64,000 nucleotides of DNA from Candidatus Saccharimonadota bacterium. GTDB lineage: Bacteria; Patescibacteriota; Saccharimonadia; Saccharimonadales; Saccharimonadaceae. This document shows, one piece after another, positions 1-64,000 of this stretch. Made by a program: the position numbers and the translations under genes. Position 1 is the stretch's first letter, and every line of letters starts with the position of its first letter. The DNA is taken from NCBI GenBank assembly GCA_030531645.1, contig JAUNNB010000006.1:1-64000 (forward strand). The letters run 5' to 3'. The notes under the pieces were generated by a model. The model did no database searches. It had not been told where the DNA came from and saw nothing but the letters and a program-made list of their open reading frames with translations.

Positions 1-2
1 TC

Positions 3-866
3 TATGCCAACTGGCTCGATACCGGCGACATCAAGGAACACTACCTCAAATACAACCACGAAGAAGCCAAAGGTAATCTTCTCCCTGCCGACTACGATGA
101 TGATTTAATGGAGCGCTCCTCGTCCTACTATGAAACCGGCCTTATGAATTTCATTCCCGAATATCACCGTCCCAAAGCCCAACCTCACCAAAAACAAATT
201 ACCAACCCCGCTTTTCCACTCATCGCTATGGTTATTTCAGGCGGCCACACCCAAATTATTTCAATGACCGCCCATAATTCATTTGAAATCATCGGCACCA
301 CTCGCGACGACGCTATCGGCGAATGTTTCGATAAGGTCGCTAAAATTATTGGCCTTCCCTATCCAGGCGGCCCAGCCATCGCCGAAGCCGCTAGATACGG
401 CAATCCAAATCGTTATGAATTCCCAATTCCATTGAAAGGCAGTCTCGATTTCAGCTTCTCCGGCCTCAAAACCGCCGTCCTCCGCGCCGTCCAAAAAGCC
501 GTCGACAAACCGATTTCCTTCCCTTCTCACGAACTCCCTAATTTGCTCAAAGAAGAACAAGTCGCCAATTTCGCTGCCAGCTTCCAAAATTGCGCCATCG
601 ATGTTTTGCTCGACAAACTCGACCTCGCCATCAAACAATACAAACCTCGTTCCATCGTCTTTGCCGGTGGCGTTTCCGCCAATGCCCTCCTCCGCGAAAA
701 GGCTGAAATAAAATACAAAGACATCCCAGTCTTCTTCCCAGACCCTAAACTTTCTGGCGACAACGGCGCCATGGTTGCAGCCGCCGCCTACTACGAAACC
801 ATGTCCAAAGTTCCACCAACCGACCCATACTCGCTAGACATCTCTCCACGATCCACCATCAAATAA
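3..866 (+). CDS. tsaD: tRNA N6-adenosine threonylcarbamoyltransferase TsaD (5' partial)
   Basis: The reading frame is open to the left edge of the window, so only the last 287 residues are seen. TsaD is the catalytic subunit that transfers threonylcarbamoyl from TC-AMP to A37 of ANN-decoding tRNAs. The start (YANWLD) fits the end of the metal-binding HxxGHxxAN motif of the family, whose two histidines would lie just outside the window. Further on are the family motifs ISGGHTQ, YPGGPAIAEAA, DFSFSGLKTA, FAGGVSANALLR and SGDNGAM. About 60 residues separate the first motif from ISGGHTQ beyond what E. coli TsaD has there, and they look hydrophilic (see findings). The gene ends in a good intrinsic terminator. 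Confidence 0.95.
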   Translation, partial: YANWLDTGDIKEHYLKYNHEEAKGNLLPADYDDDLMERSSSYYETGLMNFIPEYHRPKAQPHQKQITNPAFPLIAMVISGGHTQIISMTAHNSFEIIGTTRDDAIGECFDKVAKIIGLPYPGGPAIAEAARYGNPNRYEFPIPLKGSLDFSFSGLKTAVLRAVQKAVDKPISFPSHELPNLLKEEQVANFAASFQNCAIDVLLDKLDLAIKQYKPRSIVFAGGVSANALLREKAEIKYKDIPVFFPDPKLSGDNGAMVAAAAYYETMSKVPPTDPYSLDISPRSTIK

Positions 867-890
867 CCACGCCAAGCAGCGTGGTTTTTT
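867..890 (+). terminator. Intrinsic terminator of tsaD
   Basis: A 6-bp stem (CCACGC / GCGTGG, 6-nt loop) begins at the last codon of tsaD and is followed by six T. Confidence 0.85.
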
Positions 891-954
891 GAATCAAATT
901 CGCGCCACATTTGCGCCATTTTTCGCGCCACTTTTACATCAAAAATCGTCTAGT

Positions 955-977
955 ACCCCTGTAAAACGGGGCTTTTT
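955..977 (+). terminator. Second terminator-like hairpin upstream of the racemase-like gene
   Basis: CCCC / GGGG stem with an 8-nt loop followed by CTTTTT. It lies between the tsaD terminator and the next promoter, so it may be a back-up terminator; the stem is short. Confidence 0.5.
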
Positions 978-994
978 CGATCATTTTTTTGTGC

Positions 995-1006
995 TAAGAT
1001 GGTGGC
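995..1006 (+). promoter_or_regulatory. Extended -10 box close to the start of the racemase-like gene
   Basis: TGTGC followed by TAAGAT ends 6 nt before the ATG. The match to TATAAT is imperfect, and GGTGG in the gap could instead act as a weak ribosome-binding site. Confidence 0.45.
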
Positions 1007-1783
1007 ATGAAAAAAGTTATCATTTTCGGAACTGATCACGGCGCCGAACAATTCGCCAAGCTCCTCCAAAACGAAGTCCACGTCATCAACGTTGAGACTC
1101 GCATCGACTGGGGCCATGATTACAGCTCCATGACTCGGCTCCACGTTCGCAATATTGTCGAAGTCTTCCTAGACAAATACATCGGTCACGTCGATCTCAT
1201 TGTTATCGCCTCATATTCCCTCACCGAAACCTGCCTCGATTTTCTTCGCGAGAAACATCCAGAGCAAAAATTCATCGGCTTCACCCCGCACCTAGCCCGT
1301 AGCATCCGCCAACGCATCACCGATGCAGATCTCCCTCACGAACTCCGCGCATACAAAAACCAGCTCAATCTCAAGCAACGCATTCGCTTCGTTTTCAAAG
1401 GCTACGAAATGCTCGTCATGACCGACATTATCAAAAAGATGTTCATTAAATCCAAGCGCGAAGTGGTCGTCATTCTCGCCAGCGACAAAGTCCGCAAGTC
1501 TCGCCCCTATTTTGAAGACAAGAAAACATTCTTCCCCGCCAATGTCATCGAACCTCGCTACGGCAATTGGAGCCAAAAATTCGAATTCTCCGACCATCTC
1601 GAATACACCCTCTACCGCATCGCCATGAATTACAATGTCAAATCTGTCATCATCTATGAAACCGCCTTCGCCCACATGTCAGACACTTTCAAACAGCTCT
1701 ACGGCAACAAAGTCAAAATCTACAACGGCTTCGATCGCGGAATTTCAGATGTCAAAAGGATGCTTGGTATGTGTGTTGTCTAA
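1007..1783 (+). CDS. Asp/Glu-racemase-fold protein without catalytic cysteines (degenerate MurI-like)
   Basis: 258 residues, alone between two terminators and vapBC. By eye it follows the layout of glutamate racemase (MurI): an N-terminal strand with FGTDHGAEQF, then VDLIVIASYSLTE (61-74) where MurI has the first catalytic Cys in ACNTAST, then FIGFTPHL like VVGVVPA, and VKSVIIYETAF (211-221) where MurI has the second Cys in GCTHFP, followed by a GxxI-like end. Both catalytic cysteines are replaced (Ser69 and Glu218 in my alignment), so D-glutamate production is unlikely. This alignment was made from memory and the relation is remote. It could instead be another two-domain alpha/beta protein of unknown function. 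Confidence 0.4.
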   Translation: MKKVIIFGTDHGAEQFAKLLQNEVHVINVETRIDWGHDYSSMTRLHVRNIVEVFLDKYIGHVDLIVIASYSLTETCLDFLREKHPEQKFIGFTPHLARSIRQRITDADLPHELRAYKNQLNLKQRIRFVFKGYEMLVMTDIIKKMFIKSKREVVVILASDKVRKSRPYFEDKKTFFPANVIEPRYGNWSQKFEFSDHLEYTLYRIAMNYNVKSVIIYETAFAHMSDTFKQLYGNKVKIYNGFDRGISDVKRMLGMCVV

Positions 1784-1977
1784 GGTCAGCGCTCTAGTCG
1801 CGAGAAGAGAACTGCGAGTTTTTTATCAATTTAACCTATATGCGAAAAAATGTGATTGAGTTGATACTGATTTGATGTGTCATTTAATAAACTCTAATTC
1901 CATCAGAATGATTTTCTCCGCACACATCAAAAATCATAATTTCTAAAGTATTTCTCTTCTCACGCCTATAGCGCTGG

Positions 1978-2038
1978 TTGCACAAACCTCCTATCTCTGA
2001 TATAATCATCCCAAATGGTATATACCAAAATATATACC
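1978..2038 (+). promoter_or_regulatory. vapBC promoter with palindromic operator
   Basis: TTGCAC (1978-1983), a 17-nt spacer and TATAAT (2001-2006, preceded by TG) form a good sigma-70 promoter. Just downstream lies the palindrome GGTATATACC (2017-2026), and its left half pairs again with TATATACC at 2031-2038. This arrangement over the start of transcription is typical of autorepression by an AbrB-type antitoxin, probably with its toxin as co-repressor. Confidence 0.75.
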
Positions 2039-2052
2039 AGAAAGGAGAGATC

Positions 2053-2307
2053 ATGAGAAAGGCAAAAATTTTTCAAAACGGAAGGAGCCAAGCAGTGAGA
2101 CTGCCTAAGGAATTTAGTTTTAAAGATAATACCAAAGAGGTTTACATCGACAAAATCGGCGATGTCATTACTCTCCGTACCAAGAAGCCAGATTGGGATG
2201 ATTTTCTAGAAGCTCTCGACACATTCCCAAAAGATGGTTTTAAAGGGGATTGGCGCAAACAAGGCATCAAAAAAGAGGATCACCGAGACTGGAGCGTATT
2301 CGAATGA
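2053..2307 (+). CDS. vapB: VapB-type antitoxin (AbrB/SpoVT fold)
   Basis: 84 residues. An AAAGGAGAG site 4-5 nt upstream fixes the start at ATG 2053. The N-terminal half is a swapped-hairpin AbrB-like DNA-binding domain: AKIFQNGRSQAVRLPKEF followed by EVYIDKIGDVITL. The C-terminal half (DWDDFLEALDTF... and a basic/acidic tail) is the usual toxin-wrapping segment. It should neutralise the VapC encoded next and repress the operon through the palindrome upstream. The stop overlaps the toxin start (ATGA), so the two are translationally coupled. Confidence 0.85.
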   Translation: MRKAKIFQNGRSQAVRLPKEFSFKDNTKEVYIDKIGDVITLRTKKPDWDDFLEALDTFPKDGFKGDWRKQGIKKEDHRDWSVFE

Positions 2308-2705
2308 AGTACATGCTCGATACCAATATTTGTATCTATATCATGGAGCATCGAGATAGCAAAACCCTAGAAAAGCTTTTTGCACTCAACCACGATAATA
2401 CCTGCACCTCCACCATTGTCTATGGGGAGCTCGCTTTTGGCGCAGAAAAGAGCAACCGCAAAGTTTACTCTTCTTTTGCTCAAGAACTCTTTCTAAATTC
2501 CATCACTGTCCTGCCCGTCACCCCCGCAGTCGCCAAAGAATACGGCGCCATCCGTGCTAAACTCGAAAAGAACGGCACCCCCATCGGCCCTAATGACCTC
2601 TGGATAGCCGCCCACGCCAAATCTCTCGGTCTCACTCTTATCACCAACAATGAAAAAGAATTCAAACGCATCAAAGGCCTCAAGGTCGAAAATTGGGCCC
2701 ACTAA
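2304..2705 (+). CDS. vapC: VapC-type PIN-domain ribonuclease toxin
   Basis: 133 residues starting at the ATGA overlap with the antitoxin. It is a PIN domain of normal length, with the acidic Mg-binding set recognisable as Asp6 (MLDTN), Glu42 (YGELAFG), Asp98 (PNDLWIA) and Asn115 (LITNN). VapC enzymes cut tRNA or rRNA when the antitoxin is degraded. The fourth acidic position being Asn (TNN) is common in this family. No other mobile gene directly adjoins the pair, so it appears to be a small chromosomal module. Confidence 0.88.
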   Translation: MKYMLDTNICIYIMEHRDSKTLEKLFALNHDNTCTSTIVYGELAFGAEKSNRKVYSSFAQELFLNSITVLPVTPAVAKEYGAIRAKLEKNGTPIGPNDLWIAAHAKSLGLTLITNNEKEFKRIKGLKVENWAH

Positions 2706-2706
2706 C

Positions 2707-3702
2707 CTACTTAAAAATCTTCCTGACTTTCAAATTCGCATTGCGAACCGAGTTATATAGTTTGTACTTAGCAGGCTTCAAAATCATGTCATATGTTCCA
2801 GAATAATCGACTTGCCTACCGCCAAACGACCTCTTGTACTTCGAGAATCCATACCAAGGATGATTTGGATCCTCCGATGTTGTAATTCCCCAGAAATCAT
2901 AAGTATCCATTCCCTGTTCTCTAGCATCCAGAATCATCTGAATCAGAAGCACAGTCCCGGCCATCAATTTGCGATGTTCCGAATCCGTCGCAGCGTGTGC
3001 ATAATAACGCACGCCCTCAAAGTCATAAATGAGCGCTGCCGCAATCGGCACGGTCTTCCCTGTTGCTTCCTCGCCCTTCCAAATTCCTTCGTCAAGGTCA
3101 GCGATATAAAGCTTCGCAAATCCAGCCTCCATCTGATGTCTCAAATGGCTCTCAGTTTGCGGCGTAAAGTGGTCCATCTCCCCCAAGCCCTCTAGCAATT
3201 TAGACAAAATAGTAATCTCAGACGGGTCTTCCGATACGCGCATCGTAATTCCCTTTTTCGCGGCCGCCTTCCAGTATCTCACCTTGCGCGACTCCATTCC
3301 ACCAAGGATATCTTCCTGGCTCTTTCCCCTCAAGTCAAGCACCCATGTATGCTCCGGGTCAATATTCTTTACCTTTTTAATCTCAACCTTCGGATTCATG
3401 CCAGACGCAATTTTAGCCATCTCAGACGGCTCGAGTCTCAAAGTCGGCTCAATACGCACAAAATAGGCGTCAGTGGCCTTAGCGAGGCTTCTGAGCTCTT
3501 CTAGGGCCTGTTTAAGCTCATGCTTATCCTGCGCACGCGGTCCGTAACCCACCATTAAGTATTTTCCAAATGGCGTCTCATTCTCCCACGCAACTGTGGA
3601 AAACTTTTTCTTTTTCCACTCATACTCAACTACATGCGACCTTTTACCATCAAGTCGCTCATATTCCGCCCAAATTTCACTCTGCAACAGATGTCTATTC
3701 AT
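2707..3702 (-). CDS. FemX/FemA-like aminoacyl-tRNA:peptidoglycan aminoacyltransferase
   Basis: 331 residues. FemABX enzymes add amino acids from aminoacyl-tRNA to the peptide stem of lipid II, building the cross-bridge, in the cytoplasm. Two GNAT-like subdomains are visible: residues 1-150 and 150-330, the latter with VRYYAHAATDSEHRK, LIQMILDAREQGMDTYDFWG and WYGFSKYKRSFGG, which are hallmark family segments. Length agrees with FemX (about 340). A -10 box TATAAT (plus-strand ATTATA 3729-3734) lies about 26 nt upstream. It ends 1 nt from the convergent vapC stop, with no terminator between them. Which residue it adds cannot be told from sequence. Confidence 0.85.
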   Translation of the reverse strand: MNRHLLQSEIWAEYERLDGKRSHVVEYEWKKKKFSTVAWENETPFGKYLMVGYGPRAQDKHELKQALEELRSLAKATDAYFVRIEPTLRLEPSEMAKIASGMNPKVEIKKVKNIDPEHTWVLDLRGKSQEDILGGMESRKVRYWKAAAKKGITMRVSEDPSEITILSKLLEGLGEMDHFTPQTESHLRHQMEAGFAKLYIADLDEGIWKGEEATGKTVPIAAALIYDFEGVRYYAHAATDSEHRKLMAGTVLLIQMILDAREQGMDTYDFWGITTSEDPNHPWYGFSKYKRSFGGRQVDYSGTYDMILKPAKYKLYNSVRNANLKVRKIFK

Positions 3703-3760
3703 TTTTCACCCAAATCTTTACTCCCCTCATTATAGCACTTTTTGAGACAAAAAATCACCC

Positions 3761-3967
3761 CTACTTCTTGTTATACTTATCCAGATCAAACAGAGCCGGT
3801 TTCTCAGAATCGATAATTCCCTGAGCTTCCCTCAGTAATTCCGTCAATTTCTCAGCCGTCTGAGCCGAACCAACATGCACGGTCTTTACAACTTTTCCGT
3901 GCTCTTTATAGCACACTTGCACCCCAGTTTTTCCAGACCCAGTCTTAAACTGCCTTATATAAGCCAT
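3761..3967 (-). CDS. Small protein matching the N-terminus of IS1634-type transposases
   Basis: 68 residues: MAYIRQFKTGSGKTGVQVCY, then GKVVKTVHVGSAQT and a short helix (EKLTELLREAQGII). This resembles the N-terminal domain that opens IS1634/IS4-family transposases (MAYIRxxxTxSGxxxVQV...HxGSAxT), but the DDE catalytic domain is absent and no inverted repeats are seen. It has its own TATAAT box (plus-strand ATTATA 3974-3979) 6 nt before the ATG, so it could be an expressed, domesticated mini-protein, not just a decaying remnant. The family link is from memory. Confidence 0.6.
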   Translation of the reverse strand: MAYIRQFKTGSGKTGVQVCYKEHGKVVKTVHVGSAQTAEKLTELLREAQGIIDSEKPALFDLDKYNKK

Positions 3968-4088
3968 ACCCTGATTATACCATAGCGAAATCTCTACCCA
4001 ACTTCAGGTATCCGCCACATTTTGAACCAACTATTCCACAGCCAAGCCCCCCATTCCCTCATTTATTCCTCTTATGGTTAGCAACCAC

Positions 4089-4118
4089 TTGACATAGCAA
4101 CCCACACCGATTTATAAT
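4089..4118 (+). promoter_or_regulatory. Consensus sigma-70 promoter with no protein gene downstream
   Basis: TTGACA (4089-4094), an 18-nt spacer and TATAAT (4113-4118): both hexamers are perfect. The next 340 bp hold only hairpins and a terminator, then the 3' end of the oppositely oriented valS. Confidence 0.65.
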
Positions 4119-4124
4119 AAACAT

Positions 4125-4430
4125 AACAATTATGTAACCGCATAATACGCATAATTGGGTCATATAATACATCGCGATTAAGATCCCTGTTAACACACTA
4201 GGGAATAATCGTAAGCGGCATAATAACTTTTGGCTTTCGTCAACGGTAATATTCTTATGCTTGCAAAAGGTCAAGCATTTTCACAAGAAATTACCCTGTT
4301 AGAAATCACTTAGTTTAAGTTCTAAACACGCGAATGCGATACTGCTCTGTAAGTGCATACTATGATTTAAAAAATCTGTAATGTATATTCCTGACATTTA
4401 TCAGCGTATGACATTACAGATTTTTTAAGT
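4125..4430 (+). ncRNA. Candidate structured RNA of about 300 nt, family not recognised
   Basis: The interval between a perfect promoter and a hairpin-plus-T6 terminator holds a series of stems. They are CGATTA/TAATCG enclosing TCCCT/AGGGA (4175-4211); GGTAAT/ATTACC enclosing TGCTTG/CAAGCA (4245-4295); TTAGA/TCTAA enclosing ACTTA/TAAGT (4299-4325); and an 18-bp terminal stem (4367-4428). No conserved core of RNase P RNA, SRP RNA or tmRNA is visible. The region has no convincing ORF on either strand. Transcription is inferred, not shown. Confidence 0.42.
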
Positions 4431-4461
4431 CGCACTGCAGAGTATGTATCGCGTATCGTGT
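4327..4461. repeat. Long imperfect inverted repeat
   Basis: The left half starts ACACG and contains GCGATAC, CTCTG and AGTGC; the right half contains GCACT, CAGAG, GTATCGC and ends CGTGT, in mirrored order. The inner 18 bp (4367-4384 and 4411-4428) match perfectly, and the loop itself contains CTGA/TCAG. No target-site duplication was found. It may be a MITE-like insertion or simply the 3' part of the RNA proposed here. Confidence 0.6.
4367..4428. terminator. Bidirectional intrinsic terminator
   Basis: Perfect 18-bp stem with A6 at the start of the left arm and T6 at the end of the right arm, so it can terminate both the plus-strand RNA and valS transcription from the minus strand. Confidence 0.75.
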
Positions 4462-4468
4462 ATAGAGG

Positions 4469-7240
4469 TTAAATTACCTCTAATTGTAGCTTCAACCTTT
4501 CAATCAGCTTAGTCTTCTCATCAATCCGATCTCTAGTCTCTTTGACAAGCCCAGCCGGTGCCTTCTCTACATACCTAGGGTTCATCATCCTAGCATTTAG
4601 GGAATCGAGCTCAGCCCCTACAGAGAGAATCTTCTTCTCGAGCTCTTCACGATATTTCTGGACCACATCACCTGGCACATCAAGGTAAATCTCGTGATTT
4701 GCAAGCGCAAGTCGGAGGCCTCTTGGCGAACCTTCAGTCGATGCAATAGACGGAACATGTGAGAGTATCTTTACTAAATCAGGACAGCCAGCCACGAGGG
4801 AATCATCGCCATAAAGCACGTCATATTTCTTACCCTTCGAAAGCAAAGCGAGTGCAGTATTTGTAGCACGAATTTCTGAAACTACCTCTGTTAATCTGGC
4901 AAAATTCTCAGCTGAAATCTCATCATATTCAAGCGTTGATGGCCACTTTGCATCAATCAAGAATCCGTCAGTCCAGCTCAAATTCTGCCAAATTGCTTCC
5001 GTCACAAATGGTGCAAATGGATGGAACATTGTCAAAATAGATTCGAGCGTTGCGCGTAGTAATGGTACATTTTTGTAGAGCTTTTGGCTCTCCACGAACC
5101 AATCCGCATACTTGTCCCAAATGAGGGAATAGATATCCTCAACAGCTTCTGCAAAACGATACTCCGCGATGTCCTGTTCAACCATTTTACGAGTACGATC
5201 AATCTCACGGCAAATCCAGTCCTCACCCATATTGTTGGTCGTATACTCATACTGGTCAGGATTAATCGAATCGGACTCAGACTTATGAATTGCACCAAGC
5301 ATATCGGTTCTGTCGTCCTGGTCGTCATTATCAACCGTCCTCACGAGCGTATCGAGCGCAGTAGATGAATACCCTTTCTCGGAGACTTCCTCATCCACAA
5401 TACCTTGAATAAATCTAGAGATATTCCAGAGCTTATTGCAAAGCTTCTGGCCCGAAACTACACTCTGTTCAGAGAAGGCTTGTGCCATTCCAGCCGAACG
5501 CCCACGCAATATTCCAAGCCTAAATGCATCAGATCCATACTTGGCAATCATGTCCATTGGGTTAATCACATTGCCTTTTGACTTAGACATCTTTTTGCCA
5601 TGTTCGTCAAGTACTAGACCATGTAAATAGACTTTTTCAAATGGTACTTGTCCGGTCACATAGACGCCCATCATAATCATCCTAGAGACCCATGCAAAGA
5701 GGATGTCCGCCCCTGTTTCCATCACATCTAGCGGATAGAATGGGGAACCAACACCTTCCTCCCAGTTCGTACAAACAATTGGCCAATGTGCCGAAGAGAA
5801 CCATGTATCAAAGGTGTCTTCATCGCGCACATATTTCACGCCACCAATCTCAATCTCAGACAAATTCACGCGTGTATCAAATACCCATTCTGGTGCTGCA
5901 CCAGCAAACTGCGAAGGTGTCGGAGTGTTGGCATCAGCTGAAGCACCAGGCGTGAAAATCGCCTTTTGCTCAGACGCATTGCCATAGGCAAGATCCGCCC
6001 TTCTAAACATCGGAATCGCAATCCCCCAAGGAATCTGCCTTGAAATATTCCAGTCCTTCAAACCCTTAAGGTAATTAATCAAAACTTTCTCGCGTGAAGC
6101 AGGGAAGAACTTAATCTCGCCAGCCTCAAGGTGCTTAATCGCCTCAGCTGCGAGCTTCTCCGTATCAACGAACCACTGCTCTTTAAGCATTGGTTCAATC
6201 ACCGTGCCACACTTATAACAATGTGCCACCGTGTGGCGAATCTTTCTTTCGCCCCTGAGTAAACCAAGCTCCTTCAAATCTTTCAAAACTTGCTTGCGGC
6301 ACTCCGCCGTAGTCATACCAGCATAGGCCCCACAAACTGGGCTCATTGTTCCATCCGGCTCAATCACCGAGATGCGTGGCAAATCGTGCCTAAGGCCCAC
6401 CTCGAAGTCGTCGTTATCATGTGCAGGAGTAATCTTCACCGCACCGGTTCCGTACTCTGGATCCGCGTGCTCATCTGTAATCACTGAAATCTCACGGTCA
6501 GTTAGTGGCAACATCACATTCTTACCTACAATCTCAGAATAACGAGTGTCAGCCGGATTCACCGCCACTGCAGTATCGCCAAACAAAGTCTCTGGCCTTG
6601 TAGTCGAAACAATAATCTCGCCACCATCATATGGATAAGCAATGTCCCAAAGTTTGCCGTCCTCTTCCTCGTGTTCCACCTCAATATCAGCGAACGCCGT
6701 CTGGTGCTTCGTACAGTAGTTCACGAGCTTTTCACCACGATAAACCATGCCGTCCTTCCACATTCTCTCGAATGTTGTATAGACGCGCCTCACCACATTC
6801 TCATCGAGCGTGAAAGTCAAATCCTTCCAAGAACATGAAGCGCCGAGTGCACGAAGCTGAAGCTCCATATTACCACGCTGCATCTGGACGAAATCCCAGA
6901 CCCTTGCATAAAGTTCATCACGGGAGTATTCAAAACGAGTGTGGCCTTCTTTTTCGAGTGTTCTTTCATAAACCACCCAAGTTTCAAAGCCAGCGTGATC
7001 GGCACCTGGAATATACCAAGTCCTCTGTCCACGCAATCTGTAATAACGCGTCAAGCTATCTTCAAGCGCAACAGTCAGACCGTGTCCAATATGTAAATTA
7101 CCATTCGCATTAGGCGGTGGCATCACAATTGAAAACTTTTTAGACCCTTCAGCAGCCGGCAAGAACTTACCAGCCGTTTCCCAAGCCGCGTAAATATCGG
7201 CTTCAAATTCCCCCGGATTATATGCACTCGAAAATTTCAT
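4469..7240 (-). CDS. valS: Valyl-tRNA synthetase
   Basis: 923 residues from ATG 7240, chosen because GGGAG stands 8 nt upstream; a longer frame to 7276 has no such support. Class I synthetase: PPPNANGNLHIGHG (HIGH at 50-53), the connective-peptide editing domain, and GKKMSKSKGN (KMSKS at 550-554). The usual ValS C-terminal coiled coil is present (VVQKYREELEKKI ... LIERLKLQLEVI) and would contact the tRNA. There are extra stretches after HWxFR-like sequence (residues about 420-460, Ala/Thr/Pro-rich) and around residue 640-680 (acidic), making it slightly longer than typical ValS. It charges tRNA-Val and hydrolyses mischarged Thr. Confidence 0.96.
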   Translation of the reverse strand: MKFSSAYNPGEFEADIYAAWETAGKFLPAAEGSKKFSIVMPPPNANGNLHIGHGLTVALEDSLTRYYRLRGQRTWYIPGADHAGFETWVVYERTLEKEGHTRFEYSRDELYARVWDFVQMQRGNMELQLRALGASCSWKDLTFTLDENVVRRVYTTFERMWKDGMVYRGEKLVNYCTKHQTAFADIEVEHEEEDGKLWDIAYPYDGGEIIVSTTRPETLFGDTAVAVNPADTRYSEIVGKNVMLPLTDREISVITDEHADPEYGTGAVKITPAHDNDDFEVGLRHDLPRISVIEPDGTMSPVCGAYAGMTTAECRKQVLKDLKELGLLRGERKIRHTVAHCYKCGTVIEPMLKEQWFVDTEKLAAEAIKHLEAGEIKFFPASREKVLINYLKGLKDWNISRQIPWGIAIPMFRRADLAYGNASEQKAIFTPGASADANTPTPSQFAGAAPEWVFDTRVNLSEIEIGGVKYVRDEDTFDTWFSSAHWPIVCTNWEEGVGSPFYPLDVMETGADILFAWVSRMIMMGVYVTGQVPFEKVYLHGLVLDEHGKKMSKSKGNVINPMDMIAKYGSDAFRLGILRGRSAGMAQAFSEQSVVSGQKLCNKLWNISRFIQGIVDEEVSEKGYSSTALDTLVRTVDNDDQDDRTDMLGAIHKSESDSINPDQYEYTTNNMGEDWICREIDRTRKMVEQDIAEYRFAEAVEDIYSLIWDKYADWFVESQKLYKNVPLLRATLESILTMFHPFAPFVTEAIWQNLSWTDGFLIDAKWPSTLEYDEISAENFARLTEVVSEIRATNTALALLSKGKKYDVLYGDDSLVAGCPDLVKILSHVPSIASTEGSPRGLRLALANHEIYLDVPGDVVQKYREELEKKILSVGAELDSLNARMMNPRYVEKAPAGLVKETRDRIDEKTKLIERLKLQLEVI

Positions 7241-7329
7241 CAAAAACTCCCAATTCTTTTCCTCATTATACCACATAGAATCGAAAAATCACCCCTATTT
7301 TTTACCATAAGCACCACCCGTGAAATACA

Positions 7330-7358
7330 TTGACTTTTCACGTCTTTTGTGCTATAAT
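7330..7358 (+). promoter_or_regulatory. Promoter of the 7.4-kb envelope protein gene
   Basis: TTGACT (7330-7335), 17-nt spacer, TATAAT (7353-7358) preceded by TGTGC. It ends 10 nt before ATG 7369 and 37 nt before ATG 7396. Confidence 0.8.
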
Positions 7359-7395
7359 GGAACCATAGATGTTTTTCTTATTAACAGAGGTGCGC

Positions 7396-8505
7396 ATGAA
7401 AAAATCATTTCTTAATTCTCCAAAAGTCCTCATCACCGCTATCGTCGCCAGTATCCTCGTTATTCTCGGCACCTTCTTTTTCCTCGATTATCTCTTCACT
7501 CCCGTCAACGCTCCCGAAATCCGCGTCACCATCACTCCTAAAAACACCGCCAAGGAGTCCATCGACAAATGGGGCGGCGGCATCCGCTATCCGTTAGTCA
7601 CCGAACAGGGCTCAGACCAAGAAATCCTCTTTGCCACCAACTTCGACGAAATCTGCGTCTATGTCGACAAAAACCCTGGTCACGATTCAGATAGAAACTC
7701 CGGCTTCTCCCTCAAGGTCAACGGCCAGGAAACCGGTGTCCACCACAACTGCTGGACCTGGAAAGATCTTCGCGACAGCAAAATGGAGCTCCGCAACGTC
7801 AAAAACACCTACACCGGCTGGACCACCAAAGCCAACTACGCTTACGCCGGTCTCTTCAGCTCCACCGTTGAGGGCGACGTCAACTTCCGTGAAATCGAAA
7901 TCGTCGCCAGTAATCGCGCCGGCACCATCACCAAGCGCCTCAAAATGAACTTCCTCGACGGCTGCCAAGGCTACTCCCTCAATTACGACCAAGAAAACTA
8001 TTACACCAAATGTGACCAAGACGCCGAAGATAACTACAGAGCCTTAAACGGCAAAAACTCTGCCGCCTTCGAAGCCTACAAAAAAGCCCACGAGAAGCCA
8101 ACCAGCAGCAACAGCAATAACAACACCAACCACTCCAATAGTGGCTCTTCTAGCGGCTCTGGTGGCTCCACAGGCTATAAAAACCAAAAGACTCCAAACG
8201 GTCTCAGCCGTTCCACCGCCGTCAGCGCTTGCGAACGCCGTACCACGAGGGAAGGATACAACTACATCAGCGAAACCGAGTCCAATATGTCCGGCAACAC
8301 CTGGAAAGTCGAGCTCGAAGCCTGGCACATAGACTATTACGACACCATGATGGTCATTAAATGCCATGTCTCCGGCACCGATTCGAGCCCACAAATCACC
8401 TACTTCTACGCCGATGAACACGCCGACTACTATTTCGATGAAGACGAAAATCACTACGTCGAATGTTGGTATGGCTACAACCCAGCCACCGGCGAATGCC
8501 GCTAA
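7396..8505 (+). CDS. Membrane-anchored extracellular protein of unknown function
   Basis: 369 residues if translation starts at 7396, which has AGAGG 6 nt upstream; an in-frame ATG at 7369 lies 10 nt after the -10 box and would add 9 residues on a leaderless mRNA. One N-terminal membrane segment (VLITAIVASILVILGTFFFL) places the rest outside. Residues about 45-230 form a predicted beta-rich domain with several cysteines, followed by a Ser/Asn/Gly linker (about 235-265) and a C-terminal domain with Cys, Tyr and acidic residues (YYFDEDENHYVECWYGY). I recognise no family. The next gene is a sugar transferase, so an envelope role is plausible. Confidence 0.75.
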   Translation: MKKSFLNSPKVLITAIVASILVILGTFFFLDYLFTPVNAPEIRVTITPKNTAKESIDKWGGGIRYPLVTEQGSDQEILFATNFDEICVYVDKNPGHDSDRNSGFSLKVNGQETGVHHNCWTWKDLRDSKMELRNVKNTYTGWTTKANYAYAGLFSSTVEGDVNFREIEIVASNRAGTITKRLKMNFLDGCQGYSLNYDQENYYTKCDQDAEDNYRALNGKNSAAFEAYKKAHEKPTSSNSNNNTNHSNSGSSSGSGGSTGYKNQKTPNGLSRSTAVSACERRTTREGYNYISETESNMSGNTWKVELEAWHIDYYDTMMVIKCHVSGTDSSPQITYFYADEHADYYFDEDENHYVECWYGYNPATGECR

Positions 8506-8525
8506 ACCCCACAAGTTAACTGTGC

Positions 8526-8537
8526 TATAATATATTT
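8526..8537 (+). promoter_or_regulatory. Extended -10 promoter giving a leaderless start
   Basis: TGTGC-TATAAT (TATAAT 8526-8531) with 6 nt to the ATG and no Shine-Dalgarno sequence. Confidence 0.75.
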
Positions 8538-10010
8538 ATGTTAAAACGTCGTATTGGGATTTTTATCGCGAACATTATCGCGCTCCTCTGTTCATTTTTG
8601 TTCACCTACGTCCTCCGCTTCGGATGGATGCCAGATGAGCCAGCTTTCTTCAACGTCAACGAGGCCCTCGTCCTCACTTATCTTCTCTTTTCATTCCTAG
8701 TTTCATGGTTCATTTATCGTCCCAAAACTTCCTCAGATAAAACCGGCGTTTTCCAGCTCGTCAAGCACACCTTCATCACCACCCTCCTGATGGCCGCCGT
8801 CTTCACCACCATCGTCTACACCGCCCACATCTCCGAAAACATCCCCCGCCTCTTCTTCGGCTATTTCTTTGTCATCTTTTCCGCTCTTTCATTCACTTGC
8901 TCTCTCATCCTTTATTTCATTGAAAAGAGCTACGTCAACACTCACCGCAAGAAAACCGTTCTCTTCACCGACGAAAAAGATCCAATCGCCGTCGCTCGTC
9001 ATCTTTTGAAGTCCGACCGTGAAGATTTCGAAATCATCGGCATCGTCAATCTCAAGCAGACAGGGAAGGGCACTTATAATAAAGTCTCCACCTCCAGCTC
9101 CGTCAATCACCAAAAACTCGCCGACGCCGGCCTCGTCCGCATCGACCCAGACCTCATCGAATTCGAGCTCGAAGAACTCACCGACGATTACCTTGACTAT
9201 CTCAAGAAACACCGTGTCGACCAAATCATCCTTTCCGTCGAACGCCTCGACCGCGACAAAATTCGTGACATCATCGACTCCGTTGGCGAAATGGGCATCG
9301 AATCCATGATGACTATGGACTCCCTTGCCGTCGACAATTTCGAATCTATGCTCGAAGATTTCGGCACCCTCCAAGTTATCAAATACGCCCCTCGCCTCTT
9401 CTCAGACGGCGAACTCTTCTGGAAACGCGTCATCGATATCATCGGCGCCCTTGTCGGTTGCACTATCTGCATCATCATCGGCATTTTCATCGCCCCTATC
9501 ATTTACCTCACCGACCGTGGTCCTGTCATTTTCAAGCAAAAACGCGTCGGCAAAAACGGCAAATACTTCGAAATCTACAAGTTCCGCAGTATGTATGTCG
9601 ACGCCGAAGAACGTCGCAAAGAACTCATGAAGAACAACGAAATGGACGGCGCAATGTTCAAAATCAAAGACGACCCCCGTATCACTCCTATCGGCCGTTT
9701 CATCCGCAAAACTTCTCTTGACGAATTCCCACAATTCTTCAATGTCCTAAAGGGCGACATGTCTCTCGTTGGCACTCGTCCGCCAATGGTCGACGAATAT
9801 GAAACCTACTCCCTCCATCACAAACGCCGCCTCAGCCTCAAGCCTGGCATCACCGGCCTCTGGCAAGTTTCCGGCCGCTCCAAGATTACCGACTTCGAAG
9901 AAGTAGTCCGTCTCGACTGCTACTACATCGATCACTGGTCTATTCTTTACGACATCAAAATCCTTCTCATGACCATTGGCGCAGTCCTCACCGGCAAAGG
10001 TAGCGAATAA
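8538..10010 (+). CDS. Polyprenyl glycosylphosphotransferase (WcaJ/WbaP-like sugar transferase)
   Basis: 490 residues. Such enzymes move a sugar-1-phosphate onto undecaprenyl phosphate, the first membrane step of exopolysaccharide or glycopolymer synthesis. There are about four N-terminal membrane helices (10-130), a central nucleotide-binding-like domain (140-290), a membrane helix (VIDIIGALVGCTICIIIGIF) and the conserved catalytic domain with KFRSMYVDAE, DPRITPIGRFIRKTSLDE, QFFNVLKGDMSLVGTRPP and KPGITGLWQVSGRS. The catalytic Asp-Glu pair (TSLDEFPQ) is intact. It may work with the GtrB-like transferase and the LCP protein elsewhere in the window. Confidence 0.9.
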   Translation: MLKRRIGIFIANIIALLCSFLFTYVLRFGWMPDEPAFFNVNEALVLTYLLFSFLVSWFIYRPKTSSDKTGVFQLVKHTFITTLLMAAVFTTIVYTAHISENIPRLFFGYFFVIFSALSFTCSLILYFIEKSYVNTHRKKTVLFTDEKDPIAVARHLLKSDREDFEIIGIVNLKQTGKGTYNKVSTSSSVNHQKLADAGLVRIDPDLIEFELEELTDDYLDYLKKHRVDQIILSVERLDRDKIRDIIDSVGEMGIESMMTMDSLAVDNFESMLEDFGTLQVIKYAPRLFSDGELFWKRVIDIIGALVGCTICIIIGIFIAPIIYLTDRGPVIFKQKRVGKNGKYFEIYKFRSMYVDAEERRKELMKNNEMDGAMFKIKDDPRITPIGRFIRKTSLDEFPQFFNVLKGDMSLVGTRPPMVDEYETYSLHHKRRLSLKPGITGLWQVSGRSKITDFEEVVRLDCYYIDHWSILYDIKILLMTIGAVLTGKGSE

Positions 10011-10057
10011 CCTCGCTTATGCTTGATTTTTAAAGGTAAATATACTACACTTGTTCT

Positions 10058-10798
10058 ATGAGCGATAAAACAGAGGATAATTCAAAACACAAATCCCACA
10101 AAGGTATGCGTGTTAAGGCACGTCTCCTTGATACATACTATGGTCATGTATCTCGTGATATGAAACTTATCGTGATTACCGGTTCCACCGGCAAAGTCAC
10201 TACCGCTCATTTTGTTCACAGTATTTTAGCTGAGGCTGGCGAACATGTTGCTGTTCTCGCCTCTGATGATGAAATCAAAGTTGGTATGCTTCACAAGTTC
10301 CTCAGTGATGCTTGGAAAGCCGGCGCTTCCTACATCGTAGTTACCGCCCCTGCCAAGTCCATCGCTAGCGAGGTCTTCTTCAAGCTCCCAATCCATGTCG
10401 TTGCTCTTACTGATTATGTCCCATCGCATCTCGAAGATGCCACCGCTGCTGATTACGAAGCAGCCACCGACACTCTCTTCGATATGGATCCAGAAATCAC
10501 CGTTGTAAATAGTGACGACATCAATTACAAGACTTTCCGCTCCTTCAAGGGCACCAAAGCCTCCCTCACTTACGGCCACGATTATTACGCATCCGTTCGT
10601 ATCGAAGGCTCCCAGCTCTACAAGAAGGGAACTGAAGCTCAGCTCAATATCGACGGCCACCGCGAGACAGTCGCTAGCTTCTGCCCAGGCGAACCTGTTG
10701 TTGCATACATGGCCTGTGCCGCTGCTATCGCCAACGCCCTAAAGATTGACGACGACACCATCATCGCCGGTATCGCCGCTTACGAACCTGAAGCCTAA
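10058..10798 (+). CDS. Mur-ligase-like protein lacking the C-terminal domain and catalytic residues
   Basis: 246 residues. The fold follows MurE: LIVITGSTGKVTT (P-loop, 37-49), YIVVTAPAKS (92-101) where MurE has ETTSHAL, VALTDYVPSHLED (115-127) where MurE has VITNVTHEHLDYHG, and ITVVNSDD where MurE has GVINADD. The P-loop reads GSTGKVTT instead of GTNGKTST, the catalytic Glu/His pair is lost, and the chain ends where the third Mur domain should begin. It therefore looks like a non-catalytic paralogue. The true murE lies convergently next door. It may bind nucleotide or regulate murein synthesis; that is inference. Confidence 0.6.
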   Translation: MSDKTEDNSKHKSHKGMRVKARLLDTYYGHVSRDMKLIVITGSTGKVTTAHFVHSILAEAGEHVAVLASDDEIKVGMLHKFLSDAWKAGASYIVVTAPAKSIASEVFFKLPIHVVALTDYVPSHLEDATAADYEAATDTLFDMDPEITVVNSDDINYKTFRSFKGTKASLTYGHDYYASVRIEGSQLYKKGTEAQLNIDGHRETVASFCPGEPVVAYMACAAAIANALKIDDDTIIAGIAAYEPEA

Positions 10799-10802
10799 AA
10801 CA

Positions 10803-10827
10803 AATCCCCCATCAGGGGGATTTTTTT
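10803..10827. terminator. Terminator between the Mur-like gene and murE
   Basis: AATCCCCC / GGGGGATT stem with ATCA loop, followed by T7 on the plus strand. The murE stop sits inside the T tract. Confidence 0.85.
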
Positions 10828-12157
10828 ATTTTTTCTTTAGTAGTTTCTCGGTCACTTTGATATCTTCAAATTCATGTGGCCCATCCGCTCTAAGGATAGT
10901 CTTTTCGTGGCCCTTACCTAAGATTAGCACCAAGTCGCCTTTCTTCGCCATCTTGAGAGCTTTCTCAATCGCCTTCTTGCGGTCAATCTCCACAAACAAG
11001 TTCTTCTCCAGAACTTTACCAGCCTTCCTGCATCCTTCCACAAACATCTCAGCAATCTTTGCCGGGTCTTCATCACGCGAGTCATCCTCGGTAATAATCA
11101 CAATGTCAGAACCTCTAGCCAAGATTTCACCGCGTTCCGAACGCGTTGTCTCATCGCGCCTACCAGCTCCACCATGCACAGAAATAACCGTTCCATCGTG
11201 GCCCTTCACAGAATCAAACACTTTCTGCAAAGCATCTGGCGTATGCGCATAGTCCACAATCACATCAAAGTTCTGGCCGCAATCAATCCTGTTCATACGG
11301 CCTTCCACAGATTCGAGAGCACCTAGCCCATCAGCAATCTGCTTGGCAGTTAATCCTAAACGGAAGCCCACGCCAGCTGCTGCAAGCGTATTGTAAACCG
11401 TAAAGGTCCCCGGAATCTGAGTCTTAATTCTAAGATCCTTAGTTTCAAATACTTTACCTTCGGCATCTCGCATCTTTAAACCCCCAGCAGCCTCATACTT
11501 CACGCCATTTGTTCCAAGCTCAATATCCGCAGCATGCAAACGTCCGCCCTTAATGCCATAAGTAAGGTATCTCTCATCCTCAATCGGCACTCGCTTCAAT
11601 CCCTTCTTCATATCGTTAATGAACCAAACAGCACTCGCATCATCGGCGTTAATCACGCCATACTTGGCCTTTTTAAATAGCTTCCTCTTGGCATCACGAT
11701 ATTTCTCAAATGTGCCATGATAATCCAAATGTTCGTGCGTCACATTCGTAATCACCGCCACCTCAAATGGCACCCCCAAAGTCCTAAACTGAGCCAACGC
11801 GTGTGAAGTCGTCTCTAATACCAGATACTCCGCTCCCTGTTTTTTAATGGCGCGCATACGCTTGTTCAGAGTCCCCACCTTCTCCGTTGTCATATGTTCA
11901 ACCTGTGGTGTAATCTTATCGACCCCCCAACCCACCGTTGTCATAATACCAGTCTTATAGCCAGCCTCGTTCAACATCTTCCAAACCATAAACGAAGTCG
12001 AAGTCTTACCGTTCGTTCCGGTCACACCAATCACCTTCATCTTACGGGCAGGGAAGCCATAGCGCGTGCTAGCAAAAACCGCCTGCGCAAAATGCCAAGG
12101 CAGCACCAATTTGTTATATCCAGGGATATGATCTGTCAAAAAATTCTTTACACTCAT
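10826..12157 (-). CDS. murE: UDP-N-acetylmuramoyl-tripeptide synthetase MurE
   Basis: 443 residues from ATG 12157, which follows a TATAAT box (plus-strand ATTATA 12165-12170) by 7 nt; the longer frame to 12196 would begin upstream of the promoter. MurE adds the third amino acid to UDP-MurNAc-dipeptide. Visible are GTNGKTST (47-54), ETTSHAL, THEHLDYHG, GRMN and the C-terminal DYAHTPDALQ and HGGAGRRDETTRSERG. The N-terminal UDP-binding domain is reduced to about 40 residues (about 90-100 in E. coli MurE). The specificity loop reads DDSRDEDP where diaminopimelate-adding enzymes have DNPR, so the third residue cannot be assigned. Confidence 0.88.
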   Translation of the reverse strand: MSVKNFLTDHIPGYNKLVLPWHFAQAVFASTRYGFPARKMKVIGVTGTNGKTSTSFMVWKMLNEAGYKTGIMTTVGWGVDKITPQVEHMTTEKVGTLNKRMRAIKKQGAEYLVLETTSHALAQFRTLGVPFEVAVITNVTHEHLDYHGTFEKYRDAKRKLFKKAKYGVINADDASAVWFINDMKKGLKRVPIEDERYLTYGIKGGRLHAADIELGTNGVKYEAAGGLKMRDAEGKVFETKDLRIKTQIPGTFTVYNTLAAAGVGFRLGLTAKQIADGLGALESVEGRMNRIDCGQNFDVIVDYAHTPDALQKVFDSVKGHDGTVISVHGGAGRRDETTRSERGEILARGSDIVIITEDDSRDEDPAKIAEMFVEGCRKAGKVLEKNLFVEIDRKKAIEKALKMAKKGDLVLILGKGHEKTILRADGPHEFEDIKVTEKLLKKK

Positions 12158-12170
12158 TTGCCTAATTATA
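12158..12170 (-). promoter_or_regulatory. murE promoter, leaderless type
   Basis: Minus-strand TATAAT (12170-12165) with 7 nt to the ATG and no SD site. It directly follows the terminator of the upstream minus-strand gene. Confidence 0.7.
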
Positions 12171-12174
12171 CCAT

Positions 12175-12198
12175 GAAAAAGTGGGCCGGAGCCCACTT
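12175..12198 (-). terminator. Terminator of the 143-aa gene
   Basis: AAGTGGGC / GCCCACTT, CGGA loop, followed on the minus strand by a T5 run. Confidence 0.8.
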
Positions 12199-12205
12199 AA
12201 TACCC

Positions 12206-12637
12206 TTAAACGCTAACTGCCAATCTTCCTACATACTTTTCTCCAACGAGATAAATGGTGTCATTCACCAGGAAAATTTCTTTAATTCTTTCAGACTGTC
12301 CTGTCCCATAATTCACCGCAACGGCGTCATCGTAGAAATGAAGACCTCTCTTCAAAACCGTGTTGTTCTTCAGCAAATCCCTGAACAATTCAATCCGGCT
12401 TACTCCGTGGTCTACATACTCGCTGAACTGGTTCTCCGTCACCCCTGTTTCAGGATTCCGTTTGAACGGATACGGTCCAATTACATCCAGGAAAGACCTT
12501 AAAGTCAGCTTGCCAGTCTCGTGATTTATCGCACAAGACAGCCTGCACCAACTCGAAGTCGGCCCTGAGTGCCGATTGCAAACCTCCACATTATTCGGAA
12601 TAATGTCTCTCATTCTTTTCTCATCCATACACATCAT
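12206..12637 (-). CDS. Hypothetical cytoplasmic protein, 143 aa
   Basis: No family recognised. A strong GGAGGGG ribosome-binding site 5 nt upstream supports ATG 12637. The product has no signal peptide or membrane segment; its N-terminal half has three cysteines (VCNRH, SWCRLSC), the centre is ENQFSEYVDHGVSRIELFRD and the C-terminus is beta-rich (IKEIFLVNDTIYLVGEKYVGRL). The leader is fairly long (the nearest TATAAT is about 70 nt upstream) and the gene is monocistronic with its own terminator. Confidence 0.65.
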   Translation of the reverse strand: MMCMDEKRMRDIIPNNVEVCNRHSGPTSSWCRLSCAINHETGKLTLRSFLDVIGPYPFKRNPETGVTENQFSEYVDHGVSRIELFRDLLKNNTVLKRGLHFYDDAVAVNYGTGQSERIKEIFLVNDTIYLVGEKYVGRLAVSV

Positions 12638-12758
12638 AGATTCTCCCCTCCTTTTCTGTGAAACGAGATTATAGATTGAGCAGTAGTTAAGGTACTATAC
12701 TTCTATTATACCATAAACATTATAAAAAGTCAATATATTACACCTCCCCCTCTCATAG

Positions 12759-12770
12759 TATAATTAAGGC
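12759..12770 (+). promoter_or_regulatory. Leaderless-type promoter of the VanY-like gene
   Basis: TATAAT 12759-12764, 6 nt (TAAGGC) before ATG 12771. Confidence 0.7.
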
Positions 12771-13724
12771 ATGAAGAAGTTTACTTTCAAAAAGTGGTAT
12801 CTATTGCCGCTCATCTTAATCCCAGTTATTGCTGGCACCACAACTTTTATTATCATCAAAGTCAACTCCCACGAAGAACCAGCCCCATCTGAACCAGTCG
12901 CCGAAGAGACTCCAGCGGAAACAGAAGAACCAGAAAAACCTGAAGAAGAACCAGAAGAAGAAAAGGAAGAGAAAGAGGAAGAATCTGAAACAACCGAAAC
13001 TCAGCCTGCCGCCCCTTCCAAACCTACTACCGCCACCGGCTCCTTCAGCGCCTACACCAGCGAAAACTGCACCCTTATGTTTGGCAACGGCGATCTCGCC
13101 CTCATCAACCCAGTCTTTACTGTCTCTACCAATTTCATCGCTCAGCGCGCCACCGAGCTCACCAATATCACCGCCAAATACGGCATTGTCGAAACTAATA
13201 ACTGGAATGGCACCCCATATCTCGACGCCGATGCCGCCGTTCACCTAAACGATATGAACAATGCCTATAAGCAAGCCTACCCTGGCCACTCGCTCCAAAC
13301 TATGAGCTGCTTCCGCTCTCGCGGTACCTCTTGTGGCCGCCTCTGCTATGCCACCGGCACCTCAGACCACCACACTGGTCTCACCTGCGACCTCATCGAC
13401 CCATCCTACGGCACCGTCCTCAGCACCGATTACTACCCAGACCACAAAGATTGGCAATGGCTCAAAGCCAACTCTTATAAATACGGTTTCATCGACCGCT
13501 TCCCAGAAGAATGGGCCGGCGGTCCAATGTCCCAACCTGTTAATATCACCGAAGCCGGATCCACCGGCCTCCACGAAACCTGGCACTATCGCTATGTCGG
13601 CATCCAAGCTGCCACCGAAATCGCCACCGGTAAATACAACAATGGCAAGTATGATTCTCTCGAGCATTACCTAAAAGCTCGCGGCCTCATCACCTCCCTC
13701 ACCACCGGAAAGTGCAAAAACTAA
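12771..13724 (+). CDS. VanY-family D,D/L,D-carboxypeptidase, membrane anchored
   Basis: 317 residues. It trims the C-terminal D-Ala of peptidoglycan stems outside the membrane. One N-terminal membrane helix (YLLPLILIPVIAGTTTFIII) is followed by a Glu/Pro/Lys-rich spacer (about 35-90) and the catalytic domain. The zinc-site motifs are SDHHTGLTCD (198-207, SxHxxGxxxD) and HETWHYR (268-274, ExxWH). Cysteine pairs in the domain (SCFRSRGTSCGRLCY) suggest disulphides. It sits among murE and other cell-wall genes. Confidence 0.9.
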   Translation: MKKFTFKKWYLLPLILIPVIAGTTTFIIIKVNSHEEPAPSEPVAEETPAETEEPEKPEEEPEEEKEEKEEESETTETQPAAPSKPTTATGSFSAYTSENCTLMFGNGDLALINPVFTVSTNFIAQRATELTNITAKYGIVETNNWNGTPYLDADAAVHLNDMNNAYKQAYPGHSLQTMSCFRSRGTSCGRLCYATGTSDHHTGLTCDLIDPSYGTVLSTDYYPDHKDWQWLKANSYKYGFIDRFPEEWAGGPMSQPVNITEAGSTGLHETWHYRYVGIQAATEIATGKYNNGKYDSLEHYLKARGLITSLTTGKCKN

Positions 13725-13734
13725 AAGCTTATGC

Positions 13735-13749
13735 TATAATTACTCCAAT
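13735..13749 (+). promoter_or_regulatory. Leaderless-type promoter
   Basis: ATGC-TATAAT (13735-13740), 9 nt before ATG 13750, no SD site. Confidence 0.7.
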
Positions 13750-14373
13750 ATGGATAATCAGGTGGACCCAACAAACAATCCTTCTCAGGAAACCTCAGCT
13801 GCAGAATTAGCAAATAGCACCTCTGAGGAAACTTTGCGAAGGACGGCGAGCAATGTAAGCGAGGAGCCCCGCGACGGCGGGCGCGACGAAGCTGGTTCCG
13901 AAGAGGTCGCTATTGCTAATTCTACTTCCGAGGCAGCCGGTTCCGAAGGAGCTGTTGCTTCCGATTCTGTCCCTTTGTCTGGTTCCATCATGTCCAACTC
14001 CACCAACGTCACCAAATACAGCGAGCTCACCACCAAAACCATCATCACCTCCATCGTCACCTGTCTAGCTCCACTCGCTATCCTCATCTTCCTCATTGTC
14101 TCTATCTTCACCTCCCCAGATCTCAACTGCGCCGAACCTCGTTGTGGATACAGCTGGGCCACATATCTTACCTTCCTCCTCATTAACACTCCGCTCTCCA
14201 TCGCTTGTATCATCGCTCAAGCTATCACCAAAAACAAATTCACTCAGCTCACCAAAATCATCGACAAGCCCAACACCAAAGTTATGACTCTTGCCAGAGT
14301 CTCCCTCATTATCACCATCCTCGTCCTCATTCTACCTCTCGCCTTCCATGTCTTCACATCAATAGGGAAATAA
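13750..14373 (+). CDS. Three-to-four-helix membrane protein with an inserted disordered repeat
   Basis: 207 residues, family unknown. The first 85 residues are Ser/Glu/Ala-rich and disordered and contain the segment EETLRRTASNVSEEP, encoded by an 84-bp element that recurs in the PrgI-like gene at 26.77 kb. Membrane segments follow: TIITSIVTCLAPLAILIFLI, a second around TYLTFLLINTPLSIACIIAQ and a third near SLIITILVLILPLAFHVF. Two cysteines sit between the first two (NCAEPRCGY). It ends 1 nt before the MYG1-family start, so the two are probably co-transcribed. Confidence 0.7.
   Translation: MDNQVDPTNNPSQETSAAELANSTSEETLRRTASNVSEEPRDGGRDEAGSEEVAIANSTSEAAGSEGAVASDSVPLSGSIMSNSTNVTKYSELTTKTIITSIVTCLAPLAILIFLIVSIFTSPDLNCAEPRCGYSWATYLTFLLINTPLSIACIIAQAITKNKFTQLTKIIDKPNTKVMTLARVSLIITILVLILPLAFHVFTSIGK
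13825..13908 (+). repeat. 84-bp in-frame repeat element, copy 1
   Basis: 77 of 84 bases match copy 2 (26772-26855). It is read in the same frame in both genes. The internal hairpin is CCCGC-GACG-GCGGG; see findings. Confidence 0.85.
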
Positions 14374-14374
14374 C

Positions 14375-15280
14375 ATGATTACTATCGAAAAGAACTGGAA
14401 AAAAGCTCATTTTATCACCCACGCCGGCAAATTCCACGCCGACGAGGTTTTCGCCACAGTCATTCTCGAACAGGTCTATAACGATATCGCTGTCGCTCGT
14501 GTCGAAGCTGTCCCACCTGAACTCCCAGAGGGCGCTGTCGTCTATGACATCGGCTACGGCAAATTCGACCATCACCAAAAAGGCGGCAACGGCTCTCGCC
14601 CAGCTTCCGAAGAACTCGAAGGCCAACTCCGCGACGATGCCACCGAAGTTATGTATGCTTCCTGCGGTCTCATTTGGGCTAAATACGGCGCCGAAATCAT
14701 GGATTCTCCAGAGCTCGCCCAGTATATCGATGAAACCTTCATCCAGCTCATCGATGCAGGCGACAACGGCCAGAAAAATTATGTCCTCTCTGATATTATC
14801 GAGAAATTCAACCCAACTTGGAACGAAAAAACCGACCCTGATGTCTGCTTCGCCGAAGCTGTCAAAGTTGCAAAGCTCATCTTCAAACGCGTTATGGCCG
14901 GTGCCAAATCCAACCTCGCCGCGAGAAGCATTGTCGAACAAGCCATCGAAGATTCCGAAGACGGCCTTATGGTCCTCGATAAATATATGACCTACGAAGA
15001 ACTTGTCCATAATTCAGACAATCCAAAAGCCAAGGACATCCTCTTTGTCGTTTACCCTAGCAATCGTGCCGGCTACAATGTCCGCGCTGTCTCTGCCAGC
15101 CTCGGTGAATTCGGCAACCGCAAAGATCTCCCAGCCGAGTGGGCCGGTCTCTCTGGCTCCGCTCTTCAAGAAGTCACCGGTGTAGAAACCGCCGCCTTCT
15201 GCCACAATTCCAGATTCCTCGTCGTCGCAAGCACCCTCGAGGACGCCCTCAAGCTCGCCAAACTTGCCATCGAAGCCTAA
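14375..15280 (+). CDS. MYG1-family protein (UPF0160; DHH-like phosphohydrolase/exonuclease fold)
   Basis: 301 residues. MYG1 proteins are metal-dependent and the eukaryotic members act as 3'-5' RNA exonucleases. The start ITHAGKFHADE (14-24) gives the HxxxFHADE metal motif, and YDIGYGKFDHHQKGG carries the DHH-like motif; ASCGLIWAKYG and IDAGDNG are further family segments, and the end has the typical FCHNSRFLVVASTLEDALKLA. Length matches the family. The start is directly after the preceding membrane-protein gene. The bacterial role is not established. Confidence 0.88.
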   Translation: MITIEKNWKKAHFITHAGKFHADEVFATVILEQVYNDIAVARVEAVPPELPEGAVVYDIGYGKFDHHQKGGNGSRPASEELEGQLRDDATEVMYASCGLIWAKYGAEIMDSPELAQYIDETFIQLIDAGDNGQKNYVLSDIIEKFNPTWNEKTDPDVCFAEAVKVAKLIFKRVMAGAKSNLAARSIVEQAIEDSEDGLMVLDKYMTYEELVHNSDNPKAKDILFVVYPSNRAGYNVRAVSASLGEFGNRKDLPAEWAGLSGSALQEVTGVETAAFCHNSRFLVVASTLEDALKLAKLAIEA

Positions 15281-15281
15281 A

Positions 15282-15308
15282 TTAGCACTCTAGTCTTGCA
15301 AGTGCTAA
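15282..15308. promoter_or_regulatory. CIRCE operator
   Basis: TTAGCACTC - 9 nt - AAGTGCTAA, one mismatch to the canonical CIRCE inverted repeat. It lies just upstream of the groES -10 box and predicts repression by HrcA. Confidence 0.93.
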
Positions 15309-15318
15309 TTTTTTGTGC

Positions 15319-15324
15319 TATTAT
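15319..15324 (+). promoter_or_regulatory. groESL -10 element
   Basis: TGTGC-TATTAT extended -10 between CIRCE and the AAAAGGAG ribosome-binding site. Confidence 0.7.
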
Positions 15325-15345
15325 AGGGGTAGAAAAGGAGTTATT

Positions 15346-15600
15346 ATGTCTATAAAACCACTTACAGACCGCGTTGTTGCCTTAAAAGAACAACCAGCTG
15401 AAAAAACCGATTCTGGTTTTTACATGCCAGATAAAGAATCTCCGGCCTACGCCGTCGTCGAAAGCGTCGGTCCTGATGTCAAGAATGTCAAAAAAGGCGA
15501 TAAAATCATCTTCAAAGAATACTCAACCACCCCTGTCAAAGTCGGCAAAGATGATTATATCATTGTCAAAGAAGAAGATATTTTAGCAATTATTAATTAA
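15346..15600 (+). CDS. groES: Co-chaperonin GroES
   Basis: 84 residues from ATG 15346, preceded by AAAAGGAG. It forms the heptameric lid of GroEL. Typical sequence: IKPLTDRVVALKEQPAEKT, the mobile loop (SGFYMPD), VVESVGPDVKNVKKGDKIIF and the end DDYIIVKEEDILAII. It is slightly shorter than the usual 95 residues. It is the first gene of the CIRCE-controlled operon. Confidence 0.95.
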   Translation: MSIKPLTDRVVALKEQPAEKTDSGFYMPDKESPAYAVVESVGPDVKNVKKGDKIIFKEYSTTPVKVGKDDYIIVKEEDILAIIN

Positions 15601-15603
15601 TTG

Positions 15604-15676
15604 GAAACTTGATTTAACATTTTTCGAAACGTGTCCGGATGGTAACCCGCAGTGAGAAAAATGTTAAACAAGTTTC
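15604..15676 (+). promoter_or_regulatory. Long RNA hairpin between groES and groEL
   Basis: GAAACTTG-at-TTAACATTTTTC (15604-15625) pairs with GAAAAATGTTAA-a-CAAGTTTC (15656-15676), giving 20 bp around a 30-nt loop. The stem ends next to the groEL ribosome-binding site (GAAAGGA). It is not followed by a T run, so it is probably not a terminator. Confidence 0.7.
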
Positions 15677-15688
15677 GAAAGGAACTAA

Positions 15689-17305
15689 ATGAAAAAAATC
15701 TATTACGAATCAGATGCCCGCGACAAGGTTCTCTCCGGTGCCAAGCAGCTCTACGACGCCGTTAAGGTCACCTTCGGTCCTAAAGGCCAGAATGTCGTTA
15801 TCGAAAAAGAATACGGCGCCCCAGTTATCACTCACGATGGTGTCACCGTCGCCGAAGCCGTTGATCTCGGCTCTACCAAAGACAATATGGGCGAACAAGT
15901 CGGTGCCAAGCTCATCAAGGCCGCCGCACAGAAGCTCAACAAATCTGCCGGTGATGGCACCACTACCGTCACAGTTCTCACCTATAATATTATGAACGAA
16001 GCCAACAAGCTCATCGCTGCTGGTGTCAACCCAATGGAACTCCGCAAGGGAATTGAAGAAGCTGGCAAGTCCGCCGTCAAAGCCATCGACAAGATGTCCG
16101 AAAAAATCGAGGGCGATGATTCCAAGGTTGCCGAAGTTGCCACCATCTCTGCTGGTGACCCAGAAATCGGCAAGATGATCGCCGATGTTATCAGCAAAAT
16201 CGGCAAAGATGGTGTTGTCACTGTCGAAGCCGGCCAAAGCCTCGAAATGGAACAAGAAATCGTCGAAGGCTTCAGCTACGACAAGGGTTGGGCTTCTCCA
16301 TTCTTCATTACAGACACCAACCGCCAAGAGGCAACCTTTGCCAAACCTTATATTCTCCTCACAGATAAAAAGATTACCACGGCCAATGAAATTCTCCCAG
16401 TTCTTGAAAACTGTGCTCAGAATGGCATCAAAGAACTCGTTATTATCGCTGAAGAGGTTAGCGGCGAAGCACTCAGCCTTCTCGTCCTCAACAAGCTCAA
16501 AGGCGTATTCAATTCACTAGTCCTTAAAGCTCCTTCCTTCGGTGATCGCCGCAAGGACATTCTCGAAGACATCGCCATCTTGACCGACGCCACTGTCGTT
16601 TCTGAAGATAAGGGCATGAAGCTCGAAGATGCTGGCCTCGAAGTCCTCGGTAAAGCAGATAAAATCATCGCTACTAAAGATGAGACCACTATCATCAAGG
16701 GTGCCGGTTCTAGCGCCGCCGTCAAGGCTCGCATTGAGCTCATCAATTCTCAAAAGAACCTAGCCACTTCCGATTATGAAAAGGGTGAGTTTGATAAGCG
16801 CGCCGCCGCTCTCGCCGGCAAAGTCGCCGTCATCAAAGTTGGTGGTGCTTCCGAAACCGAAATCGAAGAGAAGAAATATCGCGTCGACGATGCTGTTGCT
16901 GCCACCAAAGCTGCCCTCGATGAGGGAATCGTCCCAGGTGGTGGTGTTACTCTCGTCAATGTCGCCGGTAGTCTCAAGAGTTCCAATGAAAACGCTCTCA
17001 GAATCGTCCAGAACGCTTTGAAGGCTCCTTGCCTCCACATCCTAGAGAATGCCGGCCTCAACGCTCAGGCTCTCCTCTCAAGTGTCGAGAACGCCAAACC
17101 AGGCTTCGGTATCAATGTCATGGAACCTGAAAAAGGCCTCCAGGATATGAAGAAAGCCGGTGTCATCGACCCAGCCCGTGTTACCAAAGAAGCTGTCAAG
17201 AACGCCGTTTCCATCGCCTCTACTGCTATCACTATGGGCGCATTAATCTGTGAGGTTCCAGAACCTCCAAAAGCTGACCCCGCCGCAGATATGGGCATGT
17301 ATTAA
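15689..17305 (+). CDS. groEL: Chaperonin GroEL
   Basis: 538 residues, full length. The 14-mer ATP-driven folding chamber. Recognisable are VTFGPKGQNVVIEK, ITHDGVTVAEAV, the ATP site GDGTTTVTVLTY, GFSYDKGW in the apical domain, and VPGGGVTLV. The tail ends DPAADMGMY and lacks the GGM-rich repeats of many GroELs. Start is supported by AAAGGA. It is co-transcribed with groES and under HrcA control by the CIRCE element. Confidence 0.97.
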   Translation: MKKIYYESDARDKVLSGAKQLYDAVKVTFGPKGQNVVIEKEYGAPVITHDGVTVAEAVDLGSTKDNMGEQVGAKLIKAAAQKLNKSAGDGTTTVTVLTYNIMNEANKLIAAGVNPMELRKGIEEAGKSAVKAIDKMSEKIEGDDSKVAEVATISAGDPEIGKMIADVISKIGKDGVVTVEAGQSLEMEQEIVEGFSYDKGWASPFFITDTNRQEATFAKPYILLTDKKITTANEILPVLENCAQNGIKELVIIAEEVSGEALSLLVLNKLKGVFNSLVLKAPSFGDRRKDILEDIAILTDATVVSEDKGMKLEDAGLEVLGKADKIIATKDETTIIKGAGSSAAVKARIELINSQKNLATSDYEKGEFDKRAAALAGKVAVIKVGGASETEIEEKKYRVDDAVAATKAALDEGIVPGGGVTLVNVAGSLKSSNENALRIVQNALKAPCLHILENAGLNAQALLSSVENAKPGFGINVMEPEKGLQDMKKAGVIDPARVTKEAVKNAVSIASTAITMGALICEVPEPPKADPAADMGMY

Positions 17306-17333
17306 AAATAGCCCCTTCGGGGGCTATTTTTTT
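17305..17333. terminator. groEL terminator
   Basis: AAAATAGCCCC / GGGGCTATTTT with a TTCG loop and a T7 run; the A-rich left arm makes it usable for the convergent gene as well. Confidence 0.9.
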
Positions 17334-17343
17334 ATCTAGCTAA

Positions 17344-17832
17344 TTATTTCTCAGATGCTTCAACGAGGAAGAGAAGAGCTTCTGCACGAGCAGTTTCATC
17401 AGCAATACTCTTAACAGCTTCGTAAGCAGCAGTGATAAGGCTCTTGTCGCCAGTATCTTCAATCATTTCGTGATAAATCTTGAACCTCTGTTCTGGAGTC
17501 ACATTCACGCGATCCATAAGAGGGAAGAGATCCTTAAGCATACTCTTCTTTACTGATTCGAGGTCCCCAGAAACTTGATTATTATCCATATTTTGTCCTT
17601 TCGTATTATTAGTTGATGGAGTAGGCGTTGGTATTGGTTCATTTACCGGCTCGACAGGTTCATTGATTGGCTCACCAATCGGCTGTGTCTCACCATTCTC
17701 AAGCTCAGCTGCCATAGCATCGAGCGGATTACTTAAATCTAGAGTAGAGCCATCTGGCATATTTCCACCATCTGGCATTGGCGGCACTGGCGGCACGCCC
17801 AATTCATTTTGTATATTGGTATCAGAATCCAT
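17344..17832 (-). CDS. Hypothetical protein with a Pro-rich N-terminus and helical C-terminal domain
   Basis: 162 residues from ATG 17832, which has GAAGGTGGG upstream; an in-frame ATG at 17856 lies 8 nt after a TATAAT box and would add MFKLKKVG. Residues 1-85 are disordered (PPVPPMPDGG, EPINEPVEPVNEP). Residues about 95-160 are helical (SMLKDLFPLMDRVNVTPEQR, ITAAYEAVKSIADET, AEALLFLVEASEK). No family recognised. It is divergent from the first pilin-like gene and may belong to the secretion locus. Confidence 0.7.
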   Translation of the reverse strand: MDSDTNIQNELGVPPVPPMPDGGNMPDGSTLDLSNPLDAMAAELENGETQPIGEPINEPVEPVNEPIPTPTPSTNNTKGQNMDNNQVSGDLESVKKSMLKDLFPLMDRVNVTPEQRFKIYHEMIEDTGDKSLITAAYEAVKSIADETARAEALLFLVEASEK

Positions 17833-17931
17833 ACCCACCTTCTTTAGTTTAAACATTTGATGCCATTATACTACATTATTTTTGACCTTGCAAGCATTTT
17901 CTTCCTCCTTGCGCTTTTCTCGCCACTGTGT

Positions 17932-17947
17932 TAAAATATCTTCAGTT
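17932..17947 (+). promoter_or_regulatory. Promoter of the first pilin-like gene
   Basis: TAAAAT 17932-17937, 10 nt before ATG 17948; no SD site. Confidence 0.55.
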
Positions 17948-18346
17948 ATGAAAAAGATTACTTTTAAAATTGCTCAAATTCTAACAGGTATCTCTGCAGG
18001 TGTTTGCCTCTTTGCAGGTAAGGCTATGGCTATCACCCCTGCTGAGGAAGGTGCGGCCAACGCTCGTGCTGACGGTATGCCAGCCGATCTCATTGGCGAC
18101 AACGGCGTCTTCGCCCGCTTCACCAATATCGCACTCCTCGCCATCGGTCTTGTCGCTGTTGTGATGCTCATCTATGGTGGTGTCCGCTATATCATCTCTG
18201 GTGGTGATGCGAAGAAAGTCACCGATGCCAAGAATACCATTCTTTATGCTATCATCGGTCTCATCATCTCACTTCTTTCTTACGCCATCGTCAACTTCAT
18301 CTTAACTTCTATCCTTGGCGTCCAAAATCCTCAGATTACCCAATAA
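17948..18346 (+). CDS. VirB2/TrbC-like pilin (paralogue 1)
   Basis: 132 residues. Signal peptide (MKKITFKIAQILTGISAG... ending AMA), then a 25-residue acidic segment and two membrane helices. These are joined by the loop conserved in all six paralogues of the locus: GLVAVVMLIYGGVRYIISGG-DAKKVTDAKNTI followed by IIGLIISLLSYAIVNF. VirB2-family proteins polymerise into the T4SS pilus or surface structure. This is the only copy on the plus strand, and it has its own terminator. Confidence 0.75.
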   Translation: MKKITFKIAQILTGISAGVCLFAGKAMAITPAEEGAANARADGMPADLIGDNGVFARFTNIALLAIGLVAVVMLIYGGVRYIISGGDAKKVTDAKNTILYAIIGLIISLLSYAIVNFILTSILGVQNPQITQ

Positions 18347-18359
18347 TCTCGGCCACACT

Positions 18360-18382
18360 GAGCCTCTCCGGAGGCTCTTTTT
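18360..18382 (+). terminator. Terminator of pilin paralogue 1
   Basis: GAGCCTC / GAGGCTC, TCCG loop, T5. Confidence 0.85.
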
Positions 18383-19082
18383 ATTTGTCTTCCAAATCCT
18401 CATCCACCGCCGATGTTATTAACACTGCCTTTTCAATCTTCTTTGCCCCAGCCTTTCTCAACACTTCCTCAGCAGCTTTTAGGCTCGCTCCTGTTGTTGC
18501 CACATCATCTATCAGCAGATATTTCCGCCTCGCATCCACCGCACCATCCACCATATATGCCTCCGCCATCTGCGTTAGGCGCTTCTCTCGCGTCGCCCCC
18601 ACCTGCACCGTCGAATTCACTCGCTTCAGCAACATCCTCACCTCGCATCCTCTTAGCTTTGCCAGCTCCATCCCCATTAGCTTCATATGATCAAACCCCC
18701 TCTGCCTAATATGCTTATCTATCGTTGGTAAGGGAACTATCACATAATCACCTTTCGGCAACACTTCATTCAAAATTTCAGCAAGCGGCCGCGCCAAATG
18801 TCTTTTCGAATTATATTTAAACTCTTTTGTCATTTTTTCAAGTAGTCCAGCCTTCATTCCGGCCACCAAAATGCCCTCTGTGACCCCTGTTTTTTCACGA
18901 AAAATCGCGTTACTCTGAGCCAAGTATTTTTTACAACACTCACATAATGCGGTTCCAATTTTGCCACATCCCGCACATTTACAGGGGCAAATTATGTCAA
19001 AAACTTGCGAAAAAACCTGCGAAAAACTCCAAAGTGTTGTAATTTTTACATTTTTTATGGTAAAATCCTTGTATTTATGCAT
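18381..19082 (-). CDS. comF: ComF-family phosphoribosyltransferase-like protein
   Basis: 233 residues from ATG 19082, which lies 6 nt from a TATAAA box on the minus strand; the frame extends further upstream but into the hsp20 gene. It begins with a zinc-finger-like segment CPCKCAGCGKIGTALCECC, followed by the PRTase domain: YVIVPLPTIDKHIRQRGFDH (ComF hallmark), LLKRVNSTVQVGATREKR and LLIDDVATTGASLKAA (PRPP-binding). ComF proteins assist uptake of transforming DNA at the cytoplasmic side. A role in natural competence, known for some Saccharibacteria, is possible. Confidence 0.88.
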   Translation of the reverse strand: MHKYKDFTIKNVKITTLWSFSQVFSQVFDIICPCKCAGCGKIGTALCECCKKYLAQSNAIFREKTGVTEGILVAGMKAGLLEKMTKEFKYNSKRHLARPLAEILNEVLPKGDYVIVPLPTIDKHIRQRGFDHMKLMGMELAKLRGCEVRMLLKRVNSTVQVGATREKRLTQMAEAYMVDGAVDARRKYLLIDDVATTGASLKAAEEVLRKAGAKKIEKAVLITSAVDEDLEDK

Positions 19083-19088
19083 AAAAGG

Positions 19089-19096
19089 TTTATAAT
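19089..19096. promoter_or_regulatory. Overlapping divergent -10 boxes of comF and hsp20
   Basis: TTTATAAT reads TATAAT (19091-19096) towards hsp20 and TATAAA (19094-19089) towards comF, 6 nt before the comF ATG. Confidence 0.6.
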
Positions 19097-19133
19097 TAGG
19101 GTAGTTAATATTAATTTGGAGGAATACTAAGCA

Positions 19134-19625
19134 ATGGCTCGTACAAATGACGACGATATGCTTATGGATGATGACCTCGCCGCTGCCTTCCTTAGCGATG
19201 ATCCAGCTGCGACCGACGCCCCTGCATCTGCACCGGCTGAGGAGATTCCAGAAGACGATGTACCAGAAGAAGGATGGGATGAACCGGAAGATTTCCCGGG
19301 TCAATTAGCAGTAGACGTTTACGAGACTACCGACAAACTCGTCGTGAAGGCTCGTACCGCAGGCATTTCAAAGAATGAACTCGATGTTACCATCTCTGAT
19401 AACATCTTGACCATCTCTGGCGTGCTCTCTGGCGGTGAAGACGAACAGACCACTCGTTGGCACATTCAGGAATGCTATTGGGGTGAATTCTCTCGCACCA
19501 TCGCCCTTCCTGTTCAGGTTCGTGAAGATGATGGCTCCGTTAAAGCTGAGCTCAAAGACGGTGTTCTTACAATCACCTTCGAAAAGGTCGAAATCGCGAC
19601 CCCAACTCGCATCCAGATCGACTAA
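19134..19625 (+). CDS. Small heat-shock protein, Hsp20/alpha-crystallin family
   Basis: 163 residues, GGAGG 11 nt upstream of ATG 19134. An acidic, Ala/Pro-rich N-terminal arm (1-55) precedes the alpha-crystallin domain (PGQLAVDVYETTDKLVVKAR ... ELDVTISDNILTISGVL ... EFSRTIALPVQVREDD ... AELKDGVLTITF). The C-terminal anchoring tail is short (ATPTRIQID). sHsps hold unfolding proteins as oligomers. No CIRCE is seen here, so control differs from that of groESL. Confidence 0.9.
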   Translation: MARTNDDDMLMDDDLAAAFLSDDPAATDAPASAPAEEIPEDDVPEEGWDEPEDFPGQLAVDVYETTDKLVVKARTAGISKNELDVTISDNILTISGVLSGGEDEQTTRWHIQECYWGEFSRTIALPVQVREDDGSVKAELKDGVLTITFEKVEIATPTRIQID

Positions 19626-19644
19626 TTTATTCCGCCTTGAAGTT

Positions 19645-19676
19645 ATTACCCCCTCATCCAGGGGGGTAATTTATTT
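19645..19676 (+). terminator. hsp20 terminator
   Basis: ATTACCCCC / GGGGGTAAT stem followed by TTATTTT. Confidence 0.75.
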
Positions 19677-19729
19677 TGCCAGTATCATCATTATATAGCA
19701 GGGAATTACCGGCTGCAAGCATGAGCATC

Positions 19730-19754
19730 AAAAAGCCCCCATCTGGGGGGCTTT
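19730..19754 (-). terminator. Terminator of pilin paralogue 2
   Basis: AAAGCCCCC / GGGGGCTTT stem with a minus-strand T run; it directly follows the 19758 stop. Confidence 0.8.
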
Positions 19755-19757
19755 ATC

Positions 19758-20234
19758 TTATTCGTCCGTACTTGGAACTGGGTCCTCCGTAGGAGTCTCC
19801 TCGCTACTTCCTCCAGCCGAGCCACCACCAGTGCCAGCACTTCCTGGATCACCCAAGGCTGCATTCACAGCAAAGTTCACGATTGTATAAGCCAGCAGCA
19901 CAACCAAGAGGCCAACGATACCACCAATGATTGTATCCTTAGCTTTCTTAATCTTAGCAGCATCGCCAGTTGCAGTAATATATGTAAAACCACCGTAGAT
20001 AACTACAACCACTGCTACTAGACCCAACACACCAGTTGCTACTGCAATCAAGTTATCCGTAGCTGAGAACAGGGACTGATCCTTTGGTGTATTACATTCC
20101 GCCACAGTCTTAGCCGATTCACCAGAATGGACAGTGCCTTCTGGACAAGTAACATCTGCATAGGTCGGCGTTGCAATTGCCACCGCCCCTGCGAGAGCTA
20201 GCACTGCCGAAAGTATCATAGTCTTAATTTTCAT
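19758..20234 (-). CDS. VirB2/TrbC-like pilin (paralogue 2)
   Basis: 158 residues. Signal peptide (LSAVLALAGAVAIATPTYA), a Cys-containing stretch (VTCPEGTVHSG, ECNTP), two membrane helices around GLVAVVVVIYGGFTYITATG-DAAKIKKAKDTI, and a Gly/Ser/Glu-rich tail of 30 residues that the other copies lack. Own TATAAT promoter and AAAGGAG site upstream, own terminator downstream: a separate transcription unit, which would allow different dosage from the neighbouring pilins. Confidence 0.75.
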   Translation of the reverse strand: MKIKTMILSAVLALAGAVAIATPTYADVTCPEGTVHSGESAKTVAECNTPKDQSLFSATDNLIAVATGVLGLVAVVVVIYGGFTYITATGDAAKIKKAKDTIIGGIVGLLVVLLAYTIVNFAVNAALGDPGSAGTGGGSAGGSSEETPTEDPVPSTDE

Positions 20235-20275
20235 TTTTTCTCCTTTACCGTATTATATCATATCTATCGTGATAA

Positions 20276-20300
20276 AAAAACTCCCCCTTGAGGGGGGAGT
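20276..20300 (-). terminator. Terminator of pilin paralogue 3
   Basis: ACTCCCCC / GGGGGAGT with a long minus-strand T run. Confidence 0.85.
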
Positions 20301-20314
20301 TTAATCGTCTATTA

Positions 20315-20740
20315 TTATTTATCGACTTTACCGCCAAAGACGCTCGTGAGAACGAAGTTGACAATTGCGAACGCAAGAAGCGAAATCACAAGACCGATAA
20401 CACCGTAAAGGATAGTATCCTTAGCTTTCTTGACCTTAGATGGATCACCAGCTGAAGAAGTATACTGGAAACCACCGTAGACAATCATCACAACAGCTAC
20501 GAGACCGATGATACCGATAAGAACGTTGATGATGATGTTAACAATAGTCATAAGGTTATTCTGGTTGTTGGCATTTTCCATACCCTTACCACATTTTGAG
20601 TAATCATCCTGCTTGGTGCCATCTGGGCAGTAAATACTACCGTTAGTAGCAGCGAAAGCGTTGCCAGTAGCAATTGCACCCATAGCGAGCACGCTTGCGG
20701 TACCGAGAGCCATAGCTTTAATTGTGTTTGAAATCTTCAT
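20315..20740 (-). CDS. VirB2/TrbC-like pilin (paralogue 3)
   Basis: 141 residues. Signal peptide ending NAFAA, then IYCPDGTKQDDYSKCGKG (two cysteines), and two membrane helices with GLVAVVMIVYGGFQYTSSAG-DPSKVKKAKDTI. It has its own TATAAT box about 30 nt upstream and a strong terminator downstream. Its clean consensus promoter and stop signals suggest this may be a highly expressed major subunit (inference). Confidence 0.75.
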   Translation of the reverse strand: MKISNTIKAMALGTASVLAMGAIATGNAFAATNGSIYCPDGTKQDDYSKCGKGMENANNQNNLMTIVNIIINVLIGIIGLVAVVMIVYGGFQYTSSAGDPSKVKKAKDTILYGVIGLVISLLAFAIVNFVLTSVFGGKVDK

Positions 20741-20810
20741 TTCTTTAAGTTCCTTTATTATTTAGTTTGATTATACCATATTGTTTTTGCAGTGCCAATA
20801 GTTTTTTAGG

Positions 20811-21269
20811 CTATTCACTCCCTGAAGAGCCGTCCACCATTTGGTTAGCATCACTCTTCACAGCACCCGAAACCATGCTTACAATGGCGAACGAAAGTAC
20901 CGCCACCAACACACCAATCACAGACCATGTAATCGCAGTTTTGGCCTGTTTCAACTTACCAGGATCACCCTGAGCAGTCATATAACGATAGCCGCCCACA
21001 ATCAAGAATACCACTGCCACCAGACCTGCAATACCAATCGCACCCTGGACAATCGCAAGGCCAATCGTCGTCACTTGCCTATTCTCGCCACAACCTGCGG
21101 CAGCCTTCTGGTATTCATCTAGGTCGCCATTGTCGCAGACTTTGCTAGTGTCATTAAACCCAGCTGCTTCTACACCAACCACACGGCCCATACCCAAGGT
21201 AAACACCGTAAGTAGCGCCAACATAATATATTGTGCTTTCTTGATCAAAGTTGATTTTCTTTTTACCAT
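20811..21269 (-). CDS. VirB2/TrbC-like pilin (paralogue 4)
   Basis: 152 residues. Signal peptide (YIMLALLTVFTLGMG...), VCDNGDLDEYQKAAAGCG with two cysteines, and helices around GLVAVVFLIVGGYRYMTAQG-DPGKLKQAKTAI. Third gene of the operon 22059-20811, 17 nt after the previous stop, with GGAG upstream of the ATG. Its loop motif DPGKLKQAK is closest to copies 5 and 6. Confidence 0.75.
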   Translation of the reverse strand: MVKRKSTLIKKAQYIMLALLTVFTLGMGRVVGVEAAGFNDTSKVCDNGDLDEYQKAAAGCGENRQVTTIGLAIVQGAIGIAGLVAVVFLIVGGYRYMTAQGDPGKLKQAKTAITWSVIGVLVAVLSFAIVSMVSGAVKSDANQMVDGSSGSE

Positions 21270-21286
21270 TTTACTCCTTTTCTATT

Positions 21287-21607
21287 TTATTCAGCCGGCG
21301 TCCTATTAGTAACCGCCACTACAAAGTTCGTAATACCTGCAGCAATTAACACTACCACCAAGCCAATCACGGCATAAGCAATCGTATGAGTTGCCTGTTT
21401 AATCTTGCCAGGTTCACCCTGAGCCACACCATAACTAATACCACCATAAACGATGAAACCTGCCGCTACTAGGCCAGCCAAAGCATACACCCAGTTCAAT
21501 ACGCCAGAGACTACCTGGCCAGTCGTAAGGCTAGCGGAATTATCTGCTGGCAAGTTATCTTTCCAGTCCGCAACATATTTAATTACAAATTTTAAACAGT
21601 CTTTCAT
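21287..21607 (-). CDS. VirB2/TrbC-like pilin without signal peptide (paralogue 5)
   Basis: 106 residues, the shortest copy. The start (GGAGGA 2-4 nt upstream, right after the previous stop) gives MKDCLKFVIKYVADWKDNLP, which is no signal peptide, then two helices with GLVAAGFIVYGGISYGVAQG-EPGKIKQATHTI. It may insert by its internal helix only. Second gene of the three-gene operon. Confidence 0.72.
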   Translation of the reverse strand: MKDCLKFVIKYVADWKDNLPADNSASLTTGQVVSGVLNWVYALAGLVAAGFIVYGGISYGVAQGEPGKIKQATHTIAYAVIGLVVVLIAAGITNFVVAVTNRTPAE

Positions 21608-21615
21608 TTTCCTCC

Positions 21616-22059
21616 TTATGAACCTGTCGCCGAATTAAGTATTGTAATAATCGTATTTACAATCACTGTTGCAAGCAGTGCTATCACCAAACCGATAATA
21701 GAGTTAATCAAAGTTTTCTTTGCAACGGCCACCTGTCCAGGATCACCTTGAGACATAATATATTTAAAGCCACCATATACTATAAAGCCTAGCGCCAAGA
21801 CGCCAACGACCACTGTTAAATCATAAGAAAGGTTCAAGATAATCTTCCAAATCATCTTGGTTGTAGCATCATCATCACCTTTTGCTGGCATTTTAATCTC
21901 ACAACCATTCTCCTTATCAAGACCTGCATACCAAGGCCTAAGACCCATCACAAAGTCACTACAAGTTTCACCATCGGCATAAACAGAGGTAGGTACAGCA
22001 ACTGTCATCGCCGCTCCACCAACTAATACCGCAAATATTATCGCAAGAATTTTCTTCAT
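21616..22059 (-). CDS. VirB2/TrbC-like pilin (paralogue 6)
   Basis: 147 residues from ATG 22059, 6 nt after a TATTAT box; the frame extends 6 codons further but into the promoter. Signal peptide (ILAIIFAVLVGGAAMTVAVP ... YAD), cysteines CSDF and CEIK, and two helices with GVLALGFIVYGGFKYIMSQG-DPGQVAVAKKTL. First gene of the operon with copies 5 and 4. It is divergent from the VirB6-like gene, with only about 110 bp between them. Confidence 0.75.
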   Translation of the reverse strand: MKKILAIIFAVLVGGAAMTVAVPTSVYADGETCSDFVMGLRPWYAGLDKENGCEIKMPAKGDDDATTKMIWKIILNLSYDLTVVVGVLALGFIVYGGFKYIMSQGDPGQVAVAKKTLINSIIGLVIALLATVIVNTIITILNSATGS

Positions 22060-22112
22060 AACCCAATAATACCACATTAGGGAATTGGCCGCAAGAATTG
22101 CACAAAAAAGGG

Positions 22113-22141
22113 TTGACTAAAACGCTTATGTGTGGTATAAT
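22113..22141 (+). promoter_or_regulatory. Promoter of the VirB6-like gene
   Basis: TTGACT (22113-22118), 17-nt spacer, TATAAT (22136-22141). The leader is about 25 nt, with AGAGG 7 nt before ATG 22173. Confidence 0.85.
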
Positions 22142-22172
22142 AGAACCATAAGTCTGAATAGAGGCTTACTTT

Positions 22173-25100
22173 ATGAGTAAATGGAATAGATTCAAGAACA
22201 GGCTATTAACCCCTGTATTAGGGCTTCTGTTGGCTGTAACAGCTTTGACCAGCCCACTTTCTGCTACACCTGTTTTTGCAGATCCTGTCAACGAAAACCT
22301 TACTCCTGCCATTTCTGAACCAGCTGAAACCGTTCCAAATGTTCCAAATACCCCTGATACACCAGAAGAAACCCCAGAAGATACCTCTGAAGACACCTCT
22401 ACAGATACTTCTACCGACGGCACCTCTGAAGAAGGCGCAACCTGTTATTCTCAAGTCGGCGCTCTCGGTTGGCTTGTCTGTCCAGCCACCGGCTTCCTCG
22501 CTAAGGGAATTGACTTCCTCTATGGTTTGATAGAGGAGCTTCTCGTTGTTCAACCTGTTTCTACCGAATCTAGCTCCCCAATCTTCATCGTATGGGGCTA
22601 TCTCCGTAATATCACCTGTATCATCTTTGTCGCCTTCCTCCTTATCATTATCTATTCCCAGATTACAGGTCTCGGTATCTCCAACTATGGTATCAAACGC
22701 ACCCTTCCGAAACTCATTATCGCCGCTATTCTAGTTAATCTCAGTTATATTGTCTGTGCGCTCGCAGTCGACGTCAGTAATATTATCGGTGCCTCTCTCC
22801 ACTCATTCCTAGCAAACATAGGTGAACAAGCTATTATCGCCGGCGGCGCCGACATCAATATTAATATTAGCTTCTATGATCTCTTTACCGCTATCGCTGG
22901 TGGCGGCGTTATTGCTGGTCTTGCCATCGCCGTTTCTGGTGGCGCCCTCCAACTTCTCCTCGCCCTCATCCCAGTTATCGTTGGCGGTATTATCTCCGTT
23001 CTTATCGGTCTCGCCACCATCTCCCTCCGCCAGGCCGTCATTATTGTTCTCGTCGTAGTTTCTCCATTAGCATTCGTCTGTTATCTCTTGCCAAACACCG
23101 AAAAGTGGTACCAAAAATGGCTCAATGCCTTCACTCAAATGTTGTTCTTCTATCCAATGTTCAGCCTCCTCTTCGGCGTTTCTCGCCTTGCCGGCTGGCT
23201 CTTCATTGCTTCCGCTAACTCCGCCCTCGGGGTGATTCTTGGTGTTGCTATCCAAATCCTCCCACTCTTCCTCGCCGCTCCACTTATGAAGATGTCCGGT
23301 ACCGTTCTTGGCGCCGTCAGTAGCCGTCTCAGTAAACTCGGCGACAAAGCCAACGCTGGCGTCCGCGCCTATGTCGACCCATACAAAAATGCCAAGCGTG
23401 CCGAACAAATTGCCAAAGCATCCCAAAAGCGCTTCAACCCATTCTCCGGTGGTTCATGGATGGCTGCTCGCTATGCCCGCAATTACAAACTTGCAGATCG
23501 TGAACGCGTTGCTACCGAAGACCTAAAGAACCTCAACGAAGAGCAGGTTCAGGCATTGAAGCGCGGTACCCGCATTATCGCTTACGACAAGAAGACCGGC
23601 GAAGCTATCTATACTCAGCGTCCAATTTCTATTCAGTCTGGTCGCCGTAAAGGTCAATTCGCCGACAAAGAAGCCGGCCGTGCTATGACCGCCGAAGCTC
23701 AGAACCGTGCTATCAAGCTCCGTCTTGCTAATACTAAGCTCCGCACCGACAATGTCCATGATGTTGCCAACGATTACCTCGCAGAGAACGGTATTACCGA
23801 AGGTGAGATTGTTCCACGCACCTCATTAAACGGCGAATACTTCTTCCGCATCGACCAAGCTAACCGCCAAAAAGCCAACCAGGCTCTTGCTGACCAACGC
23901 TATGTCCTCGGTCGTTATGCTGATGCTATGGCCGTTGATCCAAAGACCGGCAAACACATCAATCCAGCCGCTTACAAACAAGAAGTTCTCCCATATCTTG
24001 GTTCTGATGGCTTCGACATTAATAAATATATGCGCGATGGCCACGGCAACTTCCTCCTCGACAGTCACGGCAACCGCGTCCTCAATCCTACCGGCGCTCG
24101 CTCTGCCTTCGTTTCTGAAGCTGACTTCCTCGGCAAGATTACTCAAGACCGCGACTCACTCGCTGTCACTCACACTCAGCGTATGCAAGCCTACCTCGAC
24201 CGTCAGGTTACTAACGTGGTCGACAAGCTCTTTGCCGAATCCCTCAAGCATGCCGATACCGACACTGTCATTTCTGGTATGAAAGTTCTCGCTCAGCGTG
24301 GTGATTACGACAAGGTTTCCGACCCACTCAAGAACTTCTTCAACGACGGTAATGTTGACCTCTGTAGTGATATGTCTAACCGTATCGCCTTCGAGCTTCT
24401 CCAGATGAAGGGTGGCGACCCATCTCTCGCTCGCTTCGGTAAGTTTATTAATATGGAAACTTGGGCCTACACTTCTGGCCGCCGTAAAACTGCTACTGTT
24501 CGCCATAGCGAATTTATGAACGGTTATGTCCTCAAAGACCCTAACGATCCAAATCTCGTTCTCACCGACCCAGCCGGCCACGACCTCTACGACCCAGAAG
24601 GCTTCCTTTATGAAACCGATGAAAAGACCGGTCTCGTCTCAACCGATGCTAACGGCAATCCTGTTATCTACCGTGCTAAGATTGACCTTGCCGACGCTAT
24701 CGCCGGTACCAAGCTCAACGATATCGACCGCACCTTCTACGCCTCACTTCTTGGCCAGATGCGTTCCGTCGATGATAGTATGTTCCCAGGTCGCAAACCA
24801 GGCAGCGCTCTCGAATGGCGCAAGCGTGTCACTACTAATATGATGCCTGCTATCGTTTCTGCTCTTGCTACCTTCCCATCTGGTTCCGAACAAATTGTCA
24901 GTATGGTCGGCTACCTCACTGGTATGAAGATGAAGGGTGGTAAATGGGTTGACGCTACCCATGGTAACGGCATTGACCACGACCTTGAACACGAGCTCGC
25001 TCTCTATAATACCGCCCTCTACAACAAGGCTATCACTCCACGTCAGCTCATTGATCTTCGCTCCGATACTTGGGGTGGTATCATCGAACGTATTAAACTC

Positions 25101-26069
25101 GACGCCAAAGAATCCGACGCTACCTTCGGCCACGATACTGAAGTTCTCGATAAAGCCGGCAATCATGTCAAGACTTTCCACGCCGACGAAAAGGTTTACG
25201 TCCACGATCCTAACCTCACCCCAGAAGAGAACGAAGCTATCAACAAAGAACGCGCTAACGAGTATGCTTACGAACAGCTCCGTGGCGAATACGCCAACCA
25301 AATTGAAAAACTTGCTGGTGGTTCATGGAGCCTTGAAAACATGAAATCTCCAATTCGCGAAGCTCTCCGTATCGACCTTGTCCGTCAGCAATCTAGAGGT
25401 GGCAACGCTCCTCAGAATGCTCCTACCGACGCTCCATACGATGCTCCTACCGATTTGCCTACCCAGCCTGCTGGTCCTACTGGTCCTCAGGGTGGCAACC
25501 CTAATAATCCTAACGGCCAACCTCAGGGTCCTCAAGGCACTCAGCAACAACCTACCCAGCAGCCTACTGGTCAGCCTCAGCAGCAGCCTGCCCAGCAACA
25601 ACCTGTCCAACAGCAACCTGCTCAGCCACAGCAAGGCCAGCCTCAGAGTCCTGCTCCAGCAGCTCCATCTGCACCTGTTGCTCCACAAGGCGCTTCTGCT
25701 CCTGCCCCTGCTCAACCTACATCTACCCACTCCGACTCTACTGCCGATGATGACGATCTCAGCACCGACGGCACTCCAGGCAAACAATCCGGTTCTAAAG
25801 TTAACGGCGCTATTCTCCGTGCTCTCAACGAATTGTTGAAGGTTGATAAAGAACTCAGTGAAAAGATTGAGGAAATGCTCACTAAGGAAGACGACAAGCC
25901 TACCGAAGATGATGGCACCAAGTCTGTCTATGAAACTCTCGCTGAGATGAAACAGCAAGAGTCTGACCAACAAAAAGTCCAACTTCTCCAGAAGATTCTT
26001 GACGCTCTTCTCGAAGAAGGGAAGGACGTTCCAAAACATCCAGACGACCCAGTCGACCCAACTAAATAA
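22173..26069 (+). CDS. VirB6/TrbL-like T4SS inner-membrane channel protein
   Basis: 1298 residues. Signal peptide (GLLLAVTALTSPLSATPVFA), an acidic Thr/Pro-rich stretch, then a polytopic core (about 85-390) with ILIIIYSQITGLGISNYGIK and LPKLIIAAILVNLSYIVCAL, which is repeated in the paralogue at 52.9 kb. After the membrane core comes a long soluble region (about 400-1080), a Pro/Gln-rich tract (about 1090-1190) and a charged coiled-coil-like end (ELLKVDKELSEKIEEMLT). VirB6 proteins form the inner-membrane pore. The large soluble tail is far longer than in VirB6 proper. It is followed directly by PrgI and the VirB4 genes. Confidence 0.78.
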   Translation: MSKWNRFKNRLLTPVLGLLLAVTALTSPLSATPVFADPVNENLTPAISEPAETVPNVPNTPDTPEETPEDTSEDTSTDTSTDGTSEEGATCYSQVGALGWLVCPATGFLAKGIDFLYGLIEELLVVQPVSTESSSPIFIVWGYLRNITCIIFVAFLLIIIYSQITGLGISNYGIKRTLPKLIIAAILVNLSYIVCALAVDVSNIIGASLHSFLANIGEQAIIAGGADININISFYDLFTAIAGGGVIAGLAIAVSGGALQLLLALIPVIVGGIISVLIGLATISLRQAVIIVLVVVSPLAFVCYLLPNTEKWYQKWLNAFTQMLFFYPMFSLLFGVSRLAGWLFIASANSALGVILGVAIQILPLFLAAPLMKMSGTVLGAVSSRLSKLGDKANAGVRAYVDPYKNAKRAEQIAKASQKRFNPFSGGSWMAARYARNYKLADRERVATEDLKNLNEEQVQALKRGTRIIAYDKKTGEAIYTQRPISIQSGRRKGQFADKEAGRAMTAEAQNRAIKLRLANTKLRTDNVHDVANDYLAENGITEGEIVPRTSLNGEYFFRIDQANRQKANQALADQRYVLGRYADAMAVDPKTGKHINPAAYKQEVLPYLGSDGFDINKYMRDGHGNFLLDSHGNRVLNPTGARSAFVSEADFLGKITQDRDSLAVTHTQRMQAYLDRQVTNVVDKLFAESLKHADTDTVISGMKVLAQRGDYDKVSDPLKNFFNDGNVDLCSDMSNRIAFELLQMKGGDPSLARFGKFINMETWAYTSGRRKTATVRHSEFMNGYVLKDPNDPNLVLTDPAGHDLYDPEGFLYETDEKTGLVSTDANGNPVIYRAKIDLADAIAGTKLNDIDRTFYASLLGQMRSVDDSMFPGRKPGSALEWRKRVTTNMMPAIVSALATFPSGSEQIVSMVGYLTGMKMKGGKWVDATHGNGIDHDLEHELALYNTALYNKAITPRQLIDLRSDTWGGIIERIKLDAKESDATFGHDTEVLDKAGNHVKTFHADEKVYVHDPNLTPEENEAINKERANEYAYEQLRGEYANQIEKLAGGSWSLENMKSPIREALRIDLVRQQSRGGNAPQNAPTDAPYDAPTDLPTQPAGPTGPQGGNPNNPNGQPQGPQGTQQQPTQQPTGQPQQQPAQQQPVQQQPAQPQQGQPQSPAPAAPSAPVAPQGASAPAPAQPTSTHSDSTADDDDLSTDGTPGKQSGSKVNGAILRALNELLKVDKELSEKIEEMLTKEDDKPTEDDGTKSVYETLAEMKQQESDQQKVQLLQKILDALLEEGKDVPKHPDDPVDPTK

Positions 26070-26107
26070 TCCCTAAAAATCCCCTACAAATAAAAACTTG
26101 ATTATGC

Positions 26108-26123
26108 TATAATTAAATAGTAT
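26108..26123 (+). promoter_or_regulatory. Leaderless-type promoter of the PrgI gene
   Basis: ATGC-TATAAT (26108-26113), 10 nt to ATG 26124, no SD site. Confidence 0.7.
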
Positions 26124-27251
26124 ATGGCACAATATAAAGTCCCTCAGGACGTCGAGGCCGAAGATCGTTTGCTTGGCCCGTTCACATTTCGCCAATTTGT
26201 ATATCTTATGATTGGGGTCGGGTGTGGCGCAGCATGTTGGGGTTTGGCTCAACTCTTTCTTCCTCTCGCGATTATTCCACTTCCTTTTGCTATCTTTTTC
26301 ATTGTCTTAGCTTTACCACTTAGAAAAGATCAGCCAATGGAGACTTATCTTGCTGCCGTTGTTAGTTTCCGCCTCAAACCAAACAAGCGTCTCTGGCAAG
26401 CCGGTCAGAGGGAAACTATGATTCTTATCACCGCTCCAAAACAAGTTGAAAAATCTCGCACTCGCGATATTACCGAAGACGAGGCTTCTCACCGTCTCTC
26501 CTTCCTCGCCAACCTCGTCGATACTGAAGGTCAATCCATTCGTGGCGTCGCCGCTCAGAGTTCTATGAAGGAAGAATATGTCGCCGAGGCTAACCAAATC
26601 GACGATATCCTCGAAGCCAATAATGAAACTATCGACCGTATCATCGCTCAAGAGCAGGCCGAGCGCCATGCGGAGTTGGTCGCCAACATGCGCAACGCCA
26701 TCGCCGCCACCGACAGCGTCATGAACCCAGGCACACCTGGCACAACCTCAGAATTTACAGACGGTGCTTCCGAGGAAACTTTGCGAAGGACGGCGAGCAA
26801 CGTAAGCGAGGAGCCCCACAACGGTGGGCGCGACGAAGCTGATTCCGAGGAAGTCACCGTTGTAAATTCCGGCTTTACTCCGGTATCCCAGAACTTCACT
26901 CCAGTCTCAGCCCCAGCCCAAAACATCGCTCCAGTCGAACAAACCAGTTTCGTAGATCATAATATGCTTCGACAAGCTGCCATCGAACAGCAAAAGCAAA
27001 ATCTCGCTTCTAATACCGAGTACTCTATCCAAACTATCGCTGCCGAAGCAAACCGTATCGCCAAGTCCGAGCCGGCTAAGCCCGACCCTACTACTTTCCC
27101 GATTCCGCATTCTTACACTCCGCCAGTTCCAGAAAGCTTACAACAACCTACTCCACCGCCAGCACCTACCAGTTACGAAGAACTCGCGAGACAAAGCCTC
27201 GCCAACTACACACCAGGACAAGCAATATTTACACCAGGAGGAAAGAACTAA
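26124..27251 (+). CDS. PrgI-family (VirB3-like) T4SS protein with a long disordered tail
   Basis: 375 residues. The PrgI domain is residues 1-110: QYKVPQDVEAEDRLLGPFTF (family start), two membrane helices (YLMIGVGCGAACWGLAQLF, IPLPFAIFFIVLALPL) and LRKDQPMETYLAAVVSF. PrgI/VirB3 sits with the VirB4 ATPase at the inner membrane. The remaining 260 residues are a low-complexity tail; residues about 216-243 are encoded by the second copy of the 84-bp repeat. Usual PrgI proteins are about 110-150 residues. Its stop abuts the next ATG. Confidence 0.85.
   Translation: MAQYKVPQDVEAEDRLLGPFTFRQFVYLMIGVGCGAACWGLAQLFLPLAIIPLPFAIFFIVLALPLRKDQPMETYLAAVVSFRLKPNKRLWQAGQRETMILITAPKQVEKSRTRDITEDEASHRLSFLANLVDTEGQSIRGVAAQSSMKEEYVAEANQIDDILEANNETIDRIIAQEQAERHAELVANMRNAIAATDSVMNPGTPGTTSEFTDGASEETLRRTASNVSEEPHNGGRDEADSEEVTVVNSGFTPVSQNFTPVSAPAQNIAPVEQTSFVDHNMLRQAAIEQQKQNLASNTEYSIQTIAAEANRIAKSEPAKPDPTTFPIPHSYTPPVPESLQQPTPPPAPTSYEELARQSLANYTPGQAIFTPGGKN
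26772..26855 (+). repeat. 84-bp in-frame repeat element, copy 2
   Basis: Matches copy 1 at 77/84 bases. Its hairpin is CCCAC-AACG-GTGGG, with a compensatory base-pair change relative to copy 1. Confidence 0.85.
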
Positions 27252-28205
27252 ATGCAAAACAACCAACCATATCAACAAATCCCAGGCCAACCAGCCCAGC
27301 CGATTCCGGCTCAGGCAGTTCAACCTGCTTACCAGCAGCCAGCTCAGTCTACTTATCAGCAGCCAGCTGCTCCAGTTCAAGCTCCTGCTCCATCCCCAAT
27401 CAAGATCCAGAACCCAATGGCTCCGGATGCTCCAGTTACTCAACTTCCTGATGCAAAGAACGCTACTCAGACAACCCTCCTCCTCTCTGAGATCCGCGAT
27501 TCGCTCGTCATTATGAAAGATGGTTCATTCCGTGCCGTAGTCGCTTGTAAATCCATTAACTTCGACCTTATGTCCGAAACCGAACGTGAAGGTGTCGAAT
27601 ATTCCTACCAAAGTTTCTTGAACTCCCTCACTTTCACCACTCAAATTTTGATTCGTTCTCAGCGTGTTGATATCGGCCCATATCTCGAGCGTCTCACCGA
27701 AATCCGCCGCAACAACGATAATATGCTTCTCGGTGTTCTTATGGATGACTACATCAACTTCATCGACATCCTTTCCCAAGAAGCCAACATTATGGACAAG
27801 TCGTTCTTCATCATCATCCCTTACTACACTAGTCCAGAAGCCGAAAAAATGCTCAACCAGCCAAAGAACATTTTCTCTGGCATCTTCAGCACCAAGACCC
27901 CAGAAGTTACTCGTATTGACCGTGCCACTTACGACAAAGCAACAAGTGAAATCAACAATCGTGTCGAAAGTATTATTTCCGGTCTCTTCCAAATCGGTAT
28001 TCACTCAGTTCGCTTGAATACCAAGGAACTTTCAGAGCTTTATTACAACTTCAATAACCCTGATACCGCAGTTCGCGAACCATTTATTGATTTCAGCAAG
28101 ATGGCTACTACCTACGTCCGCAAAGCTCCAAACCCGAATGCACAGCCAGCCGCACCAACATTACAAGCACCAGGCGCTAATTATCAAGGAGGTCAAAATG
28201 CCTAG
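27252..28205 (+). CDS. TraC-N-like T4SS accessory protein
   Basis: 317 residues. A Pro/Gln/Ala-rich start (1-65) precedes a soluble domain: TLLLSEIRDSLVIMKDGSFR, AVVACKSINFDLMSETE, FTTQILIRSQRVDIGPYLE, FFIIIPYYTSP and GIHSVRLNTKELSELYYNF. This matches the N-terminal domain of TraC/VirB4 ATPases, encoded here as a separate protein before the complete ATPase. GGAGGAAAG precedes the ATG and the stop overlaps the ATPase start by 8 nt, so the two products are coupled and probably bind each other. Confidence 0.75.
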   Translation: MQNNQPYQQIPGQPAQPIPAQAVQPAYQQPAQSTYQQPAAPVQAPAPSPIKIQNPMAPDAPVTQLPDAKNATQTTLLLSEIRDSLVIMKDGSFRAVVACKSINFDLMSETEREGVEYSYQSFLNSLTFTTQILIRSQRVDIGPYLERLTEIRRNNDNMLLGVLMDDYINFIDILSQEANIMDKSFFIIIPYYTSPEAEKMLNQPKNIFSGIFSTKTPEVTRIDRATYDKATSEINNRVESIISGLFQIGIHSVRLNTKELSELYYNFNNPDTAVREPFIDFSKMATTYVRKAPNPNAQPAAPTLQAPGANYQGGQNA

Positions 28206-30021
28206 AAAGAAACAAACTCAAGCCCAAATCGCTGCCCAAGCGCAGTCAATGGAAGAAGCTGAAATTCAGCGCGCGTTTGAGCAAGGTATCACTACTCTCC
28301 GCGATCTCATCTCCCCAAGTTCTATCGAAATTGCCGCTGACCATTTTCGTCTCGGCACCAAATACGGTCGTACCATCTATGTCTATGGCTACCCTCGCAC
28401 ACTCTTCACTGGTTGGCTTTCACCGTTGATTAACATCGACGAAGTTCTTGATATCTCAATGTATATCTATCCAGTTGATACTGCCATCATTATGAAAAAC
28501 CTCCGCAAGAAGGTGACCCAGCTCGAAGCTAATATCGCTCTCGATCAAGAGAAAGGCAAGATTCGTAACCCAGAAACCGACGCAGCCATCCAGGATGCCG
28601 AGGAACTCCGTGACCAACTCCAGGTCGGTGCTGAGAAATTCTTTCGCTTCGGTCTTTATGTCACACTCTGGGCAGACAGTATGGACGAGCTCAATTTTGT
28701 CCAACACAAGATTGAAACCCTCTTCGGCCAGCAGATGGTCTTCAGTAAAGTCGCTAGCTCCCAACAAGAGCAGGGAATGAATACTACGATGCCACTCGGC
28801 ACAGATCAGCTCCAAGTTCGCCGTAATATGAACACTGGCGCTATTTCCACTTCCTTCCCATTCACTTCTGCCGACCTTACCCAGGAAAAAGGTATTCTCT
28901 ACGGTATTAATATGCACAACAACGGTCTCGTCATCTTCGACCGTTTCACACTTGAAAACGCCAACATGGTCGTCTTCGCTAAGTCTGGTGCAGGTAAATC
29001 ATTCACGGTCAAGCTCGAAGCCGTTCGTTCTATGATGGTCGGTGCTGAGATTATCATTATCGACCCTGAAAACGAGTATCAAAAACTTTGCGACGCCGTC
29101 GGTGGTTCTTATGTCCGCCTCTCGCTTAACTCTGATGTTCGTATCAACCCATTCGATCTGCCAAAAGTTATCGATGCTGAAGATGCTTCCGATGCTCTCC
29201 GCGCTAACCTCGTTACCTTGCACGGTCTCTTCCGCCTTATGCTTGGTGGTACCCAAAACACTGGTGGTCCAGTCCTCAGCCCTAACGAAGAGGCTGACCT
29301 CGACCAAGCCCTCATCGATACTTACGCTCGTGCTGGTATTACTTCCGACCCTCTCACCCATCAGTCCACTCCGCCAACTATCATCAATCTCTACGATACG
29401 TTGTTGCATATGGGTGGCACCGGTCCAGAACTCGCTCAGCGTCTGCGTAAATATACTACCGGTACCTTCGCAGGTATCTTCTCACAGCAATCCAACATCG
29501 ATATCAACAACCAAATGGTCGTGTTCAACATTCGTGATCTCGAAGACGAACTTCGTCCAGTCGCAATGTATATTGTCTTGAACCACATTTGGAATATCGT
29601 TCGCGCCAACCAGAAGAAGCGCCTCCTTATCGTTGATGAGGCCTGGCAGCTCATGAAGTATGATGATTCTGCATCCTTCCTCTTCTCTCTCGCTAAACGC
29701 GCTCGTAAATATTACCTCGGTCTCACAACCATTACCCAGGACGTTGAAGACTTTATGTCCAGCAAAATGGGTCGTGCTATCGTTCACAACTCATCTATGC
29801 AAATTCTTTTGAAGCAATCTGCTGCAGCCGTCGATGTCTTGTCCGATGTCTTCAAACTTACCGAAGAGGAAAAGAAGCGTCTCGCCAACTTCCCAGTTGG
29901 TCAGGGTCTCTTCTTCGCTGGTCCAAACCACGTCCATATCCAAGTTGTTGCATCCGAAACCGAGGAGGCCTTGATTACCACTAAGCCTCAAGCTCTCCAA
30001 AAAGAACAACAGCAACCATAA
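28198..30021 (+). CDS. VirB4/TraC-family T4SS ATPase
   Basis: 607 residues from ATG 28198 (AAGGAGG upstream). The N-terminal domain (1-240) includes IYVYGYPRTLFTGWLSPLIN and DELNFVQHKIETLFG. The RecA-like motor has Walker A AKSGAGKS (about 261-268), IIDPENEYQKL, NIRDLEDELRPVAM, Walker B LLIVDEAWQLM (about 476-486) and the TITQDVEDFM and NSSMQILLKQS segments. VirB4 powers pilus assembly and substrate movement. It is the last gene of the PrgI operon and is followed by a terminator. Confidence 0.93.
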   Translation: MPRKKQTQAQIAAQAQSMEEAEIQRAFEQGITTLRDLISPSSIEIAADHFRLGTKYGRTIYVYGYPRTLFTGWLSPLINIDEVLDISMYIYPVDTAIIMKNLRKKVTQLEANIALDQEKGKIRNPETDAAIQDAEELRDQLQVGAEKFFRFGLYVTLWADSMDELNFVQHKIETLFGQQMVFSKVASSQQEQGMNTTMPLGTDQLQVRRNMNTGAISTSFPFTSADLTQEKGILYGINMHNNGLVIFDRFTLENANMVVFAKSGAGKSFTVKLEAVRSMMVGAEIIIIDPENEYQKLCDAVGGSYVRLSLNSDVRINPFDLPKVIDAEDASDALRANLVTLHGLFRLMLGGTQNTGGPVLSPNEEADLDQALIDTYARAGITSDPLTHQSTPPTIINLYDTLLHMGGTGPELAQRLRKYTTGTFAGIFSQQSNIDINNQMVVFNIRDLEDELRPVAMYIVLNHIWNIVRANQKKRLLIVDEAWQLMKYDDSASFLFSLAKRARKYYLGLTTITQDVEDFMSSKMGRAIVHNSSMQILLKQSAAAVDVLSDVFKLTEEEKKRLANFPVGQGLFFAGPNHVHIQVVASETEEALITTKPQALQKEQQQP

Positions 30022-30023
30022 AT

Positions 30024-30052
30024 AAATAAACGGGCAAACGCCCGTTTATTTA
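30024..30052. terminator. Terminator shared by virB4 and the ABC exporter operon
   Basis: AAATAAACGGGC / GCCCGTTTATTT, AAAC loop; symmetrical A/T flanks allow both directions. Confidence 0.8.
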
Positions 30053-31837
30053 TTGTGCGAATTGCGAATTGTAGAGCTCAGCATAAAATCCATTGAGCGC
30101 CAACAAATCCTCATGCTTACCTTGCTCAATAATATTTCCATCCTTCATCACCAGGATGAGATCTGAATTGCGAATAGTAGACAGACGATGTGCAATCACA
30201 AACGATGTGCGTCCTTCGGTTAACTTATCAAACGCATTCTGAATTAGTTGTTCCGTGCGAGTATCAACATTTGATGTCGCTTCATCTAGAATCATCATTG
30301 GCTGGTCTGCCACCATCGCACGCGCAATCGTCAGAAGCTGTTTTTCACCAGCCGAGATATTATCAGAATCCTCCGAAATTTCCGTCTTATATCCCTTCGG
30401 CAACGATTCAATAAAATGCTCAATTCCTACTGCTTTCACAGCACGCTTCACATCTGCTTCAGTGGCATCCTCTGCACCATATTTCAAATTATCATACACT
30501 GTCCCAGAGAATAACCATGTATCCTGCAAAACCATACCAAACATTCTTCTCACATCTTTTCGCGCCAATTCCGAAGTCGGCACACCATCAATTGTTATAT
30601 ACCCAGAATCAGGATCATAAAAACGCATTAGTAGGTTTACGACTGTAGTCTTACCAGCCCCAGTCGGACCAACAATCGCCACATTCATTCCTGGCGTAAT
30701 CTTGCATGAGAAGTTAGAAATCACAGGTTTCTTTTTGTCATACGAAAACGCCATATCGTGAAATTCTACTTCACCCTTCACAGCCTCAATATCTATATTC
30801 CTGACATTTTTTTCTACCGGCTCTTCCTCTTCATTCAGGAACTCAAAAATTCTCTCTGCCGCCGCCATAATTTGCTGAATTGTCGCAGCCATTTGCGCCA
30901 CTTCAGTGATTGGGCGGTTAAAGCGGTTCACGTACTGAATAAAGGCCTGCAAATTTCCAATCGTGATTGCGCCAATCAACGCAAAGTGTCCGCCCAAAAC
31001 ACAAATTGCAATATAGCCAATATTCGTAAACACGTGTGTCACCGGAAAAGCCAGAGAACCATAAAACTGAGATTTCCAAGAAGCATTATAAAGTTGTGAG
31101 TTCGTTTGTTTGAACGCCGAGATAGACTTAGCTTCATGTGAGTTTGCACGAATAATAGATTGCCCAGTATAATCCTCTTCAATTGTGGAGTTAAGTGTGC
31201 CAAGCAAAGTCCTCTGCGCACGGAAATATTTTTGGGCCTTCCTCGTAATTTTACCCACTACGATTAACCCAAGTGGAACCACTACAATCGCAATAATCGA
31301 GAGCGATACAGAAATATAAAGCATCATTGCAAGCATTCCAACTAGAGTCGTCACCGATATAATAATAGTCGTCACAGTATTTCCAAATTGACCGGCCACC
31401 GTCTCTACATCATTCGTCATTCTAGACATCACATCACCAATCTGCACTTTATCAAAGTACGAAACCGGCAATCTAGAAATCTTTGCCATAATTTGTTCGC
31501 GCATTTCTTTTGAGAATTTAGCCGTTATGCGCACCAAAATCACCGATGCCAAATAACCAATCACGCCGGACACTATATATAATATAATCAATATCACCGC
31601 CAAGGTTCCAAGCTCATCCCACTTCACACCTTCACCGTTCGCAAGGGAAGTAGTAGCACTTGTTGTCATCTGACCCAAAATCATTGGGCCAACGGTAGTC
31701 AAGGCTGTTGAAATTATCGAGACCACACAGACCACAATCAAAGCTACACGCCACTTTTTAAGCGCACCAAGAAACTGTCTCATGGTCTTCTTCATATTCT
31801 TCGGCTTTTGTGTAGCGCCTTTAATATGCCCAGGCAT
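30050..31837 (-). CDS. ABC exporter half-transporter B (MdlB/LmrD-like)
   Basis: 595 residues. Six membrane helices (about 30-330), then an ATPase domain with Walker A VGPTGAGKTT, a variant signature ISAGEKQLLTIARAM and Walker B MMILDEATSNVD with the catalytic Glu. It pairs with the gene just upstream (TAATG overlap) as a heterodimer exporting lipids, peptides or drugs; the substrate cannot be read from sequence. The first 18 residues are a basic cytosolic extension. Confidence 0.9.
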   Translation of the reverse strand: MPGHIKGATQKPKNMKKTMRQFLGALKKWRVALIVVCVVSIISTALTTVGPMILGQMTTSATTSLANGEGVKWDELGTLAVILIILYIVSGVIGYLASVILVRITAKFSKEMREQIMAKISRLPVSYFDKVQIGDVMSRMTNDVETVAGQFGNTVTTIIISVTTLVGMLAMMLYISVSLSIIAIVVVPLGLIVVGKITRKAQKYFRAQRTLLGTLNSTIEEDYTGQSIIRANSHEAKSISAFKQTNSQLYNASWKSQFYGSLAFPVTHVFTNIGYIAICVLGGHFALIGAITIGNLQAFIQYVNRFNRPITEVAQMAATIQQIMAAAERIFEFLNEEEEPVEKNVRNIDIEAVKGEVEFHDMAFSYDKKKPVISNFSCKITPGMNVAIVGPTGAGKTTVVNLLMRFYDPDSGYITIDGVPTSELARKDVRRMFGMVLQDTWLFSGTVYDNLKYGAEDATEADVKRAVKAVGIEHFIESLPKGYKTEISEDSDNISAGEKQLLTIARAMVADQPMMILDEATSNVDTRTEQLIQNAFDKLTEGRTSFVIAHRLSTIRNSDLILVMKDGNIIEQGKHEDLLALNGFYAELYNSQFAQ

Positions 31838-33621
31838 TATTTAGCCCTCCCAGCAAGTTTCATTTCAGCCGCAAATTCCTGATCCGAAAGTTGCGACTTT
31901 GTGATTTCTCTATACACTTCACAGTCTGCCAGTAACTCTAAATGTGTTCCTCGTCCTACCATCTTACCCTTATCCAACACGATAATTTGGTCTGCATTTT
32001 TAATCGTAGAAATCCTCTGCGCTACAATTACTGTAACCGCTTTCTTCGTCACTGGCTCAAGAGCTTCGCGTAATTTCTTATCCGTCTTCATATCAAGTGC
32101 TGAAAAAGCATCATCAAATATATAAATTTCCGGCTCCTTAGCTATTGCACGCGCAATCGAAAGCCTCTGTCTTTGCCCACCCGAAACATTTGTGCCACCT
32201 TCACTAATCGGTGCATTATACTTTTCCGGCAACTTCTCAACAAACTCTTTAGCTTGTGCAATTTCCGCCGCTTTTCGCATTCGTTTATCAAGTTCAACTT
32301 CTGTATAATCTTTCGTGTTTACGCCAAACAAAATATTTGATTTCACCGTCCCACTAAACAAAAACGCACGCTGCGGCACCAAACCAATTCGGCTTATCAA
32401 CTCATCTTTTGTATAGTTTCTCACATCCACACCATTCACCATCACTTCACCACCAGTCACATCATGCATTCTCGAAATAAGATTTATCAATGTAGATTTT
32501 CCTGAACCAGTTGAGCCAATAAACGCCGTAGTTTTTCCAGCCTCAGCCACAAACGAAATGTCTTTCAAAACTTTTTCTTCTGCTTCGCCATATGCAAAAT
32601 CAACATGTTTGAATTCTATTTTTGGAGCGCCCACTTCCTCGGCCATTTTTTTCTTCCATTTGATAGACACATGCTTCTTCAACACATCATTCACACGATT
32701 TGCCGATACACTAGCCCTAGGCAACATCACGAAAATTATCGTCAGGAACATAAACGACATAATCACTTGTGTCGCATACTGCATAAATGCAATCATCTTG
32801 CCTAAATATGTTGGATCAACCGTAATATTATTAATACCAATCCATATCACCGCAATCGATGTGCCGTTAAAAATCAACATCATCAGTGGCGACTGCAAAC
32901 TCAATAATGTCGATGCAAAAACATCCAGCTTCCTTAGCTTTTCATTTGTCTTAGAGAATTTCTTTTCTTCACGTTTCTGGTTATTAAACGCACGAATCAC
33001 CCTAAGGCCAGTTAGACTCTCACGGGTTTCCAAATTAATTCTATCTTCAAGCATTTGATAAATCTTAAATTTAGGAATCACAACTGCCATAATTGAAATC
33101 GTCAATGTCAGCATAATTACTACAGCAAGCGCGATAATCCAAGTCATATCCGGAGCCAAGAACACTGCATTAATAATCGCAATCGTCGCCATCAATGGCG
33201 CACGCAACATCATCGAAAGCATCATTATGAGTGTCTGCTGAACTGTTGCAATATCATTTGTTGTCCTCGTAATGAGGGAAGCAGTAGAGAAATCATCAAT
33301 CTCATTTATCGAAAATGCAATTACTTTTGAGAAAAATTCATTGCGTATATCACGACCCACTGCAGAGCCAATTTTTGCAGACAAGAATGATGATAAAACC
33401 GCACAGCCAGCTGAAATTAGAGCCGTCACCAGCATCTTAGCGCCAGTTGTAAAAATAAATCCATAATCACCAGTCCCACCATTTGCCATAATTCCATTAT
33501 TAATAATCTGGGACATGTATGTCGGAAGCTGCAAAGTGGTCCATGATTGCACGGCAATCGAAAGCACCAAAAGCAAACTTTGCCAAAAGTAAGGCTTTAG
33601 GTATCTGACCATCCTAAACAT
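31837..33621 (-). CDS. ABC exporter half-transporter A (MdlA/LmrC-like)
   Basis: 594 residues. Membrane domain (about 15-310), then Walker A GSTGSGKST, canonical signature VSGGQRQRLSIARAI and Walker B IYIFDDAFSALD. In the last motif the catalytic Glu is Asp, so this subunit forms the degenerate nucleotide site together with ISAGE of its partner, as in LmrCD- or TM287/288-type heterodimers. A TATAAT box (plus-strand ATTATA 33631-33636) is 9 nt before ATG 33621, so the start is of the leaderless type. Confidence 0.9.
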   Translation of the reverse strand: MFRMVRYLKPYFWQSLLLVLSIAVQSWTTLQLPTYMSQIINNGIMANGGTGDYGFIFTTGAKMLVTALISAGCAVLSSFLSAKIGSAVGRDIRNEFFSKVIAFSINEIDDFSTASLITRTTNDIATVQQTLIMMLSMMLRAPLMATIAIINAVFLAPDMTWIIALAVVIMLTLTISIMAVVIPKFKIYQMLEDRINLETRESLTGLRVIRAFNNQKREEKKFSKTNEKLRKLDVFASTLLSLQSPLMMLIFNGTSIAVIWIGINNITVDPTYLGKMIAFMQYATQVIMSFMFLTIIFVMLPRASVSANRVNDVLKKHVSIKWKKKMAEEVGAPKIEFKHVDFAYGEAEEKVLKDISFVAEAGKTTAFIGSTGSGKSTLINLISRMHDVTGGEVMVNGVDVRNYTKDELISRIGLVPQRAFLFSGTVKSNILFGVNTKDYTEVELDKRMRKAAEIAQAKEFVEKLPEKYNAPISEGGTNVSGGQRQRLSIARAIAKEPEIYIFDDAFSALDMKTDKKLREALEPVTKKAVTVIVAQRISTIKNADQIIVLDKGKMVGRGTHLELLADCEVYREITKSQLSDQEFAAEMKLAGRAK

Positions 33622-33636
33622 AACTAAATTATTATA
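33622..33636 (-). promoter_or_regulatory. Leaderless-type promoter of the ABC exporter operon
   Basis: Minus-strand TATAAT 33636-33631, 9 nt to the ATG. Confidence 0.7.
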
Positions 33637-33659
33637 CTTGAATTATGAATTATCTTCAA

Positions 33660-34850
33660 CTATTCAGCCGACTTCTTTTTGTCCGCATCCTTCTCAAGTT
33701 TCTCGGATTCTTTTTGAACTTTTTGTTCCAAATCACTGACACTCTTCCTCCAATCACCCACTAAGTACCTGCCTTCGAGGAACATACGGAGCTGGACAAC
33801 ACCACCCAAAATCAACCACATATAGTACACAAGAAGTCTCCATACCAACATTGCCCAAAACACAAAACCAGCACTTGGCAACACTGCGAATACTGAATAG
33901 AATGTGCCTTCCGCAGCACCAGCATTACCAGGTGTCGGAATGAAGTAAACTGCTGCCGACACGGCCACTGTAGTAGCAAAACTTGCAAAGAACGGAATTG
34001 TTGCACCAAACGCAGAAAGCACAAAGAAAGGAATAGAATTTAATGCTACATAATATATAATACCTAGCCACATAGTCTTCATGAAAAGACCTGGAGTCTT
34101 CAAGACTGTACGAATACCCTCTGCATATTTTACAACAGACTCCTCAGCCTGTTTCTGTGCTTTCTCTCGATCTTTTATAATTCTAATTTTTGCAAGCCCT
34201 TTGATTGCGAGTGTCATAATTTCATTGGTAGTTTTTGGCAAGAATGTAGCTGCTAAAATAATCACAGGGAAGAGCGCAAAGCAAAGCAAACCAATCCATC
34301 CCACGGCCACAATCGCTGGACTCCAAATCGCATTTGTAAGGCTACCGACTACAATAGAAATAATACCTATTATAATGAAACCAAGCTGATCAGTAATCAT
34401 ACCAATTAGCGGAACTACAGCATCATAGCCATTCTTTACGCCTTTTTTGTGCATATAATATATCTGGAATGGCTGGCCACCAACCGCTGCTGGTGTCACG
34501 TTATCATAGTAACGTCCTAGAAGCACAGTTCTTGCAGAGATTTTAATCGCGTTCTGTTTGTCTGTAAGCAACTTTCCTTTCTTATTTTTTTCAGTCGTAT
34601 TCTTCGGAAAGTTCTTCGTATCGCGCATCACAATATAATATTTATAAATTTCTGCCACAGCAGCAAGCACAAAACAAAGAAGAGCTGGAATAATCAGCCA
34701 CCACTTTAGCTCCACATCTTCTAATCTTGAAGCGTCGCCCCCATCTTTAAATTCATTAATTGCAGTAAAGGCAATGATTGCTACATTAAACACAGCAAAA
34801 CATGCCATCATAATAATTTTTTTCCAATTCCTGGGAGTCTTCTTCTTCAT
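33660..34850 (-). CDS. Flippase-like integral membrane protein (LPG_synthase_TM / UPF0104)
   Basis: 396 residues, about eight membrane helices. The family motifs VTPAAVGGQPFQIYYMHKKG, followed by ITDQLGF, and IPTPGNAGAAEGTF near the C-terminus identify the AglD/MprF-type flippase domain (PF03706-like). The soluble lysyltransferase domain of MprF is absent, and the C-terminus is a charged helix (KVQKESEKLEKDADKKK). Such proteins are linked to lipid or lipid-linked sugar flipping. Single gene between the ABC operon and the divergent PASTA gene. Confidence 0.85.
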   Translation of the reverse strand: MKKKTPRNWKKIIMMACFAVFNVAIIAFTAINEFKDGGDASRLEDVELKWWLIIPALLCFVLAAVAEIYKYYIVMRDTKNFPKNTTEKNKKGKLLTDKQNAIKISARTVLLGRYYDNVTPAAVGGQPFQIYYMHKKGVKNGYDAVVPLIGMITDQLGFIIIGIISIVVGSLTNAIWSPAIVAVGWIGLLCFALFPVIILAATFLPKTTNEIMTLAIKGLAKIRIIKDREKAQKQAEESVVKYAEGIRTVLKTPGLFMKTMWLGIIYYVALNSIPFFVLSAFGATIPFFASFATTVAVSAAVYFIPTPGNAGAAEGTFYSVFAVLPSAGFVFWAMLVWRLLVYYMWLILGGVVQLRMFLEGRYLVGDWRKSVSDLEQKVQKESEKLEKDADKKKSAE

Positions 34851-34908
34851 ATAGGAGAATTATACCACCCACCCTAAAAAAATTCTATTTATTTTTAAGC
34901 ATATGTGT

Positions 34909-34930
34909 TATAATAAGCACAAGTAGGAGG
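34909..34930 (+). promoter_or_regulatory. -10 box and SD site of the PASTA gene
   Basis: TGTGT-TATAAT (34909-34914), then TAGGAGG (34924-34930) 6 nt before ATG 34937: an SD-led short leader, in contrast to the next gene. Confidence 0.75.
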
Positions 34931-34936
34931 TTTTTA

Positions 34937-35710
34937 ATGAAAAGTATTGATGGATTTAAGAAAAAGAAAGATACCGTTTCGGCTTCTTCTAATCCTGCAT
35001 TGAAAACTCAAGGGACTCATAATAAAATTTCTAATCGTCGCGCTATCAACCGCCAGTCACCTCTTCGCAACCCTCTCGCAATCGTTGGTATTATTCTCGC
35101 AGGCGCCCTTATCGCCGCACTCATTATTGTGAATATCCCAAAGAGTGAATTTACTCGCGTCGTTGACGTTCCGGATTTCAGTGACAAAAATAAATCTGAA
35201 ATTATCGAATGGTGCTCTAAAGAAAACGTCAATTGTAAATTTGATCGTGACTTCAGCGATGATGTCGGAAAAGGTAATTATCTCTCTCAGAGCACTCCTG
35301 CAGGCTCTCAAATTGGCGAGGGATCAGACATTACTATTACTGATTCTCTTGGCCCATCTCCAGGTGAAGGCCGCTACAAAGAAGCTCTCCTCGCTATTGA
35401 GGATTATGTCGAACGCGATCACATGTCCAAGACTTACGCTTACAACTTCTTTGTTCCAGAATATAAAGAAGCCGTTACTAAATGGGCCGTAGATAATGCC
35501 TTCGTCGACTGGTATACCATTTGTCTAGCTCGCGCAGGTGATTACTTCCGTGGCACCGCTTATGATGCTAACGATAGCGTTACCCTCCCACAATACACTA
35601 CTCGCACTACTATCCGCCAAGCTCTTCGTGTTGATAAATTCACCGAATCTCAGATTGAATTCGCGATGGAATACATCGCTCCAACCGTCAACGCAACCGT
35701 CCAAGATTAA
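34937..35710 (+). CDS. Membrane-anchored protein with one PASTA domain
   Basis: 257 residues. A basic cytosolic N-terminus (1-45), one membrane helix (LAIVGIILAGALIAALIIVN), one PASTA unit (about 75-140: VVDVPDFSDKNKSEIIEWCS ... GNYLSQSTPAGSQIGEGSDI) and a helical C-terminal domain of about 110 residues (EALLAIEDYVERDHMSK ... RQALRVDKFTESQIEFAMEY). PASTA domains bind peptidoglycan or muropeptides. The kinase domain usually coupled to them is missing. The C-terminal domain is not recognised. It opens the block of envelope genes 35-40 kb. Confidence 0.8.
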   Translation: MKSIDGFKKKKDTVSASSNPALKTQGTHNKISNRRAINRQSPLRNPLAIVGIILAGALIAALIIVNIPKSEFTRVVDVPDFSDKNKSEIIEWCSKENVNCKFDRDFSDDVGKGNYLSQSTPAGSQIGEGSDITITDSLGPSPGEGRYKEALLAIEDYVERDHMSKTYAYNFFVPEYKEAVTKWAVDNAFVDWYTICLARAGDYFRGTAYDANDSVTLPQYTTRTTIRQALRVDKFTESQIEFAMEYIAPTVNATVQD

Positions 35711-35745
35711 TAGCGCTCAAGCTTTCAATTTAACCTAAAAAATGC

Positions 35746-35759
35746 TATAATTACCCCAT
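35746..35759 (+). promoter_or_regulatory. Leaderless-type promoter
   Basis: ATGC-TATAAT (35746-35751), 8 nt to ATG 35760, no SD site. Confidence 0.75.
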
Positions 35760-38525
35760 ATGGATACAAGGGTCATATCGGCTACCTTAAATTTGCGGTC
35801 GCTTGAAAATGCTGCCTCATTCTCGCCAGCCCAAACTGGCTCACTCTATCATCCTAGTTCCGCAGTTTCTACCGCCAAATCTTCAGAAGAAGCCGAAGAA
35901 AACAATTCTTATTATACCGGCTCCGGTAAGTCTCCAGCCCCTAAAAAACCAAAGGGTTTCTTTAGGAATGCCAAAAAAACTGGGCCAACCGCCATCGTCA
36001 TAGGTGTAGTTTTCGCAGCAGTCTTTGCTATCTTTGGATCCGCTAGTTTTCTTGGTTCTCAAATGGAAACCCTCCTAACCCGCGCTACCGATACAGTTTT
36101 CGGCTCATACTCAGAGAACTCCCTCCGTATCACCAAAGAACTTCTTGCCGGTGAACGCGGTAGCTTCCCAAAATATTTTGAAAATCGTCTTAAGAAAGAA
36201 GGCGTAGAAGTTACAGGCTCCGGCCCATACACACTTAATTACGACGGCTACAGCATTACCGCTGATAATTTCGAGGAATATTACAAAAACGACATCCAGT
36301 TCCGCGAAGCCTACACCAAAGCTAAGCGTGGCCGCACCGCCAACTTCTTCGATATCCCAGCCTCCCTTGCCTTTGCTAAAATCAGCCTCAGTCGTAATTT
36401 GTTTGCCAACTATAGACAAACAGGTGACGCGAAATCCGACGACGCCAGTTATCGCAAGCTAGAATCCAGTGTCTTTGAAGATGGTACAGCCACTAGACTT
36501 AATACCGTCACAGAAAAAGAAGTCACAGACGAGAACGGCAATCCAATCACCGATGAAAATGGCAACACCGTCACCGAAAAAGCTCCAAGTGGAGAAGACA
36601 TTAATAGCTCCGGCACATCAGGAGATTCACCTAAAGTTAAAGCTCAAAACTATCTATTAGACATCTCGGCTCGTGTTTCCGAAGCAGGTGGCATCGCTTG
36701 TGCCGCTCTCAAAGTAGGCAACCTCATTAGCACTGCTATTGCCGTCAACCAAATCTACCAAATGATTCATTACTTCGGATCCGGAGAAGAAAATGTCAGT
36801 AAAACTCTCAGTGGTCATGGGGATGCCGCTGCTATGAATTATCTATTCAACGATATGGCCGAGACAAAAACTACCACCTATATCGATGCAGAAACCGGCG
36901 AAGAAAAGGAAATTACCGGCGCTATGCTCGAGGCTGAAGGTTTTGCCACCTCGCTAGCCGGCGAACGCGCCAATACCAAGAAAACCAAAAATTATTCTAT
37001 TGAATCAGCCTTCATCACCACAGGATTTGCCATCGGTCTTACAGCCGCCAACAATAAACTCTGCGGAGGTGTCCGTGTTGCCGGTGCCGTTATTAGCCTC
37101 ATTTCTTTCGCAGTCTCTGGCGCCCTTATCAACTCAGTCGTTACGCTCGCTAAAACCGTCATCGTCAACGCAGCTCTAGCCACCACTATTTCAACTATGC
37201 TTTCCGCTCTTATTCCACGCATTGCTACTACCCTCTTTACTAATCGCTTCGAGCAACTCGAAGGTATTCCTGCTGGTGAAGCCTACGTAGAAGGTGTTGA
37301 TCTTCTCAACAAAAAAGTTGCCCGTCAATCAAATGGCCAACTCCTCGCTACAGAAGAAATCGCCACTGCTTATAATGTTTACACTATCGCTGCTGCCGCT
37401 AACGAAGCCGAACTCGACCGTGAACAACGCAGTCCATTCGACCTCTCCAGTCCAAACACCTTCCTAGGCTCCCTCGTCGGCAAAATGGCAGTGCTTGCCG
37501 GTAGCTCTAATATACTTTCCAGTCTTAAGTCTGTCGGTTCACTCATTGGCTCAGCTACCAGCTCAATCACCAACCATTTCTTGGCTAGCGCCTCGGCCTC
37601 TAATTCCATGAAGGATAGCGCCACCATTCTAGCCATCTTTGAGAATACAAAATTAAATGTCGACACTTCACTTTCTGGCACTGAATTCCAATCCATCTTC
37701 AGCGACACTGATACCTGTAAAAATCTCAGCTCCATTGGCGCCGCTTGCGATATGTATAGTGCTGAAATTACCGCTAGTGACCCTAAAGTCATCGGCAAAA
37801 ATCTCAACAAAGCTAAATACGAGGAAGTTGTCGAGGAAAACACCGAAAAAGACGAAGATGGTTTCCGCAAAGTTAAAGATCATAGCCTCTTAGCCAAGAA
37901 AGTAAAATATTGCGACGGGCGCGATTCACCATTTGGTGTCCTCGACGCCAATATTCTTAATGATTTTGAAACAACTCTTGGCGTATTCGATTATTTCCCA
38001 GTTATCAGTGACGTTGTCGATATTGTGAATGCTGTTGAAACCGCTTCGGATGAAGCTATCAACTGGGCTACCGGCCAATATTGTGTTATGAGCGAAGCAG
38101 ACAATCCATACTATGAAGATTTAATTTATCTCCAAGCCTTCGAAGAGGATCAGCGCATTGCCTCACAACTCAAACTCGACGAGGTCACCGACGAGGAAGG
38201 GAATGACCGCAATTCCATCGTCGCATTCACAGTAGAATATAACGAGAAGAACCCCCTCGATACATCCAACCCTGCCGCCATTCTTGCACACTACACCGGC
38301 TCTACGCTAGAAGATGCAGAACTTGCTCTGAGTCTCATCGAGTATTGTGCCTTCCTGGAAAATTACAATCCGCCAGAATTCACTCCGCTCTCACCAGAAT
38401 ACACACTCTCTTACGCATCTATAGAAGATTCTGAGTCCACCCTCAGCAATTTCATCTACCTATATTCAGATGTTCATAACCCAATCATCTATGATGATTT
38501 AAGGAGCAAGTCTTATGCCGTCTAG
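35760..38525 (+). CDS. Large multi-pass membrane/extracellular protein, T4SS-associated, unknown family
   Basis: 921 residues. A disordered cytosolic start (1-70), one helix (TAIVIGVVFAAVFAIFGSAS), a soluble region (about 95-310) with an Asp/Glu/Asn-rich tandem stretch (TDENGNPITDENGNTV), then several hydrophobic segments (VAGAVISLISFAVSGALINS, TVIVNAALATTISTMLSALI; also near LAGSSNILSSLKSVGSLIGS) and an acidic C-terminal third with four or five cysteines. It overlaps the next gene, a VirB1-like hydrolase, by 11 nt. The gene order suggests a VirB6-like or translocon/effector role, but I see no family motif. Confidence 0.65.
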   Translation: MDTRVISATLNLRSLENAASFSPAQTGSLYHPSSAVSTAKSSEEAEENNSYYTGSGKSPAPKKPKGFFRNAKKTGPTAIVIGVVFAAVFAIFGSASFLGSQMETLLTRATDTVFGSYSENSLRITKELLAGERGSFPKYFENRLKKEGVEVTGSGPYTLNYDGYSITADNFEEYYKNDIQFREAYTKAKRGRTANFFDIPASLAFAKISLSRNLFANYRQTGDAKSDDASYRKLESSVFEDGTATRLNTVTEKEVTDENGNPITDENGNTVTEKAPSGEDINSSGTSGDSPKVKAQNYLLDISARVSEAGGIACAALKVGNLISTAIAVNQIYQMIHYFGSGEENVSKTLSGHGDAAAMNYLFNDMAETKTTTYIDAETGEEKEITGAMLEAEGFATSLAGERANTKKTKNYSIESAFITTGFAIGLTAANNKLCGGVRVAGAVISLISFAVSGALINSVVTLAKTVIVNAALATTISTMLSALIPRIATTLFTNRFEQLEGIPAGEAYVEGVDLLNKKVARQSNGQLLATEEIATAYNVYTIAAAANEAELDREQRSPFDLSSPNTFLGSLVGKMAVLAGSSNILSSLKSVGSLIGSATSSITNHFLASASASNSMKDSATILAIFENTKLNVDTSLSGTEFQSIFSDTDTCKNLSSIGAACDMYSAEITASDPKVIGKNLNKAKYEEVVEENTEKDEDGFRKVKDHSLLAKKVKYCDGRDSPFGVLDANILNDFETTLGVFDYFPVISDVVDIVNAVETASDEAINWATGQYCVMSEADNPYYEDLIYLQAFEEDQRIASQLKLDEVTDEEGNDRNSIVAFTVEYNEKNPLDTSNPAAILAHYTGSTLEDAELALSLIEYCAFLENYNPPEFTPLSPEYTLSYASIEDSESTLSNFIYLYSDVHNPIIYDDLRSKSYAV

Positions 38526-39768
38526 TTTCAAAAAAGGTATCTGCATCTTTTCCTCCATTCTCAATATCATTCTTTTTCCAGCATCTATTTTTGCCGTCTC
38601 CGAGTCAGATTGGGATATGTATGATCTAAACAATATCTTCTATTACGATGGCGACGGTATGAACTGCACCCCATCATCTGTTGCTAGTGGTGAAAACTCC
38701 ACCTATAGCGGCAATGAAGTCTTTAGTTCAGACCAACTTAGTAAAATCGCCTCCTATCAATCCACCTACGAAAAAGTAGCCAACGAATTTGGTATTCCTT
38801 GGCAGCTTCTTGCCGTTCTTCATGTTCGCGAAACCAACCTCGGTATGACCAACCCAGCCAACGGCCAAGGTGTTTATCAACTTTATTCATACACCGCTGG
38901 CGGCTCCAATAATAACCGCTTCACACCAGGCCCAGTTTCCGAAGAAGAATTCGAACGCCAAACTCGCATCACAGCCGGTCTCATCAAAAACAACTATGCC
39001 TCCGGTCTCAATCTCAATACCGACGACGGCGTTAAAACATTTTTCTTCCGTTACAACGGCGCCGCCTCCGCCTATATCGCCCAAGCTCGTTCACTTGGTT
39101 TCAGTGAAGCCGAAGCAAAGCGTGGTGAAGGTTCACCATATGTTATGAATCTCGCCGACGAGCGTCGCGATAGTAAGAAAAATAGCAGCTGGCGCCAAAT
39201 CCTCACTGATGGCGGTTCCATGCAAACAGCCAACCAAGTCCCAGGTGCCTTCGTTATGTTTTCTGCTATGGGCGGCGGTACTGGTATTGCAGGCTGTACT
39301 GGATCATCTGCACACTCCGGCGACATTAACGCCACTGCTCTCGAATTAGCCTGGCCTTCTCATGGTCATGGTCTCACCCCAACAGACGCTTATCGTAAGG
39401 CTCTCCAATCCGTTGGCTTATCTAATTATGGCGATAGATTCGCCGCTATGGGCGCCAGCTGTGATGCCTTTGTCGCCACCGTTATGCGCTACTCAGGCGC
39501 TGACCCTAACTTTGTTTGTTGTGGTGTTTCTAATGGTGGCGCTACTTATAATTACGTCGCTAACTCAGGGAAATACGTTGAAGTTCCAAACGACCCTCGC
39601 TATTTACAGCCAGGTGATATTCGCATGAGCAATGGTCACATCGAACTCTATGTCGAAGTAAATGGTGTCGGAAAAATTGCCTCCGCCTCCTATGGCACCC
39701 GCACTGGTGAGATCGGTAATTTCTACGACAACTCCGCTACATTTAAAGCTTATAGGCTAAAGAGGTAA
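38515..39768 (+). CDS. Bifunctional peptidoglycan hydrolase: lysozyme-like + NlpC/P60-CHAP-like domain
   Basis: 417 residues, start inside the preceding gene with AAGGAG upstream. Signal peptide (ILNIILFPASIFAVS), then a lysozyme-like domain (about 75-220) with YEKVANEFGIPWQLLAVLHV followed by RETNLG, where the Glu is the likely catalytic acid. The C-terminal domain (about 290-415) has ASCDAFVATVMRYSG (nucleophile Cys) and MSNGHIELYVEV (His), a papain-like NlpC/P60 or CHAP layout. It fits the VirB1 role, opening the wall for the secretion apparatus. Confidence 0.82.
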   Translation: MPSSFKKGICIFSSILNIILFPASIFAVSESDWDMYDLNNIFYYDGDGMNCTPSSVASGENSTYSGNEVFSSDQLSKIASYQSTYEKVANEFGIPWQLLAVLHVRETNLGMTNPANGQGVYQLYSYTAGGSNNNRFTPGPVSEEEFERQTRITAGLIKNNYASGLNLNTDDGVKTFFFRYNGAASAYIAQARSLGFSEAEAKRGEGSPYVMNLADERRDSKKNSSWRQILTDGGSMQTANQVPGAFVMFSAMGGGTGIAGCTGSSAHSGDINATALELAWPSHGHGLTPTDAYRKALQSVGLSNYGDRFAAMGASCDAFVATVMRYSGADPNFVCCGVSNGGATYNYVANSGKYVEVPNDPRYLQPGDIRMSNGHIELYVEVNGVGKIASASYGTRTGEIGNFYDNSATFKAYRLKR

Positions 39769-39769
39769 T

Positions 39770-40201
39770 ATGGAGACTAAACAAAACTCAAAATTTAAAG
39801 ATTTCTACTATAAATATCAGAATCAAATCATTCTAATTCTATTAGTTATTGCTGGTGCCGTTATTATCGGGTTCTTATCCTTCCTCTTCACTAATGTTAT
39901 TCCAAAAGAACGTAGCGAACGCGAACTTGCTGAAATGGCCATCGACGACCAACAAAAAGCCTACGCCGAAAAAGATCCTATTCTCAAGGTCACTCCATAC
40001 TCTAGCTACTCCGATGGTTTTAATCTCTATGCCTATGTCGAAGAAGACGATAACATCACCACTCGCGCCCAACTTATTACCTGCGAAAAATCTGAAGTCC
40101 CAGAACTTAAATCCAGAGTTGAAGACTATCTAAAGAAAAACAACCTAGACCCTAACAAGTACACCATCGAATATTTTTCATCCTGCCTCGATGAAATTTA
40201 A
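39770..40201 (+). CDS. Small membrane-anchored protein with a Cys-pair domain (paralogue of the 40.2-kb gene)
   Basis: 143 residues, GAGGT just before the ATG, 1 nt after the hydrolase stop. One membrane helix (IILILLVIAGAVIIGFLSFL) and an extracellular domain ending LITCEKSEVPELKSRVEDYL, NNLDPNKYTIEYFSSC. The last 45 residues align with those of the convergent gene (VVMCNKEGSLDNELSRVKGY, YGINPELFTYEMRGKC). The two cysteines about 35 residues apart may form a disulphide. Family unknown. Confidence 0.7.
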   Translation: METKQNSKFKDFYYKYQNQIILILLVIAGAVIIGFLSFLFTNVIPKERSERELAEMAIDDQQKAYAEKDPILKVTPYSSYSDGFNLYAYVEEDDNITTRAQLITCEKSEVPELKSRVEDYLKKNNLDPNKYTIEYFSSCLDEI

Positions 40202-41047
40202 TTACGCGTGGCTATAATATTCTTCATTATGTTCTTTTTCGTCGTATTCAACACTCTTTTTAAAAATCTCTTCGAGTGCTTCTTTATCCGGGTTATCTAT
40301 ACCAATATATCTATCTTGTAAGATTATTTTATTTCCACATTTACCACGCATCTCATAGGTAAATAATTCTGGATTTATACCATATCCCTCAATATATCCT
40401 TTTACCCTACTGAGCTCATTATCTAAACTACCCTCTTTATTACACATAACAACATCAATCTCTATATATTTATAAGGGTGTTCATAATAAACATCCGGTT
40501 CCAAAGCCTTAAAATTTCCTTCAGAATATGGCAGAATATTCGTCACTACACCATACTCCGAATCATCATCATAATACGGCGACCCACATTTAAAATAATC
40601 ATATTTTAACTCATTTATTTTCGGACAACCCGATGTCACTAAATAAGAACCTATCTCATCTTCAATATCCTTAGTTTGATCATTAGTCCAAGTAAAATAT
40701 ATTACATAACTCTGCTTATATTCATCCACATCAAAAATGAATCTACCAGAATATATTTTATTTTTTACTTCCTCTTTAAAATCTCTCGCCTTCACAGAAA
40801 GAGCAGCAATCTCATTGTCACTCTTTTCCTCATTATTATGTTTCACAATCCCAAAAGCATTTTTCTGGATTTCCTCTATTGTATTCTTGGGCATCTTACT
40901 TAAACTTGTGAGGTTAGACACTGTTATCTGCTGATCATTAATATTAATAATATACGATATAACACCATAAGTGATGCAAATAACTACCACACTAATAATA
41001 GCTATTACGCCATATTTTTTTAATTTTTTACTATCTATGTTCTGCAT
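40202..41047 (-). CDS. Membrane-anchored protein with a Cys-pair domain
   Basis: 281 residues. One N-terminal helix (YGVIAIISVVVICITYGVIS); the extracellular part looks like two copies of one fold: a first unit ending SGCPKINELKYDYFKCG and a second with VVMCNKEGSLDNELSRVKGY and FTYEMRGKCG. The stop codon abuts the stop of the convergent paralogue at 40201. It is the second gene of an operon: GGAGGG and the ATG follow the stop of the lysozyme/CHAP gene directly. A+T content is higher than in the neighbouring plus-strand genes. Unknown function. Confidence 0.7.
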   Translation of the reverse strand: MQNIDSKKLKKYGVIAIISVVVICITYGVISYIININDQQITVSNLTSLSKMPKNTIEEIQKNAFGIVKHNNEEKSDNEIAALSVKARDFKEEVKNKIYSGRFIFDVDEYKQSYVIYFTWTNDQTKDIEDEIGSYLVTSGCPKINELKYDYFKCGSPYYDDDSEYGVVTNILPYSEGNFKALEPDVYYEHPYKYIEIDVVMCNKEGSLDNELSRVKGYIEGYGINPELFTYEMRGKCGNKIILQDRYIGIDNPDKEALEEIFKKSVEYDEKEHNEEYYSHA

Positions 41048-41048
41048 T

Positions 41049-42344
41049 TTATGACCCTCCTACTGAAAAACCAGTAACAAATTTTGCATTACCTTTTACA
41101 AAATAATCCATAGTGCGCACCTTCTTATACGCACCAGAAACCGTTGCACTACACCCAGCCTCTCCAGTAATAAATTTACCATCTTCTGTCACAGCTAAAA
41201 TAACACCAGTATGCCCACAAAGCCTATCACCACACATAGTGGTACCAGTCTCAACACTAAACACGGTATATGGACCAGGTGTGTTTGTACGTGGGAATCC
41301 CATAGCAGCTAATCTATCAGCAGCATCACGTCCATTACCAACACCACTAATCGTTCCTTTACCACCAAATTTACTAGCAAACCATTTTGTGAACGACACA
41401 CAATTAGATTTCCAACCACCAGCACAATTAGAACTCGTAATCCCATACATTGCATATTGATCTGATGTTAGGGCATTATATTGCGCAATTAAATCATCCG
41501 CATCACCTTCACTACCACCTGGAGTCGGGTCACCAAATTCAGGCTGACCACCATCAGAACATTGCCCTTCCTGGATACCACCAGTTACGCCGCCCTTATC
41601 CTTATATTGATTAAAGAAATTTTCAGCATTAGTACGCCTACTAGCAGCACCTTGATACAGTCTTGTACTAGTTAATTGTTTCACTCCTGGGTCTTCCAAT
41701 TCTTGACATTTACTACCACACCCATCATAATAAACAGCCCTTTCATACTTTACCAAGAAAAGATCCGCATATGCTCTCGCACCAGTTGCACCAGCTTTAT
41801 TTGTTGGTTTATCAAGACTACTTAAGTAACCTTGACTACCTTTATTAATAAAAGCAAACTCTAGTTCCGCAATAATCGCATTTTTTACATCCTCTGAAGT
41901 ATGTGAACCAGAATCAGGATCAATACCCTTACTAACTAAATAATCTTTTAGACCCACTTTTTGATCACATTCCTGAAAGATACCTAAACAACCAGACCCA
42001 TTCCTAATAAATGGATTAAACCCGGACTCCGTCTGGATATTACCAAGCACGCCAGCAATTGCTTCTGGCTTCCCATCTAAACCATTATTAATTAACCAAT
42101 TCCACACAAGGTCTGCTGCATCAACACCTTCAACCTCACCAGTCTCATATTCACAATCATCCACCGGTTCACTATCATCAGCGTCCGGATTATAAAAAAC
42201 TATATTATTCTCACTCCACTCCTCATAACGACCATTAGGAAACTCCACCTTAGCGTAAGTTGGCATCGTTAAAAACATCACACCAAAAACGGTTACAATC
42301 AATCCAGCTAAGATTAAACACCTCTTCAGACTAAAACAACCCAT
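41049..42344 (-). CDS. Secreted phage-tail-lysozyme-like + CHAP peptidoglycan hydrolase
   Basis: 431 residues. Signal peptide (LILAGLIVTVFGVMFLTMPT ... YA), an acidic spacer, then a lysozyme domain (about 75-215) with AIAGVLGNIQTESGFNP and GCLGIFQE, as in phage tail lysozymes with catalytic Glu in QTES. The C-terminal CHAP domain (about 285-430) has SNCVSFTKWFASKFGG (Cys) and CGHTGVILAV (His). Domain order equals that of the 38.5-kb hydrolase, but the lysozyme families differ. A TATAAT box (plus-strand 42353-42358) is 8 nt upstream: leaderless type. Confidence 0.85.
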   Translation of the reverse strand: MGCFSLKRCLILAGLIVTVFGVMFLTMPTYAKVEFPNGRYEEWSENNIVFYNPDADDSEPVDDCEYETGEVEGVDAADLVWNWLINNGLDGKPEAIAGVLGNIQTESGFNPFIRNGSGCLGIFQECDQKVGLKDYLVSKGIDPDSGSHTSEDVKNAIIAELEFAFINKGSQGYLSSLDKPTNKAGATGARAYADLFLVKYERAVYYDGCGSKCQELEDPGVKQLTSTRLYQGAASRRTNAENFFNQYKDKGGVTGGIQEGQCSDGGQPEFGDPTPGGSEGDADDLIAQYNALTSDQYAMYGITSSNCAGGWKSNCVSFTKWFASKFGGKGTISGVGNGRDAADRLAAMGFPRTNTPGPYTVFSVETGTTMCGDRLCGHTGVILAVTEDGKFITGEAGCSATVSGAYKKVRTMDYFVKGNAKFVTGFSVGGS

Positions 42345-42358
42345 ATATATTTATTATA
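42345..42358 (-). promoter_or_regulatory. Leaderless-type promoter of the 41-42 kb operon
   Basis: Minus-strand TATAAT 42358-42353, 8 nt to ATG 42344. Confidence 0.7.
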
Positions 42359-42367
42359 CCATAAGAG

Positions 42368-43384
42368 TTATAATTCAACCCCATCCACACTAGTAATAAT
42401 CACCTGATTTTCTTTAAAATTCTTCACCAGCGCAGCCTGCCTTTTTTCATCAAGCTCCGAAAACACATCATCTAGAAGCACTACTGGTTTTTTCATAGTT
42501 TTTTCATACACTAATTTCGCTTCTATAAATTTCAATGCCAATACCATCGTTCTAGTTTCACCCCTAGAAGCAGATCCATCAGCCGCCTTAGAGTTAAACA
42601 AAAATTCATAACTATCTCTATGTACACTATATCCAGTATGACCTAAAATTAAATCTCTCTGAAAATCAGCAGTCATTTTTGCTAGATATTGGCTCTCATC
42701 TAGCTCCTCATCTTTATATACTTTATATTCTATTTCTATCTCATCATCATTATCTGCAATAGATCTATAAATATCGGTAATCTGGCTATTTATAATCTTC
42801 AAAAATTCCTGACGCTTCTTTCTTATAGTCACACCATTTTGAGCCAAAATCATATTCAAAGAAAACAACACATTTTCATCATTAGAAAGCTCGCCATTCT
42901 CAATCTTCTTTAGCATCACATTCCTCTGAATCAAAGCCTTATTATATCTAGCCAATTTTGTCGCAAATCCAGCATCAATATTCTTTATCATCGAATCAAA
43001 AAATTCACGCTTCTTAGTTGGTGAAGACGAGACAATATGTAAATCATCTGGTTGAAATAAAATTACTGGATATTTTTTAGCGCGTGGTAATCTTGCAGTT
43101 TTTTTATCTTGAACTAAATAACTCTTCTTTCCATCAAACACTGTGATAATTTTTTCACCATCATAAAACTCTGTTTCCACTCGATAAAAATCAGCACCTC
43201 TCTTCAATATCTCAGAATCTACAGCTCTAAAGCTTTTTCCTTGTAGGGTTTCATAAATCGCTTCAAGAACCGAAGTTTTACCACTCCCATTCTCACCTAA
43301 AATCAACGATGTCTTTTTTTTACACTCCAAGATATATTCCGAATGACTTCGAAAATTCGTTAATTTTACGCGTTTTATAATCAT
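42368..43384 (-). CDS. recF: DNA repair/replication protein RecF
   Basis: 338 residues. SMC-like ATPase that loads RecA at gaps. KLTNFRSHSEYILE, Walker A LGENGSGKTSVLEAI (about 29-43), the signature ASRGETRTMVLALKF and Walker B VVLLDDVFSELDEKRQ, ending QVIITSVDG. It follows dnaN by 9 nt in the usual dnaA-dnaN-recF order and is probably co-transcribed with it. Confidence 0.95.
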   Translation of the reverse strand: MIIKRVKLTNFRSHSEYILECKKKTSLILGENGSGKTSVLEAIYETLQGKSFRAVDSEILKRGADFYRVETEFYDGEKIITVFDGKKSYLVQDKKTARLPRAKKYPVILFQPDDLHIVSSSPTKKREFFDSMIKNIDAGFATKLARYNKALIQRNVMLKKIENGELSNDENVLFSLNMILAQNGVTIRKKRQEFLKIINSQITDIYRSIADNDDEIEIEYKVYKDEELDESQYLAKMTADFQRDLILGHTGYSVHRDSYEFLFNSKAADGSASRGETRTMVLALKFIEAKLVYEKTMKKPVVLLDDVFSELDEKRQAALVKNFKENQVIITSVDGVEL

Positions 43385-43393
43385 TAATAAACC

Positions 43394-44509
43394 TTAATCC
43401 CAGTGGCTTCCCCTAAGTGGCATCACTAAGTGTTTATAGTTATCTGAATCACTACCAGTCAAAATCATCTGGCAACCAGAATAGAGAACCACCTTCACAT
43501 CAGCATCGGAAAATGCATTAAGTGCATCCAAGAAATACCTAGCAGTGAGCACCATCTTCATATTATTAGTAACATCTTTAACTTTTATTTCGGATGTATT
43601 TTCACCATATTCATTAAGAATTGAAGATATAGATAATGTTTCAGAATCTTTATTCACATCCACAGCAATAGAACCATTAGAACCCCTCGCAAAAAGCGCT
43701 GCCATTTTTACGGTACGAACAAGTTCAGTCCTAGAGACAATAAATTCCATCTTATCACCATTTGGTAATAAATTTTGATAATCCGGATAAGATCCATCGA
43801 TCAGATTTGAGGTAACCTCAATCTCACCAAACCTAAATTTCACTTGAGAGTTTTCAAACAAAATCTCAATCTCCCCCTCATCTTCTTTCAAATCATTTAG
43901 AACTTCATTAATAGAAGATGCTGGCACAATTGCCTTTACTTCACTCTCAACTTTCTCGATAAATTTACGCATAGTTAATCTATAACCATCCGTTGCTGCA
44001 ATATATAAATCCCCGTCACGAGTATCAAAATACACACCAGTGAGCGTAGGCCTTGTAGTATCATTAGATACCGCAATCTTCACCGACCCCATTCCTTCAC
44101 GAAACTCATCTGAGCGCATCTTATATATGACAGCATTTTTTTCATTTATTTCAGGAAGTTCAGGGAACTCCTCAGCGCCTACACCATTGAATATAGATTT
44201 ATATTTTCCAGATTTCACCACAATCTTATCATCTTTTAATTCAATCTCAACATCACCACCAGGAAGGTTAGATACAAAATCTGAGAAGAGTGTTGCTGGC
44301 ACTGTAATGGATCCATCTTCCGCTTCACTCACGGGTACATAATCCACTACAGCCATATCTAGGTTTGTGGCGGTTAATGATACTTTCATATCTTCAACTC
44401 GAATAAGTACATTATTCAAAATTGGAAGACCACCCCTACCACTTCTAGCTACCCTACTTACAGTAGCTAATGCTTTGGCTAATTTACTTTGTTCGATTTT
44501 GATTCTCAT
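43394..44509 (-). CDS. dnaN: DNA polymerase III sliding clamp (beta subunit)
   Basis: 371 residues, three clamp domains of about 120 residues each. Typical segments: LPILNNVLIRVEDMKVSLTA near the start, RPTLTGVYFD with DGYRLTMR in domain 2, and the C-terminal YKHLVMPLR. AAGGAGGT just before the ATG is a strong SD site. It encircles DNA and tethers the replicative polymerase. It is separated from dnaA by about 290 bp that contain DnaA-box-like sequences. Confidence 0.96.
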   Translation of the reverse strand: MRIKIEQSKLAKALATVSRVARSGRGGLPILNNVLIRVEDMKVSLTATNLDMAVVDYVPVSEAEDGSITVPATLFSDFVSNLPGGDVEIELKDDKIVVKSGKYKSIFNGVGAEEFPELPEINEKNAVIYKMRSDEFREGMGSVKIAVSNDTTRPTLTGVYFDTRDGDLYIAATDGYRLTMRKFIEKVESEVKAIVPASSINEVLNDLKEDEGEIEILFENSQVKFRFGEIEVTSNLIDGSYPDYQNLLPNGDKMEFIVSRTELVRTVKMAALFARGSNGSIAVDVNKDSETLSISSILNEYGENTSEIKVKDVTNNMKMVLTARYFLDALNAFSDADVKVVLYSGCQMILTGSDSDNYKHLVMPLRGSHWD

Positions 44510-44795
44510 TGCAACCTCCTTGTTGTTAATATTAACCCACCCTCTTTCTTTTAATTAATTTAGTAGTTGTAATAATAGGTATCGTGGAAATGTGGATATA
44601 TGTACTATTTTAAGAGAAAAAACTTGTAAAAACCATGTGTAAATCCATGTGTATTTTGTGTGTATATTCTGTGCATTTTTCTGATTTTCTCCACAAAATT
44701 CACCACAAATCACAGAATCTAGGTTTTCCCACAAGTTTTTCTCACAACTTTTCCCAGCCTTTTTCGCAAATTTATTCACAAATTTTTCCACTAAC
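44510..44795. other. Probable part of the replication origin (dnaA-dnaN spacer)
   Basis: AT-rich spacer without a credible gene. DnaA-box-like nonamers one base off TTATCCACA are TGTGGATAT (44591-44599, reverse), TTCTCCACA (44687-44695) and TTATTCACA (44772-44780); several weaker ones (TTTCCCACA, TTTTCCACT) lie in between. The right half is strongly strand-biased (C/T-rich on the plus strand). Confidence 0.65.
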
Positions 44796-46157
44796 TTAAG
44801 CATATAATGAATTCCTTATTTCAGATAAATGCTCTCGTAGTTCAAAATTTAGCGTCAAATCATTTTTAATTTTACGAATTCCATGCATCACAGTCGTGTG
44901 ATCCTTTACTCCAACCTCAGTTGCAATCTTGGTAGTGGATAGATGTAAATCCTCAGATAATAAATACATTGCCACATGTCGAGCATTCTTAATGTGGGCT
45001 ACACGACTTTTTCCAGTCATCTCGGAAACCGAGAGGGAATAAAACTTGGCTACCTTTTCTACTACCTTCTTGGGTGTAGTAGTTTTATTATGTATATTTA
45101 CAGTTGGCTGTACTCCACCACCCTTAATAATCTCGAGTGGGGTCTTGCCTTTCAAATCAGCTATAGTGATAAGCCTAGCATATTCACTTTCGAGGTCACG
45201 AATATTTGTATTCACATTATTTGCAATATATTCAATAGCTTCATCTTCAATTGTCACTCCTTCAAACTCTGCTTTAGATTTCAAGATTGCACACCTATCT
45301 TCAAAGCTAGGGAATTGCACATCAAACGCTCCAGCCATTGTGAGTCGCGAAGCTAATCTCTCATCAACGGTTTCAATTTGGCTAGGTAGGCGATCACTTG
45401 TGATAATCACCTGTTTATTCATTTGATGCATATCATTAAAGATATCAAAGAATTCTTGCTGACTCTTTTCTTTGCCTATAATAAATTGAAAATCATCAAT
45501 AATAAACACATCTAGTTGCTTATACTTCTTTGCAAATTGGTCCATCTTACCATTTCTGGTTGCATTTACAAATTCGGAATAGAAATGGTTGATTGGTGTA
45601 TATAAAATCTTTAGTTCCGGACGGTTCTTATATAAAGCATTACCAATTGCCTGCACAAGGTGAGTCTTACCTAAACCAGAACCACCATATAGAAAGAATG
45701 GATTATATTTTGTTCCTGGATTGTCTATAATATTACGTGCCACAGAAACAGCTAGGTCATTATTTGCACCCTCCACGAAATTTTCCATTGTGTATTTTGG
45801 ATTTAAATTAGTTTCAGTGGTGAGGGATGGTTTAGTTTTGAGAGCTGGAATACTACCTTTCTGATTCTTTGATTCGGTAGTTGGGTTTACCTCGCGTGCT
45901 TTGCGGATACCTGTGAATTTATTTACGATGACATATTCAACATCTTTGACTTCCACCCTATTCTTGCGAAGCGCTGCAATAATCTGTGTATTAAATAGTT
46001 TCTTAACATTTATCTGCATGAAACTATTAGGTACACCAACCTGTATGTTACCACCCTCTGAACTTTCCAAACTTGTTTTGGAAAGGTAAGTAGAGAACCT
46101 TTGCGCACCCACCTGGCTTTTTAGATCCGCCAGCACATTTTCCCATACATCAAACAT
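44796..46157 (-). CDS. dnaA: Chromosomal replication initiator DnaA
   Basis: 453 residues; GGAGG 5 nt before the ATG. Domain I (1-80), a linker, the AAA+ domain with Walker A GGSGLGKTHLVQAI and Walker B VFIIDDFQFI, sensor TSDRLPSQ, and the C-terminal DNA-binding helix-turn-helix VGVKDHTTVMHGIRKI. It binds the boxes on both flanks of the gene and melts the origin. Gene order rpmH-dnaA-dnaN-recF marks the origin region. Confidence 0.97.
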   Translation of the reverse strand: MFDVWENVLADLKSQVGAQRFSTYLSKTSLESSEGGNIQVGVPNSFMQINVKKLFNTQIIAALRKNRVEVKDVEYVIVNKFTGIRKAREVNPTTESKNQKGSIPALKTKPSLTTETNLNPKYTMENFVEGANNDLAVSVARNIIDNPGTKYNPFFLYGGSGLGKTHLVQAIGNALYKNRPELKILYTPINHFYSEFVNATRNGKMDQFAKKYKQLDVFIIDDFQFIIGKEKSQQEFFDIFNDMHQMNKQVIITSDRLPSQIETVDERLASRLTMAGAFDVQFPSFEDRCAILKSKAEFEGVTIEDEAIEYIANNVNTNIRDLESEYARLITIADLKGKTPLEIIKGGGVQPTVNIHNKTTTPKKVVEKVAKFYSLSVSEMTGKSRVAHIKNARHVAMYLLSEDLHLSTTKIATEVGVKDHTTVMHGIRKIKNDLTLNFELREHLSEIRNSLYA

Positions 46158-46214
46158 GTTTTCCTCCGTCTCTCCGACCTAAATATAACCTAAACTAAAG
46201 TTATTATAGCATAC

Positions 46215-46358
46215 TTTTCCACAATTACCGCACTTAAAAATTCAGATTTTGAAATATTGCATAATAATAACCGCCCAAAACAGAGGTAGTATTTATCCAC
46301 AAACCAGCCATTAGACCTATAAGCTATGTGGAAAAATACATTGACTTTAGTGGAAAAC
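46215..46358. promoter_or_regulatory. DnaA-box cluster between dnaA and rpmH
   Basis: TTTTCCACA (46215-46223), perfect TTATCCACA (46293-46301), TGTGGAAAA (46327-46335, reverse TTTTCCACA) and AGTGGAAAA (46350-46358). The cluster overlaps the rpmH promoter and could serve as a second origin half or for DnaA autoregulation. Confidence 0.7.
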
Positions 46359-46369
46359 TAAGGTATAAT
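46341..46369 (+). promoter_or_regulatory. rpmH promoter
   Basis: TTGACT (46341-46346), 17-nt spacer containing a DnaA-box-like sequence, TATAAT (46364-46369). Confidence 0.8.
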
Positions 46370-46408
46370 TTATCTAGATTACAAATACTAAACTATAAAA
46401 GGAAGATT

Positions 46409-46546
46409 ATGCCAAAACGAACATATCAGCCACACAAGCGTCAGCGCAAAGTTGAGCATGGCTTCATGAAGCGTAACGCCACCAAGAATGGTCGCAAAGT
46501 CTTGAAACGCCGCCGCATCAAAGGTCGCGCAAGGTTAACCTACTAA
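46409..46546 (+). CDS. rpmH: Ribosomal protein bL34
   Basis: 45 residues from ATG 46409 with AAGGAAG upstream; the longer frame from 46328 would begin upstream of the promoter. [18 protein letters not shown], then the very basic [16 protein letters not shown], matches L34. Divergent from dnaA as in most bacteria, but rnpA does not follow directly (see 50021). Confidence 0.96.
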
Positions 46547-46573
46547 AAGACCCCCGAAAGGGGTTCTTTTTTT
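46545..46573 (+). terminator. rpmH terminator
   Basis: AAAGACCCC / GGGGTTCTTT stem followed by a T7 run; the next promoter overlaps its 3' end. Confidence 0.8.
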
Positions 46574-46577
46574 GTGC

Positions 46578-46591
46578 TATAATATAACCAT
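46578..46591 (+). promoter_or_regulatory. Leaderless-type promoter of the ABC gene
   Basis: TGTGC-TATAAT (46578-46583), 8 nt to ATG 46592. Confidence 0.8.
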
Positions 46592-48400
46592 ATGCGTCAT
46601 TTTACTGAAACTATCAAGACAATCATGGAAATCGCGCCAGGGAAGCGCTTTGAGATTGCTCAACTTTTTGTCTCCATAGGTCTTTATACTTTCGCAGATC
46701 TCCTGCCACCACTTGCCACGTCAGCAATTATCGCGGTCCTCACGGATGGTGGTGAATACACACTCATCTTATTATATGCAGTATTATATGTGGTTTTCTA
46801 TGTCATCCGCTATGCTTGTTATAACTGGAATTATTATGTCTATGTAAAACTTTCCACCCACTATTACGGCACCATCCAGCAGCTCCTCTTTGAGCATGTA
46901 GCTAACCATGAAAAGATTCTTGATAAAATTTCCTTTGGTAAAATCTCTGATACTTGTTCGGAGGATGTCTCTCAGGTTGTCTATGCTATAGATTCCGCCT
47001 CCATCGTCGCCACTAGTGCCATCCAGCTTATTATCATCTTCATCGTATTTGCCTTTAATAACGTCTTCGCAGCCCTTGCGGCCCTCTTTGTTGACGGCCT
47101 CTATATCTATATTATGGTTAAGAACGCCCACTCTGTTTCTAAATATTACGAAGGCACCAGGAAATATCAGGATAAATGTATTGATATCTTAAATCAAATG
47201 CTTGGCAATCTTCGTCAGGTCAAATCTCTCAATCTCATGCCAAACCTTAATAAAAAACTTGGCAAGGCCCGCGATCAATACAGTGATCAATACAAGAAAA
47301 AATACGACCACCTCATTCTTCGCGACTGCCGTTTCCCAATGATTATTCATATCGGCAAGATTGCTCTTTACCTTATCTTTGCCCTCTTAGTTATGAATGG
47401 CCAAATGACCATCGATAAACTCGTTCTTCTTATCTCATACTTCGAGATGGTAATTTCAAGTTCCAACACCATCTTGAGTGAGCTTCTTGAACTCGATCAA
47501 TACGCCGTCCGTATCAATCGCATCAAACATATCCTTGATTACTCTTCTAAAAACCAGATAGACTATGATGGTGATATTGAAAATGATTATATTAATGGTG
47601 TGGTAGTTTTCGACCATGTCTTCTACACCGCCGATGGCAAGAAAATCTTAAACAACGTCAGCTTCAAGGCTCTCCCAAACGAAATCACGGCCATAGTCGG
47701 CCGCCCAGGCGCAGGGAAGACCACCATTATTAATCTCCTTTATCGCCTCTTCCGTGTCAAATCTGGCTCTATCTTAATCGACGACGAGAGTGTCTATAAT
47801 TATAGTAAGCGTGTCTATTCTAAGAATGTCTCTGGTGTCTTCCAGAAGAGCTTCGTCTTCAAGATGTCAATCCGTGATAATCTCAGCCTTGTCGATCCAA
47901 ACATCAACCATCAAAACGCCGCGCTTCGCCGCGTCGGACTTTACGATACAGTCCAACGCCTCCCGTATGGCATCAATACGGTAATTGATAATTCCGAATC
48001 CGTCCTTACAAATGGCCAGTTACAAAAACTCGCCATCGCTCGCGCATTACTAAGCGGTGCTGAGATTCTTCTCTTTGATGAAGTCACCTCTTCTATCGAC
48101 CCAGCTTCCACTAAAGACATTATTGAGATTCTCAAAGACCTCAAGGAAGACCATACTATTATCATCATTACCCACAAGCCAGAAATTATGGAACTTGCAG
48201 ACCAAGTTGTCGTGATGAAAGATGGCAAAGTTATCGCCAAGGGTGACAATAAGTCCGTCTTTGAAAAATCCGCTCACTATCGCGAACTTCGCACCGCCAT
48301 TTTCGCAGTCCCATCACTCAATGATGAGTATAATCACCCAGGTTCCACAGACTCCATCGGTTACTCTGATGCAGATATTGAAGAACCTGTTGATAAATGA
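46592..48400 (+). CDS. ABC half-transporter with variant signature motif
   Basis: 602 residues. Membrane domain of six helices (about 25-300) and an ATPase domain with Walker A GRPGAGKTT, a signature reading LTNGQLQKLAIARAL (LSGGQ changed to LTNGQ), Walker B ILLFDEVTSSID with the catalytic Glu, and switch THKPE. The C-terminal 30 residues are acidic. It stands between rpmH and yidC, where rnpA is normally found. It may work as a homodimer; the substrate is unknown. Confidence 0.88.
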   Translation: MRHFTETIKTIMEIAPGKRFEIAQLFVSIGLYTFADLLPPLATSAIIAVLTDGGEYTLILLYAVLYVVFYVIRYACYNWNYYVYVKLSTHYYGTIQQLLFEHVANHEKILDKISFGKISDTCSEDVSQVVYAIDSASIVATSAIQLIIIFIVFAFNNVFAALAALFVDGLYIYIMVKNAHSVSKYYEGTRKYQDKCIDILNQMLGNLRQVKSLNLMPNLNKKLGKARDQYSDQYKKKYDHLILRDCRFPMIIHIGKIALYLIFALLVMNGQMTIDKLVLLISYFEMVISSSNTILSELLELDQYAVRINRIKHILDYSSKNQIDYDGDIENDYINGVVVFDHVFYTADGKKILNNVSFKALPNEITAIVGRPGAGKTTIINLLYRLFRVKSGSILIDDESVYNYSKRVYSKNVSGVFQKSFVFKMSIRDNLSLVDPNINHQNAALRRVGLYDTVQRLPYGINTVIDNSESVLTNGQLQKLAIARALLSGAEILLFDEVTSSIDPASTKDIIEILKDLKEDHTIIIITHKPEIMELADQVVVMKDGKVIAKGDNKSVFEKSAHYRELRTAIFAVPSLNDEYNHPGSTDSIGYSDADIEEPVDK

Positions 48401-48414
48401 TATAATCTAGATAT
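48401..48414 (+). promoter_or_regulatory. yidC promoter, leaderless type
   Basis: TATAAT (48401-48406) directly after the TGA of the ABC gene, 8 nt to ATG 48415. Confidence 0.75.
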
Positions 48415-49548
48415 ATGTTTCAGGTTATTGATTTTCTGATTGTTAATCCTATTGTTAATATTTTGTTTGTTATCTACAACGTTGTGGGTGACTTCGGTAT
48501 CGCAGTTATTATCTTCACTATCATAGTGAAGCTTTTGATGTGGCCTCTTGTGAAACGCCAAGTCGAGCAAACTCGTCTCATGCGCAAAATTCAGCCAGAG
48601 CTCACAGAGATTCGCAAGCGCTGCAATGGTAATAAGCAGATGGAATCTATCCAGACTATGGATCTTTACAAGCGCAATAATATCAAGCCGATGAGCTCTA
48701 TTAAGAGCCTTCTTATCCAGCTTCCAGTATTCTTTGCCCTCTTCCTCGCTATCCGTTCAGTCGCAACTCCAAACAACACTGATGCCAATATTTCATACCG
48801 CGCTTATCCAGTCGTGGCAGAAATGAACCGCATTAGCGATATTAAGGTAGAGCAGGATAAATACCTCAAAGAAGTAGAAGCTTTCACCGAGAAGATTAAT
48901 GCTATCCGTTCAGAAAACAACCTCGGCGAAAAAGATCAACTCACTGATGAAATGAAAGAGCAACTCGGCGATGCCCCTGTCTATAATTTCAGCCCTAAAC
49001 TCTTTGGTCTCGTAGATCTTTCCGAGAAACCAGGCTTTAATAGCATCAGCGCCGGTATTATTATGGTATTCGCCCTCTTCTCAGCCTTTATGCAGTGGGC
49101 CATCTCTCGTGTCCAGCTTCCAAAGAAGAAAAAGAAGACTACCTGGAAGAAGATGATGGAAGATGCCAAGGCTGGCAAAGATCCAAACCAGGCAGACATG
49201 AACGAATTTGTCTCTGGCCAGATGTCCATTATGATGCCACTTATGATGCTCGTCATCATTCTCCAGTTCCAGGGTGCTCTAGTTCTCTACTATCTCAGCA
49301 CTAATATTTTCACATTCTTCCAATATAAGTTCATGCTTGGCCGCGCCGAAAAGAAAATGGACGACGCTACCGATGCAGATATGGTCCGCAAGTTAAAGAA
49401 AGCTGAAAAACAAATCAAAGAAGCTGAAGTCGTGGAGAATAAAAAGACCGGCACTCGTATCACCCGCATCTCCGCCAAAGATTCAAAAAGCTCTAAAAAA
49501 TCTTCTAAAAATAAACACTCCTCCAAAAAACAGTCCGAAAAGGGCTGA
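48415..49548 (+). CDS. yidC: Membrane protein insertase YidC/OxaA
   Basis: 377 residues. Inserts proteins into the membrane with or without SecYEG. Helices at FGIAVIIFTIIVKLLMWPLV (the hydrophilic-groove helix), LLIQLPVFFALFLAI, IIMVFALFSAFMQWA and MMPLMMLVIILQFQGALVLY; the cytosolic hairpin RQVEQTRLMRKIQPELTEIR is typical. An extracytoplasmic loop (about 120-200) is longer than in Gram-positive paralogues. The C-terminus is basic (KKSSKNKHSSKKQ), as in YidC proteins that bind ribosomes. It is the first gene of yidC-khpB-rnpA. Confidence 0.93.
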   Translation: MFQVIDFLIVNPIVNILFVIYNVVGDFGIAVIIFTIIVKLLMWPLVKRQVEQTRLMRKIQPELTEIRKRCNGNKQMESIQTMDLYKRNNIKPMSSIKSLLIQLPVFFALFLAIRSVATPNNTDANISYRAYPVVAEMNRISDIKVEQDKYLKEVEAFTEKINAIRSENNLGEKDQLTDEMKEQLGDAPVYNFSPKLFGLVDLSEKPGFNSISAGIIMVFALFSAFMQWAISRVQLPKKKKKTTWKKMMEDAKAGKDPNQADMNEFVSGQMSIMMPLMMLVIILQFQGALVLYYLSTNIFTFFQYKFMLGRAEKKMDDATDADMVRKLKKAEKQIKEAEVVENKKTGTRITRISAKDSKSSKKSSKNKHSSKKQSEKG

Positions 49549-49562
49549 GAAAAGGAGTAACT

Positions 49563-50021
49563 ATGAATCGAGATGAATCTATTCGTTTCGCAACCAAATA
49601 CTTAGAGGACCTACTGTCTTTCTTTGGCATCAACGTCGCAGTTTGGTCTACGGTGGAAGATGACGTTATTCAGCTTGGCGTTCCAAGCACCAGCCTCAAC
49701 TCATTATTAATCGGCCGCAACGCAGATAACCTCCGCGCTTTGCAACACATCGTCAGTATGAGCCTTACCGCTCGCGATGCTGAACTCACCCGTGTCAATG
49801 TCGATGTAGCAGATTACAAGCGCCAACGCGCAGACCGCATTGAAGCTCGCGCCGAAGAATGGATTAAGAAAGTTCGTGAAACTGGCCAGCCAATGACTCT
49901 TGAGCTCAACCCAGCCGATCGCCGCACAGTTCATAAATTCGCAGAAGATTATTCCGATATCCGTACCTACTCAGAAGGTCAGGGTAGGGAACGCCACCTA
50001 ATTATCGAGAAAATCGACTAA
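49563..50021 (+). CDS. khpB: RNA-binding protein KhpB (Jag; KH + R3H domains)
   Basis: 152 residues, AAAGGAG upstream. KH domain with the GxxG loop in LLIGRNADNLRALQHIV and R3H domain with LNPADRRTVHKFAEDY; the N-terminal Jag domain is missing, so the protein is shorter than Bacillus Jag. KhpB/KhpA bind many mRNAs and affect cell elongation. Coupled to rnpA by a TAATG overlap. Confidence 0.92.
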   Translation: MNRDESIRFATKYLEDLLSFFGINVAVWSTVEDDVIQLGVPSTSLNSLLIGRNADNLRALQHIVSMSLTARDAELTRVNVDVADYKRQRADRIEARAEEWIKKVRETGQPMTLELNPADRRTVHKFAEDYSDIRTYSEGQGRERHLIIEKID

Positions 50022-50359
50022 TGCTAGCGAAGAAATATCGATTTCATTCGCGCGGTGGGGTCAACTTTACTTATAAACACGGTAAGACAATTCGTAAATC
50101 CCAAATCGCTCTCGTCCACAATGACAATTCTCGTGGATTTCAGCGTTTTGCTGTCGTAATTTCCAAGAAGGTTATCAAATCCGCCGTTGGTCGCAACCGA
50201 GTCCGCCGTCGCGTCTATGAGGCTATTCGTGCTGAATTGCCAGAGTATAAAGCCAAAAAGGACTGCATTTTTGTTATTTATTCCAAAGATGTCAAGGATA
50301 TGCCTTTCCCAGAACTCCAAAACATTATTCATAACCTCCTCAGTCTCAGTCAGAAATAA
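50021..50359 (+). CDS. rnpA: Ribonuclease P protein component
   Basis: 112 residues. Sequence elements: LAKKYRFHSRGGVNFTYKHG, FAVVISKKVIKSAVGRNRVR with the RNR motif, then RRVYEAIR, and the C-terminal DCIFVIYSKDV, AELxxL-like end. It binds the 5' leader of pre-tRNA. It normally lies next to rpmH; here four kilobases separate them. Confidence 0.93.
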   Translation: MLAKKYRFHSRGGVNFTYKHGKTIRKSQIALVHNDNSRGFQRFAVVISKKVIKSAVGRNRVRRRVYEAIRAELPEYKAKKDCIFVIYSKDVKDMPFPELQNIIHNLLSLSQK

Positions 50360-50363
50360 CTTG

Positions 50364-50392
50364 TTGACATAAGCTTTTTAATGCGTTATACT
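50364..50392 (+). promoter_or_regulatory. Promoter of the surface-protein gene
   Basis: TTGACA (50364-50369), 17-nt spacer, TATACT (50387-50392), starting in the rnpA 3' flank. No clear SD site in the roughly 35-nt leader. Confidence 0.8.
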
Positions 50393-50432
50393 AGCCTTAT
50401 ATAAGGTCAATATAAACAACGGATTATTCGCT

Positions 50433-51119
50433 ATGAAAAAACAACTCATCTCTATATCAGCCATAATTACCGGCATCTGCCTTTTTGCTATGCCTATCGC
50501 CAACACCTCTGCTGTCACCATCGACGACAGTGAGAGTCTTGACGTTGCCAAAGACGTTTCTGTAGAAGTTGAAGTCGGATCCATTATTAATCTTACTCTT
50601 GATGGTACTACCAAGTTCGTCAACAGAGCAGGTAGCACTTCCAATACGATTTCTCCAGGCGACTTCGCTACCGCCACTTCAGCAGTGAATGTCTGGACTA
50701 ATTATTGGCACGGTTATGAGTTGACTGTCGCCACTGCCGGTACCGAAACCGGCCACGAATCCGATCTTGTTTCCGGGACCAATTACATCACTCCTAACGC
50801 ATCTCCTACCACCGGCAACCTCGCCTCTGGCGCAGGTGGTTGGTATATCAGCTCTGAAACTGGCGTCTCCGGCTCTACTGATGCTCACTTCCCATATGTT
50901 TCTGTTTCTCCATTCGCTCCATCCACCACTCCGACTTCTCTCGTGAAGCGTGATATTAATTTGAAGAGTGAAGCAGGTGAAACCACCACCGTCACCTACA
51001 GCGTCCAAACCGCTGTCGATCAACCTTCCGGCACTTACGTCGGTAAAGTCCTCTATACTGCAGCAATCAATGTCCTCGATGGCTCCGGCTCGGGGGGATC
51101 AGGGGGAAGTGGAGCGTAG
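50433..51119 (+). CDS. Secreted beta-rich surface protein
   Basis: 228 residues. Signal peptide (IITGICLFAMPIANTSA), then a Thr/Ser/Val-rich domain without cysteines (VDVEVGS-like EVEVGSIINLTLDGT, VWTNYWHGYELTV, TYSVQTAVDQPSGTYVGKVL) ending in a Gly/Ser tail. The layout resembles WxL-like or fimbrial-subunit surface proteins, but I cannot assign a family. No membrane anchor follows, so it is released or held non-covalently. Strong promoter and UUCG terminator point to high expression. Confidence 0.75.
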   Translation: MKKQLISISAIITGICLFAMPIANTSAVTIDDSESLDVAKDVSVEVEVGSIINLTLDGTTKFVNRAGSTSNTISPGDFATATSAVNVWTNYWHGYELTVATAGTETGHESDLVSGTNYITPNASPTTGNLASGAGGWYISSETGVSGSTDAHFPYVSVSPFAPSTTPTSLVKRDINLKSEAGETTTVTYSVQTAVDQPSGTYVGKVLYTAAINVLDGSGSGGSGGSGA

Positions 51120-51123
51120 AGAT

Positions 51124-51144
51124 ATAGCCCTTCGGGGCTATTTT
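51124..51144 (+). terminator. Terminator of the surface-protein gene
   Basis: ATAGCCC / GGGCTAT with a TTCG tetraloop and TTTT. Confidence 0.85.
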
Positions 51145-51151
51145 CTTATGC

Positions 51152-51180
51152 TTGCTATTTCTCATCACCTCCACTATAAT
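51152..51180 (+). promoter_or_regulatory. Promoter of the nuclease gene
   Basis: TTGCTA (51152-51157), 17-nt spacer, TATAAT (51175-51180). Its expected start point falls at the base of the hairpin at 51187. Confidence 0.6.
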
Positions 51181-51186
51181 CTCTAT

Positions 51187-51209
51187 AACCCCAATTACTC
51201 GGGGTTTTT
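51187..51209 (+). terminator. Hairpin plus T5 at the 5' end of the nuclease transcript
   Basis: AACCCC / GGGGTT with 8-nt loop and T run, located between the promoter and the SD site, so it would be a read-through barrier or a 5'-end stem. Confidence 0.55.
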
Positions 51210-51231
51210 GTTTTTTGTAAAAAGGAGCATA

Positions 51232-51615
51232 ATGCAGAAAAAACGAGGTGTGATCGATATCAACGGCTGCCATGTCAGGGAAGAAGAGCTTTTTGTTGCA
51301 AACATCTTTGCCAATCTTGGCCACAATGTGACATTTATCGAACCAAGAAGAATAAAAGGCTTACATACTCCTGACATAAAAATGTCTGGACTAGTTTGGG
51401 AGATAAAATCTCCAACCAGCGGGAAAACTGATTCCATTGAGCGTAATTTAAAACGGGCTTGCCATCAATCGTGCAATATTATCTTTGATGCCCGCAAGAT
51501 TAAAGTGCCTATTTTTAAGGTCCAACACATATTAGAGAACAAGGCTAAGAACCATAAAAATATTAAGCATCTTAAGCTGATTACGAAGCAGAACGATGTG
51601 ATTGACATAAAGTGA
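51232..51615 (+). CDS. Stand-alone CdiA-C-like PD-(D/E)XK nuclease domain
   Basis: 127 residues, AAAGGAG before ATG 51232. No signal peptide. Core: Glu17-Glu19 in a helix, then HTPDIKMSGLVWEIKSPTS with Asp48, Glu57 and Lys59, followed by a conserved basic helix (SIERNLKRACHQSCNIIFD). This is the layout of the tRNA-nuclease toxin domain at the C-terminus of some CdiA and MuF-type proteins, found here without any delivery domain. No immunity-like gene is evident beside it. It lies between a surface protein and a T4SS operon, so it could be a secreted effector, an orphan toxin or a housekeeping nuclease. Confidence 0.65.
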   Translation: MQKKRGVIDINGCHVREEELFVANIFANLGHNVTFIEPRRIKGLHTPDIKMSGLVWEIKSPTSGKTDSIERNLKRACHQSCNIIFDARKIKVPIFKVQHILENKAKNHKNIKHLKLITKQNDVIDIK

Positions 51616-51630
51616 TAACAGGAGTATAAT
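51602..51630 (+). promoter_or_regulatory. Perfect consensus promoter at the end of the nuclease gene
   Basis: TTGACA (51602-51607, inside the last codons), 17-nt spacer, TATAAT (51625-51630). Transcription should start at about 51637. Confidence 0.85.
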
Positions 51631-51636
51631 ACAAAC

Positions 51637-51720
51637 AATGGTAGTTCTCGAAGGTGCAGTATGTACCGCCCAGAACGCCGCCAAAGAGCTCGAGCAATCG
51701 AGCTCTTTGTTATCCCTACC
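51637..51720 (+). ncRNA. Candidate small RNA (or leaderless 46-aa peptide)
   Basis: Directly behind a perfect promoter are two stems: GTTCT (51644-51648) / AGAAC (51672-51676) enclosing GGT/ACC, and a 12-bp stem CAAAGAGCTCGA (51682-51693) / TCGAGCTCTTTG (51698-51709) with a GCAA loop. The T tract after the second stem is imperfect. An ORF begins at ATG 51638, 7 nt after the -10 box, and could encode 46 residues (to 51778); codons run straight through the stem, so the RNA reading is preferred. Confidence 0.45.
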
Positions 51721-51823
51721 TTTTCCACAATTCCACCGAACACCCCTATATTTACAATATATAATATATATGTCATAAAAAACCGAACACCCATATTTTA
51801 GATCAAAAATCCTCGAATTTTCT

Positions 51824-51862
51824 TTGCACAAATAATTTTGCTTATGCTATAATAGACACATA
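51824..51862 (+). promoter_or_regulatory. Promoter of the second VirB6-like operon
   Basis: TTGCAC (51824-51829), 18-nt spacer, ATGC-TATAAT (51848-51853), 9 nt to ATG 51863: leaderless type. Confidence 0.8.
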
Positions 51863-52858
51863 ATGGGTCAAGATAAAGAGAATCCTACATCTCCTGTGGT
51901 GGGTAATACCCCTACATTTTCGAGTGTCCCTCAATCGAGCACTCCAGCTACTAACACTAACCCTACGGAAACCGTCGAGGAAATGCAGAAGCGCATGGCC
52001 GACGAAGCCCGCTACGCCGAAGAGCTTAAGAACGCTCCAGATATCGTCCTTCAGAAAGAAAAGAAACCAGGGAACAAGAAGATCATCTTCCTAGCCATCT
52101 TCGCAGTTATCGTTATTGCGGTTTGTATTACCCTTACGGTCATCTCATCCAATATGGGTGGTGGAAATAAGCAGAACAATACGCCAACGAGTTCCTCCAA
52201 TGAGAAAGATTTATACAGTTATCTTAACTTCTTGATTGAAGGTAAAGAATCGTCAAACAAAGTTAATCTCGTTGACTATCTAGACAATGACGAGAAACTA
52301 TACGCTGAGATTGTCATGTCTGATCAGGGCGATTTGAATATTGAAGAGTATTTTTCAACACTAAATGAAAAATTAACAAAAATAACATCTGAGAACGATG
52401 AGCTTAATTATAGCGATATTCTTGCCGTAAACAGATATTTTTACTGGTATGGCATGGCTCATAACCCTAAGGAAATAGAGATTTTTGAATATTACAACGA
52501 TAACGGCATTGATGCGACTATTGCATATCTTGAGGAGAAGATTGGCAGCAAGGTAGACTCTTCGGAGGCTGGACTCGTATATGGTAATGTCCTCGAGTAT
52601 TACAAAATATATATGTCGTCCTTCGATACGCTAAACTCATTTGGGTGCGTAGGCGCAGAAGGGGTAGATTATTCTCTATGTTCTGACGGAGTAGTTTCTC
52701 CAGAAATTGGAGAAGCTGGGACGACGTTGATTTCTAACGTAATGAACTTTGCTGAATACGTAAATGGCCTTAGAGAAGAAGCAATGAATTCATTAGCTGT
52801 AATGTATACGACAATTACCAATTCAGCTATTGAAGCTGCTGAAGCGGAGGCCAAATGA
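51863..52858 (+). CDS. Membrane-anchored protein encoded with the second VirB6-like gene
   Basis: 331 residues. Disordered cytosolic start rich in Thr/Pro/Ser (1-65), one helix (IIFLAIFAVIVIAVCITLTV) and a mainly helical extracellular domain (about 110-330: LYSYLNFLIEGKESSNKVNL, FFYWYGMA-like RYFYWYGMAHNPKEIEIFEY, and a C-terminal Ala/Glu helix) with two close cysteines (GCVGAEGVDYSLCSD). Unknown family. It overlaps the VirB6-like start (ATGA), so the two should be made in balance; the topology would suit a VirB8-like periplasmic partner, though no VirB8 signature is visible. Confidence 0.72.
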   Translation: MGQDKENPTSPVVGNTPTFSSVPQSSTPATNTNPTETVEEMQKRMADEARYAEELKNAPDIVLQKEKKPGNKKIIFLAIFAVIVIAVCITLTVISSNMGGGNKQNNTPTSSSNEKDLYSYLNFLIEGKESSNKVNLVDYLDNDEKLYAEIVMSDQGDLNIEEYFSTLNEKLTKITSENDELNYSDILAVNRYFYWYGMAHNPKEIEIFEYYNDNGIDATIAYLEEKIGSKVDSSEAGLVYGNVLEYYKIYMSSFDTLNSFGCVGAEGVDYSLCSDGVVSPEIGEAGTTLISNVMNFAEYVNGLREEAMNSLAVMYTTITNSAIEAAEAEAK

Positions 52859-55800
52859 AAAAAGCTAAACGATTATTTATAGTATTGATAGGTGTTGTTC
52901 TATCGCTTAGTGGCGTTATCTTTAGTGTACTTTCGGTAGGTAATGTTTCTGCTGTCAGCGCTAGCGATATTATGAAAAAGTGGGCCTACACTAATGCGTA
53001 TGATTGTATATCTGCGAAAACTATCTTCAAACCTACGATTACACCAGACGATATTAGCCACTCCTATTATCCTATATGGTATGACGCAGCCCAGACGGAA
53101 AATCTTTACATTCCATCATACGGCTACAACGGGACTGATTCTGGCTCAACTACTAATCCTAATAAAAATGGCTGTTATCAAGTTATCGAGTATATGACAT
53201 CACATGGCACGCCTAGTGTAAAAACATACCAAACCGCCCCTGCGCCGAGCACTTTAACAGATAGAGAGAACTATATTGTGGATATGTTTGGCTACGAAAA
53301 AGGTGTCGCCAACGATTTTGGCACCTTTACGATTTCTGCTACAAAGACTAGGACTATGACAGTGGATGCAGATGTTGCACTAGGTGATTTTGTTCCAGAC
53401 GATTGGGATACTAATCCGGCACCAGAACAGGTTGAAACCCCAGGTATCAGCATAAGCCCTGGAAGTGGTCAAAACACAATTCACTGGGAGCGAGTTGGAG
53501 ATAACCCTACTTATGGCATGAAGGTCAGCTTTGTGAATGATAGTGCTGGTAAATCAATGCTTAGAATTTGGATCGATACACCTACCAAATCGTACTACGA
53601 TGGCTTTTCTTTTGTCTCACAAGACTGTTCAGATGCACTATTGTCAAGAGATATCCCGATTGATGGGGTTGTGTCTAATCTATCTGATGTAGCATCGTGG
53701 TTTGATTCACAATTAGCGAATAAGAACTTATACTACACATGTGTCGAAAAATATAAAATTATAAATCCGATAGGATTATCACTCGGTTGGGGTACGATTA
53801 CAGAAAAGGTCAACTACCAGTTTGCATCTGGTGGATATCAAGTTGTACAGTCATCAAGCACAAACACGTATACCCACCCTACAGATTCTACAAAGAAGAA
53901 GACTGCTGCGGAAAACTTTGTTAAAAAATCTTTGGGTGTGACATCCTATGATCGTAAGCTTTCCGCTACTGAACGATTCTCCTTATACTCGTATTATGTT
54001 ACTGAAGCAGCTAAAGAGCATGCCGTAGGTAATTCTACCACGTATTTCGATTGTAACCCAACTAGTACGACAAACCTCACGGAAGTGCCACTCTACCTTT
54101 CGTCAACTGGTAAAATTGAGAATTGTTGGGCTAACTTCAACGGCGCTTCTTTGTCGACTATATGGGTCACTGCTCCAAACGCCGACGCTACAAAGGTTAT
54201 TCAGTTCTCGCTAGCCACAGTTATTACGTGGATGAAGAATAATAAAGGACTAGTTAATCTTAACGAGCTTGATGGGTATGATAGCTTAGTAGGCTCACTA
54301 GGAGAACTGCCTGACCCAAGTGATCCAGGTGGCGGAGGTGGCGGTAACACCGGTGGTGGCACTACACATGAACAAAAGGAAGCGTGCTTCCGTGAAGCTG
54401 GTTCTCTTGGATGGATTGTATGTCCTATGATTTTTGGCATGGATGAGTTCATCCAGGGTATCTACGAAAAACACATTGAGCCACTCCTGAAGCCAGACAA
54501 GGCGATTATCAGTAATCTCGGTGATTCATCCAGTGCTCTCCATACTTCTTGGGGCTATTTTCGTGACTTTACTAACGTTATCTTCGTAGGAGCCCTTCTT
54601 ATTATTATCTTCTCACAGGTTACCGGCTTTGGTATCGACAACTTTGGCATCAAACGCATGCTTCCAAAATTAATCATCGCAGCAGTATTAGTGAACTTGT
54701 CGTTCGTTATCTGCGCGCTTGTTATTGATGCGTCTAATATTGTTGGGCGTGGCATATATAATCTCATGACTACCCTCGGCGATAGCATTACCCCGCCAGA
54801 TAGCTTGGGTGCGAGTGGCACCACCGGTAGCTACGCGGCTGTGATTATTGAGGCATTGATTGTTGGTCTCACCGGTGCTGGTGCAGCCGCTGCCTTTATG
54901 ACGCAGGGCTGGTTAATTATTCTCCCGATTCTCTTGCTCGCACTATCTATAGTCATTTCCGTCCTCTTCCTCTTCATTACACTCGGTGTTCGCCAAGCGG
55001 CCATTATTGTATTTATTATTCTTGCCCCTCTAGGCCTCGTGATGTATATATTACCGAACACCCATTCGTTGTTTAAGAAATGGTTGTCTATCTTTTCAGC
55101 CTTGCTATTTGTATATCCGATAGCCAGTCTCCTAATTGGTGCTGGGTACTTTGTTGCACGCATGCTACTCTTTTCGGGGTCGGACAATATTATGATGTAT
55201 CTCGTAGCGGGGTTAGTCTCCGTTGCGCCATACTTCTTCATTCCATCTATCGTTAGCAACTCGATGAAGGGGCTTGGAAATATTGGAGCCAAACTCCAAG
55301 GCCTCGGCAAGAGTGCTAGTGGTAGTGCGACTAGGGCTATCAACCAAGGTGTGCGTGGCTCCCAGAGATACCAAAACGCTGCGAATCGTCGTCTTAATGC
55401 TCGTCAAGCTAGTTTCCAGAATTCTCAGCTTAAGAAATATGCTAAGCGTAAGAGTGGAATCAGGGGATACCTGCCTGGTGGCCGTGTTAGGGATGAGTTT
55501 GGGCATTATGAGATGGATGAGGCCAAGATTGATGCCTTAGGGACGCGCCCTACTAGTGGCTTGTTCAAGAATGCCCGCGCTAATGCAAATGCGGCTAAGC
55601 TTAGAGATATTGCTAACGCTAGCGCTGCCATTGCCGGCAACGATGTTGGACTTGCTCGCTCGAAAGCTAGTATGGCTATGAGTAATCTCAGGCCAGAAGC
55701 ACTTCGAGGTGCCGAGGCGGATTATGCCGAGGCTGAGACTCAAAAGATGATTAAAGCACAAGAGTCGCTTATTGAGAGCAATATGAAGAGTGCCAACCTC

Positions 55801-56442
55801 GATGAAAACGCGATTGGTAATCAGCTCGAGAGCGCACTTCAGAACGCTGCTACAGACCCTAATAGGCTTGCCGCCTATGCTAACGTACTTAATAAGACAA
55901 AGGAAGGCCAGAGAGTTTTGCGTAGGGTGCTTAGGGAGACTAGTATGAACGGTACGATGGCCGGGAATAATCAGCAAGCCATTGCACGCCATATCACAAA
56001 TAATCCTGGTAATCTTAAGGAGAAAGACCCAGACACTCTCAAGTGGGCGGCCGAGGCTCAGCATACACAGAGCCATGTCGATTATGGTGGGTTCTTACAC
56101 GGTTCCACTGGCGATCTCTCGAACGATGCATTCAAGAATTTGGATAGTCAGGTGCTTGCAAGCTATGCAAACAACGCAGAGACATTAAGGACTTCTCCTT
56201 CATCGTCTCTATCTGCGGAACAAAAAGTTCAACTCAACCAAAGTACAGATGCAGCACGCGCAGCCTTGCAGAGTTACTTTGCTGGTAATGACAACTTTGA
56301 ACAGGATCGTCTCGATCATATCGTCAGAATGGCTGGGTATAGCGATATGAATGAAGCTAGACAAAAATTAGATGGCACATATATCACTCCTGACGGCAAC
56401 GGTGGATTTAAGATCCAGCATGGTGGCGGGCAAACATCATAA
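52855..56442 (+). CDS. Second VirB6/TrbL-like membrane protein
   Basis: 1195 residues. Signal peptide (LFIVLIGVVLSLSGVIFSVL), a unique extracellular domain of about 470 residues with scattered cysteines, a Gly-rich hinge (GGGGGGNTGGG), then the polytopic core (about 500-800) shared with the 22.2-kb protein: SLGWIVCP, LLIIIFSQVTGFGIDNFGIK and LPKLIIAAVLVNLSFVICAL. The last 390 residues are soluble, Ala/Arg/Asn-rich and helical (ANAAKLRDIANASAAIAGND). Compared with the first copy the core is kept while both flanks differ, so it may be an alternative channel subunit. Confidence 0.75.
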   Translation: MKKAKRLFIVLIGVVLSLSGVIFSVLSVGNVSAVSASDIMKKWAYTNAYDCISAKTIFKPTITPDDISHSYYPIWYDAAQTENLYIPSYGYNGTDSGSTTNPNKNGCYQVIEYMTSHGTPSVKTYQTAPAPSTLTDRENYIVDMFGYEKGVANDFGTFTISATKTRTMTVDADVALGDFVPDDWDTNPAPEQVETPGISISPGSGQNTIHWERVGDNPTYGMKVSFVNDSAGKSMLRIWIDTPTKSYYDGFSFVSQDCSDALLSRDIPIDGVVSNLSDVASWFDSQLANKNLYYTCVEKYKIINPIGLSLGWGTITEKVNYQFASGGYQVVQSSSTNTYTHPTDSTKKKTAAENFVKKSLGVTSYDRKLSATERFSLYSYYVTEAAKEHAVGNSTTYFDCNPTSTTNLTEVPLYLSSTGKIENCWANFNGASLSTIWVTAPNADATKVIQFSLATVITWMKNNKGLVNLNELDGYDSLVGSLGELPDPSDPGGGGGGNTGGGTTHEQKEACFREAGSLGWIVCPMIFGMDEFIQGIYEKHIEPLLKPDKAIISNLGDSSSALHTSWGYFRDFTNVIFVGALLIIIFSQVTGFGIDNFGIKRMLPKLIIAAVLVNLSFVICALVIDASNIVGRGIYNLMTTLGDSITPPDSLGASGTTGSYAAVIIEALIVGLTGAGAAAAFMTQGWLIILPILLLALSIVISVLFLFITLGVRQAAIIVFIILAPLGLVMYILPNTHSLFKKWLSIFSALLFVYPIASLLIGAGYFVARMLLFSGSDNIMMYLVAGLVSVAPYFFIPSIVSNSMKGLGNIGAKLQGLGKSASGSATRAINQGVRGSQRYQNAANRRLNARQASFQNSQLKKYAKRKSGIRGYLPGGRVRDEFGHYEMDEAKIDALGTRPTSGLFKNARANANAAKLRDIANASAAIAGNDVGLARSKASMAMSNLRPEALRGAEADYAEAETQKMIKAQESLIESNMKSANLDENAIGNQLESALQNAATDPNRLAAYANVLNKTKEGQRVLRRVLRETSMNGTMAGNNQQAIARHITNNPGNLKEKDPDTLKWAAEAQHTQSHVDYGGFLHGSTGDLSNDAFKNLDSQVLASYANNAETLRTSPSSSLSAEQKVQLNQSTDAARAALQSYFAGNDNFEQDRLDHIVRMAGYSDMNEARQKLDGTYITPDGNGGFKIQHGGGQTS

Positions 56443-56447
56443 GTAAT

Positions 56448-56471
56448 ACTCCGCCTCCGGGCGGAGTTTTT
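56448..56471 (+). terminator. Terminator of the second VirB6-like operon
   Basis: ACTCCGCC / GGCGGAGT, TCCG loop, T5. Confidence 0.85.
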
Positions 56472-56489
56472 ATAAGTGTATTTTTATGT

Positions 56490-56501
56490 TATAATATATA
56501 T
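56490..56501 (+). promoter_or_regulatory. murB promoter, leaderless type
   Basis: ATGT-TATAAT (56490-56495), 6 nt to ATG 56502. Confidence 0.75.
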
Positions 56502-57572
56502 ATGATTCTTCGCGAAAATGTACCCATCAAAGACCTTACCACAATGCGTTTAGGCGGACCCACCACTTTCGTTTTTGATGTAGAAAGCGAAGATGAAGCT
56601 CGCGGTGCATTTACTTTCGCAGAAGAAAAATCTCTTCCAGTTTTTGTCCTTGGTTCCGGTGCTAATACTATTGGTAGAGATAATGGTTTCAAAGGCGTCA
56701 TCATTCGCAACAAAATTAAGGGAATTGAGCCAGTTAATCCAGATGATCTCGAAAATTCAGAATTATTAGATTCACTTAGTGCTCTTCCTGCAGACACGAT
56801 TTTATACAAAGCATACGGTGGCGAAACTTGGGATGATTTTGTCCGTGCAGTTTCAGTCGAAGGCTTCACTGGGGTCGAGGCGCTTGCCGCCATCCCAGGC
56901 ACTGTTGGTGCAGCCCCTGTCCAAAACATTGGCGCCTATGGCCAAGAGGCTGCCGGTTCCATTTTTGCCGTCGATGTTTACGATTCAGTCGCAGACGATT
57001 ATAAAACTCTCTTCGCAGAAGAGTGCGATTTCTCATATCGCCACTCAATTTTTAACTCAGAACAAAAAGGCCGTTATTTCATCATCGCCGTTTACTTTAA
57101 GCTACGTAAAGGCGAAATCGAAAGCGAGCTTTATGCGTCTCTTCAAGATTATTTGGACAAGAATAATATTACTTCGCGCGAACCAGCTAAGATTGTCGAG
57201 GCTGTCACCGCCGTTCGCAATAGTAAATTGCCAGACCCAGAGACTATTGCTTCATCCGGGAGCTTCTTTAAGAATATTTACCTAGATGATGCCGAGGCGG
57301 AACGCGTAGAAAAACTTGGTGTGCCAGTTCGTCGCCCAGGTAATAAGATTAATACGGGCTGGCTAGTTGAGAACTGTGGCTTGAAAGGCCAGGATTTAAA
57401 TGGTTTCAAAATCTGCGATACTGCCGCCCTTGTTCTTATTAATGACCACGCCGAGGCTTACGCAGATTTAGAAAAAGCTCGCGGAGCCATTATGGATGCT
57501 GTCAAAGATAAGTTCGGTCTCACATTAGAGCAAGAACCTGAAGAAATCCCAGAGGAGGGAATCAATGCCTAA
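56502..57572 (+). CDS. murB: UDP-N-acetylenolpyruvoylglucosamine reductase MurB
   Basis: 356 residues. FAD- and NADPH-dependent reduction of UDP-GlcNAc-enolpyruvate to UDP-MurNAc. Opening TTMRLGGPTTFVFDV, FAD-site VLGSGANTIG and GVEALAAIPGTVGAAPVQNI followed by GAYGQE, the DFSYRHSIF segment, and SSGSFFKN near the C-terminus whose Ser is the usual proton donor. It has the long (type I-like) C-terminal part with KINTGWLVENCGLKG. It overlaps folD by 8 nt. Confidence 0.95.
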   Translation: MILRENVPIKDLTTMRLGGPTTFVFDVESEDEARGAFTFAEEKSLPVFVLGSGANTIGRDNGFKGVIIRNKIKGIEPVNPDDLENSELLDSLSALPADTILYKAYGGETWDDFVRAVSVEGFTGVEALAAIPGTVGAAPVQNIGAYGQEAAGSIFAVDVYDSVADDYKTLFAEECDFSYRHSIFNSEQKGRYFIIAVYFKLRKGEIESELYASLQDYLDKNNITSREPAKIVEAVTAVRNSKLPDPETIASSGSFFKNIYLDDAEAERVEKLGVPVRRPGNKINTGWLVENCGLKGQDLNGFKICDTAALVLINDHAEAYADLEKARGAIMDAVKDKFGLTLEQEPEEIPEEGINA

Positions 57573-58383
57573 AATTCTAAACGGTACCGAGCTCGCAGAT
57601 TTTGTGAAAGAGCGCCAAGCTCATTCTGTCCGTGCCTTAAAATCTGACCGCAAATTTCCAAAGTTGGTCATCATTCGTGATTCCGATAATCCAGTTATTA
57701 TGAAATATGTCGAGCTTAAAAAAGAATACGGTAGTGATATTGGGATTATCGTGGAAGATCGTTTTGCAGAAGATTTGATTGGTCTCAAAGAAATTGTCCG
57801 TGATGCTTCCGCCGACCCAGCAGTTTCCGGTATTATAGTTCAGCTTCCATTGAAAGATAAATCTTGGACCGATGAAGTAGTCGCTGAAATTAAACCAGAA
57901 AAAGATGTAGATGGTTTGAACTCCGCCGCTCTCGTCAAAGCCGGTAAGCATCCGATTTTCGAATCCGCCACTGCTACTGCTATTAATTGGCTCATCTCCG
58001 GCTATGATATTAATCTCGAAAATCGACACATTGCTATTGTCGGGAAAGGCCGCCTCGTCGGCGAACCGCTCATTCGTATGTGGCGTGGAGCCGGTCATGA
58101 TGTTACAGTTTTTGATAGTAAATCTGACCTGAAGGAGCTTCGTAATTTCGACCTTATCGTTACCGCTACTGGCAAACCTCATATTATTACAAACGAAATG
58201 GTCAAATCAGGCGCCATCGTTATTGATGCTGGTACCGCTTCAGAACACGGCATCCTCGTTGGCGATCTTGCTGAAGATGTGCGCTCACGTAGCGATTTGA
58301 AAGCCTTCACTCCAAAGGTTGGCGGTGTTGGCCCACTCACTGTTGCAGTTCTCTTTGAAGACGTCATCTCTGCTGCATCGTGA
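57565..58383 (+). CDS. folD: Methylenetetrahydrofolate dehydrogenase/cyclohydrolase FolD
   Basis: 272 residues, GGAGG before the ATG inside murB. Oxidises 5,10-methylene-THF and hydrolyses the methenyl form. YVELKKEYGSDIGI carries the catalytic Lys region, GIIVQLPLKDK, EKDVDGLNS, the NAD(P) site AIVGKGRLVGEPL and the end KVGGVGPLTVAVLFE are family motifs. The usual GRSxxVG reads GKGRLVG. Pairing with murB in one operon is unusual and may reflect genome compaction. Confidence 0.94.
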   Translation: MPKILNGTELADFVKERQAHSVRALKSDRKFPKLVIIRDSDNPVIMKYVELKKEYGSDIGIIVEDRFAEDLIGLKEIVRDASADPAVSGIIVQLPLKDKSWTDEVVAEIKPEKDVDGLNSAALVKAGKHPIFESATATAINWLISGYDINLENRHIAIVGKGRLVGEPLIRMWRGAGHDVTVFDSKSDLKELRNFDLIVTATGKPHIITNEMVKSGAIVIDAGTASEHGILVGDLAEDVRSRSDLKAFTPKVGGVGPLTVAVLFEDVISAAS

Positions 58384-58395
58384 TATAATAGAAAC
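58384..58395 (+). promoter_or_regulatory. Leaderless-type promoter of the reductase gene
   Basis: TATAAT (58384-58389) directly after the folD TGA, 6 nt to ATG 58396. Confidence 0.75.
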
Positions 58396-59136
58396 ATGAA
58401 AGATAAAGTTGTAGTTGTTACAGGTGGAAGCCGCGGAATTGGCTTTGCTACCGTGAGAGCCTTTCTAAAAGAAGGCGCAAAAGTTATTCTTTGTGCAAGT
58501 CGTGAAGAAACTGCGACCAAAGCCGTAGAAGAATTAAAGAAAGAATTTAACGACGCTTCAGTCGAAGGTATTTGGCCAAACTTATTTGACTATGATACTG
58601 TCAAAGAAGCTATTGATAAAATTGTTAAAGATTACGGTCGTATCGACGTTCTCATCAATAACGCCGGTATGTCCGACTCAAAACCATTTATTGATTATAC
58701 TTCAGAAGATTTCGATAAGGTTATGGATCTAAATTTGAAGAGCGTCTATAACTGCTCTCGCGCTGTGGTTGATACTATGAAAGAGCAGGGAAACGGTGTT
58801 ATTCTTAATACATCCAGTATGGTTTCTATTTACGGCCAACCTTCTGGTATGGCTTATCCAACTTCCAAGTTCGCCGTTAATGGTCTTACTAAATCTCTCG
58901 CTCGTGAGCTTGGCCCACTTGGTATCCGTGTTAATGCAGTTGCTCCAGGCATCACCAATACAGATATGATGCAGGCTGTTCCAAAAGAAGTTATCGAGCC
59001 TCTCATTGCTCGCATTCCGCTCCGTCGCCTTGGCGAAGCAGAAGATATCGCCAATGCTTTCGTGTTTCTCGCCTCAGACAAAGCGTCATATATTAATGGC
59101 ATAGTCCTAAGTGTCGACGGTGCTGCTCAAGTTTAA
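58396..59136 (+). CDS. Short-chain dehydrogenase/reductase, FabG-like
   Basis: 246 residues. Rossmann motif VVTGGSRGIGFATV (7-20), NNAGMSD, the Ser in ILNTSSMVS and the catalytic YPTSKFAV (YxxxK), and the C-terminal SDKASYINGIVLSVDGA, which is close to 3-oxoacyl-ACP reductase FabG. No other fatty-acid synthesis gene is in the window, and Saccharibacteria generally lack the pathway, so the substrate may be another carbonyl compound. Confidence 0.88.
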   Translation: MKDKVVVVTGGSRGIGFATVRAFLKEGAKVILCASREETATKAVEELKKEFNDASVEGIWPNLFDYDTVKEAIDKIVKDYGRIDVLINNAGMSDSKPFIDYTSEDFDKVMDLNLKSVYNCSRAVVDTMKEQGNGVILNTSSMVSIYGQPSGMAYPTSKFAVNGLTKSLARELGPLGIRVNAVAPGITNTDMMQAVPKEVIEPLIARIPLRRLGEAEDIANAFVFLASDKASYINGIVLSVDGAAQV

Positions 59137-59142
59137 GATTTA

Positions 59143-59171
59143 TTGAAAAAAGTATTCTCGCGTGCTACTAT
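59143..59171 (+). promoter_or_regulatory. tRNA-Pro promoter
   Basis: TTGAAA (59143-59148), 17-nt spacer, TACTAT (59166-59171); transcription would start a few bases before the tRNA. Confidence 0.7.
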
Positions 59172-59181
59172 ATTTTTATGT

Positions 59182-59257
59182 CTGGGTGTGGCGCAGTTGG
59201 TAGCGCGCGCGGTTCGGGACTGCGAGGTCGTCGGTTCAAGTCCGATCACCCAGACCA
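59182..59257 (+). tRNA. tRNA-Pro (anticodon CGG), CCA encoded
   Basis: 76 nt. Acceptor stem CTGGGTG / CACCCAG, discriminator A and encoded CCA (59255-59257). D-loop AGTTGGTAGC, anticodon stem CGCGG / CTGCG around TTCGGGA with CGG at 59215-59217, and T-arm GGTTCAAGTCC. It decodes CCG. It is monocistronic with its own promoter and terminator. Confidence 0.95.
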
Positions 59258-59301
59258 GGCTAAAAAGCAAACGAGAGTTTACTCTCGTTTATTTTTTAGC
59301 C
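59258..59301. terminator. Bidirectional terminator of tRNA-Pro and the LCP gene
   Basis: GGCTAAAAAGCAAACGAGAG pairs with CTCTCGTTTATTTTTTAGCC (18 of 20 positions) around TTTA; T runs exist on both strands. Confidence 0.85.
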
Positions 59302-59306
59302 GCCTG

Positions 59307-59337
59307 CTGGGAAAGCGCGTAGCGCTTACCCAGACCA
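59307..59337. other. Mini-helix resembling the tRNA-Pro acceptor end
   Basis: CTGGG-A-AAGCGC-gta-GCGCTT-A-CCCAG followed by ACCA. The 11 bases ACCCAGACCAG (59328-59338) repeat the tRNA 3' end (59248-59258) exactly. Confidence 0.55.
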
Positions 59338-59339
59338 GA

Positions 59340-61151
59340 CTAGTAGTCAACACCTAATATTAATACAAAATCAATGCCGTTCGTGTCTATGCCGTACGGC
59401 ATTTCTGTTTTCTCAGTAGCCGTTACACCATAATATGCTTCAAGTTTCGCAGTCGTGTCCGGCAGATCGGAAACCTTATATAAATAAAACTTTTCCATAT
59501 ATTCACCTGCCGGAGCATCTCCAATTCTCGCGACCGTGAAACCAGAGGCCTCGAGTTCTTGCTTTTCTGCCGCTGCAATTCCGGACATACCCGACCCATT
59601 CAAGACCAAAATCTTTGCTTGTTCTGGTGAATCTTTTATCACCACTTCGTGCGAGAATTCTCGCTTTACATAATCTCGAATATCACCGTAATTATTCAAG
59701 CCAGCACTTGGCACCACATACGATGCGCCGTTAATATAATCCGTCGTCACGTAATAACCTTTCTCCTCGCTAGCTAGTGGAACTGAACGCATTTGTGACA
59801 AATCGAGCGAAGTGGCAAGTCTCGCTGCAGACGCAATTTCTTCTGCCTTAAGATTCATTCTGACATTGTCGCCAAGCACCGATGCAACGTTGATGAGCTC
59901 CGTCAATGAAAAGCCGCGCTCTACAATTTTATTTTTTAGTGCAATCAAAATTTTCTGTTGGCTAGCCGTGCGAGTAAAGTCACCACGTAAAGTTCCGTGC
60001 CTTGCGCGTGCCAACCCAAGTGCCTGAGTTCCATTGATAGGACAAGGTTCACCAGCTTTAATATAAGTCTTTGTCCAGTCGTCTTGAACATCCTCATCAA
60101 GAGTCACCGTGATGCCGCCAAGTGCGTCCACTATCGAAACCAATGCCTGCCAGTTTACGTGGACGTAATATTGGATGTCTACACCCAACACATTAGAAAC
60201 CACATCGGTTAGGGCGTTTGCGCCAGCGGTTTCATTGTCTCCATATTGGTTTGCGCACCAGTAGGTCTCGTTAATTTTACCAATCCCAGTACAAGTCCCT
60301 ACGAATAAATCGCGTTGCACGGATACCATAGCCGTATCACCGGTATCCTGATCAAGGGAAACAAGCATAATAGAATCGGTTAACTGCGAACCATCGTGCT
60401 TGCCGTCACCCTCGGTACCTTGCATATCGTAGCCACTCGTTCCGAATAGCAACACATTTGTGCGCCCCAAACTGTCTTCCTTCAACCTTTGCGAAGCATC
60501 CTTCATAACTGCAGAACGGAACAAATCAAGCAAGCCCACCTGGCCACCAGTCATTCTAGAGATAATTGAATCACCCCAAAAATACATCACACCGGCTATC
60601 AATACGCAAGCCGTAGCTAGTGTCAAAACCACGCGCTTAATTTTCTTGGAACGCTTCTTCCTGAGTGAAGTCCTGACTTTTTTCTTGTGCTTCCTAAGTT
60701 CGTCTGAATGCAAGTCTAAAGATAATTCATCATCTGAAAAACCAAGCACCTTACGACGATATTCGTCCTCAGCCGTATATTTTCTTGTGCTACCAGAACT
60801 TTGTCCAACACGTTTGTTGGATGCCTCACCTACACGCTTACTCGAAGCCTGCCCAACTGTTCTTCGATATGCCGAGCTCTCACTAGCTTTCTTTGGAGCA
60901 GCCTTTTTAGCTGAACTGCTGCTATAATCACTACCCAAGGTCACCCAACCAGAAGATCCAGAAGAAGATTTACGAGCCGTGCTTTTTTGTCCATAACCCT
61001 TTGCGTTTCTTTGCAAAGCAAACGGATCGCGCGTTGTTGCTACCGGCACGCGGCGGTTAGTATAAGTGACAGGGTCGTATTGAGTTTTAGTAGTCCTAGA
61101 GGAAGAACTCTGTGCTCTTTCCGCACGAGTTTGTAGACCATCGATACTCAT
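59340..61151 (-). CDS. LytR-CpsA-Psr (LCP) family glycopolymer transferase
   Basis: 603 residues from ATG 61151 with GGAGGAAGAGG upstream. A basic, Ser-rich cytosolic region of about 165 residues (unusually long) precedes one helix (VVLTLATACVLIAGVMYFWG). The LCP domain (about 210-400) shows RTNVLLFGTSGYDMQG, LTDSIMLVSLD, MVSVQRDLFV, NETYWCANQYG and LARARHGTLRGDFTRTASQQ, which hold the conserved Asp/Arg set. A LytR_C-type domain follows (AKILVLNGSGMSGIAAAEKQ ...). LCP enzymes attach polyprenyl-linked glycopolymers to peptidoglycan. Divergent from the LexA-like gene. Confidence 0.9.
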   Translation of the reverse strand: MSIDGLQTRAERAQSSSSRTTKTQYDPVTYTNRRVPVATTRDPFALQRNAKGYGQKSTARKSSSGSSGWVTLGSDYSSSSAKKAAPKKASESSAYRRTVGQASSKRVGEASNKRVGQSSGSTRKYTAEDEYRRKVLGFSDDELSLDLHSDELRKHKKKVRTSLRKKRSKKIKRVVLTLATACVLIAGVMYFWGDSIISRMTGGQVGLLDLFRSAVMKDASQRLKEDSLGRTNVLLFGTSGYDMQGTEGDGKHDGSQLTDSIMLVSLDQDTGDTAMVSVQRDLFVGTCTGIGKINETYWCANQYGDNETAGANALTDVVSNVLGVDIQYYVHVNWQALVSIVDALGGITVTLDEDVQDDWTKTYIKAGEPCPINGTQALGLARARHGTLRGDFTRTASQQKILIALKNKIVERGFSLTELINVASVLGDNVRMNLKAEEIASAARLATSLDLSQMRSVPLASEEKGYYVTTDYINGASYVVPSAGLNNYGDIRDYVKREFSHEVVIKDSPEQAKILVLNGSGMSGIAAAEKQELEASGFTVARIGDAPAGEYMEKFYLYKVSDLPDTTAKLEAYYGVTATEKTEMPYGIDTNGIDFVLILGVDY

Positions 61152-61172
61152 AGCCTCTTCCTCCACATATGA

Positions 61173-61182
61173 TATAATTATA
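61173..61182. promoter_or_regulatory. Palindromic -10 box shared by divergent genes
   Basis: TATAATTATA reads as TATAAT on both strands (plus 61173-61178, minus 61182-61177). On the plus side it is 8 nt before the LexA-like ATG; on the minus side it gives the LCP gene a leader of about 20 nt containing its SD site. Confidence 0.75.
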
Positions 61183-61186
61183 CCAA

Positions 61187-61573
61187 ATGAGCATCAATTT
61201 GACAAAGAAACAGAAGGCCTTACTCGACTATATTTCAGGCTTTATTGAAGAGAACGGAACATCCCCAAGCTACCGCGAAATTGCCGCCGGAATTGGCTTA
61301 AAATCTGTCGCTTCTGTCGCTGAGCATGTAGACAATTTAGTTGCTCTTGGTGCACTTCGTCGCGTTGAGATTGATACCGCTTCCGGTGGGAAGAAAACCA
61401 AGGCGCTCGAAGTCGTCGACACCTCTTATCCAGAGACTACTGCCCTATTTCTCGCCCGCCTCAATACCTGCACCGAGGAGGAGTCTATTATTCTCCAACA
61501 GGCCGCTAATATTTTGCACCTCGATTTAGCTCCATCTACAGATGAGATTGTCGACGAAGAATATGAAGGTTAG
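61187..61573 (+). CDS. LexA-like DNA-binding protein without the S24 protease domain
   Basis: 128 residues. Residues 1-65 are a LexA-type winged helix: LTKKQKALLDYISGFIEENG, SPSYREIAAGIGLKSVASVA, EHVDNLVALGALRR. The second half (about 75-128) is an acidic helical tail (PETTALFLARLNTCTEEESI) where LexA would carry the cleavage site and the Ser-Lys protease; none of these is present. It cannot be a RecA-cleaved repressor of the usual type. Autoregulation through the shared palindromic promoter is possible. Confidence 0.82.
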   Translation: MSINLTKKQKALLDYISGFIEENGTSPSYREIAAGIGLKSVASVAEHVDNLVALGALRRVEIDTASGGKKTKALEVVDTSYPETTALFLARLNTCTEEESIILQQAANILHLDLAPSTDEIVDEEYEG

Positions 61574-61607
61574 CGCTCCATCTCTTTTCTAAAACGCTAT
61601 TTTATGA

Positions 61608-61619
61608 TATAATAATAGT
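61608..61619 (+). promoter_or_regulatory. Leaderless-type promoter of the GtrB-like gene
   Basis: ATGA-TATAAT (61608-61613), 6 nt to ATG 61620. Confidence 0.75.
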
Positions 61620-62579
61620 ATGAAAATGATTTCCGTAGTTGTCCCTGTTTACAACGAAGAAAAGGGAATTAAAAACTTCCTCGACAAGATGCTTATCCCA
61701 GCTCTCGCAAAGGTAAAGTATAAGGTCGAGTTGATTTTGGTTGATGATGGATCTAAGGATAAAACCCTCGAGATTCTAAATTCCTATGAAACAAAAGCCG
61801 TTAGCACAGTGAAAGTTATTGCTCTCTCACGCAACTTCGGCAAGGAAGTCGCACTGGCTGCTGGCCTCAGGGAAGCAGAAGGTGACGCAGTTCTTACGAT
61901 TGATGCAGACGGCCAACAACCCCCAGAAATTATTCCTAAATTTATTGCCAAGTGGGAAGAAGGCTCCGATATTGTCACTGGCGTCCGCGACCAATATACC
62001 AAACACGGTCTCATTCCTAAGCTCGGCTCAAAACTTTTCTACTGGATGTTGCACCTCATGGGCAATAATTCTACCGTTTCTGGCTCTACCGATTTCCGCC
62101 TCATTGATCGCGCAGTTGTAGACGAATATAATTCTCTCACAGAACACAACCGCATTACTCGTGGTTTGATTGACTGGCTTGGCTTCGATGTTGCCTATGT
62201 CGAGTATACTTATGGCGCTCGTCTCGCTGGCAAACCTAGCTACAACTTCAGCAAACTCTTCCATCTTGCTATCGATTCATTTATCTCGATGTCTACCACG
62301 CCACTTGTTATTTTCGGTTACCTCGGTGCATTGATTTCTGTCTTGTCATTTATTCTCGGCGTATTCTGTATCATTAACCAATACATTCTAGACGATCCTT
62401 TACACCTCTACTGGAACGGTTCAGTCCAAATGGCCATCTTCATTACCTTCCTTGTCGGCCTTCTTATGGTTTCCCAGTATATTACCGCACTCTACATCTC
62501 TCATATTCACGCCGAAACCCAGAATCGTCCACTCTTTGTCGTTAATAAAAAGAAGTCAAAGAACCTCAAGAAAAAGTAA
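61620..62579 (+). CDS. GtrB-like family 2 glycosyltransferase (polyprenyl-phosphate sugar synthase)
   Basis: 319 residues. GT-A domain (1-225) with VVVPVYNEEKGIKNFL, LVDDGSKDKT, SRNFGKEVALAAGL and TIDADGQQPPE (DxD-like metal site), then two membrane helices (LVIFGYLGALISVLSFILGV, MAIFITFLVGLLMVSQYITA) and a basic tail. These enzymes make polyprenyl-phospho-glucose or similar donors for sugar transfer outside the membrane. It may supply the glycopolymer pathway that the sugar transferase at 8.5 kb and the LCP protein belong to. Confidence 0.9.
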   Translation: MKMISVVVPVYNEEKGIKNFLDKMLIPALAKVKYKVELILVDDGSKDKTLEILNSYETKAVSTVKVIALSRNFGKEVALAAGLREAEGDAVLTIDADGQQPPEIIPKFIAKWEEGSDIVTGVRDQYTKHGLIPKLGSKLFYWMLHLMGNNSTVSGSTDFRLIDRAVVDEYNSLTEHNRITRGLIDWLGFDVAYVEYTYGARLAGKPSYNFSKLFHLAIDSFISMSTTPLVIFGYLGALISVLSFILGVFCIINQYILDDPLHLYWNGSVQMAIFITFLVGLLMVSQYITALYISHIHAETQNRPLFVVNKKKSKNLKKK

Positions 62580-62580
62580 C

Positions 62581-62609
62581 TTGACACTGGAAATTGTTTA
62601 TGCTAAAAT
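62581..62609 (+). promoter_or_regulatory. Promoter of the 62.6-kb gene
   Basis: TTGACA (62581-62586), 17-nt spacer, ATGC-TAAAAT (62604-62609), 11 nt before ATG 62621. The longer frame from ATG 62594 would begin between the two promoter hexamers. Confidence 0.82.
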
Positions 62610-62620
62610 GGAGTCACAAA

Positions 62621-63211
62621 ATGGCAAAAACAAAAAATAAAAAGTGTGGAATCTCTAAGAAAAGCCGTATTGTAATCGCAATTTCAGTAGCGGTTGTTGT
62701 TGCAGGCCTCACTTTGCTCGTGTTATTATTGTGGAAGCCTTTTGACAAGAAGACTGAAGAACCTCAAGACACTCCAGAAACTTCCGAAGAACAACCAAAG
62801 GAAGAGGAGAAAAAAGAAGAGAAGAAGGAAGAAGAGCCAGAAGAGTCTGATACGCCAGCCACTTCCACCCCACAAACCCCAGCTCAATATGAAGGCCCTT
62901 CCGCCGATGAACACGGTACCATCACTGGTAACATCGCGTATGTTGGTTACGGTGACGATGACTATTTGCTCGTTCAGACTACCATCTCTCAGCATCTCGG
63001 TAACGAAGGTACCTGTAAGCTCACTATGACAGAAAAAACTACCGGCACTAAGATTATTCGCACCGTCAAAACCACAGCTGGTATTTCCACTTCAGAATGT
63101 AGCGACTTTAAGATATTGAATAGCCACGTGCCATCTGGAGAATATAATGTTATAATAGAAATAGAAGGATCTGGCAAGACCGGACGATTGGAGACCACCA
63201 CAAACATTTAA
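62621..63211 (+). CDS. Membrane-anchored extracellular protein with Glu/Lys-rich stalk
   Basis: 196 residues from ATG 62621, set by the promoter. Basic start, one helix (VVVAGLTLLVLLLW), a stalk of Glu/Lys/Pro (about 42-85) and a beta-rich domain with two cysteines (GTCKLTMTEK, SECSDFKIL) that may be disulphide-linked. The helix-acidic stalk-domain build is like that of the VanY-like protein at 12.8 kb, but no catalytic motif is visible. Unknown function; 44 bp before the next envelope gene. Confidence 0.72.
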   Translation: MAKTKNKKCGISKKSRIVIAISVAVVVAGLTLLVLLLWKPFDKKTEEPQDTPETSEEQPKEEEKKEEKKEEEPEESDTPATSTPQTPAQYEGPSADEHGTITGNIAYVGYGDDDYLLVQTTISQHLGNEGTCKLTMTEKTTGTKIIRTVKTTAGISTSECSDFKILNSHVPSGEYNVIIEIEGSGKTGRLETTTNI

Positions 63212-63255
63212 CAAACACGCCACGAACTGCGAATTCAAGGCGAGAAAGGAGTAAA

Positions 63256-64000
63256 ATGGCAGAAAGTTTCAAATACATCGAAAACGACGATTCAATCAGG
63301 CGACTAGACGTGCGCAAGATTCTTCTTGGCATCTTCGCTTTCGCTGTAGCTGGAACAATCGCATATAACGTTTCTCGCGATGCTAGCGCTGCTAATTTTT
63401 CCAAATTCCAACCAGGTTATCTCTTGTCTGACTACGTCATGACCGATTACAACTCTATGGATACTGCCGCTATCCAGAAATTCCTCAAGTCCAAAAACCC
63501 TTGCAATGGCGACGCTTCTGATATCGCTGAAGTTAGAAAGAAATATCCAAATACTCAGTGGAATGTCAAAAACGGCAAATATGTCTGTATGGCAGACGAT
63601 ACCTTCTATAACAAAGACACCAAGAAATATATGACAGCCGCTGAAGTTATCAATTTTGCCGCCAAAGAATATAAAATCAATCCACGCGTTCTGATTGTGC
63701 TTCTCCAAAAGGAACAAGGTCTCGTCACCGATCTCGCACCAAATTCCGTTCAATATCGTAGTGCAACCGGTTATGGCTGCCCAGACAACGCGCCATGCGA
63801 CGAAGCCTACTACGGTTTCTATAATCAGGTGACTAATGCCGCTGCTTTATTCCGTTATGTCATGGATGGCTACAGTACTAAATATTATCCAGCCGGCAAG
63901 ACCGTTAGTATCCTTTATCATCCATACAATGATTGTGGCTCACAATCGGTCACTATTAAGAACCGCGCTACCTCGGCCCTCTATCGTTACACACCATATG
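63256..64000 (+). CDS. Secreted protein with lysozyme-like KEQGLVT motif (3' partial)
   Basis: Open to the window end; 248 residues are visible. AAAGGAG precedes ATG 63256. One membrane helix or signal (KILLGIFAFAVAGTIAYNVS ... SAA), then SDYVMTDYNSMDTAAIQKFL, INPRVLIVLLQKEQGLVTDL, GYGCPDNAPCDEAYYGFYNQ and NRATSALYRYTPY. This arrangement is shared with large secreted proteins of Actinobacteria and Saccharibacteria. The Glu of KEQGL lies where lysozyme-like folds have the catalytic acid, so a wall-hydrolase role is likely but unproven. The six cysteines suggest an oxidising, extracellular setting. Confidence 0.75.
   Translation, partial: MAESFKYIENDDSIRRLDVRKILLGIFAFAVAGTIAYNVSRDASAANFSKFQPGYLLSDYVMTDYNSMDTAAIQKFLKSKNPCNGDASDIAEVRKKYPNTQWNVKNGKYVCMADDTFYNKDTKKYMTAAEVINFAAKEYKINPRVLIVLLQKEQGLVTDLAPNSVQYRSATGYGCPDNAPCDEAYYGFYNQVTNAAALFRYVMDGYSTKYYPAGKTVSILYHPYNDCGSQSVTIKNRATSALYRYTPY

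Follow-up and report, generated by a model that had tools for sequence, protein, structure and literature searches.

The window, the whole stretch of 64,000 nucleotides that was analysed, carries two copies of a short repeated segment in two otherwise unrelated genes, one for a membrane protein and one for a protein associated with type IV secretion systems (T4SS). The sequence-only reading had named the latter PrgI-like, and a Pfam match (PF12666, E 1.5e-13) confirmed this assignment. The reported identity of 77/84 bases between 13825-13908 and 26772-26855 was obtained again on recounting. In the shuffled window, the best match to copy 1 anywhere reached 37/84, and the 60-mers flanking the two copies are 33-43% identical, approximately background. 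Both segments are read in the same frame and encode, as claimed, the peptides EETLRRTASNVSEEPRDGGRDEAGSEEV (copy 1) and EETLRRTASNVSEEPHNGGRDEADSEEV (copy 2). The described stem change from CCCGC/GCGGG to CCCAC/GTGGG is present and keeps the stem. The extent of 84 bp was drawn too narrowly: the segment is real and forms the centre of longer hairpins of 121 and 119 bp (Table 1). The outer arms differ between the copies and pair with themselves, AGAATTAGCAAATAGCACCTCT with AGAGGTCGCTATTGCTAATTCT in copy 1 and GAATTTACAGACGGTGCTTCC with GGAAGTCACCGTTGTAAATTC in copy 2, while the cores are identical at 72 of 77 positions. Folding energies are -55.4 kcal/mol (z -5.2) for copy 1 and -50.1 kcal/mol (z -5.3) for copy 2; the fold of either copy was reached by 0/200 shuffles. 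Next to the PrgI-like and VirB4-like genes lie, at positions 19758-22077, five consecutive genes for small membrane proteins with two helices each, related to one another (GLVAVVxxVYGGxxY...GDPxKxKxAKxTI); they look like a cluster of VirB2-like pilins belonging to a type IV secretion system.

Table 1. Hairpin elements and host genes in the window
Feature	Positions	Strand	Basis
Whole hairpin element, copy 1 (121 bp)	13803-13923	+	Fold; R1 model match G000:C8:13816-13910, E 7e-22
Left outer arm, copy 1, locus-specific	13803-13824	+	Pairs with 13902-13923, one bulge
Conserved core, copy 1: tandem GA/GA internal loop, three-way junction, P2 hairpin, P3 hairpin CCCGC(GACG)GCGGG	13825-13901	+	72/77 identical to copy 2 core; architecture common to relatives
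Right outer arm, copy 1	13902-13923	+	Complementary to left arm
Host gene, copy 1: 207-aa membrane protein, disordered N-terminal part	13750-14373	+	ORF list; no Pfam match
Whole hairpin element, copy 2 (119 bp)	26751-26869	+	Fold; R1 match G000:C8:26763-26856, E 9e-22
Left outer arm, copy 2	26751-26771	+	Pairs with 26849-26869; sequence unrelated to copy 1 arm
Conserved core, copy 2: P3 stem CCCAC(AACG)GTGGG	26772-26848	+	Compensatory change relative to copy 1
Right outer arm, copy 2	26849-26869	+	Complementary to left arm
Host gene, copy 2: PrgI-family (T4SS-associated) protein, 375 aa	26124-27251	+	PF12666, E 1.5e-13

The hairpins belong to a multicopy family. At E<1e-8, the genome of the window (771 kb; G000) contains seven copies, three genic and four weaker intergenic ones. 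On another contig, an ABC-transporter ATPase carries the third genic copy in its C-terminal tail, with 98% identity along 83 bases. All three genic copies have the core in common, not the outer arms, and use the same frame. The intergenic copies L066-L069 (G000:C2:65776, C7:52133, C7:19017 and C6:135132) lie close to gene ends, where they might in addition terminate transcription or influence RNA stability. A weak remnant (REEVVSEEVVASD), possibly degenerate, was noticed in dnaX of the same genome, the gene for the DNA polymerase III gamma/tau subunit (L004, G000:C6:74157-74186).

The search for further copies that had been proposed for this genome and its relatives was made with a covariance model, R1, which was built from 14 copies and covers one element family. 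Genomes were searched and sampled piecewise. The genus consists of gut Saccharibacteria, mostly from ruminants; at E<=0.01, R1 matches 155 of its 174 genomes, with up to at least 24 copies per genome, a lower bound as 24 candidates per genome were scored. Across the order (247 genomes), the only matches outside the genus are in two genomes, both of one sister genus. A pattern scan of named genomes, not aimed at Rickettsia, gave at least 118 loci; among the matches listed, all records are Candidatus Saccharibacteria, mostly from ruminant guts. The phages and plasmids searched yielded no match to the element, and no Rfam family matches it. Two pattern matches on viral contigs (L362 and L363) were discarded, one having a 21-nt partial model match and the other none.

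The fold is constant among copies. An element of about 115-121 bp consists of a core of about 71-77 nt and an outer stem of about 22 bp with a sequence particular to each locus. The outer stem is followed by an often present tandem GA/GA internal loop, an inner stem of 4-5 bp and a three-way junction with two hairpins, of which P2 varies and P3 is strictly conserved (GC-GA-G-GA-GCCCCG..CGGGCGC-GA-C-GA-A-GC). Pairing of the outer stem is about 95% or more up to about 21 nt, with few exceptions. A single unpaired base in the left arm, usually 12-15 nt from its inner end, was found in 69 of 88 copies (window of 8-18 nt); often the right arm, too, has an additional base, closer to the core. Apart from a weak inner consensus, YYTTTC/GAAAG, the arms have no common sequence. 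Pairs from different loci with cores 98-100% identical (about 71 nt) have arms with identities of about 0.45-0.86, mostly 0.5-0.7. Where the cores are 92-99.9% identical, arm identity averages 0.6 in non-orthologous pairs, against a shuffled baseline of 0.49, and 0.75-0.78 in orthologous pairs. Other core families exist (SEVTTENEG, SEPGKAR and TERPSPVTTGARERSE types). Further families of in-frame hairpin inserts were observed at IleRS loci L111-L180 and TruB loci L181-L230, encoding peptides such as SEVTTENEGASPVTTG, SEPGKARSSA..SPVATG, ITERPSPVTTGARERSE and DALLTRRTSSTA. At IleRS, 36 of the 48 long inserts fold with z below -4, and so do 21 of the 29 extended regions of TruB.

Genic copies are exclusively in frame. 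The model gathered 92 copies blind to ORFs, and copies inside an ORF of more than 150 aa were classified as genic. This applies to 82 copies, of which all 82 are open and in frame, 63 in sense and 19 in antisense orientation, using five of the six frames. The other ten comprise nine copies between ORFs and one at a locus edge inside IleRS. The four intergenic copies of the window's genome have no open frame at all, hence openness is not intrinsic to the element. Host genes include IleRS, named by NCBIfam, as well as ValRS, LeuRS, TruB, MiaA and a TlyA-like methylase, named by recognised motifs. No domain in Pfam or NCBIfam matched the inserts.

Insertion sites are polymorphic among relatives, a variation that the earlier reading had proposed to examine. 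The copy in the PrgI-like gene is private to its own genome among 30, as the orthologous loci of 29 relatives show no R1 match. In 69 IleRS genes, two sites each carry an insert of at least 12 aa in 24 genomes and are short in 45. The long inserts belong to several unrelated families, with different families in different species, and the IleRS tree, calculated with the insert columns left out, requires at least 22 changes at each of these two hot sites. The six family-a carriers at one of them, site A, require 6 changes on this tree, the same as with shuffled labels. TruB contains a similar hot spot, empty or differently filled among species. Between the genomes of two species with about 95% identity at the compared loci (G056 and G191), the ORF of the TlyA-like gene differs in length, 248 aa versus 283 aa, by exactly 35 codons, corresponding to one hairpin. 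No target-site duplication was seen at this pair, and other pairs were too divergent. The same two genomes show intergenic insertion differences of 116, 110, 101 and 62 nt (region G191:C8 L421:3204 versus G056 L412:4847, plus L441/L402), some of them with hairpins or repeats of neighbouring sequence. An automatic scan of both genomes for long hairpins was too strict and returned mostly shared ones.

Compared with empty orthologues, the net insertion amounts to 18-43 aa (median 30), while a whole hairpin corresponds to 38-40 aa. As this length is not fixed, the exact element ends are uncertain. An inverted duplication of the target, with only an arm and the core inserted, is one possible origin; it predicts an additional 31 to 33 aa everywhere, the observed range being 18-43 aa, with 36-37 aa at ValRS sites. 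Palindromic remnants at some empty sites (L212 and L230 in TruB; L136, sister of the filled L118, L165 and L180 in IleRS) are read as footprints of loss. Pre-existing palindromic targets were set aside, short of strict exclusion: canonical TruB and IleRS are without palindromes, and where a few empty alleles do have them, they resemble footprints.

At IleRS site A, the element core is conserved beyond host synonymous sites. Among the six family-a copies, identities are 89-99% in the core, 68-95% in the arms and 35-51% at host fourfold sites, which are saturated. Recombination that moved the entire site horizontally was rejected as an explanation, as flank identity shows no rise. The pairing covaries. 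Nine base pairs changed on both sides versus 3.2 in shuffles, a number reached in 0/500 shuffles of these six related sequences, a count that is not to be read as a probability. Both-side changes occupy 13 cells versus 4.0 expected, and every slid register was worse. The hairpin at this site is either under constraint at the nucleotide level, or converted in place, or the site is repeatedly re-invaded. Retention of the core in place over saturated divergence is unexpected for a dead selfish copy and requires recurrent re-insertion, conversion or function.

Mismatches in the arms have a polarity. G-U and A-C were scored equally and read on the element's own strand. Sense copies contain 43 G-U versus 21 A-C (p 0.008), antisense copies 25 G-U versus 3 A-C (p 3e-5). 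Since the preference is not reversed in antisense copies, a strand-specific intermediate, RNA or single-stranded DNA (ssDNA) of the element, is favoured over a function in the mRNA; the strand that carries the G-U pairs speaks against the latter. Strand-biased mutation could account for part of the G-U excess.

The copies probably constitute a family of mobile hairpins of this Saccharibacteria genus, small and non-autonomous elements in which the core spreads, the arms are locus-specific and in-frame copies are tolerated. The suggestion of a small selfish or functional element is thereby supported, and the two observations that would have spoken against it, a lack of further copies and the same placement in all relatives, turned out otherwise; a selfish or near-neutral mobile hairpin is the best reading of the compared sequences, from which we infer movement. 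The conserved core of about 71-77 nt would be copied to new loci, probably as a folded single strand (RNA or ssDNA) in the element's own orientation. Copies landing in frame in surface-exposed or disordered loops would be tolerated and translated, those between genes would likewise be tolerated, and copies landing otherwise would be purged by selection. The outer arms may be made anew at insertion, by snap-back or template-switch synthesis, and afterwards be kept complementary by hairpin-directed template switching. Orthologous arms are conserved over saturated divergence and copies with identical cores elsewhere differ, which suggests that arms change at transposition and not by gradual drift. 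A two-part heredity is proposed tentatively: what passes between loci might be the core alone, folded as a single strand with fixed polarity, while at each target the insertion might build its own paired outer stem of about 22 bp, through an undescribed snap-back mechanism that is possibly driven by a host polymerase and uses no transposase.

No cognate transposase tracking the element was found in scans of 100 genomes for Y1_Tnp and RVT_1. A RAYT transposase was rejected as mobilising enzyme, for Y1_Tnp (PF01797) occurs in 3/100 genomes, and neither the window's genome nor the copy-rich ones are among them. RVT_1, indicative of a reverse transcriptase, is present in 60/100 genomes and absent from the window's genome and the copy-rich G036, G055 and G162, and this candidate was rejected as well. 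Reverse transcriptase ORFs in the genus often have a length near 380-400 aa.

Purifying selection on core and pairing would also be expected if the hairpin, as RNA or DNA, had been recruited by the host for regulation, chromosome structure or a role at the protein level. The conservation of core and arms next to saturated host synonymous sites, the compensatory changes and the presence in 155 of 174 genomes agree with such a recruitment. However, the genes that host the element have unrelated functions, and in relatives they are mostly without it (at each of the two sites, 45 of 69 IleRS genes have no long insert). Copies use five reading frames as well as both orientations, and the preferred pairing is that of the element strand and not of the host mRNA. 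On these grounds, a host function is rather improbable. The proteins would remain unaffected if splicing took the insert out of the mRNA, as with an intron, or if the ribosome jumped over it, as in bypassing of the Magnusiomyces type. Stable hairpins within essential, conserved enzymes fit this idea, and conservation in place could mirror the need for correct removal. Yet removal would need neither the lack of stops nor the kept frame found in 82 of 82 genic copies. The four intergenic copies of the same genome without any open frame and the G-U preference on the element strand, even where the host mRNA is the opposite strand, are further arguments against removal, which is considered very unlikely.

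An explanation by vertical inheritance assumes a few ancient insertions per gene and many losses that left palindromic footprints, with little or no recent movement. Short palindromes or remnants at some empty TruB and IleRS sites would be accounted for, but not cores with 98-100% identity at unrelated loci, the occupation of one site by different element families or a PrgI copy that is private among 30 genomes; this history is quite unlikely. A domain or linker duplicated between two proteins, thus ordinary shared protein sequence, would agree with the common frame of the three genic copies in the window's genome. It is refuted by the five frames and both strands used in relatives, the intergenic copies and the conservation of the hairpin at the nucleotide level count against it too, and it retains hardly any plausibility.

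In nematomorph mitochondria, long inverted repeats stay paired in translated genes, and template switching has been proposed for their upkeep (PMC6649704). Those palindromes are host coding sequence without an inserted core, whereas the Saccharibacteria element is a conserved core inserted at many loci. REPs have a length of 20-40 bp, a tag at one end and a tie to a Y1 transposase. Palindromic repeats of the GTAG- and CGTC-tagged REP/RAYT systems occur genome-wide, some of them within ORFs (PMC3733652). The Saccharibacteria element differs in its length of about 118 bp; no tag was seen on it, and Y1_Tnp occurs in only 3/100 genomes. Bacterial MITEs (RUP, ERIC, Correia) are small non-autonomous inverted-repeat elements with stable folds (PMC2229807). 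Unlike these, the element has no conserved terminal inverted repeat, the arms of non-orthologous copies being near the shuffled baseline even with cores 98-100% identical; no parent transposon is known, and no target-site duplication was seen at one close pair. Translational bypassing elements of Magnusiomyces mitochondria are described, where PMC6649704 cites them, as palindromic inserts scattered among protein genes. They are not translated, in contrast to the genic copies in Saccharibacteria, which are without stops or frame shifts.

Protein-coding palindromes have been a curiosity of Rickettsia and Wolbachia since 2000. A peptide encoded by a Rickettsia palindromic element (RPE) is reportedly tolerated in an active enzyme, guanylate kinase. 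We know of no mobility mechanism for these coding palindromes. The elements of Rickettsia and Wolbachia have about 100-150 bp, form long stem-loops and are located between genes as well as in frame in many conserved genes (PMC2229807; PMC3767692). Orthologues with RPE-type inserts at the same locus have been reported (PMC3767692), as has the loss of repeat identity with time (PMC6649704). The analogy to RPE drawn in the sequence-only reading holds for behaviour: size (121 and 119 bp), hairpin, and in-frame genic (82/82) besides intergenic copies are alike. No sequence relationship to RPE was found in scans of protein families (Pfam, NCBIfam) and RNA families (Rfam). The Saccharibacteria element works like RPE, a likeness of behaviour and not a demonstrated membership in the RPE family. 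No description in Saccharibacteria or CPR was found in the open literature, subscription papers and preprints being outside this scope.

Several features set the element apart from RPE. Its hosts are CPR bacteria, those of RPE Alphaproteobacteria, and the matches listed were all from Candidatus Saccharibacteria in a scan that did not target Rickettsia. Its fold is more elaborate, being built of two parts, an invariant core and locus-specific arms. Its sites are polymorphic between species, with different families at one hot site, and its pairing is upheld by compensatory change. The inserts explain odd stretches of 30-40 residues in essential Saccharibacteria enzymes and are a warning to annotators and structural biologists that these are not conserved domains. 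In comparison with Rickettsia and Wolbachia, the phenomenon is met here in another lineage of bacteria whose genomes are reduced, and in a far greater number of genomes. Sites are polymorphic and several families compete for the same hot spots, so that comparing genomes makes it possible to test how elements are inserted and lost and how their arms form.
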